A DNA stretch of 34,410 bases, taken from the NCBI GenBank assembly GCA_002753505.1, contig PEAG01000037.1, positions 1 to 34,410 on the forward strand, read 5' to 3'. Origin of the DNA: Magnetococcales bacterium HCHbin5. GTDB taxonomy: Bacteria; Pseudomonadota; Magnetococcia; Magnetococcales; Magnetaquicoccaceae. Below, one piece after another: positions 1-34,410 of the stretch. The position numbers were made by a program, and so were the translations under genes. Numbering within the stretch: position 1 is the first letter of the stretch; each line of letters starts with the position of its first letter. The notes beneath the pieces are model-generated. The model saw only the letters and a program-made list of their open reading frames with translations, was not told where the DNA came from and made no database searches.

Positions 1-35
1 CCCTGGCCGATCCTGAGCCCGGCGCGAACCGGGAC

Positions 36-210
36 TGATTGTCGACCTGGGCAACCCCTCAGGCTGCCATGGGCAGAGAATGATTGTCGACCTGGGCCGG
101 TCCTCAGACACCCTGATTTGGGAATGATTGTCGACGGCAGGCCGGGCTCATTGTTCTCTCAGACTTTGTCGACCTATGGCCATCCAGCCACTTCGGGAAA
201 CTTTGTCGAC
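36..210. repeat. five spaced TTGTCGAC direct repeats
   Basis: The octamer TTGTCGAC occurs at 39, 84, 128, 166 and 203, always in the same orientation, with start spacings of 45, 44, 38 and 37 bp. The first two copies share the longer core TGATTGTCGACCTGGGC, the third shares TGATTGTCGAC, and the last two share CTTTGTCGAC. Regular direct repeats of this sort resemble transposase-binding arrays at the ends of IS21-, Mu- or Tn7-type elements. No transposase is visible, so the assignment is only an inference. No gene is seen in positions 1-254. Confidence 0.45.
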
Positions 211-254
211 GTGTGGCGATTCAGCCACCTCCTTGAAACCAGCTCAACTCATGC

Positions 255-635
255 TCAGTCATTGATGGCACGCACCAAGCACCGCTCAATCGTGCGCACT
301 TCCCCGATGGCATCATTGACCGCAGCAGCAGATTGCTCCGCTTCGCTCTTGATCGCCTGCAACCGTTTCTGTGCCTCGACCAGTCGGGCAATGAACACCC
401 CAACATCCGACCAGACGACCCAGGCCTCCACGTGTTTGACATCGGCCACGTTGTCACTGACGACCATCCTGCCATTGCCCGAAAGGATCGAAAGACGGTG
501 CCGACAGATGTGGCCAACACCCCCACGCGGGCAAGTGCAACGGGCGGTCAGGTTGTTTGTCTCCTTGGTGATAGTCACCCGACGCGGGGGCTCATCATTG
601 GATTCCTGGACCATGAACTGCAACTCTTTCATCAT
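255..635 (-). CDS. small SWIM-type zinc-finger protein
   Basis: This 126-residue protein has a CxC-x8-CxH pattern (CTC followed by CRH) near residue 30, which fits the SWIM zinc-finger signature seen in DNA- or protein-binding proteins. The C-terminal half is helical and rich in Ala, Glu and Arg. A GGAGGT sequence lies just before two consecutive ATG codons. I give the first, at 635; the second, at 632, has better spacing. A longer open frame reaches 719 but would overlap the neighbouring tail gene. It is the last gene of the left-hand unit and follows phage structural-type genes. Its role is not known; a phage regulatory or DNA-binding role is inferred only from the zinc finger. Confidence 0.6.
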   Translation of the reverse strand: MMKELQFMVQESNDEPPRRVTITKETNNLTARCTCPRGGVGHICRHRLSILSGNGRMVVSDNVADVKHVEAWVVWSDVGVFIARLVEAQKRLQAIKSEAEQSAAAVNDAIGEVRTIERCLVRAIND

Positions 636-678
636 CACCTCCAAGAGACTGTCCCGATGGTACGCCCCCGATACGTCA

Positions 679-1416
679 TCACCGGGTAGTGGCAACGACT
701 TTCTGCATTGCCCTCTCAAAATACCCCGGCAGTTCCCGTTCTATGACGCTCTGGGAGATCTCGAAAAAGGCCAGCCGCTTGCGGTATGAAACTTTCGGCA
801 GAAACGCCAGCACCTGACTGAGCGAGTTGTTCGGGCCCCGCAACCAAACGCCCGGTTTCAACTTGCTGTTCCGACCGGGTTGGATGACCACGTATTGCAG
901 GTTGTTCCTGGCCCGGCCCCCCATTCCCTTGTCGCGGCGGTTCATGTTGAACCCCACCTCGAATAAGGCCCGCATCGCCGACAAAATTTGAATGACCTGT
1001 CCGCGAGACATATTCCCATAGGCATCTTTTCGGGCGGCCGGTCCTGGAACGGCGAACCAGCCACGCGGCAGACTTCTGGAGACATGGACATTTTGGAGCA
1101 TTTGCTCAAATCGCTTGAATGGACGGCTGCCACCATAGACCTGCGGTGCGAGATAGTGCTCTTTGTCCCCTATGTTGGGCGGGTTCTTGAACCAGACCTT
1201 GGCCTGCAGGTTCTGCTCACTGGACAGGATGGTGCGCAGGCTGTCCATGACAAACGGCGTCGGGCGGTCGAAGATCGAATACATCGTCCGCTTCAACTCC
1301 TTCTCTACCACCCGGGCCGTGCTGTTGAGAGCCATGGAGGCGGCAGCAGGAATTTGCTGCGCCATGTCGCTGAAGGCCCGCTGGATGCCGGAACTGTCAA
1401 ACCGAACGCTGATCAT
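679..1416 (-). CDS. phage minor tail protein Z-like protein
   Basis: The 245-residue product starts with a segment reading IPAAASMALNSTAR and ends with a helix ending LPGYFERAMQKVV. Both resemble the N- and C-terminal parts of the lambda minor tail protein GpZ family, which acts at tail completion. The middle, rich in Arg, Gly and aromatic residues, is less recognisable. The ATG at 1416 overlaps the stop of the upstream gene (1413..1703) by four bases, so the two are probably translationally coupled. The next gene downstream is the SWIM protein. The family call rests on remembered similarity; another HK97 gp10-like or morphogenesis protein is possible. A phage structural or assembly role is likelier than the exact family. 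Confidence 0.5.
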   Translation of the reverse strand: MISVRFDSSGIQRAFSDMAQQIPAAASMALNSTARVVEKELKRTMYSIFDRPTPFVMDSLRTILSSEQNLQAKVWFKNPPNIGDKEHYLAPQVYGGSRPFKRFEQMLQNVHVSRSLPRGWFAVPGPAARKDAYGNMSRGQVIQILSAMRALFEVGFNMNRRDKGMGGRARNNLQYVVIQPGRNSKLKPGVWLRGPNNSLSQVLAFLPKVSYRKRLAFFEISQSVIERELPGYFERAMQKVVATTR

Positions 1417-1703
1417 TGCGGCTCCGGCCTGCGCACGCCGGAAATCCGCTCTCTCCCCATGGCCACGTCCTTGCCCAGTCTGGTCAACCGCAGCGACGTC
1501 ACGCCGTCGACCTGATCCAACTCAACCAGCCCGTGGTCTGTCAACCATCCCACGTCCTCCAGCAAAACGATCATCCCGACCAGCAGATAGTCACACAGCA
1601 CATCCAGGTCGGCGGTATACTCGGTGGCGTTGTGCAGGGTTTGCAGGATCCTCAACCGCCGCGCCTCCGTCGTGAGCTTGGAAATACTCTTGGTCATTTT
1701 CAT
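1413..1703 (-). CDS. VpaChn25_0724-like winged-helix phage protein
   Basis: This 96-residue protein carries the pattern EARRLRILQTLHNA near its N-terminus, a middle section reading WLTDHGLVELDQVDG, and the end LGKDVAMGRERISGVRRPEP. This matches the layout of a small winged-helix family found in the middle regions of Mu-like phages (VpaChn25_0724 family), whose closing V-x-G-V-R-R-P is characteristic. Function in that family is unproven; a DNA-binding role is inferred from the fold. Two starts are possible: ATG at 1703, or ATG at 1697, which is better spaced from AGGGA. It is coupled by ATGA overlap to the tail gene at 679..1416. Its presence suggests Mu-like ancestry for the structural part of this phage. 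Confidence 0.65.
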   Translation of the reverse strand: MKMTKSISKLTTEARRLRILQTLHNATEYTADLDVLCDYLLVGMIVLLEDVGWLTDHGLVELDQVDGVTSLRLTRLGKDVAMGRERISGVRRPEPQ

Positions 1704-1750
1704 TCCCTATCGATTCAGCAGTCACAGTGATGCGCCGTGTGCAGGCACGG

Positions 1751-2461
1751 TCACGACAACATCCGAAAAACATTGTCCCGATACCGGCCCATTGAATGTG
1801 CCCCAAACCGTAGGATGGACGATGGCAACTGGGTGCGGATCACCTCAATGGCGGCCATGACCCGATGGCGGAACGTCGGCGTGGCAACGTTTCCATGCTC
1901 GTCGAAGAAAACCTCGGTGCCAGCATGCCGAAACCGCATGAAGGTTGGTAAATGGGGTACGATGTCGCCAGCGTTGAACACCCGAACGTACCTCTGGCCC
2001 AACCGCTCATCCATCCAGTCAGCCCATGGCTTGTCACCGCAACGGGGCTGACCGAACGTCCAGAGATACACCCGGTCATCCAGTGATCCCAACAGACACC
2101 GGGACGCGGCAATGGCCGCCAAGGCACCACCCAACGAGTGCCCGACAAAGTGCAGACGCGCTATCCCCCGCAAATACACCTCAGCCAGAACAAAGCTCCA
2201 GACCCTGTCGAGGGCATCGCTAAAACCTTTATGCACGTATCCCTGCGCAGAGATGGTCTTTTCGGCGTCCAGGTTGTCGACCCAGTCTGCCAGTTCGTCG
2301 GTACCACGAAAGACGATCCACAAGTCGCTCGCATTTCTGGCCGCGAACCATTGGATGTTGCCATGGACATGCTGCGTGACATCAAAGTCTGGAAGCTGCG
2401 CGGTGGTGTCGTATGCCTGGGCGGCCATGTTGGCTGCGGTTGAAAGCGTGATACGGTTCAT
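1751..2461 (-). CDS. class 3 lipase / alpha-beta hydrolase
   Basis: The 236-residue protein has the nucleophile elbow GHSLGG with Ser109, a plausible catalytic Asp166 in NAGDIVPH and a plausible His222 in GAHSMGRY, the usual order for Lipase_3 (class 3, Rhizomucor-type) lipases. WIVFRGTDELADW near residues 48-60 fits the conserved FRGT segment before the oxyanion region. No signal peptide is apparent, so the enzyme is probably cytoplasmic until lysis. It lies between an M15 peptidase and phage structural genes, 43 bp after the peptidase stop in the direction of transcription. The natural substrate is unknown. Release of membrane lipids at lysis, virion association and altered host envelope are all possible. 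Confidence 0.8.
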   Translation of the reverse strand: MNRITLSTAANMAAQAYDTTAQLPDFDVTQHVHGNIQWFAARNASDLWIVFRGTDELADWVDNLDAEKTISAQGYVHKGFSDALDRVWSFVLAEVYLRGIARLHFVGHSLGGALAAIAASRCLLGSLDDRVYLWTFGQPRCGDKPWADWMDERLGQRYVRVFNAGDIVPHLPTFMRFRHAGTEVFFDEHGNVATPTFRHRVMAAIEVIRTQLPSSILRFGAHSMGRYRDNVFRMLS

Positions 2462-2504
2462 GGCTGTTTTCCCTTGCCGTCATGAATAATGGTGATTGAG
2501 CAGT

Positions 2505-2966
2505 TCAACCAATAATCCCACGTGTGTAGGATGCCCGGCCGCCAGAGAAAGAGGCCGTCAGAACATCACCACGGGAATCGATGTCTTGGGAAACGAAACC
2601 GATATGGCACCACGTCCCCTCATAAATGAGCTGGTCGAAACACAGCAGAGATGCATGCTTCTCAATTGCACGACAAATCGCTGCAGGTGATCCAAAACTG
2701 GGGCACTTGAAATCTGCGGCCAAGCCACGAAGGTGTGCGCTGGTCCGCGAACCACCGATCCGGGTATTGAGTTCCGGGCAACGGTATCCGCTGGAGATGA
2801 TCACCGCAGACTGGCCCAGGATGGTCCGTACCAGCTCCAGTTTTTGCGCCAACACTTTCAGGTTTGCCACAATGTCACTGGATGGCCGGTTGGCAATACC
2901 CTGCCGAACAGCCAGATCGCTGTGCGTCAGTTCCCCCAATGTGAAGTGTTCGGTCAGGTGATGCAT
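2505..2966 (-). CDS. M15-family peptidoglycan peptidase (candidate endolysin)
   Basis: Starting at the ATG at 2966, preceded by GGAGA, the protein has 153 residues. It contains SGYRCPELN, then SAHLRGLAADF with zinc ligands His78 and Asp85, and a later WCHIGF giving His121. This is the H-x6-D ... H arrangement of Peptidase_M15_3 and VanY-like DD-carboxypeptidases and endopeptidases that cut peptide crosslinks in peptidoglycan. An upstream extension to 3086 exists but lacks family similarity. No signal peptide is evident, as is usual for endolysins that need a holin; no clear holin gene is seen beside it. Position next to the lipase and tail genes suits a lysis role, although tail-associated hydrolases can look the same. 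Confidence 0.8.
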   Translation of the reverse strand: MHHLTEHFTLGELTHSDLAVRQGIANRPSSDIVANLKVLAQKLELVRTILGQSAVIISSGYRCPELNTRIGGSRTSAHLRGLAADFKCPSFGSPAAICRAIEKHASLLCFDQLIYEGTWCHIGFVSQDIDSRGDVLTASFSGGRASYTRGIIG

Positions 2967-3098
2967 GATTTTTCTCCGATGATTGCCAAGCGTGTCTGTT
3001 ATCCGGCATTGTCTGGTTGCTATATCAAGCGTGCCCCACGACACGATGCCAATTGGCGATATACTTTGCCATCGTGCCTCTTCCAAGTAATGAACCGC

Positions 3099-3653
3099 CT
3101 ATCGGGTTTCAATTCGCTTTGAGCTGATCCAACGTGCGATTTCTCGCCTCAATGGCACAAGACCGAGATGCTCCCAGACGTATTGCCAGTCATCTCGGTG
3201 CAAAATGTTGGCAGTCACACCGGTTGCCTCACCACTGATGATGTCAATTTCAACCATTTGCCAAGGCGGCAATTGACCACCGATCACGTAGAAAAATTTG
3301 GGGCTCTTGGACTGGCCAACCCCCAGCTTGCGACATATCCAGAGGTAGACGGCCGTCGAAAGCCGGTTTCTTTGCTCAAAAGCTGCTCTCCAGGAATTTT
3401 TCCTGTCAAACATGGCAACGAGTCCAAATTCGCGTACCACCTTGTCCCGATTGGCGTATTCGTCTGGAACATACTCGATGAAGAGTCTGTCGCTTGTGTT
3501 CTGGCCAAAGGCCACCGTCCCAAAGAACGCGTCCAGATCCGTCATATTGAACGACATACCCAATCCATGACGGTGTTCATTGGCCCAGGCGTCGCCATGA
3601 CCATCAACCCTGGCACGAGCACCGTTGTCCAAATATTCAGGCTGCATCACCAT
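3099..3653 (-). CDS. phage protein of unknown function
   Basis: I do not recognise this 184-residue protein with confidence. It has alternating hydrophobic and charged segments, including LFIEYVPDEYAN, FGLVAMFDRKNS and FFYVIGGQLPPWQMVEID. The succession of strands with Glu, Asp and Lys residues loosely recalls PD-(D/E)XK-like phage proteins, but no intact catalytic motif can be assigned. The frame overlaps the end of the ParB-methyltransferase gene by 17 bases. Starts at 3653 or 3647 both follow GGGAG; the second has better spacing. It sits between DNA-modification and lysis genes and is probably cotranscribed with them. No function is proposed beyond membership of the phage unit. Confidence 0.6.
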   Translation of the reverse strand: MVMQPEYLDNGARARVDGHGDAWANEHRHGLGMSFNMTDLDAFFGTVAFGQNTSDRLFIEYVPDEYANRDKVVREFGLVAMFDRKNSWRAAFEQRNRLSTAVYLWICRKLGVGQSKSPKFFYVIGGQLPPWQMVEIDIISGEATGVTANILHRDDWQYVWEHLGLVPLRREIARWISSKRIETR

Positions 3654-5001
3654 ACTCCCGCATGCGGTTCAATGCCGTGCCAACCGCTATCTGGTCCACG
3701 TCGTAGCCGATAAAGCGGCAGCCAAGACCGAGAGCTACCACACCGGTGGTACCACCACCCAGAAACGGATCCAACACTGTTTCGCCCGGCTTGACAAAAC
3801 GCCGCATCAGATCAGCCATACCGCTCTCCGACTGCCCCCAATGATGGTGGCCTTTATCATTGTCATTCACCTCACTGCGCACCACATCGCCGATCCATGG
3901 CCCAGCGTATTCGCCCTTCGTGAAACAAAGGACAGGCTTCCAGAACGTGTTGACCCGTCGCGGAAAGATCTGCGGCGATTGCCCCCCCGGTGTCAGATAG
4001 CTCAGCATCCAGTGGTAACAGAGGTTGGTCTCCAGCAACCGGATGACCTCCGGCAAATGAAACTGCCCATCCATGGAGAGCAATGCTCCACCCGGCTTAA
4101 GTACATGCGCAGCGATCCGGCCCAGGGTTTCAAACAACGGTAAGAACTCCTTGGGATACGGTGGATCGGTAAAGATCCAGTCAACCGATCCCGGTGCCAG
4201 ATTGAGAGCCTGTTCACAACTGCCGTGGATAATTCGAAAACGGTCTGATATTGGCGACAGAGATTGACTGGCCTGAACTGCTTCCGCTGCCCGCTCATCT
4301 TGCGCTGCCTTTTTCTGCTCCCGCCGGATCTGGTTGGCCTGGGAAACGACCGCTGCGTTTTTTGCCTCTCTGACCTGCCTGACCCGCTCCAGGGCTACAT
4401 CCTTGCCACCAGCAACAACTGCCTGCTGCTCTGCCGGTGGCAATTTGGCAAGGGTGGCCGCCGCTGAGATGGATACGTCACCACGATCCATCGCTTCGAC
4501 CAGTTCCTGGGTGCCATTGGCCGCTACGGCTTTGGCTTGCTGATAGGTTTTGGCGTTTCCGAACCCGGCTTTACAGGCAGCAACATCACGAGTCTGTTGT
4601 CCTGATTTCGATTCAGGAAAATTTTCCTGAATCGCTCCAGTTGGTCTTGGTCCACCATCAGCGTTGAACCGCCGCCTGTCTCCCAAAAACGCCTCAATCG
4701 CCCGACCTATCGCCACCCGCTCAGAAGGCGTGAAATCCTTCCGGACTTCGTTTTCGTCGTGTTCGGCCATAATGGCTGGCGCATCGATGATGCGAACCGG
4801 AATGCTCTCCCAACCCAACAACCGGCAGGCCTCCAGCCGTCGATGGCCAAAAACCAAGCTGTTGTCCGGACTCACGCCGATGGGTTGCAACAGGTCAAGA
4901 TCGCGAATGCTGTCGGCAAGGTGGGTGATATTTCCCAAATCCTGGCGATGCCGTTTGCCAACGGTGATGCTGCTGATGGGGATCAAGCTGGTTTCAGCCA
5001 T
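3637..5001 (-). CDS. ParB-like/DNA methyltransferase fusion
   Basis: The 454-residue protein begins at the ATG at 5001, preceded by GGAGGTATACC. Residues 1-100 form a ParB/Srx-like domain with ISSITVGKRHRQDLG and FGHRRLEA. A central Ala/Gln/Arg-rich linker follows. The C-terminal part is an amino-methyltransferase: the DPPY catalytic motif lies at residues 279-282 and the AdoMet-binding DPFLGGGTTG near 411-420. Motif IV before motif I is the beta-type order, which may give N6-adenine or N4-cytosine methylation. Such fusions are frequent in phages and may protect viral DNA from restriction. No cognate restriction enzyme is seen. It is the first gene after the 5.2-kb terminator and shares its N-terminal domain type with the ParB-like protein at 18,103..19,374. 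Confidence 0.9.
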   Translation of the reverse strand: MAETSLIPISSITVGKRHRQDLGNITHLADSIRDLDLLQPIGVSPDNSLVFGHRRLEACRLLGWESIPVRIIDAPAIMAEHDENEVRKDFTPSERVAIGRAIEAFLGDRRRFNADGGPRPTGAIQENFPESKSGQQTRDVAACKAGFGNAKTYQQAKAVAANGTQELVEAMDRGDVSISAAATLAKLPPAEQQAVVAGGKDVALERVRQVREAKNAAVVSQANQIRREQKKAAQDERAAEAVQASQSLSPISDRFRIIHGSCEQALNLAPGSVDWIFTDPPYPKEFLPLFETLGRIAAHVLKPGGALLSMDGQFHLPEVIRLLETNLCYHWMLSYLTPGGQSPQIFPRRVNTFWKPVLCFTKGEYAGPWIGDVVRSEVNDNDKGHHHWGQSESGMADLMRRFVKPGETVLDPFLGGGTTGVVALGLGCRFIGYDVDQIAVGTALNRMREYGDAA

Positions 5002-5178
5002 GGTATACCTCCGAGTGGTTCCCGGTGCTGGCACACCTGGGAGAACGCAGGGATCGCGGGAAGCGATCACCGGGAACCACCAGAAGGTCCGGCGAATCTC
5101 TCTCCCTCCGGCAACAACACCCCGTGCCATCGGGGCATAAAAAAGGCCGCTCATTGGCGGACTTGATTTGCGGGAATG

Positions 5179-5216
5179 AAAAAACCCGCTCCAGGTTACC
5201 CTGGGCGGGCTTTTGT
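5179..5216 (-). terminator. intrinsic terminator of the early operon
   Basis: A hairpin CCCGC-T-CCAGG / CCTGG-GCGGG with loop TTAC lies at 5,185-5,209, with one bulged T. On the minus strand it is followed by six T residues (the A-run 5,179-5,184), giving a classic rho-independent terminator after the DUF6362-like gene. A short T-run on the plus side means it could work both ways. It separates the early operon from the ParB-methyltransferase unit. Confidence 0.8.
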
Positions 5217-5307
5217 GAGTGAGGGGCGTTAGCGGGTTTGGTTGCCGTGCGCGTGCTTCCCCAATCATAGCGAACATCGTATCAGATTCTGTCAAACTTG
5301 TCCCAAG

Positions 5308-5342
5308 AATAGTTGTTGGGATAAGTCATCCCAACAACTATT
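5308..5342. promoter_or_regulatory. perfect 14-bp inverted repeat (operator or hairpin)
   Basis: AATAGTTGTTGGGA (5,308-5,321) and TCCCAACAACTATT (5,329-5,342) are exact reverse complements separated by TAAGTCA. No T-run follows on either strand, so a terminator is unlikely. It lies in the gap between two transcription units and could be an operator for a dimeric regulator or an RNA hairpin in the leader of one unit. I see no second copy in the window. Confidence 0.55.
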
Positions 5343-5419
5343 TCTGCAGGGACATTGAAATCAATCGGTTGGAAGTTTGCCGTCCGCTGTTCTGCGCCGG
5401 TTTCGCCGGTTGCTGCCAT

Positions 5420-6034
5420 CTACCTTGCGCCGGTTTCGCCGGTTGATACCGTTTTCGTGGGTGCCTTGCTGCCGGTCTGGTGTTTTTTCACCAACCGCCG
5501 TGATCTGTCGTGAATGATATCGTTCGACAAACCTTCGCACGGAAACACCATTCTGTACGCCGCACTCGCATTCCCCGTCCGGTGGTATTCCCGGTGAAAA
5601 AGCTCATCTTTATTCTTGTCCGACTGCATTGCCCTCCTGCTTACGTTGATGGTCGACGCAATGGTCATAAGCGAGGCCATCCAGACACGCCAAGCTGTCA
5701 TCCTGCTCATCCCCACCTTGGCGCAGATCGTCTTGCGCGGCACCCCCTCGGCATGCATCCACACCAGCCGCGCCTGGTCTGGTTCTAATTGGCACAGCCA
5801 TTGTAGTGCCTCATCCATCCGGGTGATGGCCTCCGGGGTTGGAGGGTCAAGCCGGAGTTTCACCTCATCCTGTCCCGATGCGTCGGCGAGGTCAATCACC
5901 ACATCCGGCCAACTGCTGACGTAGCCCCTGGGTTTCAACCCGCTGATACGCAACAACCGCAGGGTTCTGACTGCCTCTTCCATCTGGGCAGCCACCATTT
6001 TTGCGGTCCATTTGCCGTTACCGTTTTTGTCCAT
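5420..6034 (-). CDS. DUF6362-like phage HTH protein
   Basis: With the start at 6034 (AGGGGGAAG upstream) the product has 204 residues. It shows the pattern of a phage-associated family I know as DUF6362: WTAKMVAAQMEEAVRTLRLL, then GYVSSWPDVV, then PEAITRMDEALQWL, then a helix-turn-helix-like part reading VPRKTICAKVGMSRMTAWRVW. The HTH suggests DNA binding like that of sigma-factor or small-terminase domains, but no role is established. It is the last gene of the early operon, before the 5.2-kb terminator, and its start overlaps the end of the small upstream gene. The C-terminal 50 residues are basic and low in complexity, and the final codons include one copy of a 20-bp repeat. Confidence 0.75.
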   Translation of the reverse strand: MDKNGNGKWTAKMVAAQMEEAVRTLRLLRISGLKPRGYVSSWPDVVIDLADASGQDEVKLRLDPPTPEAITRMDEALQWLCQLEPDQARLVWMHAEGVPRKTICAKVGMSRMTAWRVWMASLMTIASTINVSRRAMQSDKNKDELFHREYHRTGNASAAYRMVFPCEGLSNDIIHDRSRRLVKKHQTGSKAPTKTVSTGETGAR

Positions 6035-6242
6035 GCTGCTTCCCCCTGTGTCCACGCCCATACAGTTTCTCCCCAAGCTGACGCACCAACTCCTGTTCCA
6101 CCCAGGTCAGGCGCGTGTCGTTCTCTGCCACGACGAGAATGCCATGGCTGTTCCAGCCGAAGACCTTGGTGGCCTCGGCATTGATGGTGAATCCCTGAAC
6201 CCGCCCCAGGGATGAACGGGGCTGCGCTGGCCCGCCGATCAT
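6018..6242 (-). CDS. small phage protein of unknown function
   Basis: This 74-residue frame starts with ATGA overlapping the stop of the RuvC-like gene and ends 17 bases inside the next gene. That tight packing supports it as a real coupled gene, although no RBS of its own stands out. The sequence includes FGWNSHGILVVAEND and LTWVEQELVRQLGEKLY, suggesting a short strand-rich part and one helix. I do not recognise a family. It could be a partner of the RuvC-like nuclease or of the DUF6362-like protein, purely from its position. Confidence 0.55.
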   Translation of the reverse strand: MIGGPAQPRSSLGRVQGFTINAEATKVFGWNSHGILVVAENDTRLTWVEQELVRQLGEKLYGRGHRGKQHGQKR

Positions 6243-6742
6243 GGTGCCACCTCTTCGTCGAGCACCCAGTGCAAAATGGCCAGCGCATCGGCGGCATTGT
6301 CGTCGGCAGGGTTGTGCCCCTTCCGCCGCATGGCTTCGATCACTTCCGCCTTGGAGGCGTTGCCTTTCCCCGTCGCGTGCCGTTTGATGGTACCGACCGG
6401 CACGCCCCGGTACGGGATCTCCTGCTGTTCGGCCCAGGCAGTCAGGTGCGCCAGGAACCCTCCGTAGACATGGGCGGCCGTCACACCCGCATGGGCGCGC
6501 ACTTCCTCAAACCAGATCGCCTGGATCGGACCGGCAAACCGGCACACCTCGTCCAGCCAGTGCTTGAACCGGACAAAAGCCATACCACCCCCTTCAAACC
6601 GGCCCGGTTTGAACTCCACCGTGCCACTGGTGATGGTACCGTCAGCCTGATGCAGTGCCCAGCCCATCTTGCTGCCCAAATCCAGGGTGAGGATTGCCCC
6701 TTCCCCTGGGGTGCCCTTGTGGGGCAAAGTTGCTACAGCCAT
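6239..6742 (-). CDS. RuvC-like Holliday-junction nuclease
   Basis: The 167-residue protein starts at 6742 after AGGAGGAAGAA. It carries the RNase H-fold acidic residues in RuvC order: Asp21 in LTLDLGSKMGW, Glu79 or Glu80 in AIWFEEVRAH, and a C-terminal cluster PADDNAADALAILHW with Asp147, Asp148 and Asp152. RuvC-family enzymes cut four-way DNA junctions, and phage versions resolve recombination or replication intermediates before packaging. It follows a small protein and the primase in the same operon, which fits replication and recombination. A longer frame to 7117 is judged non-coding because it is Cys- and Trp-rich and lacks family similarity. Confidence 0.85.
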   Translation of the reverse strand: MAVATLPHKGTPGEGAILTLDLGSKMGWALHQADGTITSGTVEFKPGRFEGGGMAFVRFKHWLDEVCRFAGPIQAIWFEEVRAHAGVTAAHVYGGFLAHLTAWAEQQEIPYRGVPVGTIKRHATGKGNASKAEVIEAMRRKGHNPADDNAADALAILHWVLDEEVAP

Positions 6743-6830
6743 TTCTTCCTCCTGTTGGTTGATTTGGTCAGGGTGGCGGCGAGTGCCTGGAAAGTAGACG
6801 CCGTCACCCGTTCCGTTGATTTGATATGCT

Positions 6831-7241
6831 TCACGTCTTTCCCCAACTGACAGGGGGCATATTCTGTCCGTATGGACAAAACGCTCCCTGCAGTGATCCG
6901 ATCCCTTTGGCGTCTGCCACTGCCTGCAGCAACACCAACATCTCCTGCACACCCATCCATGGTCTGCGTGCCATCTGGAGAACCCAATCCAGCAATTGAG
7001 CTGCTGTGGTTGCCTGTTCCAGATCCACTTCATAGTCCGTGCGCTGGTGACGTAGTACCAACGTATTTGGGTCATACACCCATGCCCCATGACGGATAGG
7101 ACGATGTCCATACCCAAGAGCCTCCTCCCATTGCCTGCCGTAGGTCTCCCAGTGACTGAGGTTCCATAATGGAAACCTGCCTCCTGGTAGACCTCTCTTG
7201 GCCATCTTCTTGGCCATGGTTAACTCGATTACCTCATCCAT
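6831..7241 (-). CDS. phage protein of unknown function
   Basis: I choose ATG 7241, preceded by AGGAG nine bases upstream, giving 136 residues. The N-terminus is basic (AKKMAKRGLPGG). The rest includes FPLWNLSHWETYGRQWEEALG and a helical part ATTAAQLLDWVLQMARRPW. I do not recognise a domain. It stands between the primase-helicase and the RuvC-like gene, with 88 bp to the latter, and reads the same way, so it is probably part of the early operon. The longer frame to 7346 would extend into the 9-bp repeat array and is unlikely to be translated. Confidence 0.6.
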   Translation of the reverse strand: MDEVIELTMAKKMAKRGLPGGRFPLWNLSHWETYGRQWEEALGYGHRPIRHGAWVYDPNTLVLRHQRTDYEVDLEQATTAAQLLDWVLQMARRPWMGVQEMLVLLQAVADAKGIGSLQGAFCPYGQNMPPVSWGKT

Positions 7242-7297
7242 TGGTACATACTCCTGGTGAACAGATGTTGACCCCCCAACAGGGGAGAATTTGGAAC

Positions 7298-7419
7298 TGC
7301 GCCAACTGCGCCAATGTGCGCCAGCTGCGCCAGTGCGCCACCCCATTTTGCCAAAAACCCATTTTTCAGATTCCAGCCTATACCCTGGCGCAGTTGGCGC
7401 AGTTGGCGCAGTTGGCGCA
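7298..7419. repeat. inverted 9-bp repeat arrays at the primase 3' end
   Basis: TGCGCCA occurs at 7298, 7307, 7317, 7326 and 7334. Its complement TGGCGCA occurs at 7386, 7395, 7404 and 7413 with an exact 9-bp period. The right array codes for the Cys-Ala-Asn repeats at the C-terminus of the primase protein; the left array lies just beyond its stop at 7378. The two arrays face each other across about 45 bp and could form a large hairpin in RNA or single-stranded DNA. Confidence 0.8.
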
Positions 7420-9915
7420 CTTCGGGTTGAGTTGGAATTTGACCATGCGTTGCCCCGGCTCCGTCGATACCTTGCGTACCCATTTCAGCTCAGCCATGAA
7501 CTCCATGACCGCCTCAGCTTCCTTCGGAGACAACCTGGGGCGCGGCAGGGATCTGCCGAGAGATCTGATTGAAAATTCCATTGTTTTGGTCTTCAAAGCC
7601 CAACGAGCCACCCTCAGAGCGGCTGCCTCCAATGCATCACCCTCTGCCATACGCTGCACACGCACCGCTTCGGACAAATGGTATTCACCAATCCGTCTGG
7701 CACGCTCCCAGGTATCCAGACTCACTTCCGACTCTGCTTCGATGATGAGGTGGGGGTACTCCATGAGGTGCAGCACCAGGGCTGCCTTGACCGTAGCCGA
7801 CACCGCCTTGCTGGCAATGTCCCGCACATCCTCCAGGTCGCGCCCCTCTGCCATCTGCACCTCCACCATGTTGTGCCATTGCCGCCGCGACTCACTGGCC
7901 GCTGGAGATAACTTGGCCAGATGGCAGGCTGGTTTGCCATCCGTCTGTGGTATCTCTGTATTCAGCAGGCCGAGGACAGTATCCTCATACGGTTGCAGGA
8001 TGAACTCGTTGAGGCCGGATTCGTTCATCTCCTCCAGGCGGGTGCCCACCAGGGAGGGAAGCCAAACGGGCCAGATGCGGGCCAGTGCCCCCGACTCCCG
8101 CAGTGAAGGATGACGGGCTGCCTCCAGATATTTGTCCGGCTGGATCATGATGCAGACATTGAGGCATGGATTCACAATCATCCGGTCCTCTGGGCCGTTC
8201 TCATTGCCCACCCGGTCACGGGTAATGGTGTCGCCAGAGATGCCTGCCAGGTAAATGGCGTCTCCCGTGCGGTCTTTTCCAGAATATTTGCCCATGATGG
8301 CGTCGAAGACGGGCCGCCCTTCACCGGAAAGAACAGCGTATTCACCACCCCGGATGTGCATCCGCTGAAACAGACGTTCTTCTGTGGCATCGGAGCTGAA
8401 CATGCGGGGGTGTGGGGGAACGATGAGTCGCTTGCACTCCTCTGCAGCCATCTTTTGGATGACCGCCTGTTGCTGTTCCTCAGACAGTTTTGAACTGGTT
8501 GCCTGCTTTTTCATGGCGAGCAAAATCGTGTCGAGTATTTGGTTGTTGGTGTTGACCTCGGCGACATGTTGGCGATAGGCATCCATTTCGCCCTGAATCC
8601 ATTTGTCCAGGACGCGGTTCATGATATTGAACGGGGGGCTCTTGCGCTCACCGCTGGCCGCAATCAGGACGTGGAACATGGCTGGGTAGTGGTAGAGACC
8701 GGGCCGTTCCTGGATACGGGCCTTCTTTCCAATCACCAGGGCCATCACCGACAGCCCGATTACCGCCGGGGAAGCACCCGGCACCTTGACGAAGCGGGCC
8801 ACCTCGCAAGCCGCATCACGCAACACGCTCGGCAAGGCATCCAATGGGTAGGGGCGCGGTTCCTCATGATCCTGGGAAATAGGGATGGGGTCAGGCCAAA
8901 CATCCTGCGGGGAATCGTCCACGAAAGGCTCATCCTGGCAAGAAAAACACGACATGACAGTGTTCTGCTGATTGGTGCCGTCCCATACAATGTGATGCAT
9001 CTCCTGCCGCTCAGCGTTGGCCAGAAATTCATGAACATTCATCCCTTCGATGATGGCATCGGCCGCATCCCATTTGGGTGGCTTATCATCGGGGGGAATC
9101 AGAATGGCAACGTACACAACACCGGCCTGCATAGCCGCACGGGTTACGTCGACGGCATAGTCCCAGCCGACCTTGTCCTTGTCCGGCCAGATCAGCAGAT
9201 TTTTGCCTGCCAACGGCGACCAGTCTGTTTTGTTGATCGGTGCTTTGGCTCCATGCATGGAAGTGGTGGCGACAATGCCGACTGACAGCAATGCATCAGC
9301 ACACTTTTCGCCTTCAACAAACACAACGTCGCTGATGCCTGCCATTTCTGGCTGGTGGTAAAGAGGCCACAAACCTTCCGGATCTTGTTTCTTGCCCGTT
9401 TTTACGTCATAAGGCCGGTACGTCTTTTTTCCATTAGGCGGATCGTACCGGTACACACAACAGATCAACTTCCCGCCTTTACTGAAATAGTCCCATTTGC
9501 CGGTATGGGGGCCAAGATCATCCATGGGCGGGCCGTTCCGGTTGGCCTTGGAACGCGCAACGGGAGTGGCATCCCCCAACCAAGTGGCAATCTCGTCCAG
9601 GATTTTGGCAAAGTCTCTCCGGGCATCCAGATGATGCACCTCTGCCCACAGGCCAATGATGTCACCCCCCTGGCCCGTGGCGTGATCAAACCACATCCCA
9701 GCCTTGGGGCCGGTGAGTTCCACGACCATGCTGTCACCTGGGTTGCCTTGCACATCGCCGACGTAGAATTTGCCACTGCGAACCTTCCCGGCTGGCAACA
9801 GGTAAGCCAGGGCAGATTCCAGGCACTCCAGCAGGCGGGCCTTCAACCGGTCAACGTTGGGTCGTGATTCGGGAGATGGGCCAGTAGTGGCTTTGTGGTT
9901 GAAATCCATCATCAT
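7378..9915 (-). CDS. TOPRIM primase with DUF3987 helicase-like domain
   Basis: The 845-residue protein probably starts at 9915, the first of three ATG codons, overlapping the nuclease stop as TGATG. Residues 15-130 resemble a phage primase N-terminal domain (FYVGDVQGNPGDS, MWFDHATGQGGDIIGLW). A TOPRIM domain follows with Glu in VVFVEGEKCADALL and DxD-like Asp in LIWPDKDKVGW. The C-terminal half matches DUF3987, including FHVLIAASGERKSPP, a P-loop-like segment. The likely role is priming and helicase work at the phage replication fork. The end is odd: the last residues repeat Cys-Ala-Asn, encoded by 9-bp tandem repeats that continue in inverted form after the stop. It is coupled to the nuclease gene upstream. 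Confidence 0.85.
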   Translation of the reverse strand: MMMDFNHKATTGPSPESRPNVDRLKARLLECLESALAYLLPAGKVRSGKFYVGDVQGNPGDSMVVELTGPKAGMWFDHATGQGGDIIGLWAEVHHLDARRDFAKILDEIATWLGDATPVARSKANRNGPPMDDLGPHTGKWDYFSKGGKLICCVYRYDPPNGKKTYRPYDVKTGKKQDPEGLWPLYHQPEMAGISDVVFVEGEKCADALLSVGIVATTSMHGAKAPINKTDWSPLAGKNLLIWPDKDKVGWDYAVDVTRAAMQAGVVYVAILIPPDDKPPKWDAADAIIEGMNVHEFLANAERQEMHHIVWDGTNQQNTVMSCFSCQDEPFVDDSPQDVWPDPIPISQDHEEPRPYPLDALPSVLRDAACEVARFVKVPGASPAVIGLSVMALVIGKKARIQERPGLYHYPAMFHVLIAASGERKSPPFNIMNRVLDKWIQGEMDAYRQHVAEVNTNNQILDTILLAMKKQATSSKLSEEQQQAVIQKMAAEECKRLIVPPHPRMFSSDATEERLFQRMHIRGGEYAVLSGEGRPVFDAIMGKYSGKDRTGDAIYLAGISGDTITRDRVGNENGPEDRMIVNPCLNVCIMIQPDKYLEAARHPSLRESGALARIWPVWLPSLVGTRLEEMNESGLNEFILQPYEDTVLGLLNTEIPQTDGKPACHLAKLSPAASESRRQWHNMVEVQMAEGRDLEDVRDIASKAVSATVKAALVLHLMEYPHLIIEAESEVSLDTWERARRIGEYHLSEAVRVQRMAEGDALEAAALRVARWALKTKTMEFSIRSLGRSLPRPRLSPKEAEAVMEFMAELKWVRKVSTEPGQRMVKFQLNPKCANCANCANCARV

Positions 9916-10667
9916 CAGAGCCTCCAACAACGGTCCTGCCAGTCACAAAACCGGCATTCGAAGTGGCTGGGATCACGGGTGATGCGGGGCAGCAGGTCAT
10001 GCGCCTCGGTGGCCTGGAGGACACGCACCGCCCGATCTGTCATGCGTTGCGCCAACCCGGCATCGAAGGGCACCAGCTCAAAATGCAACTCGGCGGTGTC
10101 CTTGTTGATGGCGACGAACAGGGCCGGGTTTTCCGAGATGCCGGGGGCAACGGGTTCCATATAGGCCTGATAGGTGGCAATCTGCGCGGCATAGACCGGC
10201 TTGGAGAGGGTCACCCCACGCTTGACAGTGTCGTTCCAGGATTTGTTGTTGAGGGATTTGCACTCCCACAAGGCCGGGTAGCCCATGGGCACCTCCAGGG
10301 GACCACCGGCAATGATGCCGTCCACGTGCCCCCGGATGCGCCCCTTGGCCACCGAGAAACCAAACTGCCCGCCATCCCGTTTCTCGGTAACCAGATTGAA
10401 CCCGGCGGCCCGCAACCACCGAATGGCCAACGCCTCAAAGAGATGCCCGGCGGCAAAGATGCGCAGGGTCTTGCCACCGAAGCCCCGCTCTGCATCACGG
10501 GGCGCACCGGCGTACTCGAACTGCAACGCCCGCTCGCAGGCAACGCCCAGACGAGAGCCGCCCAGGTATTCTCTGCGTGGAGAGGCCGCTTCCTCGGCCA
10601 CCAGGGCGGCATCAATCAGCCCGGTGACGATTTCAGCAAAGGTGGCGGTGTGGTTGAGGTCGATCAT
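9915..10667 (-). CDS. PD-(D/E)XK nuclease with four-cysteine cluster
   Basis: The 250-residue product starts at 10667, where ATGA overlaps the methyltransferase stop. GHVDGII and LWECKSLNN provide the Asp and Glu-x-Lys of a PD-(D/E)XK nuclease core. One cysteine lies early (RLGVACERAL) and three near the end (CRFCDWQDRCW), the spacing seen in Cas4- and AddB-like nucleases that hold an iron-sulfur cluster. The likely role is a RecB-like or Cas4-like exonuclease supplying single strands for recombination, together with the Sak4-like ATPase and SSB-like protein of the same operon. The metal cluster and exonuclease polarity are inferred from the family. A CRISPR Cas4 is not indicated: no cas1, cas2 or array is present. 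Confidence 0.85.
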   Translation of the reverse strand: MIDLNHTATFAEIVTGLIDAALVAEEAASPRREYLGGSRLGVACERALQFEYAGAPRDAERGFGGKTLRIFAAGHLFEALAIRWLRAAGFNLVTEKRDGGQFGFSVAKGRIRGHVDGIIAGGPLEVPMGYPALWECKSLNNKSWNDTVKRGVTLSKPVYAAQIATYQAYMEPVAPGISENPALFVAINKDTAELHFELVPFDAGLAQRMTDRAVRVLQATEAHDLLPRITRDPSHFECRFCDWQDRCWRL

Positions 10668-11449
10668 GGTTGTCTGTACTCCATCACTGCCCTGACAAAT
10701 TCCGCCGCGACTTGCGGCACAAGAGCGTTCCCGTATCCGCACAACTTGACCACCCGGGCGGGAACCCCATGAGCCAACGGGTGTGTTCCGGGTTCAACAG
10801 GCCGCACGCTGCCATCGGTGAGGCGGATCCAGTCGCATCCCAACCAGGGATTGCGTACAAGACCACTCGCGCCAGAGGCTGGCCCTTCGTCCCGTACAGC
10901 TCCGACGCGGATTTCCGGCTGCGATCCGAGCGGTAGTCCCTGGCCGTTGGCGTTGGCCAGCCAGAAAATGCGTTGCCGGAGGTGCGGTGCCCCGACGCTA
11001 CAAGCTGGCAGCACCGCCGCCCCGCAGGCGTAATCCAGGGCTTCCAAATCGCTGCATACAAGATCGAGCCACCGGGCCCCGCCAACCCGGCCAACCTGCT
11101 CGCCAAAAACCGTTGCAGGGCGACACTGCCGGATGAGCCAGTGCCAGGCAGGCCACAGGTGCCGCTGGTCAACAAACCCAAGTCGGCGGCCTGCCTGGCT
11201 GAAAGGTTGGCAGGGACATGACCCGGTCCAGACCGGCCTGTCGTCCGGCCACCCGGCCATCCGGAGGGCGCAGGACCACCCTCCGATGCCGGCGAAAAAA
11301 TGGTGCTGGTCGTATCCACCCAGCTCTTCGGGCAAGACATCCTCGATACTCCTCTCATCCACATCCCCGGCCGCAACCAATCCACGCTGGATCAGTGCCC
11401 GAAGCCATGCGGCCATGGCCGGATTGTTTTCGTTGTAATATGCCGTCAT
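10664..11449 (-). CDS. C5-cytosine DNA methyltransferase
   Basis: The 261-residue protein has the main motifs of C5-cytosine methyltransferases in order: FAGIGGWSCAL for AdoMet binding (residues 52-62), SCPCQPFSQAGR with catalytic Cys80, GEQV in place of the usual ENV, LRQRIFWLA for the QRR motif, and GYGNALVPQVA near the end. The target-recognition region is short, as in other compact phage Dcm enzymes, so its DNA target cannot be read off. No restriction enzyme is adjacent, so an anti-restriction or regulatory role is likelier than a full R-M system. It is coupled to the nuclease gene by ATGA overlap. The start at 11449 has a modest GAAGG about ten bases upstream. Confidence 0.9.
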   Translation of the reverse strand: MTAYYNENNPAMAAWLRALIQRGLVAAGDVDERSIEDVLPEELGGYDQHHFFAGIGGWSCALRMAGWPDDRPVWTGSCPCQPFSQAGRRLGFVDQRHLWPAWHWLIRQCRPATVFGEQVGRVGGARWLDLVCSDLEALDYACGAAVLPACSVGAPHLRQRIFWLANANGQGLPLGSQPEIRVGAVRDEGPASGASGLVRNPWLGCDWIRLTDGSVRPVEPGTHPLAHGVPARVVKLCGYGNALVPQVAAEFVRAVMEYRQP

Positions 11450-11505
11450 CCTGCATACGCCTTCAGACCGGGATAGTTGATGTCGATCATGGTCAGAGTT
11501 CTGAA

Positions 11506-11979
11506 TCAGGTGATTTCTTGGCGCAATTTCAAGCCTCGCGCTGCCAGCTTTGATTCAACTTCGTTCAAACAAACTCTTCCAAAATTGATGAATCTCAGCA
11601 GCTCGTTTCTTGAGAATGAACACAATTGGTCAACCGTCTTAATTCCTTCACGTTCCATGACCATCAACAAACGAGCGGATGTGTTTGAACGATGGAAGAA
11701 GGGAACATCATTTCTTTCAAACCTTGCACACTCCTCACCAGGATTAGAGAAGCGAACTATCGTGCACAGCATCTCATTTGGGAGTCCGGTTACCAAATTC
11801 GTCCCATATAATGGTAAGGCACACATAAAATTACGCTCATTTGTCAGCGCATTGCATTCCTTGCAAGCCCGTCTTTCAATGCGACAATATTTGCAGTCAC
11901 GACAATACATGGCCGTTTTCTCCTTGTTTTCCATTGTTATTGTTGCGAGAAGGGAGGCTTTTAAGTGCTCAATACCCAT
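11506..11979 (-). CDS. cysteine-rich/RNA polymerase alpha-CTD-like fusion protein
   Basis: The 157-residue frame has cysteines at 26, 29, 32, 39, 42, 53, 72 and 84, starting YCRDCKYC, like a small cysteine-rich phage protein family that probably binds metal. Residues 100-156 align without gaps to the alpha-CTD of the RpoA encoded at 26,434..27,426, sharing GI, NFGR, L-x-E and GL-x-L. Arg103 matches E. coli R265 and Gly134 matches G296, but the positions of N268, C269, K271, K298 and S299 are Met, Val, Glu, Val and Cys, so ordinary UP-element contacts are mostly lost. Two starts are good: 11979 (AGAGGTG, 10 bp after the upstream stop) and 11910 (AAGGAG), the latter giving a protein beginning MYCRDCKYC. 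A transcription role is inferred. Confidence 0.75.
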   Translation of the reverse strand: MGIEHLKASLLATITMENKEKTAMYCRDCKYCRIERRACKECNALTNERNFMCALPLYGTNLVTGLPNEMLCTIVRFSNPGEECARFERNDVPFFHRSNTSARLLMVMEREGIKTVDQLCSFSRNELLRFINFGRVCLNEVESKLAARGLKLRQEIT

Positions 11980-11988
11980 TTTTCACCT

Positions 11989-12411
11989 CTAGAACGGAAT
12001 GTCGTCGTTGTGTGTGTTGAAATAGTGCTGATAGGCGGTGATGACCACTTCCACCAAAGTCAGCACCTCCTGCTTGCTGTAGTCCGCCATGGGGCGGTTC
12101 ATACCGATGCTGCCGACATACTCCCCCAGGGGAGCCAACGTGGCGGCCATGGCCGCCCGTTCGAGTTCTGTTGCGTCCGTCATGGATGTCACTCCCAATA
12201 GTTTTTCCCTGGATAAAGCCCTCACATGCCCGGCCAGATGGATCAAAAGCAGATCCGGTGACCGGCGCAGAATCCTGCTGAAAATCTCTTTCTCCCGTTC
12301 CGGCAACTCATCCAGCGCAACCCGACGTCCCCTCACACCCGGAGGCAGAGAAGAAAACCCACGCTTGGGGGTGTGCCAGGTACTGCGCTGCCGTGTCCAG
12401 ATGGTTACCAT
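11989..12411 (-). CDS. small conserved phage protein, DUF6511-like C-terminus
   Basis: The C-terminal 64 residues, starting MTDATELERAAMAATLAPLG and ending YFNTHNDDIPF, resemble a small conserved phage family (DUF6511-like) with the middle pattern MADYSKQEVLTLVEVV. Two gene models fit: a 140-residue protein from ATG 12411 (AAAGGT upstream), or a 64-residue protein from ATG 12183 (GGGAGTG upstream). The 76 extra residues of the longer form look protein-like, with ELPEREKEIFSRILRR and LLLIHLAGHVRAL helices, so I prefer it. A still longer frame would read through the pentamer repeats at 12,430-12,510 and overlap the helicase gene; I reject that. Function is unknown. It is closely followed by the alpha-CTD fusion gene. 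Confidence 0.6.
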   Translation of the reverse strand: MVTIWTRQRSTWHTPKRGFSSLPPGVRGRRVALDELPEREKEIFSRILRRSPDLLLIHLAGHVRALSREKLLGVTSMTDATELERAAMAATLAPLGEYVGSIGMNRPMADYSKQEVLTLVEVVITAYQHYFNTHNDDIPF

Positions 12412-12435
12412 TTCAATCGTTACCTTTGTTGAAAC

Positions 12436-12510
12436 CCGTGCCTTGCCATGCCGTGCAGTGCTCCGCCACGCCTCGCCATGCCACGCCAAGCTGTGCCTTA
12501 CTTGTCTCGC
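12436..12510. repeat. GCCNN pentamer block (single)
   Basis: About 15 consecutive 5-bp units of the form NNGCC on the plus strand (GTGCC, TTGCC, ATGCC, then variants) lie between the end of the helicase gene and the start of the small conserved gene. The preceding GAAACCC resembles the A-rich AAAACCC that begins blocks of the larger array at 16,633-17,229. This appears to be a separate single copy of the same element. Confidence 0.8.
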
Positions 12511-12524
12511 CGCGATATTCAGAA

Positions 12525-14201
12525 TCATGCAATCAATTGTTCCTGTTGCAACCCAGCACCGAACACCAAGCTTTGAATGACTTTTTTGTTGAATTTGAAA
12601 GTCAACAAGCATGATGCTTGATATCGATTCAAGCTGTGGTCGTAACGGTATTCCGCCGGCAGATATTGAAGTTGCTTTTCAGTTGGCATTTCGTTGAGCC
12701 AACGCTTTGTCTTATGGGCACCATTTTCATTTTCGCGCTCGCAAAGCCAGTCATCGGCCGCTGCCAGACAGACGATTCGTTCACCGATGGAGAGCAGACG
12801 TGCAGCAGAACCGGTGGCCCCGCCCACTGCGTACCAGCGACCGTTGAGGAAAAAGATCCCGCTCCAGGCGGTGAAACCGTTGGCCAGCAAGGCCGCGTCG
12901 TCACCGAAGAGGTCCACCCAGAGAAAATTGGACCGTGCCAGCAGATCGACCTCCGTCATCACAAAATCGCTGATGGCCTCCGGACCACTGTTCTCGTCCT
13001 TCTCCCAGACATGCCCGCAGAGAGGACACTCCCGGACAGCCAAGGGAACAATGGCCTCGCACTCCGGGCACACCTTGGTGGGAGCCTCCCCGGTGCCGGT
13101 GCGGCCATCCAGATCCACGTCCTGCTCCAGAGAGCCATGCAGCAGGGTGGAGATACCGAAGTCCAGGACGACGCAATCCGTTTTGACGACTCCGGGGTGT
13201 TCGTTGGGGTCTACTGTCCGCAGCCCCCGACCCACCATCTGAATGAGGGTGGACTTGTACGAACTGGGCCGCAGCAGCACGACGCAGGAGGTGGGCGGGT
13301 GGTCCCACCCCTCCGTCAGCACGGCCACGTTGACCACCAACCGAGCATCGTTCTTTTCAAATCGCCGCAGCACCGTCCGCCGCTCACCGTCGGGCAGTTC
13401 GCCATGAACCAGGACCGCACTCTCCCCCGAGGCGTTGAAGGCGTCGGTGACGTTGCGGGCATGGTCCACGGTGGAGCAAAACACCACGGTCTGGCGGTGC
13501 CCGGCCTGCTCCTTCCAATGCCGGATGACCGCCTCGGTAATCGGGGCCTTGTTCATGATCCGGTCAACCTCAGCCATGTCGAAATCGTCGGCGGTTCTTC
13601 GGACGTTGCGCAGGGATTCGCCAGCACCGATATCAACAACAAAGGTCCGGGGCGGCACCAAGTGGCCGGAGCGAATCAACTCGCCCAGACGTACCTGGTC
13701 CGCCACGTTGGAGAAGATGGGGCGCAACGCCTTTTTGTCGCCCCTCATGGGGGTGGCAGTCACTCCGTAGAGGCGGCACTGCGGATTGCGCTCCCTGGCG
13801 GTATCGATGATGCGGCGATAGCCCGCTGCGGCTGCATGATGGGCCTCGTCGATCACCAGCAGATCCAACGGCGGCATGTTGTCCAGATTGCTCTGCCGCG
13901 CCAGGGTGGGCACCATGGCAAAGGTGGTCCGCCCCCGCCACGACTTGGACTCTGCATCCACGATGGAAGTGGAGAGACCGGGGTTGACCCGGCAGAACTT
14001 GGTGACGTTCTGCCGAGTCAACTCATCCCGATGGGCCAGAACACAGGCCTTGCCACCATTGGCCAGCATCCGACCAACCACGGCGGACAAACACAAAGTT
14101 TTGCCCATGCCGGTTGGGGCTACCGCCAGAGTGTTGCCGTGCTCGTGGAGGGCCTCCACCGACCGATCCACAAAAACCTGTTGTCTGGGCCTGAGAATCA
14201 T
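12525..14201 (-). CDS. superfamily 2 DEAH-box helicase with zinc-finger
   Basis: The 558-residue protein begins at 14201 after GGGAGACAGGGG. It has a Walker A motif APTGMGKT (28-35), DEAH at 118-121, GVTATPMRGD (motif III), and C-terminal helicase motifs including QMVGRGLRTV. A four-cysteine zinc-finger-like part (CPECEAIVP ... CPLCGHVW) follows. It belongs with the RecG/UvsW/type III-like DEAD/DEAH helicases found in phage replication modules and probably unwinds or remodels branched DNA. The C-terminal 150 residues are not recognised. It follows the SSB-like gene by 15 bp. After its stop comes the single pentamer block. Transcription-associated remodelling is another possibility. Confidence 0.88.
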   Translation of the reverse strand: MILRPRQQVFVDRSVEALHEHGNTLAVAPTGMGKTLCLSAVVGRMLANGGKACVLAHRDELTRQNVTKFCRVNPGLSTSIVDAESKSWRGRTTFAMVPTLARQSNLDNMPPLDLLVIDEAHHAAAAGYRRIIDTARERNPQCRLYGVTATPMRGDKKALRPIFSNVADQVRLGELIRSGHLVPPRTFVVDIGAGESLRNVRRTADDFDMAEVDRIMNKAPITEAVIRHWKEQAGHRQTVVFCSTVDHARNVTDAFNASGESAVLVHGELPDGERRTVLRRFEKNDARLVVNVAVLTEGWDHPPTSCVVLLRPSSYKSTLIQMVGRGLRTVDPNEHPGVVKTDCVVLDFGISTLLHGSLEQDVDLDGRTGTGEAPTKVCPECEAIVPLAVRECPLCGHVWEKDENSGPEAISDFVMTEVDLLARSNFLWVDLFGDDAALLANGFTAWSGIFFLNGRWYAVGGATGSAARLLSIGERIVCLAAADDWLCERENENGAHKTKRWLNEMPTEKQLQYLPAEYRYDHSLNRYQASCLLTFKFNKKVIQSLVFGAGLQQEQLIA

Positions 14202-14216
14202 CCCCTGTCTCCCTGT

Positions 14217-15077
14217 TTACTGCGCCCACGTCGGGCGGGCGAAAGTGCCACCAGCGTTCTGTGCCTGGGCAGGTGCCTGCTGTTGGGGCTGATACCCATT
14301 GGTTGCGGGTGCCGGTTGCTGCTGGGGCTGGAATCCGGTCGCTGCCGGAGCCTGCACCTGGGGTTGCGCCTGCGTCTGAAACGCAGCCTGCGGTTGTGCC
14401 TGCGTTTGAGAGGGAGCCTGCGCCGGTGCCTGGAACACAGCCGGAGCCTGTGCCGCAGGTTGAAAAGTGGACTGACCCTGTGCCTGAGGTTGAAACCCGG
14501 ACTGGGCATGACCGCCTCCGGACGCCGGACGGAACGAGGTGGACGGTTGGAATCCTGCCGCCGCCGGGACCGCCCCGGATTGGAAGGCGACATATTCCTT
14601 GTGGTCCGGGGTGACGGCAAACTTGATGACATTTTTGGGTTGATCATTTTGATCCCTCTCCACGTCAATCTTGGCCAAAAACTCGATGCCATCCAGATCG
14701 GCAAACCCGCGAATGCGGCGGGCTTCCATGGCACGCGGGGTGGTATCCTTGTCCGACAGGCCGTGCGCAGAGTTGAGAATGCCACGGATGAAAGCCCTCC
14801 CCATGTTGGCCCAATCGTGGCCTTTGGGACTGTAGAGGCCAATCAGGCTCCAGATCTTGCGTTTGGCGAATTCCCCCTGGGTCACCACAAACTCGCAGTT
14901 CAGGTAGACCGCATCGCTCTCCTTGGCACGGGTGGCATAGCCCCCGGTCCAACCCTGAATGTGGTCATCCAGACCACCAGGCTTGATCGTCATGCGCACA
15001 GGTGCAACAGCCCCCTTCGGAATAAGATCAAAGTTGTTCTGCGCGTCGGCGTCATTGAAGTCGTTCCATGCTGGCAT
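14217..15077 (-). CDS. SSB-like protein with Gln/Pro/Ala-rich tail
   Basis: The 286-residue protein has a globular N-terminal part of about 165 residues, followed by a long tail of Gln, Pro and Ala with repeated FQPQ- and YQPQQQ-like units. The N-terminal part contains KPGGLDDHIQGWTGGYA and FAKRKIWSLIGLYSPKG. This arrangement, and its place directly after the Sak4-like gene, suggest a phage single-stranded-DNA-binding protein that works with the annealing ATPase; an OB-fold is inferred, not shown. The C-terminus ends with Phe-Ala-Arg-Pro-Thr-Trp-Ala-Gln rather than an acidic SSB tip. The tail gives the region low complexity and produces long open frames on the other strand. Confidence 0.6.
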   Translation of the reverse strand: MPAWNDFNDADAQNNFDLIPKGAVAPVRMTIKPGGLDDHIQGWTGGYATRAKESDAVYLNCEFVVTQGEFAKRKIWSLIGLYSPKGHDWANMGRAFIRGILNSAHGLSDKDTTPRAMEARRIRGFADLDGIEFLAKIDVERDQNDQPKNVIKFAVTPDHKEYVAFQSGAVPAAAGFQPSTSFRPASGGGHAQSGFQPQAQGQSTFQPAAQAPAVFQAPAQAPSQTQAQPQAAFQTQAQPQVQAPAATGFQPQQQPAPATNGYQPQQQAPAQAQNAGGTFARPTWAQ

Positions 15078-15101
15078 TTGAAAATCTCCTATGTGATGTC
15101 G

Positions 15102-15968
15102 TTAGTTGGTTGCGGTGTTGGCCTCGGCGGGAGCCGGTTGGCCGTATTCAAGACGCTCCTGGATGGGGCGAACCGGACCACTGATTTTGGCCATCAGACG
15201 TCCCAGATGCGGTTCCTCAACGGTGGTCAAACGCCCGGAACGATCCTTGGCAGGAAAGCCCCAGGGGTTCATGGTCTGACAGACGAAGGCCCGGAAAAGC
15301 TGGCCGGTCTCGGTGGGCAGTTCCGCCATGGTGATCACCTGATCAACGATGCCCGGCAACTCCAGACCGGTCTTGCTGCCTTCAATCTGCGGTGCGAAGT
15401 ACCGCTTGTTGAAGTCGTCAAACTTTTCATCCAGAATGCCGACAAAGAAAATGTTCTTCTCTCGAGTGTGCTGGATGTGGCTCAACCAGCTGATCATCTC
15501 CTGGCCGTGCAGGCCGTAGGCTCCGCGCAAATCCGGTTTACCGGTCTTTTCGCTGAACGCCTGCGGTTGCCCCTTGCACCAGTGGAAGCAGAGCCGACCG
15601 GCCACGGTCAAGGAATCGACGAAGATGGTCTGGTACTTGTCCAGAATCCTGGGGTCGCCGAATTGGGCGCAGACCGCATTGTAATGGGCCTGGGAGAAAT
15701 ACTGGTCGTTGCGCAGTGCCGGGTTGGGGCCGCCGATGAAGACCGCAAAATCCCGGCACTCGTCCCAGGTGCGTGGGCGAATGGTATCGCCGGGCCATCC
15801 CTCCACCGCCAAGTCGCCCGCTTCCAGATCGAAGAACAGGGTGGTTGCCGGGTCCAGGCTCAACAGCAGGGTAGTTTTGCCGATGCCCGACTTGCCGAAG
15901 ATGCACGCCTTGATGCCATGCCGTTCGGCCATGCGCTGATCGGCAGTGATGATTGGGAGGGCGCACAT
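15102..15968 (-). CDS. Sak4-like RecA-fold recombination ATPase
   Basis: The 288-residue protein has the Walker A sequence GKSGIGKTT (25-33), a Walker B-like strand TIFVDSLT, and the layout of phage AAA_24/Sak4 proteins, a RecA-core-only family that anneals single strands, often with an SSB. The start at 15968 overlaps the previous stop as TAATG and has GGAGG seven bases upstream; the later Met13 (MAERHGIKA) is a weaker alternative. Its neighbours, SSB-like downstream and a conserved phage protein upstream, fit a recombination module. The call is from motif and context; the alternative is a generic phage AAA ATPase. It acts in the cytoplasm on replicating phage DNA. Confidence 0.8.
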   Translation of the reverse strand: MCALPIITADQRMAERHGIKACIFGKSGIGKTTLLLSLDPATTLFFDLEAGDLAVEGWPGDTIRPRTWDECRDFAVFIGGPNPALRNDQYFSQAHYNAVCAQFGDPRILDKYQTIFVDSLTVAGRLCFHWCKGQPQAFSEKTGKPDLRGAYGLHGQEMISWLSHIQHTREKNIFFVGILDEKFDDFNKRYFAPQIEGSKTGLELPGIVDQVITMAELPTETGQLFRAFVCQTMNPWGFPAKDRSGRLTTVEEPHLGRLMAKISGPVRPIQERLEYGQPAPAEANTATN

Positions 15969-16561
15969 TACGCTGCCTCCTTCCGAGCCAAGTCATTGAC
16001 CACCCACTGAGTTACGACAAATTTGCCGAACGGCCCTTTGCACGCCGGGCGGAAGTCGCCGAGGCCGATCCGACTTCCCGCCGCATCGATGATTTCACGG
16101 AGGAGCTTGACCGTCATCATCGAGTCGTCGATGGTGATCGTGAACCGCAGTTTCCAGTCGTTGAAGGATGGCCGATGGGAGAGGATACGCCCACCGGTCG
16201 AAGGGATCCGAACCGCACGAGTGTCCACAGTCCACGGTTCCGTGTGTTCGATTGGAAGCTCAATCTCATCGATAGCCATGCACGCTGGAATCATTGACGA
16301 TTTTTGCGTCGTGATAAGACTTTTTCCGGCCTTGAAAAATTTCCCGCCGTCGATGATGGCCCGGAACAGATTGGGAGCCGGAATCATCACCTGATCAGAG
16401 TTCCCCACATACAGCTTGCTCTCCGCAATCTCCCTCGGAGTGCCACGGTCACCGACGACACCGCTACGCGTCCCAGAGGTAGACGCCAGTTGGGCAGCGT
16501 CACCGAATTTGTTGCACAACAGCGGCGTTATGCCTTCGATTTCAATAGAAATGCTCTTCAT
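15968..16561 (-). CDS. phage protein with RAMP-like features, unknown role
   Basis: The start at 16561 follows GGAGG eight bases upstream; a longer frame to 16771 is pentamer-repeat sequence and not translated in my view. The 197-residue protein begins MKSISIEIEGITPLL, continues with PREIAESKLY and IPAPNLFRAI, and ends with GLGDFRPACKGPFGKFVVTQW. I know this pattern from a widespread phage family found next to Sak4 or other annealing proteins. The glycine-rich end and the opening strand recall the RAMP/Cas7 ferredoxin fold, which suggests RNA or single-strand DNA binding, but this is inference. No CRISPR genes are present. It is coupled to the Sak4-like gene by a TAATG overlap. Confidence 0.7.
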   Translation of the reverse strand: MKSISIEIEGITPLLCNKFGDAAQLASTSGTRSGVVGDRGTPREIAESKLYVGNSDQVMIPAPNLFRAIIDGGKFFKAGKSLITTQKSSMIPACMAIDEIELPIEHTEPWTVDTRAVRIPSTGGRILSHRPSFNDWKLRFTITIDDSMMTVKLLREIIDAAGSRIGLGDFRPACKGPFGKFVVTQWVVNDLARKEAA

Positions 16562-16632
16562 TTTTTTGTCCTCCAATTTAAGGTTATGATTTCCGCATTG
16601 ATGTGCGGATGTTAAAAACTGCTTAAAAACCC
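16562..16632. promoter_or_regulatory. leader between pentamer array and RAMP-like gene
   Basis: This short stretch holds the GGAGG ribosome-binding site of the gene at 15968..16561 and an A/T-rich part (GTTAAAAACTGCTTAAAAACCC on the plus strand, 16,611-16,632), which serves as the first A-rich separator of the pentamer array. Confidence 0.5.
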
Positions 16633-17229
16633 TTGCCATGCCATGCCTCGCCTGGCATTGCCACGCCCAGCCCTGCCCAGCCCAGCCACGAAAAACAAAA
16701 ATCACATTAAAACCTCGCCTTGCCCCGCCAGGCCACGCATTGCCTTGCCCAGCCATGCACTGCATTGCCAAGCCTTACCATACCTGTCCAAACCAAATCA
16801 CAGAAAAAACCCTTGCCTTGCCGCACCGTGCAACGCCGCGCATCGCCCAGCCGTGCCCTTCCTTGCCGCTCCGAGCCTCGCCTCGCCTGGCCACGTCATG
16901 AAAACCAAATCACTTAAAAAACCCGTGCCTTGCCATGCCTCGCCATGCTATGCCGCGCCTGGCATTGCCACGCCCAGCCCTGCCTCGCTGTGCCGTACCA
17001 TGTTGATTTGCCTGTGGTAAACTAATTAGTAAAATCCATGCCTTGCCGCGCCTTGCCTAGCCCCGCCTTGCCCCACCTAGCCTTGCCATGCATCGCATCG
17101 CCATGCTGGTCAGAACAAATCACGATTAAAAAACCCTCGCTGCGCCTCGCCATTCCATGCATCGCCAATCCGTGCCGTACATCGCCACGCATAGCCTGTC
17201 CGAGCCGGTCATCGCCTCGCCCCGCAGCA
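16633..17229. repeat. six-block phased GCCNN pentamer array
   Basis: Six blocks built from 5-bp units NNGCC lie at about 16,633-16,690, 16,715-16,789, 16,813-16,899, 16,925-16,999, 17,038-17,111 and 17,136-17,229. Within a block the phase is kept although the NN positions change; for example, 16,925-16,999 is exactly 15 units. Blocks are separated by A/T-rich spacers of about 23-38 bp. Four of these share AATCAC (starts 16,700, 16,796, 16,908 and 17,118) followed by an A-run and CC or CCC. The array fills the gap between two genes of the early operon and does not encode a convincing protein. Confidence 0.92.
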
Positions 17230-17700
17230 TCAAACCGTTTTTTCAAACTGGAAGCTCTGTTTCCCAGTCCGAACCGTTCTGGCATCCACAAAGGCATCCC
17301 TGATATGGAGTGGCCATGCGGAAAATTTCCTCTCATCAACGGTCAGCGTTGTTTTGATGTACTCACTGACATCCTCACCGCTCTCCGCAATACGGGTGGC
17401 GATAGTTGCCAGTTTTCCCTGATCCCACGAGACTTCTTTTTTCTGGTCGGCGATAAGCTCAATGCCGTCTTCGTGAAACCGTACAATGCCAAACTCTTTA
17501 CCGCTTTCCTGCCGGATAGCAGTGGCCCGATCACCAAAACGGCGTGCCAGCACTCCATTGAGCAGGTCGCTGACCAGTTTGGTTTGGCTGACCGCCTCGG
17601 CCACCTCTTTCTGGAGACGGGCCAGTTCACCGACTGGCAGGGCCGCGACATCGCCCAGGGGCATTTGTCGCAGTTGATTAAGCGTGATGGGTTGGTTCAT
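17230..17700 (-). CDS. conserved phage recombination-module protein, unknown role
   Basis: The start at 17700 is set by AAAGGAG eight bases upstream, giving 156 residues. The N-terminus (MNQPITLNQLRQMPLGDVAALPVGELARLQKEVAEA) is helical. The rest includes SWDQGKLATIATRIAESGEDVSEYI and DERKFSAWPLHIRDAF before an end reading ARTVRTGKQSFQFEK. I recognise this pattern from phages where it sits just before annealing-ATPase modules, but I know no function. It overlaps the RHH gene upstream by 23 bases and is separated from the RAMP-like gene by the pentamer array. A longer frame to 17793 lies in another gene's coding sequence and is rejected. Confidence 0.7.
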   Translation of the reverse strand: MNQPITLNQLRQMPLGDVAALPVGELARLQKEVAEAVSQTKLVSDLLNGVLARRFGDRATAIRQESGKEFGIVRFHEDGIELIADQKKEVSWDQGKLATIATRIAESGEDVSEYIKTTLTVDERKFSAWPLHIRDAFVDARTVRTGKQSFQFEKTV

Positions 17701-18055
17701 CTTGTTGCTCCTTTTGGGCACATTCTGGACATTGGATAAAGGCACGGATAATGGTCCCAGGCGGAATGGCCGGTTGACTGCAAGCCGCTCCACACTGGGA
17801 ACAGGTGATCGGCACCGGGTTGATCGGCACCCTGAAAACGATGGCCTTGGCCATCAACCTCTCCCACGCGCTGTATGGCGCATTGGGCTGGTTCGCCAAA
17901 TCGAAACACTCAAAGCTCATCTGCAGGCGAGTCACAATTTCCGCGTTCAGCGTGCGGTTGCTCTCTTCGGCCCCCTGCTTGAGCCGGTCTTTCAGCCCTT
18001 CCGGGAAGGAGACTGTGTACCGGTTGTTGTCACTGAGGAATCTCTGCCGTGACAT
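17678..18055 (-). CDS. Arc-like ribbon-helix-helix protein with zinc ribbon
   Basis: The 125-residue protein begins at 18055, with GGAGG five bases upstream. Its N-terminal part (RYTVSFPEGLKDRLKQGAEE, then SNRTLNAEIVTRLQ) is typical of Arc/MetJ ribbon-helix-helix DNA-binding domains. The C-terminal part has CSQCG ... CPEC, a likely zinc ribbon. Fusion of the two in one small phage protein suggests a transcription regulator, perhaps of the early operon, but targets are unknown. It stands between the ParB-like gene and the conserved recombination-module gene and overlaps the latter by 23 bases, so translational coupling is likely. Confidence 0.8.
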   Translation of the reverse strand: MSRQRFLSDNNRYTVSFPEGLKDRLKQGAEESNRTLNAEIVTRLQMSFECFDLANQPNAPYSAWERLMAKAIVFRVPINPVPITCSQCGAACSQPAIPPGTIIRAFIQCPECAQKEQQDEPTHHA

Positions 18056-18102
18056 GATATCCTCCATTCATAACAGGTTGAAATTCTGGTTCCCGATCGG
18101 TG

Positions 18103-19374
18103 CTACCGCCGTTTGACGCTCTTGATCAGAAACACCAAGTCGCTGAGACGGCTCTCGAATGTGTTCAGGGTCTCCATTTGGAAAGCCCCGGGATCAGTCG
18201 CCAGATTGTTCTCAAAGTCGTCCAACATGGCCTTCAACGCCGCCCCTCGATTGCTCTGCCGGACAGGGTCTGCATTGATCTCGTCCAACTGATGCCCGAG
18301 GTAGATGCACCGCTCCTCTGCCTCCAGGGCGCGATGTTTCCAATCCTCCAACTCGGTCATGAGACTGGCAGGGGGCGGTACCGGCTCGGATGGACTGGAC
18401 TCCAATTCCTTGATGCGTGCCTTGAGGGCGGTGCGCTCCTTGTTCAGGGTTCTGATCCGCTCCTTCTGCGCCAACACCTCGCCAGACGCATCTTTGGCCA
18501 GCCGTTTCCAATCCACGGCACCATTCGGGACGGGTGGATCGTCGGTCTCTCTGCTCTCTTCCTCACTGGGCCAACTGGGGGTGGTCACCTGTGGACGGGC
18601 GGCTTCCTCCTTTTGCCGGACAACCTCACGAATGCTGCGGGCCTTGCCATCCAGAACCGCCTGCACGGCTGCCTTCTGCTCCGACTCCTCCATGTCGGCG
18701 AGTGCGTCCAGTTCCAGACTGTTGTCGGCGATGCTTGCCACATCGCGGATAGAGTCCCGGATCTCCTGACTGATGTTGTTGGCACGGCGAACAGACCTCT
18801 GAACGCAACGTTCTGTCTTTCTTATTTTCTTTGCTGTATCAGCCGCAAACGACATTTGTTGCGGATGGGTGGCCTTGTCCGAAAACGCAGTTGTTGTATC
18901 CTCTCTTGGGCTGTTTTGACTGAAAACGACGTTAACTTCGTTTTCAGTCCGTTCCCTGGTTCCAACGCCGTTCTTTCCACCACCACATGCACCATGACGG
19001 ACTTCCGGGTGCATCGTCTCATACAGAGACTTGCGCTCGGCCAGATGCTCGGCCCGCTCCAAATGGGTCAGATCTGCCCGGCACAGATTCTCATCGATCT
19101 CGGCCAACCGCTGGTCCACATCCGAACCGGTGCCAATGGTGGCGGGAATCTCCGTTTTGCCCAGTTTCTTGTACGCCTCCAACCGGTGGTTCCCGGCAAT
19201 CAGGCGAAACATGCCCGTCTCCTCCTGCCCTTCGTCATCCAATATTGGGCTCACCACGATGGGGTTCATCAGGCCAACCTCTTCGATACTCCCAGCCAAC
19301 AGATCCACTGCTTCCTGACGGATCTGCCGCAGTCGCTTGCCGACCACGATGCTTTCAATTGGAATCATGCTCAT
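18103..19374 (-). CDS. ParB-like protein with coiled-coil C-terminus
   Basis: The 423-residue protein opens with IPIESIVVGKRLRQ and has the ParB/Srx strands PIVVSPI, then FRLIAGNHRLEAYKKLG, then ENLCRADLTHLERAEH. A middle part rich in Ser and Thr leads to a Glu/Arg/Lys-rich region (about 290-360) that is probably a coiled coil. Chromosomal ParB proteins bind CTP and parS sites; phage copies have varied roles in replication, partition or modification. No ParA neighbour or parS site is seen, so a partition role is not supported. It follows the NGQH-type protein by 19 bp. The start ATG 19374 is preceded by GAGGA; ATG two codons later is possible. Confidence 0.82.
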   Translation of the reverse strand: MSMIPIESIVVGKRLRQIRQEAVDLLAGSIEEVGLMNPIVVSPILDDEGQEETGMFRLIAGNHRLEAYKKLGKTEIPATIGTGSDVDQRLAEIDENLCRADLTHLERAEHLAERKSLYETMHPEVRHGACGGGKNGVGTRERTENEVNVVFSQNSPREDTTTAFSDKATHPQQMSFAADTAKKIRKTERCVQRSVRRANNISQEIRDSIRDVASIADNSLELDALADMEESEQKAAVQAVLDGKARSIREVVRQKEEAARPQVTTPSWPSEEESRETDDPPVPNGAVDWKRLAKDASGEVLAQKERIRTLNKERTALKARIKELESSPSEPVPPPASLMTELEDWKHRALEAEERCIYLGHQLDEINADPVRQSNRGAALKAMLDDFENNLATDPGAFQMETLNTFESRLSDLVFLIKSVKRR

Positions 19375-19393
19375 CTCTTTGTATCCTCTCTGC

Positions 19394-20284
19394 TCACTGT
19401 TCCTGTTGACCCTTGTGCGGAGTGCCCTTGATCAGGATCTCCCGTTCCGGATCGACAACGTTGATACGGGTGATGGAGTTGCCAGCAAAAAAGGCATTCC
19501 ACGCAACTGCCACGGCCCTGGCCACGTAGGCCGGGGTGACTGTCTTGTTCCCCCGAATGAATGGCCCACGATTGGTGCGGGTCAGATCGACGAATTCATG
19601 CAGGATCTTGCGGGGGTCATTGCTGCGCAGCCCGTCATTTAAGACCACCTGCCGCCAGAACTCCCGCGCCTTTTTCTCCTGGTGGCGGAAGGTGACCAGG
19701 GCCACCGACAGGATGGGGGCCTTCGTGAGCAACACCGCGTCCTTGCCACCACCGAGGATGGTCTCGAAAAAAGCGTTGCCCTCCTCCTCCCAGGTCTTGA
19801 CCTCGGTGAGAACATCCTCCTGGCACCGACTGTCGGCGCGACGGAATCCCCCCTGGATAAACCGCAGCGCAGCCGCCACGTTGGTCGCCTGCTTCAGCGA
19901 CATCCCGATCTGGTTGTGCAAATCCCTGGCTTTGATGGAGTCCATGACGGACCGGGAGAGATGGTTGTCATGCCGGGAGTAAAGCTCGGCCACCTCGTCC
20001 ATGGTCTCCGCGACAGAGATCAGCACGGTCAGGGTTGTCGGCACACCTGCCTTTTCGATGGCGGACAGGGTGTGCTGGCCGTTGACCAGGAGCTGCTCGT
20101 TGCGGAACCGGACAAAATGGATCTGGGTGCCCTGGATGAACCGCCCGGCGTTGATCTCCTGCACCAGGGCATCCCGATGGCGGGGACGCATGGACCGCTG
20201 GCGAGAAAAAATGTTGTGCTGGAGCCAATCGCCAGCCACCTCCGGGGTGACTTTGACCTGCTTGTTTGAGTGAATCTGAATCAT
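19394..20284 (-). CDS. ParB-related NGQH-motif protein
   Basis: The 296-residue protein has LLVNGQHTLSAIEKAGVP near residues 66-83, resembling the DGQHR-type motif of ParB-related and DndB-like proteins. The following part contains ELYSRHDNHLSRSVMDS and a long helical C-terminal domain. The family is common near ParB-like and HTH genes in phage early regions, but I know no demonstrated activity; nucleotide or DNA-end binding is only inferred. The start at 20284 overlaps the HTH_17 stop as ATGA. Together with the ParB-like gene just downstream and the fusion at 3637..5001, it makes three ParB-related proteins in one phage. Confidence 0.7.
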   Translation of the reverse strand: MIQIHSNKQVKVTPEVAGDWLQHNIFSRQRSMRPRHRDALVQEINAGRFIQGTQIHFVRFRNEQLLVNGQHTLSAIEKAGVPTTLTVLISVAETMDEVAELYSRHDNHLSRSVMDSIKARDLHNQIGMSLKQATNVAAALRFIQGGFRRADSRCQEDVLTEVKTWEEEGNAFFETILGGGKDAVLLTKAPILSVALVTFRHQEKKAREFWRQVVLNDGLRSNDPRKILHEFVDLTRTNRGPFIRGNKTVTPAYVARAVAVAWNAFFAGNSITRINVVDPEREILIKGTPHKGQQEQ

Positions 20285-20499
20285 GCCCTTTCCTCCTGCC
20301 TATTCTGTTTGGATGCATTGTTTGTGTGAACGTGGTGTTCGGCCTCGTACTGCTCGACGTCGTGCTCGCGGTACATGATGTGGCCGCCTATTTTCAGGTA
20401 GGCCGGGCCTTTGTTCTTGCACCGCCAGTTTTGCAGCGTTCTGGGGTTGATTCCCCACCGACGCGCAAGCTGAAATGGGTTGATGTGACGGGTCTCCAT
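20281..20499 (-). CDS. HTH_17 (excisionase/MerR-like) DNA-binding protein
   Basis: I place the start at 20499 with GGGAGGA upstream, giving 72 residues. The sequence INPFQLARRWGINPRTLQNW, followed by GPAYLKIGGHIMYREHDVEQY, is a typical winged HTH of the MerR/HTH_17 type, which includes excisionases and small phage regulators. It is the first gene of the long early operon, downstream of the predicted promoter at 20,626-20,653 and next to the first cluster of 11-bp repeats, so it may act on those sites. An excisionase role is also possible, though it is far from the recombinase. Its stop overlaps the next start. Confidence 0.85.
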   Translation of the reverse strand: METRHINPFQLARRWGINPRTLQNWRCKNKGPAYLKIGGHIMYREHDVEQYEAEHHVHTNNASKQNRQEERA

Positions 20500-20556
20500 G
20501 CCGTGCCTTCCTCCCGGTTGCGTGTTGAACATGGGACGGATGGTAGCAGGGGGGAA

Positions 20557-20600
20557 GGTAGGAGAAAGGAAGGAGAAAGGTAGGGAAAAGGTAGGAGCAA
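20557..20600. repeat. iteron cluster 1: four 11-bp tandem repeats
   Basis: Four exactly abutting 11-mers start at 20557, 20568, 20579 and 20590 with the consensus GGTAGGAGMAA; the second and third have one or more changes. They lie downstream of the predicted early promoter and about 60 bp upstream of the HTH_17 start codon. The period is about one helical turn, so a bound protein would occupy one face of the DNA. Confidence 0.85.
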
Positions 20601-20625
20601 CTTTTTTTTGCATTTTTTTGGGAAA

Positions 20626-20653
20626 ATTTTATGGCCTGAAAAATGCGTGACAA
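20626..20653 (-). promoter_or_regulatory. predicted sigma-70 early promoter
   Basis: On the minus strand TTGTCA (20,653-20,648) is followed after 16 bp by TAAAAT (20,631-20,626), a near-consensus -35/-10 pair in an A/T-rich stretch. It points toward the HTH_17 gene and the long early operon. An 18-bp palindrome lies just upstream, iteron cluster 1 lies in the leader, and cluster 2 lies further upstream. Confidence 0.65.
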
Positions 20654-20674
20654 AAGATGGCAACGATTTAAAAA

Positions 20675-20692
20675 CAAACAATATATTGTTTG
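20675..20692. promoter_or_regulatory. perfect 18-bp palindrome
   Basis: CAAACAATATATTGTTTG is its own reverse complement with no loop. It is about 22 bp upstream of the predicted -35 element of the early promoter. Such a site suits a dimeric regulator (activator or repressor) and, being A/T-rich, could also contribute to DNA opening if this region is an origin. Confidence 0.7.
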
Positions 20693-20729
20693 ATCAGTCC
20701 GGACGAGCGGAAAAATCTGGCAGATCTCG

Positions 20730-20745
20730 CACCCGCAAACGGGTG
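20730..20745. other. small GC hairpin CACCCG-CAAA-CGGGTG
   Basis: A six-base-pair stem with a four-base loop lies between the palindrome and iteron cluster 2. It has no T-run on the minus side, so it is not a convincing terminator. Its place supports the view of 20.5-20.9 kb as a dense control or replication region. Confidence 0.45.
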
Positions 20746-20765
20746 TGAAAAACGGGGGAGAGGCA

Positions 20766-20798
20766 GGTAGGAGCAAGGTAGGAACAAGGTAGGAGCAG
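20766..20798. repeat. iteron cluster 2: three 11-bp tandem repeats
   Basis: GGTAGGAGCAA, GGTAGGAACAA and GGTAGGAGCAG start at 20766, 20777 and 20788. They have the same orientation and period as cluster 1, which lies about 165 bp to the left across an A/T-rich stretch. Beyond cluster 2, up to 20,882, the sequence is purine-rich with no gene. Confidence 0.85.
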
Positions 20799-20882
20799 AT
20801 GGGTGAAAGCAGGAAGGTGGCAGACAGCAGAGGATGGAAACAGACAGGAGCATGGCTGGGAGGACGAGGAAGAGGGCGGGTG

Positions 20883-20908
20883 GCTGGCCCCGTGTAAACG
20901 GGACCAGC
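20883..20908. terminator. possible terminator hairpin after the 314-aa gene
   Basis: GCTGG-C-CCCGT / ACGGG-A-CCAGC with loop GTAA forms a ten-pair stem with one mismatch, 19 bp beyond the stop of the gene at 20927..21871. The following minus-strand sequence is not T-rich, so intrinsic termination is uncertain. It may be an RNA-stabilising hairpin. Confidence 0.4.
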
Positions 20909-20926
20909 GAAAATCGTGTGCCAGGG

Positions 20927-21871
20927 TTACGCTTTCAACCAGCAGAATCCACCGCCGTAGCCAATCAGATCCCTCCAGTCGGACCGTCCGCTGAAAAATT
21001 TGGCCAGGCTGTTGGCCTTCATCGAAGCTTCAACATTTTCCAACACAACCTGTGTGCGGCATTTCTTCTCACCTCGCTGCCATGCCCTGACCAGGATGCC
21101 GATCAATTGCCTTTGCTTCTCGCCCGTGAAAGTGAACTCGCGCCCATTGACCCGCACCACATCGTAGTCGGGACTGGCCCAAACCGGAGACAGATCATCC
21201 ACTTCACCTGTCACGCCAGTCAGAACGCTCTCCAACAGATCCATGTCCAGGCGATAACGATCCGCTTCCATGATCATGGCATCGTCCAGGCTGAGCATGC
21301 GAAATCCGTGAGGCAACTCGACATGCCGCCCCGTTGGGATATCCCTGGCCAGCACCACCCCTGGCGATTTGCCACCGAGACGTTTCAAGGCATCGTAGAT
21401 GTCATCAAAACTCTGGTGTGCGGCCATCCGTCTGGCCAGAAAAACAGTCGCCTTGCCAGAGCCAAGCGGAAACGAACCGATGCTCCAGAGAAAATTTTTA
21501 AGGACTGAGCGCGGTTCCCCACTCAATCCAGCGATTTCCTGGATGTGGCGCACGAAGCGGCCTATCTCCAGGTTGTAGGTCTTTAAATCCTCCTCGGGGA
21601 CATCCACGTAATAGCCGTCATCAAAGCTGATATACTGGTAGGTCCGGGTCTCTTCATTCCACACAGGCTCTACCAATCCGGCACCCTCGTTATGCCGGTC
21701 GGGTACCACCGTGCGGATTGCACCCTCTGTCAGAAACCCATGGTCGATGAGGATTTTTCCCTCATCGGTGTAGAAATCCGCAATGTTGCCACCTGGCATT
21801 TCCGGCTCTGAAAAGTTGAAAATGTCCAAAGCTAACTGGAATGTTTTGAACGGCATCGGCGTAATGGTCAC
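20927..21871 (-). CDS. unknown phage protein, third gene of repressor operon
   Basis: I do not recognise this 314-residue protein. I choose GTG 21871, with AAGGAGG about seven bases upstream, three bases past the upstream stop; GTG 21877 and ATG 21856 are alternatives. The middle contains SFDDGYYVDVPEEDLKTYN and LWSIGSFPLGSGKATVFLARR. The last 80 residues (VNGREFTFTGEKQRQLIG, QVVLENVEAS, GYGGGFCWLK) look like a winged-helix module. It follows two coupled genes, an S24 repressor and a 391-residue protein, and so is probably expressed in the lysogen. Possible roles are regulation, host-range or superinfection defence; none can be shown here. Confidence 0.65.
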   Translation of the reverse strand: MTITPMPFKTFQLALDIFNFSEPEMPGGNIADFYTDEGKILIDHGFLTEGAIRTVVPDRHNEGAGLVEPVWNEETRTYQYISFDDGYYVDVPEEDLKTYNLEIGRFVRHIQEIAGLSGEPRSVLKNFLWSIGSFPLGSGKATVFLARRMAAHQSFDDIYDALKRLGGKSPGVVLARDIPTGRHVELPHGFRMLSLDDAMIMEADRYRLDMDLLESVLTGVTGEVDDLSPVWASPDYDVVRVNGREFTFTGEKQRQLIGILVRAWQRGEKKCRTQVVLENVEASMKANSLAKFFSGRSDWRDLIGYGGGFCWLKA

Positions 21872-21873
21872 GG

Positions 21874-23049
21874 TCACACCTCCTTCACCAGCCCCCAACG
21901 GGGGAGGTATTTGTCGCAGATCATGCGCTCCTGCTCGGTTTTGCTCTTCAGGTTGCAACCGTTCGGAAGGGAGATCGTCACGTTGATGGTACGCCCGCGC
22001 CCTGATGATCGCCGTGCCGGCCGTGTACGGACAGAGAAGATCGCCTCAGCCACCTCATATTCCCGCCGTAAATTTTGGGCACAGATGAGCGATGATTGTG
22101 CATGGTCGTAGACCGTTTCCTGTTTTTCCCAGTTGGTCAACAAGGCAAGATGGGGTTTGTCAGCCCCTTTGCGACGCAAGTTCAGGCGCAGTACCTTGAC
22201 TGCCGCAATGCCGTCAGTGGGATCACAGGGGAAGTCGTATGGCTGGAGTAACGGGGAGAGGTCATACTGGCGCAACGGAACCCGCATTCCCAAAATCCCC
22301 TGGCGCAAGATGATCTCGGCAAACAACCGGGCGAGCCGTGCCCGGTTTTCCGTCCCATTGGCAACCACCTCGATGATTCCACTGCCGGGTTCGTAGACGA
22401 TTGACACCTCATAAACCGGACGATGGGTCTGCAGTTCCAGATCCCCGGCCGCATTGAACACCAACTGCGCGTCAGGCAAGCCCTCCCGATAGATCACCGC
22501 CTGGACCACCCGCGACAACTGCTCCTTGGCCTCGACCCTCAGCCGCTCAAAAAGATCCAGGCGGGCATTGCGGGTGTCGAAAATGAGACGCACCTTCTCC
22601 TCAAACCGCCGATGGTCCTCCAGATCCTGGCTGACGGCCACACCACGGGGGCCGACAAAACCAGACCACATGCGCCCCTGGCGTCGGGTGTCGGCAAAAC
22701 GGGCCTCTTCGGCCTGACGAAACAGTGCCGGATCATCCATGAACAGCCACAAAGCCCGCTCATAGTGGCCGCCAAGCTCCTTCAGCGATTTCCGATCCGC
22801 CGACACATGCAGCATGGCCCATTGCCCTGCCTCATCCGTCATGTCCTGGACGCGATCGAAATCGGCATTCAACACTGCCAGGTTTCTTTCATCCAGCCTT
22901 TCCACGGCCTTGAGCAGGGCCGTGGCCGTATATCCCCTCCCATCGCTGCGTTCGTTGAAAATGCCGCCAACATCCAGGCCACGCCACAAGAAATAGTCCC
23001 GCAACCTCGGTGCGGGGGTGTTGCGGACCACCCGTGCAATCGTTGTCAT
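21874..23049 (-). CDS. unknown phage protein, second gene of repressor operon
   Basis: This 391-residue protein has no domain I can name. It begins MTTIARVVRNTPAPRLRDYF and has helix-rich parts such as RRFEEKVRLIFDTRNARLDLFERL, shown here only in outline, a strand-rich middle (VYEVSIVYEPGSGIIEVVA) and a basic part TRPARRSSGRGR. The start at 23049 overlaps the repressor stop as ATGA, and the stop is three bases before the next gene's likely start, so all three genes form one unit. Expression with the repressor suggests a lysogeny-stage role, possibly defence or regulation of the host. There is no signal peptide, membrane segment or nuclease motif that I can see. Confidence 0.65.
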   Translation of the reverse strand: MTTIARVVRNTPAPRLRDYFLWRGLDVGGIFNERSDGRGYTATALLKAVERLDERNLAVLNADFDRVQDMTDEAGQWAMLHVSADRKSLKELGGHYERALWLFMDDPALFRQAEEARFADTRRQGRMWSGFVGPRGVAVSQDLEDHRRFEEKVRLIFDTRNARLDLFERLRVEAKEQLSRVVQAVIYREGLPDAQLVFNAAGDLELQTHRPVYEVSIVYEPGSGIIEVVANGTENRARLARLFAEIILRQGILGMRVPLRQYDLSPLLQPYDFPCDPTDGIAAVKVLRLNLRRKGADKPHLALLTNWEKQETVYDHAQSSLICAQNLRREYEVAEAIFSVRTRPARRSSGRGRTINVTISLPNGCNLKSKTEQERMICDKYLPRWGLVKEV

Positions 23050-23708
23050 GAGTCATCTCCAGATAAAGGTGTGTTGCGCACCGCCAATACCTTCCCCAAA
23101 ATCCTGAGTTCATCTTCCTGTCTGACCCGAATGGGCCGATAGGCCGGGTTGGCTGGCCGCAGCTCGATTAATGAATCTGATATGTACAATCGTTTGACTG
23201 TTGCCTCATCCCCCAGCAACGCCACAACGATCTCACCATTCTCCGCAATGGGCTGCCGACGCACGATCACGAAATCCCCCTCCTGGATATCGGCCTCCAC
23301 CATGCTGTCACCCTTCACCTGCAAGGCAAAGCAGGATCCCCTCACCACGCTGGTTTCCACCCATATTTCACCCATTCGGTTTTCCGCCGCAAAAATGGGT
23401 GTCCCTGCGGCAACCGACCCAAAGACGGGTACGGCAACCATATCGGGAAACTGGGAGCTGTCTTCTGCCAACGCCACTCGACGCACCGTGCCGGGAGCAA
23501 GAACAAGCAGTCCCTTCTGAATCATGACATCGACCAACTCATGCACACTGGGAGCCCTGACACCAAGAATCTGGGCTATATCAGAAATCTTAGGCGGAAT
23601 CCCGTCGTGTGTTGCAACAAACTCCCTGATGGCATCAATAATCCGCAACTGGGCAGATGTTGGACCTTCTGTGGTTGGGCGACCGACTCGTTTATTATTG
23701 TTTTCCAT
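23046..23708 (-). CDS. LexA/S24-type phage repressor
   Basis: The 220-residue protein has an N-terminal LexA-type winged helix (IIDAIREFVATHDGIPPKISD, then ILGVRAPSVHELVD) and a C-terminal S24 self-cleavage domain. The cleavage site is probably Ala101-Gly102 in SVAAGTP, with catalytic Ser135 in KGDSMVEAD and Lys172 in DEATVKRLY. It is therefore likely to be inactivated by RecA-dependent self-cleavage after DNA damage, inducing the phage. The gene diverges from the recombinase operon across a 310-bp control region with two operator-like sites. One overlaps its own predicted -35 box, implying autoregulation. It could alternatively be a true host LexA, but position among phage genes argues for a prophage repressor. 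Confidence 0.9.
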   Translation of the reverse strand: MENNNKRVGRPTTEGPTSAQLRIIDAIREFVATHDGIPPKISDIAQILGVRAPSVHELVDVMIQKGLLVLAPGTVRRVALAEDSSQFPDMVAVPVFGSVAAGTPIFAAENRMGEIWVETSVVRGSCFALQVKGDSMVEADIQEGDFVIVRRQPIAENGEIVVALLGDEATVKRLYISDSLIELRPANPAYRPIRVRQEDELRILGKVLAVRNTPLSGDDS

Positions 23709-23792
23709 CGCATTTACAGGCCATCACACATGGAACGATCATTTTTTTAGGATAAATTTGATGTCGAAAGCATACATGAGATGATCATCCGT

Positions 23793-23805
23793 TTGTCAAG
23801 AACAA
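23793..23805. promoter_or_regulatory. operator-like site O1
   Basis: TTGTCAAGAACAA has inverted ends TTGT/ACAA around five bases and overlaps the predicted -35 element TTGACA of the repressor promoter. It is the natural candidate for repressor autoregulation. Confidence 0.5.
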
Positions 23806-23904
23806 AAAATGCTCCGATACAATTTTATTTTAACGAAATGCAGCCGAGTATAACCACCGTCCCCACATCCACCAACCTCACCGTACATCACGGAAAGACA
23901 TTTG

Positions 23905-23918
23905 TTGTCACAGAACAA
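23905..23918. promoter_or_regulatory. operator-like site O2
   Basis: TTGTCACAGAACAA resembles O1 with one extra base in the centre. It lies about 100 bp upstream of the first gene of the recombinase operon and may allow the repressor to control that operon. Confidence 0.45.
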
Positions 23919-24018
23919 CATTAACCACTTGAAAAGGTTTTACATTCTGATTCCGATGGCCTTATCTTCCTTCCCAAGCGCAAACAGGAAGATTCTCCAA
24001 ACGAGGAAAGATCCGCCC

Positions 24019-24201
24019 ATGATTGCCACCACCCACCCCACCGAAATGTCCGACGACGAACGCCTCACCGAGGCCGCTCGCATCCTTGCCACTGGCATCC
24101 GCCGCCTTCTGGAAAAGCAAAAAACGGAGAATATTCACCTGGATAACTCGCCCAACCAATGGCTCAATAGAAGAAAAACAACCAAAGGAGAGAGACGATG
24201 A
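24019..24201 (+). CDS. small protein leading the recombinase operon
   Basis: The 60-residue protein starts at 24019 after GAGGAAAG and ends with TGA overlapping the next ATG. The core EMSDDERLTEAARILATGIRRLLEK is one amphipathic helix; similar short proteins often precede DUF2924-like genes in recombinase cassettes. I know no function. The coupling and the good RBS support translation. Confidence 0.65.
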   Translation: MIATTHPTEMSDDERLTEAARILATGIRRLLEKQKTENIHLDNSPNQWLNRRKTTKGERR

Positions 24202-24620
24202 GCATTGGGGTTATAAAACGAGTGGCGGCGTTGCCGAGCATGAAAACGTCCGAGCTGAAGGTCATGTGGAGACAATACCACGAAACGGAGGCACCGCCGT
24301 TCAATCGAGCATTTCTGATAAGCCGACTGGCACACCGGATCCAGGAAATGGCTTACGACAGCCTGTCGGAGAGAGAGGAGAAGCGGCTGGAACGGATCCC
24401 GGCCGATGACGCGCCGCAGGAGAGAAAGCGGCCGCCGGGGGAGCGACTGATGACTGGCACCCGACTGACGCGGGAGTGGAAGGGGGTGCTGCACAGTTGT
24501 GTGGTGTTGGACGATGGATTTGAATGCCAGGGACGGCGGTTCAAGAGTTTGAGTGCGGTGGCCAACTTTATCACCGGCTCAAGGTGGAATGGCTTGACCT
24601 TCTGGGGGTTAAAAAAATGA
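24198..24620 (+). CDS. DUF2924-like protein of recombinase cassette
   Basis: The 140-residue protein begins at 24198 with AAGGAGAG upstream and overlaps both neighbours as ATGA. Its features are LKVMWRQYHETEAPPFNR, RLAHRIQEMAYDSLSERE, GTRLTREWKGV and a closing FKSLSAVANFITGSRWNGLTFWGL, the last resembling a RAMA-like DNA or effector-binding motif. This matches DUF2924, a family found directly before large serine recombinases in alphaproteobacterial prophages and islands. The role is not established; an accessory factor for recombination (directionality or site choice) is a reasonable inference from constant linkage. Confidence 0.85.
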   Translation: MSIGVIKRVAALPSMKTSELKVMWRQYHETEAPPFNRAFLISRLAHRIQEMAYDSLSEREEKRLERIPADDAPQERKRPPGERLMTGTRLTREWKGVLHSCVVLDDGFECQGRRFKSLSAVANFITGSRWNGLTFWGLKK

Positions 24621-25936
24621 CAAAACAACCAGTTACACCAAAAATACGCTGCGCCGTCTACACGCGCAAGAGCAACGAGGAAGGCTTGGACGTGCAGTTC
24701 AACACGCTGGATGCACAACGGGAAGCCTGCGAAGCCTACATCGCCAGCCAGAAGTCGGAGGGGTGGTTTCTGGTGCCAGACAACTACGACGACGGCGGTT
24801 TCTCCGGCGGCAACCTGGAACGGCCTGCGCTGAAACGACTGATGAAAGACATTGATGCTGGCAAAGTCGACGTGGTAATCGTCTACAAAATAGACCGCTT
24901 GACACGTTCTCTGATGGATTTCACCAAGCTGGTGGAAACCTTCGATCGGCGGAATGTCACCTTCGCGTCGATAACGCAGGCGTTCAATACAACAACTTCG
25001 ATGGGACGCTTAACGCTTAATATATTACTTTCGTTTGCGCAATTTGAACGCGAAATCTCCGCAGAGCGCATTCGTGACAAGTTCGCCGCATCCAAGAAAA
25101 AAGGCATGTGGATGGGTGGCCACCCGCCGCTCGGGTACATCGTCCAGGAACGCAAACTGGTGATCCACCCCACCGAGTCGGAGACGGTGCGCGCCATCTT
25201 CCACCGCTTTGCCGAAATCGGCTCTGCCACCCAACTCATCCAGGAACTGGCTGAGTCGGGTACGGCTGGCAAAAAAGGCAGGCCGATGGACAAGGGGTAT
25301 CTTTACCGGATCCTGAACAACCGGCTCTACCTTGGCGAAGTTGCCTACCAGGGTGCCATCTACGCCGGTGAGCACGAAGGCATCATAGAGCGAGAGCTGT
25401 GGGATGCCGTCCATACCATCCTGGCCACCAACACACGGGAACCACGCTCAAGCTCAACCCGGGTGCAAACACCCGCCGTCCTGCGTGGCATCATCCGCTG
25501 CGGCCACTGCGACAGAGCCATGAAGCCAACGTTCAGCAGGAAGAATGGCAGAGAATACCGCTATTACACATGCCAGTCAGCGGATAAAAATGGAGCCAAT
25601 GCCTGCACCCTGCGAACAGTGGCCGCCGGGAATGTGGAACGAGCAGTCTTCGATCAGGTGCGGGGACTGCTGCGTACCCCGGAAATGATGGTCCGCACCT
25701 TCCAGGCCATGGACGAGGGTGACACCAAAACGCCAGAGAGCAAGTCGATGGAGTCCCTGCGAAACCTCGGCACCCTGTGGGATGAACTCTTCCCCGGCGA
25801 GCAGGCGCGGCTGCTGCAATTGCTGGTGGCAAAAGTGAATGTCAGCCATCAAGATGTTTCCGTGCATCTCAAAACCGGCGGGTTGAAAACTTTGTTGACG
25901 GAAATGGACACAGACGATGAAAGGAGCGTATCATGA
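24617..25936 (+). CDS. large serine recombinase (prophage integrase)
   Basis: The start at 24617 overlaps the DUF2924-like stop (ATGA), giving 439 residues. The N-terminal resolvase domain has RCAVYTRKSNEEG with the likely catalytic Ser19 and YKIDRLTRS with an active-site Arg. The recombinase domain follows (GYLYRILNNRLYLGEVAYQG). A zinc ribbon comes next (IRCGHCDRAM ... YYTCQ ... ACTLR). The end is short, with no long coiled coil. Serine integrases join attP and attB at short sites without high homology. It is the only integrase in the window, so it is probably the enzyme of this prophage, and attachment DNA is expected close to the operon, for example near 26,359-26,433. Both operon ends use ATGA coupling. 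Confidence 0.92.
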   Translation: MTKQPVTPKIRCAVYTRKSNEEGLDVQFNTLDAQREACEAYIASQKSEGWFLVPDNYDDGGFSGGNLERPALKRLMKDIDAGKVDVVIVYKIDRLTRSLMDFTKLVETFDRRNVTFASITQAFNTTTSMGRLTLNILLSFAQFEREISAERIRDKFAASKKKGMWMGGHPPLGYIVQERKLVIHPTESETVRAIFHRFAEIGSATQLIQELAESGTAGKKGRPMDKGYLYRILNNRLYLGEVAYQGAIYAGEHEGIIERELWDAVHTILATNTREPRSSSTRVQTPAVLRGIIRCGHCDRAMKPTFSRKNGREYRYYTCQSADKNGANACTLRTVAAGNVERAVFDQVRGLLRTPEMMVRTFQAMDEGDTKTPESKSMESLRNLGTLWDELFPGEQARLLQLLVAKVNVSHQDVSVHLKTGGLKTLLTEMDTDDERSVS

Positions 25937-26358
25937 AAGGAACGTTGAGTGAAGACGGCAGCATTCTGGTGGTTCACATCCCCATCCGGCTCAAGCGTTG
26001 GGGTGCCAAGGCCGAGATTATTGCACCGCCGGATGCTCCGGACTGGGCTCCACCCCCACCGACGCCGCATCAAGCCATGCTGAAAGCGTTGGGGCGTGCG
26101 CATCGGTGGCTGAAGCTGCTGGAGTCCGGCCAAGTGTCGTCCATGAAGGAGCTGGCTGAACAGGAAAAGCTCGACGGCTCGTATGTGTCCAAAATCTTAC
26201 GGCTTACGCTGCTTGCTCCTGATATCATTCGCGCTATTTTGGATGGTCGCCAACCAGAGTCGCTGACGCTGGGGGATTTGATGGAGCCGTTGCCTATGCT
26301 TTGGAGTGAGCAAAGGGTGCGACTGGGGTTTCCGGACGTTCCGTATCGGGATGGGTAG
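25933..26358 (+). CDS. HTH protein ending the recombinase operon
   Basis: The 141-residue protein starts at 25933, overlapping the recombinase stop by four bases, with AAAGGAG upstream. It begins with a strand-rich part (SILVVHIPIRLKRWGAKAEI), then a Pro-rich linker, then a helix-turn-helix-like part: SSMKELAEQEKLDGSYVSKILRL in outline, similar to ParB/KorB-type HTH. Such proteins commonly follow DUF2924 and serine recombinase genes. It may help the recombinase choose sites or may regulate the operon, but this is inferred from linkage. It is the last phage gene recognisable before the rpoA-like gene of the other strand. Confidence 0.75.
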   Translation: MKGTLSEDGSILVVHIPIRLKRWGAKAEIIAPPDAPDWAPPPPTPHQAMLKALGRAHRWLKLLESGQVSSMKELAEQEKLDGSYVSKILRLTLLAPDIIRAILDGRQPESLTLGDLMEPLPMLWSEQRVRLGFPDVPYRDG

Positions 26359-26433
26359 GGGGTGAAACAACTGCCGCCAAAGTAGCCATGACAAAACAAT
26401 TTAGCACTTGATGGTACATTTCCTCAATAACAA

Positions 26434-27426
26434 TCAAAACACCATCCGTTTGGCCATTGACTTCACGTCATCAGGTGGCCACCCATTCAGTTCCATGCCA
26501 AGGCTCAGTCCCATATCTGCTAAAACCTCATCGATCTCTTTAAGGGAGTTCCGACCAAAATTTGGCAGTTTGAGCAAGTCCTTAGCCGACTTTTGAACCA
26601 GATCTCCAATATACACAATGCCGGCATTCTTGATAGCTTTGGAGGATCTGACAGACAATTCCATCTCGTCCAGCCTTTCGAATAGGCTCGGATGCCACCT
26701 CGGCGCAGCAACAACCTCCTGCTTTTCAACAACGGCGGCATCATCAAAATTGACAAACACCCCCAACTGCTCCCTCAAAATTCTGGCCGCTACGTCCACA
26801 GCATCCCTCGGACTGATCAAGCCATTGGTCTCGATCTCTAACACCAGCCTGTCATAGTCCGTCTGCTGACCGATGCGTGCATTGGAAACTTGGTACGACA
26901 CATATTTTACCGGACTGTAGCTACAGTCAATGCTGATGGTGTTGTCGGACACGAATCCTGCTGGAACATACCCTTTCCCAGTCGTAACCTTCATCAACAT
27001 TTCCAACCTGCCACCTCTGCCGACTGTGGCAATGGGGTGGTCCGGGTTCAAAATTGTGATGCCGGGGACTGATTCAATGTCACCTGCCGTCACCACTCCT
27101 CTTCGTTCGGACACCAGACATATCGTTTGAACATCAGCGGTTTCCGTCCGCACAATCACACCCTTCAGGTTGAGTACGATGTCAGTGACGCTTTCAACAA
27201 TCCCAGGTATGGCAGAGAATGCGTCCACAGCACCCTTAATAGTGACAGATGAAATGGCCGCTCCCTGCATAGAGGAAATTAAAACGCGACGCAAGGCATT
27301 GCCAAGCGTAGTCCCGAAGCCCCTTTCCAGGGGTTCAACAATCACGGTGGCCCTGCGCTGAGGATCCTCGCCATCGACAAACTCTACTCGCTGCGGCTTG
27401 ATCAGCGATGTCCAGTTTCTATACAT
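26434..27426 (-). CDS. rpoA: RNA polymerase alpha subunit, probable divergent paralogue
   Basis: The 330-residue protein is a full-length RpoA: N-terminal assembly domain with EPLERGFGTTLGNALRRVL, and a C-terminal domain from about 245. It is not in the usual rpsK-rpsD-rpoA-rplQ context; it follows HU by 32 bp on the minus strand. In the DNA-binding 265 determinant, R265, K271, G296, S299 and E302 of E. coli are kept (R260, K266, G291, S294, E297), but N268 is Lys263, C269 is Ala264 and K298 is Asn293. The usually conserved LHEFS-like segment reads VDAFS. These changes suggest a second, specialised alpha subunit, although a moved sole copy cannot be excluded from this window. It is adjacent to the recombinase operon but on the opposite strand. 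Confidence 0.9.
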   Translation of the reverse strand: MYRNWTSLIKPQRVEFVDGEDPQRRATVIVEPLERGFGTTLGNALRRVLISSMQGAAISSVTIKGAVDAFSAIPGIVESVTDIVLNLKGVIVRTETADVQTICLVSERRGVVTAGDIESVPGITILNPDHPIATVGRGGRLEMLMKVTTGKGYVPAGFVSDNTISIDCSYSPVKYVSYQVSNARIGQQTDYDRLVLEIETNGLISPRDAVDVAARILREQLGVFVNFDDAAVVEKQEVVAAPRWHPSLFERLDEMELSVRSSKAIKNAGIVYIGDLVQKSAKDLLKLPNFGRNSLKEIDEVLADMGLSLGMELNGWPPDDVKSMAKRMVF

Positions 27427-27458
27427 CTCATCCCCATCCTGCGTGGAAAACGCACCCG

Positions 27459-27734
27459 CTACTTTGCCACAGCCTTCTTCAGCGTCTGTCCAGGTTTAAA
27501 ATTCGGAAAACGACTGGCTGGTATCTGAATCGTCTCTCCCGTCCGAGGATTTCTACCAATTCTGGCAGCCCTTTCTGACACCGAGAAAGAGCCAAAACCA
27601 ACCAGGGTAACTTGGCCTCCCGATGCCAGCGTTTCCTGGACAGTTGCCACTATGGCATTGATGGCTTGTTCAGCCTGAGATGAAGTCATGCCTGTGGTTG
27701 TAGCTACCTTTGCCGTGAGTTCTGATTTATTCAT
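27459..27734 (-). CDS. HU-family histone-like DNA-binding protein
   Basis: The 91-residue protein begins MNKSELTAKVATTTGM and has the HU arm and core patterns GFGSFSVSERAARIGRNPRTG and PNFKPGQTLKKAV. HU bends DNA without sequence preference and helps organise the nucleoid. A good start at 27734 is followed by 32 bp between its stop and the rpoA start, so the two are probably cotranscribed. It could be the main host HU or a variant; the window cannot tell. The gene next upstream (27801..28211) is 66 bp away. Confidence 0.93.
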   Translation of the reverse strand: MNKSELTAKVATTTGMTSSQAEQAINAIVATVQETLASGGQVTLVGFGSFSVSERAARIGRNPRTGETIQIPASRFPNFKPGQTLKKAVAK

Positions 27735-27800
27735 GGTTTATCCCTCTATAGGAGTCATGGATTATCACTTCGCCTGTCTTATTCATGCACACACACAAGT

Positions 27801-28211
27801 CTAATAAAAGAATATGTTTTTCTGTACTTCATTCAAACACTCATCCAGGTCTACCCCGACATGAGTTTCCCACCATTGCTCTGTATGCCTCATATAAGCC
27901 AAGTTAAATCTACCGTCCCCAACATATTCCATTCTGGCAAACTTCTGCTCATAAAATTCAGTAATACAATTGGGTGCTCTGCAGTGGCGCATGCCACAAA
28001 AATAAAGGTAGTTCCTGTACCATTTCGTAAATATATCAACCAAATAAGATGATGTATCTCCTTCCTCTGGTGGCTTTACATATTCAGGCTTCAACACATT
28101 GTCAACGAGTAGTCTGGCCTTTTCTTCAGCAAAATCTTTAAGATCTTCTGGAACTACTGGTTTTTTTTGCTTTTTTGGAGCATAAACCCATGTCTTCTGC
28201 CGTGCAACCAT
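27801..28211 (-). CDS. conserved protein of unknown function
   Basis: This 136-residue protein begins MVARQKTWVYAPKKQKKPVVP and continues LVDNVLKPEYVKPP, TKWYRNYLYFCGMRHC, FARMEYVGDGRFNLAYMRHTEQW and DECLNEV. I remember similar proteins, with the same ARMEY-x-G-x-x-FNLA-x-MRHT pattern, as conserved hypothetical proteins in diverse bacteria, with no known function. The basic start and aromatic/charged middle give no catalytic clue. It sits between IHF-beta-like and HU-like genes on the same strand, 15 bp after the former, which suggests an operon. Confidence 0.75.
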   Translation of the reverse strand: MVARQKTWVYAPKKQKKPVVPEDLKDFAEEKARLLVDNVLKPEYVKPPEEGDTSSYLVDIFTKWYRNYLYFCGMRHCRAPNCITEFYEQKFARMEYVGDGRFNLAYMRHTEQWWETHVGVDLDECLNEVQKNIFFY

Positions 28212-28226
28212 CCAAACTTCTCCCCC

Positions 28227-28517
28227 TCAAATTTCAGTGGATTCCCTATCCACCCGGTTTCGCAGTGCCTGACCCGCCTTAAAAAACATCACTCTCTTGG
28301 CCACCACCGCCACACTCTCTCCCGTCTTGGGGTTTCGGCCTGTGCGTGGTTGGCGTTCCTTGAGTCCGAAGCTGCCAAAACCACGAAGCTCAACGCGTCG
28401 GCCTGCCTCCAACGAACTGGCGATGGAGTTGAAAACGGTGTCGACGGTGGCATCTGCGTCCTTTCTCGTCAGTTTGAGCTGCTGAGCGATCAGGGTGGTC
28501 AATTGGGATTTTGTCAT
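28227..28517 (-). CDS. ihfB: IHF beta-like DNA-bending protein
   Basis: From ATG 28517 the protein has 96 residues. It carries ELRGFGSFGLKERQPRTGRN, the HU/IHF core, then PKTGESVAV and FFKAGQALRNRV. The RGFGSF and RTGRNPKTG patterns with a final LR-x-RV match IHF beta more than HU. IHF bends DNA strongly at specific sites and assists phage integration, replication and transcription; a heterodimer partner (IHF alpha) is not in the window. A 10-residue longer start is possible but lacks an RBS. It heads the minus-strand cluster ending in rpoA. The symbol is by similarity only. Confidence 0.8.
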   Translation of the reverse strand: MTKSQLTTLIAQQLKLTRKDADATVDTVFNSIASSLEAGRRVELRGFGSFGLKERQPRTGRNPKTGESVAVVAKRVMFFKAGQALRNRVDRESTEI

Positions 28518-28583
28518 GGTGGGACTCCTTGCGACGTGAGGTACCAAAACTGGGACAGCCTACCAGAGTGAACTACGCGCTGT

Positions 28584-28610
28584 AAAAGGGGAAACAGATT
28601 CCTTTTCCCC
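28584..28610 (-). terminator. possible terminator after the response regulator
   Basis: GGGGAAA and TTTCCCC form a seven-pair stem with a nine-base loop, followed on the minus strand by TTTTA. It lies between the receiver-domain gene (stop 28677) and ihfB (start 28517). The stem is short, so the call is tentative. Confidence 0.4.
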
Positions 28611-28676
28611 ACCAACCCTATGTGGTGGCAGACACTGCTGTGGATTAGAGATCCCCCCTGGTCACAAAAAAAACAA

Positions 28677-29045
28677 TCAAAGCAATCGATGCACTGCTTC
28701 CAGTATCTGTTCTTGGGTGAAGGGTTTCTCCAACTGCTGAACCGTACCAAGCATCTTTGTGACCCTCAAAGCAAGTCGCTTATCCAGCTTCTGTCCACCA
28801 CCCGAAATGGCGATAATTTTTATCTTTGGGAAGCTCATCTTCAATTCCATGATGAGTTCGAAGCCATCCTGTTCCGGCATAAATATATCAGTAATAACAA
28901 TATCGAATGAATTTTCTCGATAGCATCGTACCGCCTGCTCCCCATCAAGTGCCTCATCTACTTGATGTCCATCACTCTCAAGGAACTTGCGCAGCAGCGT
29001 TCGCATAATCTCATCATCATCAACAACCAAAATACGCGCCATCAT
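28677..29045 (-). CDS. single-domain response regulator (CheY-like)
   Basis: The protein of about 122 residues is one receiver domain: ARILVVDDDE with the acidic cluster, TDIFMPEQDG with the phospho-accepting Asp, AISGGG for the Thr/Ser position, and LEKPFTQ with the conserved Lys. There is no output domain, so it probably passes phosphoryl groups or binds a partner protein. Starts at 29045 and 29042 (AAAGGT upstream) are better than 29066. It follows the hybrid kinase gene by about 72 bp on the same strand and so is the likely phosphotransfer partner or product of that kinase operon. Confidence 0.9.
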   Translation of the reverse strand: MMARILVVDDDEIMRTLLRKFLESDGHQVDEALDGEQAVRCYRENSFDIVITDIFMPEQDGFELIMELKMSFPKIKIIAISGGGQKLDKRLALRVTKMLGTVQQLEKPFTQEQILEAVHRLL

Positions 29046-29117
29046 CTTTACCTTTTTCATAATCAACTTTCAACGCGAGCAATCGGACGAGATTTGTCCC
29101 AGCCACTCGGCATCTCC

Positions 29118-32100
29118 TTACTCATGAACCTGCTTCACCGCCTCCAACAAATCCTGCTTGCTGACAGATTCGGCAACACGCTGAATGGCATCCAGCAACG
29201 TCTGCTTCTTGATGGGTTTGGTGAGATGGCCGTCACAGCCGGCGGCCAAACTCTCCCCTTTCTTTTCAATGCCAGCGTGTGCACTCAGAGCCATGATGGT
29301 CAATGGTTGGCGGCCTTGTTCCCGCTCCCACCTGCGAATGGCACGGGCGGCAGTGTAACCGTCCATGTTTGGCATTTCAATGTCTGTCAGCAGCAAGTCG
29401 AACGCTTCCTGCTGCACCCTTTCTAATGCCTCCACGCCATCATTCACAATCACCACATGATGTGGCGTTTTTTTGAGATAAATTTGGAAAAGCAATTGGT
29501 TTTCTGGTGAGTCCTCCGCGATCAAAACACGCAGACTTCTGGCGGTTGCGCCAGGAGACTGTTCTTGAGGGAGATCAGACGCTGCTGATGCCTTTACCGC
29601 ACGCGCTGGCAGCGTGAAGAAGAATGTACTCCCCTCTCCCAATTGGCTTTCCACCCACATCCTGCCACCCATGAGTTCAACCAGCTTTTTGGAAATGGCC
29701 AACCCCAGACCAGTGCCCCCATAGCGTCGGGAAGTGCCTGTATCGGCCTGGGTAAAATGCTCAAAAATGTGCTCTATGTGCTCCGGAGCAATGCCAATGC
29801 CGGTATCGGATACGCTGAACAAGAAAGTATCTGGTTCTTCCGGGTGAAGGGAAAGGCGCAAAGAAACCTGCCCATTATGGGTGAATTTGATGGCGTTGCC
29901 CATCAGATTGATAAGCACCTGTCGAACCCGTCCATCGTCGCCCAAAATGGTGTCTGGCAAATCGGGTGTCACCTCCTCCATCAGGGAAAGCCCCTTCTCT
30001 TCCGCTGTCATACGCATCAGACTGGCAGTCTCCGTAAAAACCTTTTGAGGAGAGAATGGTATTGCAGAAACGGTAAAACGCCCGGATTCGATTTTGGAAA
30101 AGTCTAGCACATCGTTGATCACCCCCAGCAATGCCTTGCCTGATCGGTGCATAATCTGAACGAGTCGGTTTTGTTCCTGATCCAGATTGGTTTCCAGCAA
30201 TACCTCCGACATACCTAACACTACGTTCATGGGTGTGCGGATTTCGTGGCTCATGGCGGCCAGGAACTCGCTTTTGGCTTTGGCTGCCTGTTCGGACTGT
30301 TCCTTGGCCTGACGCAATTCTTCTTCGGTGCGCTTCTGGGTGGTAATGTCAGTAGAAACGCCACTCAGCCCCCATATTCTACCATCTTCGTCATAAATTG
30401 GGCGTTTAGCCTCCAAATAATACCTTGTCTCGCCAGTGCTGATGGGAGCAATCACCATCTCCACCCGACTCGACTCGCCTGTTGCCAGCACATGGTTGTC
30501 AACAGACGTCAAGCGACTTAACGCATCTTCAGATGTGAAGAAACTCTCATCTCCCTTGCCAACCAAGGCCTCGAGTGTGCAGTGGAACAGATCCAAGGTT
30601 AATCGATTGGCGTAGACATACCGCCGTCGACTGTCCTTGATGAAGACGTAGGCATCCACATCATCCATGATATCGGAGAACCGCTTGTTCTTTTCAGACT
30701 CTTCCCTCAGTGCAAACTCCATCTGTTTTCGTTCAGTAATGTCGGAATGGGTGCCGATCATGCGCAACGGATTACCATTTCCGGCCCTTTCGAGCACCAT
30801 GCCACGATCTAGGATCCATTTCCAACAGCCATCCTTGCACTGCACACGATGCTCACTGATATAGATGGGGGTTATACCCTCAAAATGGGCATGGATCGCA
30901 GCCAACGTCTCTGTCTTGTCCTCCAGATGGACGCGTTTTTCCCACTCATCCAGACCATCGCCGATCTCATGCTCCCCGTAGCCAAGCATCTCTTTCCACC
31001 TATGGGAGAAAAAGACTCTCCCCTCAGCTATATCCCAGTCCCAGAGTCCATCACCGGAACCCTCCAGGGCAAATTGCCAGCGGAGTCTGCTCTCTTGCAG
31101 GTCAATCGTCATTTGCTGCGCCAACCGAGTTGCCCTCACCCTGCTGTTGATCAACAGCCATGCCAACAAGGATACAAGCAAGCTGCTCAACAGCCCCGAG
31201 AAGAGAACCAGCCTGGACCAGGACAAATCCACCATACTTTCAAAGGGGGGTAAAGAGGAGATGGCAATAGTCCAAGGATGACCGGCAATCTCCACACGCC
31301 GTCTGATGCTGTAGAGAGACAGAATTTCGTTCTGATGCGCCAGGCTACCGTCCGAGTCGTACAGCAAAGCATCCGGGCGGAGACAGTCACAATCAAAAAT
31401 TTCAAGGTCAATTTGAGCAGGATATGCGCCCAGTATACCCGACATCAGGTCATCCATCCGAAAGGGTGAATAAACCCAACCCGCCAGATTGGCACGACGT
31501 TCTGCTAGGGTGCTGTGGGGAACTCCTTTACGATACACAGGCACATACATCAAAAAACCGGCCTGGACACGTTCCCTCTCCTCCTGTACCAGGGTCACTC
31601 TGCCAGAGAGGGAGGCCGCATCCTCATCCTGCGCCTTTTCCATGGCAGCCCGGCGCACGGCCTCGGAAAACATGTCATACCCAAAGGCCCTCAGGTTGCG
31701 ATCAGCAAACGGCTCCAGGTAAATGATGGAGGTATACAAATCACGCACACCTGGCGGTTGAATGGTATATTCAGGAAAACCTTCCCGACGGATGGCTGCG
31801 ATATGCCGTTCCTTTTCTTCTGTCGTAAGCAGCAGGGAAAATCCCACACCTTGAATACCCGGATAGTTTTTCTGCAATTGCAAGGCATCCACAAAGTCTC
31901 GAAATTCGTGTCGTTCCACGCTTCCTGACGAGTTGAACAAACCTCTCACTGCGCGCAAGATTTGTTCATAGGCTGCCATCCTTTGCTGAATGCGCAGGAC
32001 AATTTCCTGCGCCTCATAGGTAAAATTGTCTTGCAAATTTTCGTAGGCACCCCTTTGGGTGGCTTGATACAGGAAGTGGGTTACTGTCAACCCAATGAAA

Positions 32101-33131
32101 AGTAGTAGCCAGGGCAAAATAACAGTTATCCATCCAATCTGCGGGGTATTCCATTCGCTGCCTGCCAACTGTTCCTGAGCCAACACATTGGCGCGTCGCG
32201 ATACAGCGACACGCAAACGCCTGTTAATAAGCACCACCCCCACTAGAAGGGTGAGCAAAACAGCGGCGACAAGTATCCACCAGAACAGTACGCCCCCCCC
32301 CTCCTCGGCCACACCCAGGGAAACCCAACGCGCCAGAACGCGTCGTTGCTCCTCCGCACCAATTTCGCTCAAAGCTTTGTCCATTGCGCTTTGCAACAAA
32401 GGCCAATCCTTGCGAACAGCAAAGCTCAGTCGATAAGTAAAATCGGTTTCTCCCGCACTGCGCAGATTGGTTATCTTCATGCGTTGCGTCCAATATCCGG
32501 CAGTGGCCCGGTTCAACAAAAGGGCATCTACCTCCCCCAAAGAAACGGCTGTCAGGGCCGCTTTGACGTCGGCTAGCCAACGAAACCGAATTTCCGGGTA
32601 TTCCTGCTGTACCGCCTCGTTGATGGCCCAGCCCTTGATGCCTGCCAGCGTTTTCCCCGACAAGTGGTTGAGAGTTTCGTATCCCCTCATATCCTGGCGC
32701 ACCAGCAGTAAATCGGGAAATACGGCATAAGGCTTTGTAAAAACAAGAAAAGATTCACGTTCTGGTGTCGGCGTGGCCACAGTCACCAGATCAGCCTCCC
32801 GGTTTTTTACCTTCTCCAAGGATTCCGACCAGGACCGGCTGGGCACGGTTTCAACACGTAATCCCAGAATTTGCGCCACCCGAGACAACGTATCGGGAGC
32901 AATTCCCTCACTTCGTCCATCCGCATTGAATGATTCAAAAGGAGCATAGTCTGGGTCAGGAGCATGGTACAAAACGGGATGTTCTTGGAGAAACGCCTGT
33001 TCATCAGGAGTCAGTCGCAAATCCGCCCACGCCGGATGAATTCCGGACAGACAAAAACAAAACCATCCAAGAATCAAGAGAATGGCTTTTATGGACGAGC
33101 ATGCAAAAGAATTATCCCGATTGAACAGCAT
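29118..33131 (-). CDS. hybrid histidine kinase, SBP3-CHASE-PAS-HK-REC
   Basis: I choose ATG 33131, with AGGGAGGGG upstream, giving 1337 residues. A signal peptide (FCLSGIHPAWA, about residue 34) is followed by a periplasmic solute-binding type 3 domain (about 35-265), a membrane segment near 285, a second near 345, a CHASE domain (about 380-580), a third membrane segment near 650, PAS domains (about 690-800 and 815-925), HisKA with MSHEIRTPMN (about 960), an ATPase with DTGIGIAPEH and GGTGLGLAISKKL, and a C-terminal receiver with TDIEMPNMDG. It probably senses a small periplasmic ligand and passes the signal to its own receiver and to the adjacent response regulator. The upstream extension to 33443 is not supported. 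Confidence 0.93.
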   Translation of the reverse strand: MLFNRDNSFACSSIKAILLILGWFCFCLSGIHPAWADLRLTPDEQAFLQEHPVLYHAPDPDYAPFESFNADGRSEGIAPDTLSRVAQILGLRVETVPSRSWSESLEKVKNREADLVTVATPTPERESFLVFTKPYAVFPDLLLVRQDMRGYETLNHLSGKTLAGIKGWAINEAVQQEYPEIRFRWLADVKAALTAVSLGEVDALLLNRATAGYWTQRMKITNLRSAGETDFTYRLSFAVRKDWPLLQSAMDKALSEIGAEEQRRVLARWVSLGVAEEGGGVLFWWILVAAVLLTLLVGVVLINRRLRVAVSRRANVLAQEQLAGSEWNTPQIGWITVILPWLLLFIGLTVTHFLYQATQRGAYENLQDNFTYEAQEIVLRIQQRMAAYEQILRAVRGLFNSSGSVERHEFRDFVDALQLQKNYPGIQGVGFSLLLTTEEKERHIAAIRREGFPEYTIQPPGVRDLYTSIIYLEPFADRNLRAFGYDMFSEAVRRAAMEKAQDEDAASLSGRVTLVQEERERVQAGFLMYVPVYRKGVPHSTLAERRANLAGWVYSPFRMDDLMSGILGAYPAQIDLEIFDCDCLRPDALLYDSDGSLAHQNEILSLYSIRRRVEIAGHPWTIAISSLPPFESMVDLSWSRLVLFSGLLSSLLVSLLAWLLINSRVRATRLAQQMTIDLQESRLRWQFALEGSGDGLWDWDIAEGRVFFSHRWKEMLGYGEHEIGDGLDEWEKRVHLEDKTETLAAIHAHFEGITPIYISEHRVQCKDGCWKWILDRGMVLERAGNGNPLRMIGTHSDITERKQMEFALREESEKNKRFSDIMDDVDAYVFIKDSRRRYVYANRLTLDLFHCTLEALVGKGDESFFTSEDALSRLTSVDNHVLATGESSRVEMVIAPISTGETRYYLEAKRPIYDEDGRIWGLSGVSTDITTQKRTEEELRQAKEQSEQAAKAKSEFLAAMSHEIRTPMNVVLGMSEVLLETNLDQEQNRLVQIMHRSGKALLGVINDVLDFSKIESGRFTVSAIPFSPQKVFTETASLMRMTAEEKGLSLMEEVTPDLPDTILGDDGRVRQVLINLMGNAIKFTHNGQVSLRLSLHPEEPDTFLFSVSDTGIGIAPEHIEHIFEHFTQADTGTSRRYGGTGLGLAISKKLVELMGGRMWVESQLGEGSTFFFTLPARAVKASAASDLPQEQSPGATARSLRVLIAEDSPENQLLFQIYLKKTPHHVVIVNDGVEALERVQQEAFDLLLTDIEMPNMDGYTAARAIRRWEREQGRQPLTIMALSAHAGIEKKGESLAAGCDGHLTKPIKKQTLLDAIQRVAESVSKQDLLEAVKQVHE

Positions 33132-33430
33132 AGACGCCCCTCCCTGAAACAGAGTGTGTGCGCCTGACAGCACCCACAGACCGCCACTGCAGGCATACAA
33201 CGCAGCATGTGGCAAATGTGCGGCGATTTGGGGCAAAAGCGACGCGTTCACCAAACCACCAACAGGCAGCCATCGTACCAGACTAAACAACCCGATGTAA
33301 AAGAAGGAAATGGATACAGCCACCCCACCAGCATTTTCACCTCTCCGTTGGTGGCCACCGCTTCCAACCCGGCCACCACTCCGTCCTGGAAAAAACCCCC
33401 AAACCCGCTGACAAACCACCACCGCGCCGA

Positions 33431-33735
33431 ACCCAGCCACCACTCCGTGTTGGCAGAAACCACTCCAACGCGTTGGTCACACACCGCGACAGACCGCAAA
33501 AACGGCGCGTACCCAGCCATCACTCCGTGTTGGAAGAAACCCCAGCACACACCGCGACAGGCCGCAAAAGCGGCGCATACCCAGCCACCACTCCGTGTTG
33601 GCAGAAAACCACTCCAGCGCGTAGCCACCCCCCGCACACACCGCGACAGGACGCAAAAGCGGCGAGTACCCAGCCACCACTCCGTGTTGGCTGAAACCGT
33701 CGCACACACCGCGACAGGCCGCAAAAGCGGCGCGT
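33431..33735. repeat. irregular tandem repeat with hairpin cores
   Basis: The 23-base sequence beginning ACCCAGCCACCACTCCGTGT occurs at 33431, 33511, 33579 and 33668, with slight changes; a weaker copy precedes near 33,365. Between copies lies CACACCGCGACAG-CCGC-AAAA-GCGG (starts about 33478, 33546, 33635 and 33703). GCCGC-AAAA-GCGGC forms a perfect hairpin in two copies and is shortened in the other two. Unit lengths of 80, 68 and 89 bp show it is not a simple tandem array. Confidence 0.85.
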
Positions 33736-33977
33736 TGTTCATCCCTGGCAACGGGTCCACACCCTTTGGACCCGCTCCGACTCGCCTGTGGACCCGCTCC
33801 CAATCCCCGCCAATAAATGCATAGACGCATGCCAACACATGCAAATACAGCAACTTGCAACCGGAACCAGACTCCAGTTTAACTCCCGCCACCCTACCAA
33901 CATCCCACCAACGGAAAGCTGTGGACTCCATTCCAACTCCCGCTCGACAAGGAAGCAAAACTACAAAATTGGCCTGT

Positions 33978-33986
33978 TGTGGATAA
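33978..33986. promoter_or_regulatory. DnaA-box-like site TGTGGATAA
   Basis: TGTGGATAA is the exact complement of the E. coli DnaA box TTATCCACA. Three other TGTGGA sequences occur at about 33,786, 33,919 and 34,032, so a small cluster lies between the repeats and the tmRNA gene. Single boxes are frequent by chance; origin activity is not implied by this alone. Confidence 0.45.
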
Positions 33987-34190
33987 GTCGAGCATGATGC
34001 TAATTTTGTTAATAAAGTTCAAGTCCAACTAGCTGTGGACTTCCAAGGCCGAAGTCAACAGGTTTTGGAGAATATGGCGGCAGGGAGAATGGTGGGGGTG
34101 GTTTTTGGGAGTGGCGGGTCCATGATTTTGGAGGGTGGCGTTGGAAGGTGTGTGTCGTAACCATTGAAAATGTTGGTGTTTTTTGGACAG

Positions 34191-34219
34191 AAAAAAGCCG
34201 CCTTGGTGGGCGGCTTTTC
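34191..34219 (-). terminator. ssrA intrinsic terminator
   Basis: GCCGCC and GGCGGC (34,197-34,202 and 34,209-34,214) form a stem with loop TTGGTG, flanked by A-runs and T-runs on both sides. On the minus strand it follows the tmRNA 3' end by about 30 bp and ends with six T residues. Confidence 0.88.
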
Positions 34220-34246
34220 TGGCGAGAGAGCCTTTAAAAACTTAAA

Positions 34247-34410
34247 TGGTGGAGGTGGCGGGAGTTGAACCCGCGTCCGAAATCAATAGTCAACCGGGAG
34301 GAATCACAACCATTTTGCCGATCTATAGTCCCGCAGCCAATGGATCAGCGCGCCTTGGGACTTCCGTTACCTCGGAATACTGGATGACCCTGGATTTAAA
34401 CCGGCCTTCA
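34247..34410 (-). ncRNA. ssrA: tmRNA (3' part, cut by window end)
   Basis: The minus strand ends with TTCGGACGCGGGTTCAACTC then CCGCCACCTCCACCA, the T-arm, acceptor stem and encoded CCA typical of tmRNA. The preceding 120 nt contain paired segments consistent with tmRNA helices. The tag-coding region and 5' end lie beyond 34410, so the tag peptide cannot be read. tmRNA frees stalled ribosomes and tags their products for degradation. Confidence 0.93.

What the first reader, a model, noticed from the sequence alone, without database searches (positions are those of the whole stretch)
16611..17229. Six blocks of phased GCCNN pentamers separated by a shared A/T-rich spacer
The gap between two early-operon genes is filled with 5-bp units NNGCC whose phase is kept through each block although NN varies freely (16,925-16,999 is exactly 15 units). 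Four of the A/T-rich spacers share AATCAC followed by an A-run and CC or CCC (AATCAC at 16,700, 16,796, 16,908 and 17,118). On the minus strand, the direction of transcription, each module reads (GGCNN)n, then GG or GGG, a T-run and GTGATT. Conservation of period rather than sequence suggests selection for DNA shape (half a helical turn), for repeated protein sites, or for a repetitive RNA made inside the operon. I know of no described function.
Basis: seen in the sequence. Interest (0 to 1): 0.75.

Follow-up and report, generated by a model that had tools for sequence, protein, structure and literature searches.

The report
Phage guide-RNA array aimed at rivals
The repeated five-base blocks are the guide RNAs of a recently described virus-made, CRISPR-like system called VIPR, and several of them can be decoded to show that this prophage's guides match replication and recombination genes of related prophages better than its own copies.

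Summary
The 5-bp GCC phasing at 16,630-17,236 far exceeds shuffles (36 in-phase GCC pairs against 1.9 ± 1.3).

On the minus strand each block is (GGY-NN)n plus a GG(G/A)TTT tail, the form of the guide RNA (vrRNA) of a VIPR system (preprint PMC13142463). The adjacent gene, 15,968-16,561, encodes its RAMP protein Vipr: profile match to the solved SUSP1 Vipr chain (E = 2.4e-14) and a model with a Cas7/Csm3 fold (Z 11.7).

Decoding NN pairs with VIPR's one-base-skip rule gives targets for four of seven vrRNAs, all in the same operon of related Magnetococcales prophages: A matches phrog_2480, C and F sak4, G the helicase. Skipped bases fall on codon wobble positions. Only skip 1 gives an excess (13 of 193 modules; 0 of 579 permuted guides).

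The window's own alleles match worse than nearly all others. Array and vipr are present or absent together between phrog_2480 and sak4; two array-less sibling prophage contigs lie in the same genome assembly.

It is a new member of a very new, known kind. Expression and silencing are inferred, not shown.

The parts
17134..17236 (-). vrRNA module A, 21 units; units GC GG GA GA CC TC CA TA GT GA AC AC TT GA match the phrog_2480 gene of array-less sibling prophages; its 5' end overlaps the 3' end of the own phrog_2480 gene
17035..17107 (-). vrRNA module B, 15 units, no target found
16922..16999 (-). vrRNA module C, 16 units; 8-unit core AG TG GT AA CA GC AT AT matches sak4 genes
16810..16892 (-). 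vrRNA module D, 17 units, no target found
16712..16794 (-). vrRNA module E, 17 units, no convincing target
16630..16687 (-). vrRNA module F, 12 units; first 11 units match sak4 genes of other prophages (up to 22 of 22 bases)
12435..12502 (-). vrRNA module G, a separate single module between the helicase and DUF6511 genes; 8 units match the helicase gene of related prophages
16688..16711 (-). linker between modules E and F: E tail TTTTAAT followed by GTGATT (AATCAC on the + strand); linkers of the same kind at 16795-16809, 16893-16921 and 17108-17133 (17000-17034 lacks GTGATT)
15968..16561 (-). vipr gene, 197 aa RAMP protein with glycine-rich motif RIGLGDFRPACKGPFGKF
17230..17700 (-). phrog_2480 core phage gene of unknown function; its second half is diverged from array-less siblings and lacks the module A target
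17327..17385 (-). own counterpart of the module A target in phrog_2480: 16 of 28 bases, background level
15102..15968 (-). sak4-like AAA ATPase gene (recombination), directly downstream of vipr; its orthologues in other prophages are the module C/F target
15466..15501 (+). own counterpart of the module F target inside sak4 (18 of 22 bases): own sak4 codons AGC, AGC, ATC where L245/L255 have GCC, ACG, CTC
12525..14201 (-). helicase gene (phrog_16); its orthologues in other prophages are the module G target; own site about 13623-13646 (TFVVDIGA, 13 of 16)
14217..15077 (-). ssDNA-binding-like gene (phrog_2300) of the same operon

Best explanation
This is a prophage-borne VIPR locus: seven vrRNA guides (six in tandem, one 4 kb downstream) plus a single Vipr RAMP protein. 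The region is transcribed leftward; each (GGY-NN)n block becomes a short RNA of roughly 60-110 nt coated by Vipr subunits. The NN pairs, read with one skipped target base between pairs, base-pair with double-stranded DNA of rival prophages, and binding blocks transcription. The guides that can be decoded match the replication/recombination operon of sibling phages (phrog_2480, sak4, helicase), so the likely effect is to stop closely related co-resident or superinfecting phages from replicating. The carrier escapes its own guides through diverged alleles: a different second half of phrog_2480, and changes at paired (first or second) codon positions in sak4 and helicase. Shown here: arrays, Vipr homology and predicted fold, joint presence/absence of array and vipr, one-skip matches with controls, mismatched own alleles. 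Inferred from the preprint's work on other VIPR systems: transcription, processing, RNP formation, DNA binding, silencing.
For: Array statistics. The preprint describes vrRNAs of 9-16 YNNGG repeats next to a RAMP gene in phages, read by a 1-nt skip rule. The 197-aa product matches phiSUSP1 and the PDB chain 36pp 'SUSP1 Vipr protein' (phmmer E 7e-8; profile over its full length E 2.4e-14). The model (pLDDT 82) has Csm3/Cas7 proteins as best matches, Z up to 11.7. All GGY arrays detected beside Vipr relatives lie on the vipr strand; phiSUSP1 shows the same kind of arrays at the expected places. Module C/F core: 46 sites in 61 genomes against 4 for the reversed pattern; 42 viral contigs with an exact 10-unit module F match, all inside sak4 homologues. 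193 modules scanned with skips 0-3: only skip 1 shows an excess, 13 modules scoring 16 or more against 0 of 579 permuted guides. Targets of A, C, F, G and of guides in six related loci fall in phrog_2480, sak4, helicase or ssb with the skip at the wobble base. Own alleles score 16/28, 18/22, 12/16 and 13/16, against up to 27, 22, 16 and 16 elsewhere.
Against: No transcript or binding data exist for this locus. Modules B, D and E have no target in the sequences searched. No vap gene was recognised, although the preprint says loci typically have one. Targets are conserved protein motifs, so the many hits of one guide are one family and not independent events, and some of the 46 sites lie in another conserved gene. 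The prophages in the local scan were partly collected through module F, which biases the scan for F and C, though not for A, G and the relatives' guides. L254's sak4 scores below the window's own for F and C. Enrichment of own substitutions at target sites is modest (p 0.012 for sak4 against L255, 0.033 for helicase, uncorrected), and one of the sak4 changes (AGC) is shared with the array-less L246.
Confidence: 0.9

Rival explanations
1. It is a VIPR locus, but the guides act within the phage's own life cycle, tuning its own operon (the targets are orthologues of its own neighbouring genes), rather than against rivals.
For: Targets are orthologues of the genes that flank the array: A lies beside its own phrog_2480, F beside vipr and sak4, G beside the helicase. 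Own sak4 keeps 18 of 22 matches, above the permuted background of 12.4.
Against: Own alleles are generally the worst or nearly worst matches (A 16/28, at background; G 13/16; L257 14/18 and L251 15/20 for their own guides), while array-less siblings match almost perfectly. Self-regulation would predict the reverse.
Confidence: 0.07
2. The array is a DNA-structure or multivalent protein-binding element (half-helical-turn phasing) such as a partition, replication or packaging site read by the ParB, RHH or SSB-like proteins of the operon.
For: Strict 5-bp phase; ParB-like and Arc/RHH-like genes lie just upstream.
Against: ParB, phrog_2480, sak4, ssb and helicase persist in prophages without the array, while arrays track vipr. 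NN pairs decode to genes with the skip-1 rule only. Arrays keep one strand relative to vipr.
Confidence: 0.02
3. Neutral expansion of a pentanucleotide microsatellite, or a repetitive coding frame.
For: Pentameric tandem repeats can slip; open frames cross the array by chance.
Against: NN pairs vary while GGY is largely kept, separate blocks share similar tails, NN content differs between relatives, a period of 5 does not keep one reading frame, and guides match gene targets far above permuted controls.
Confidence: 0.01

Closest known systems
VIPR system of Escherichia phage phiSUSP1 (preprint PMC13142463; Vipr chain in PDB 36pp)
   Same: RAMP protein of about 20 kDa, homologous over its whole length; vrRNA blocks of GGY-NN units on the vipr strand in flanking intergenic space; one-base-skip decoding; skipped base at codon wobble; targets in competing phage elements
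   Different: About 25% protein identity; glycine-loop insertion (FRPxCKGPFGKF against WRPRFGRF); GGC instead of mostly GGT; short GG(A/G)TTT tail instead of the structured tail of SUSP1; no recognised vap gene; six tandem guides upstream of vipr plus a distant one; decoded targets are the recombination/replication operon of sibling prophages, whereas the preprint's main text reports satellites, lysogeny regulators and other VIPRs
Cas7-family subunits of type III/VII CRISPR-Cas (Csm3 and others)
   Same: RAMP fold in the predicted model (best Z 11.7 to Csm3); guide-RNA-coating role proposed by the preprint
   Different: No CRISPR array and no cas genes recognised beside it; guides are gapped pentamers; by sequence the only significant solved-structure match is Vipr

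Membership tests
VIPR system | Vipr protein: RAMP homologue of about 20 kDa | tested here: met
   197 aa; profile match to SUSP1 Vipr E 2.4e-14 over positions 1-183; Cas7/Csm3 fold, Z up to 11.7
VIPR system | vrRNA sequence: tandem GGY/NN pentamers, fixed GGY and variable NN, in intergenic DNA near vipr | tested here: met
VIPR system | Invariable 3' tail after the repeat tract | tested here: met
   GG(A/G)TTT recurs after most modules in the window and its close relatives, and the last NN units are A-rich (AA in 48 and 46 of 76); a conserved fold of the tail was not tested and the tail is much shorter than in SUSP1
VIPR system | Targets found with a 1-nt skip and not with 0, 2 or 3 | tested here: met
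VIPR system | Skipped base falls on codon wobble position | tested here: met
VIPR system | Encoded mainly by phages, prophages or other mobile elements | tested here: met
   Sak4-like, ssb-like, phrog_16 helicase, primase/helicase and serine-integrase matches in the window
VIPR system | vap accessory gene next to vipr | tested here: inconclusive
   vipr is followed directly by sak4, which also occurs in array-less siblings; the vap families are in supplements that could not be read
VIPR system | vrRNA expressed, bound by Vipr, and repressing its target | not testable with these tools
   needs RNA-seq, pull-down and reporter assays
CRISPR-Cas class 1 | CRISPR repeat-spacer array with adaptation and effector cas genes | tested here: not met
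   Blocks are degenerate pentamers without long CRISPR repeats; Pfam and PADLOC scans of the flanking genes gave no Cas protein beyond generic helicase similarity

The most novel reading that the evidence does not exclude
The cassette carries its own immunity: a segment holding an immune second half of phrog_2480, the guide array and vipr is exchanged as a unit into a compact operon where phrog_2480 and sak4 normally overlap. Resident sak4 and helicase then escape the guides by mild changes at paired codon positions, because wobble changes cannot help. Related phages would thus be driven into guide-and-escape contests over the same few motifs of their shared replication operon.
Probability: 0.5. 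Interest if true: 0.75.

Novelty: new member of a known kind. Interest (0 to 1): 0.62.

Why it matters
VIPR has been described only in a preprint a few months old. This locus adds Magnetococcales prophages and tests the decoding rule on natural guides of a distant lineage: skip 1 alone gives targets. It also shows something the preprint's main text does not describe: guides aimed at the same operon of sibling phages, together with mismatches in the carrier's own alleles and clean empty sites. That makes self/non-self discrimination and the spread of VIPR cassettes directly testable with short DNA targets in a reporter assay.

Tried and rejected
Rfam: no hit at gathering scores; weak SAM-III and lncRNA matches on the array are far below cut-off. 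tRNA scan empty. PADLOC: no hit for the Vipr protein. Module A: a 12-unit pattern with up to 3 mismatches found nothing in 61 genomes, because it included units outside the matching stretch; the local scan found its target. Modules B, D, E: single 3-mismatch hits at control level. Exact 9-unit viral scan for D: none. For E: 17 hits that do not extend and lie mostly in A/T-rich contigs, so chance. Module C with both flanks: none in viral contigs. Promoter and terminator scans uninformative. DNA-shape and partition-site readings rejected because arrays follow vipr and not parB or rhh.

Full report
Observation. This is correct. GCC triplets recur at exactly 5 bp 36 times, against 1.9 ± 1.3 in dinucleotide shuffles, with no GCC pairs at spacings of 3, 4 or 6-9; autocorrelation at multiples of 5 stays above 0.39 out to 30 bp. 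AATCAC sits where stated. Perfect five-unit runs occur nowhere else in the 4.19-Mb genome assembly.

Identity. A paper search returned a 2026 preprint (PMC13142463, read). It describes VIPR: a phage-encoded RAMP protein, Vipr, with guide RNAs (vrRNAs) made of 9-16 tandem GGY/NN pentamers and a 3' tail. The NN pairs recognise double-stranded DNA with one skipped target base per unit, and the complex represses transcription. On the minus strand our blocks read (GGC-NN)n, then GG(G/A)TTT. The gene directly downstream, 15,968-16,561, encodes 197 aa. It matches a protein of phiSUSP1 (ALH47069.1). The PDB chain named 'SUSP1 Vipr protein' (36pp) is its only significant sequence match among solved structures: E 7e-8 alone, 2.4e-14 as a 25-sequence profile over its whole length. 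An AlphaFold model (pLDDT 82, pTM 0.80) matches Cas7-type RAMP subunits throughout, best Csm3 with Z 11.7, rmsd 4.0 over 160 residues. The phiSUSP1 record shows GGY arrays around its vipr and the next gene.

Relatives and empty sites. Vipr relatives, mostly 55-73% identical, occur in 22 viral contigs and in genomes labelled Magnetococcales, Desulfocapsa and others; 10 of 61 genomes searched (own included) match. GGY arrays found near vipr lie on the vipr strand; some loci show none at the threshold used. The window's operon ParB - phrog_2480 - sak4 - ssb - helicase - DUF6511 is colinear in many Magnetococcales prophages. Carriers (window, L254, L256, L257, L258, L260, L261) have array and vipr between phrog_2480 and sak4. 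L245-L250, L252, L255 and L264 have neither there; the phrog_2480 stop typically overlaps the sak4 start (TGATG). L245 and L246 come from other contigs of the window's own genome assembly. L251 lacks this cassette but carries a different, diverged Vipr with staggered arrays elsewhere.

Decoding. NN lists were read as NNxNNx. A core shared by modules C and F was tried in 61 relative genomes: 46 sites against 4 for the reversed pattern. Module F (GTx TGx TGx AGx TGx GTx AAx CAx GAx ATx ATx) matches 20-22 of 22 bases in the sak4 gene of array-less siblings. An exact pattern of 10 of its units (20 bases, GA left free) found 42 viral contigs, all inside sak4 homologues. A scan of 193 modules from Vipr loci with skips 0-3 and three permutations each gave 13 modules scoring 16 or more with skip 1, none with skips 0, 2 or 3, and none of 579 permuted guides at skip 1. 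Module A matches phrog_2480 (up to 27 of 28 bases in 14 units), C and F match sak4, G matches the helicase (16 of 16). Guides of L254, L256 and L258 match phrog_2480, of L257 sak4, of L260 helicase and of L251 ssb. In these matches the paired bases are codon positions 1 and 2 and the skipped base is the wobble. The 3'-most units, mostly AA, AC or AT, do not match targets: AA fills 48 of 76 last and 46 of 76 second-last units, so they may act as a constant handle (inference).

Own alleles. For module A all carriers score 16-18 of 28, near the permuted background, while array-less siblings score 20-27. The window's phrog_2480 is 65-95% identical (blocks of 20) to most same-genus siblings over its first 60 residues but 28-60% further on; in that second half carriers resemble each other more (57%) than they resemble non-carriers (45%). 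The cassette may therefore have entered together with an immune second half of that gene (inference). In sak4 the own motif EMISWLSHIQHT stands where L245 and L255 have EMIAWLTHLQHT; in the helicase TFVVDIGA stands where siblings have TFVIDVGT. The differences fall at paired codon positions (GCC to AGC, ACG to AGC, CTC to ATC; ATT to GTT, GTC to ATC, ACC to GCT). The first of these is shared with the array-less L246. Module F asks for serine as TCx, as in L247, while the window and L246 encode serine as AGC, a codon switch that breaks both paired bases. Enrichment of substitutions at the sites is p 0.012 and 0.033, uncorrected. The window's score is lowest or tied lowest for A and G, and second lowest for F and C after L254.

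Mechanism. Shown: arrays, homologous RAMP protein, joint presence/absence, gapped matches, mismatched own alleles. Inferred from the preprint: RNA production, Vipr coating, DNA binding and repression. Likely purpose: to silence the replication/recombination operon of sibling phages in the same cell.

Limits. Modules B, D and E have no known target. The type among the seven VIPR types could not be assigned because supplements are not readable here. Hits of one guide across many genomes reflect one conserved motif. The two sibling contigs may be co-resident prophages or strain mixture in the assembly.

Noticed in passing
L251 (G002:C398) 938-1257 and 1981-2301: A second, diverged VIPR system in the same phage family: another Vipr-like ORF (GFGVGVGEWRPEKDGMHGRF motif) flanked by staggered, tightly packed GGY arrays; one guide matches an ssb gene of a sibling prophage at 20 of 20 bases.
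   Followed up: partly
L249 (G010:C81) 952-1024, minus strand: An apparently orphan vrRNA-like block with a GGGTTTC tail in a prophage whose sak4 operon lacks vipr.
   Followed up: no
L152 3140-3935: A 12-module vrRNA array with nearly identical GGATTTTAG separators directly upstream of a vipr gene, a very regular example.
   Followed up: no
window 11506-11979: Phage-encoded protein with an RNA polymerase alpha C-terminal domain (Pfam E 9.8e-10) beside a DUF6511 gene.
   Followed up: no
window 33478-33607: A 68-bp tandem repeat, 1.9 copies at 91% matches, just beyond the 1441-aa ORF.
   Followed up: no
window 20555-20597 and 20765-20797: Two short arrays of an 11-bp repeat (AAGGTAGGAGA-like).
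   Followed up: no
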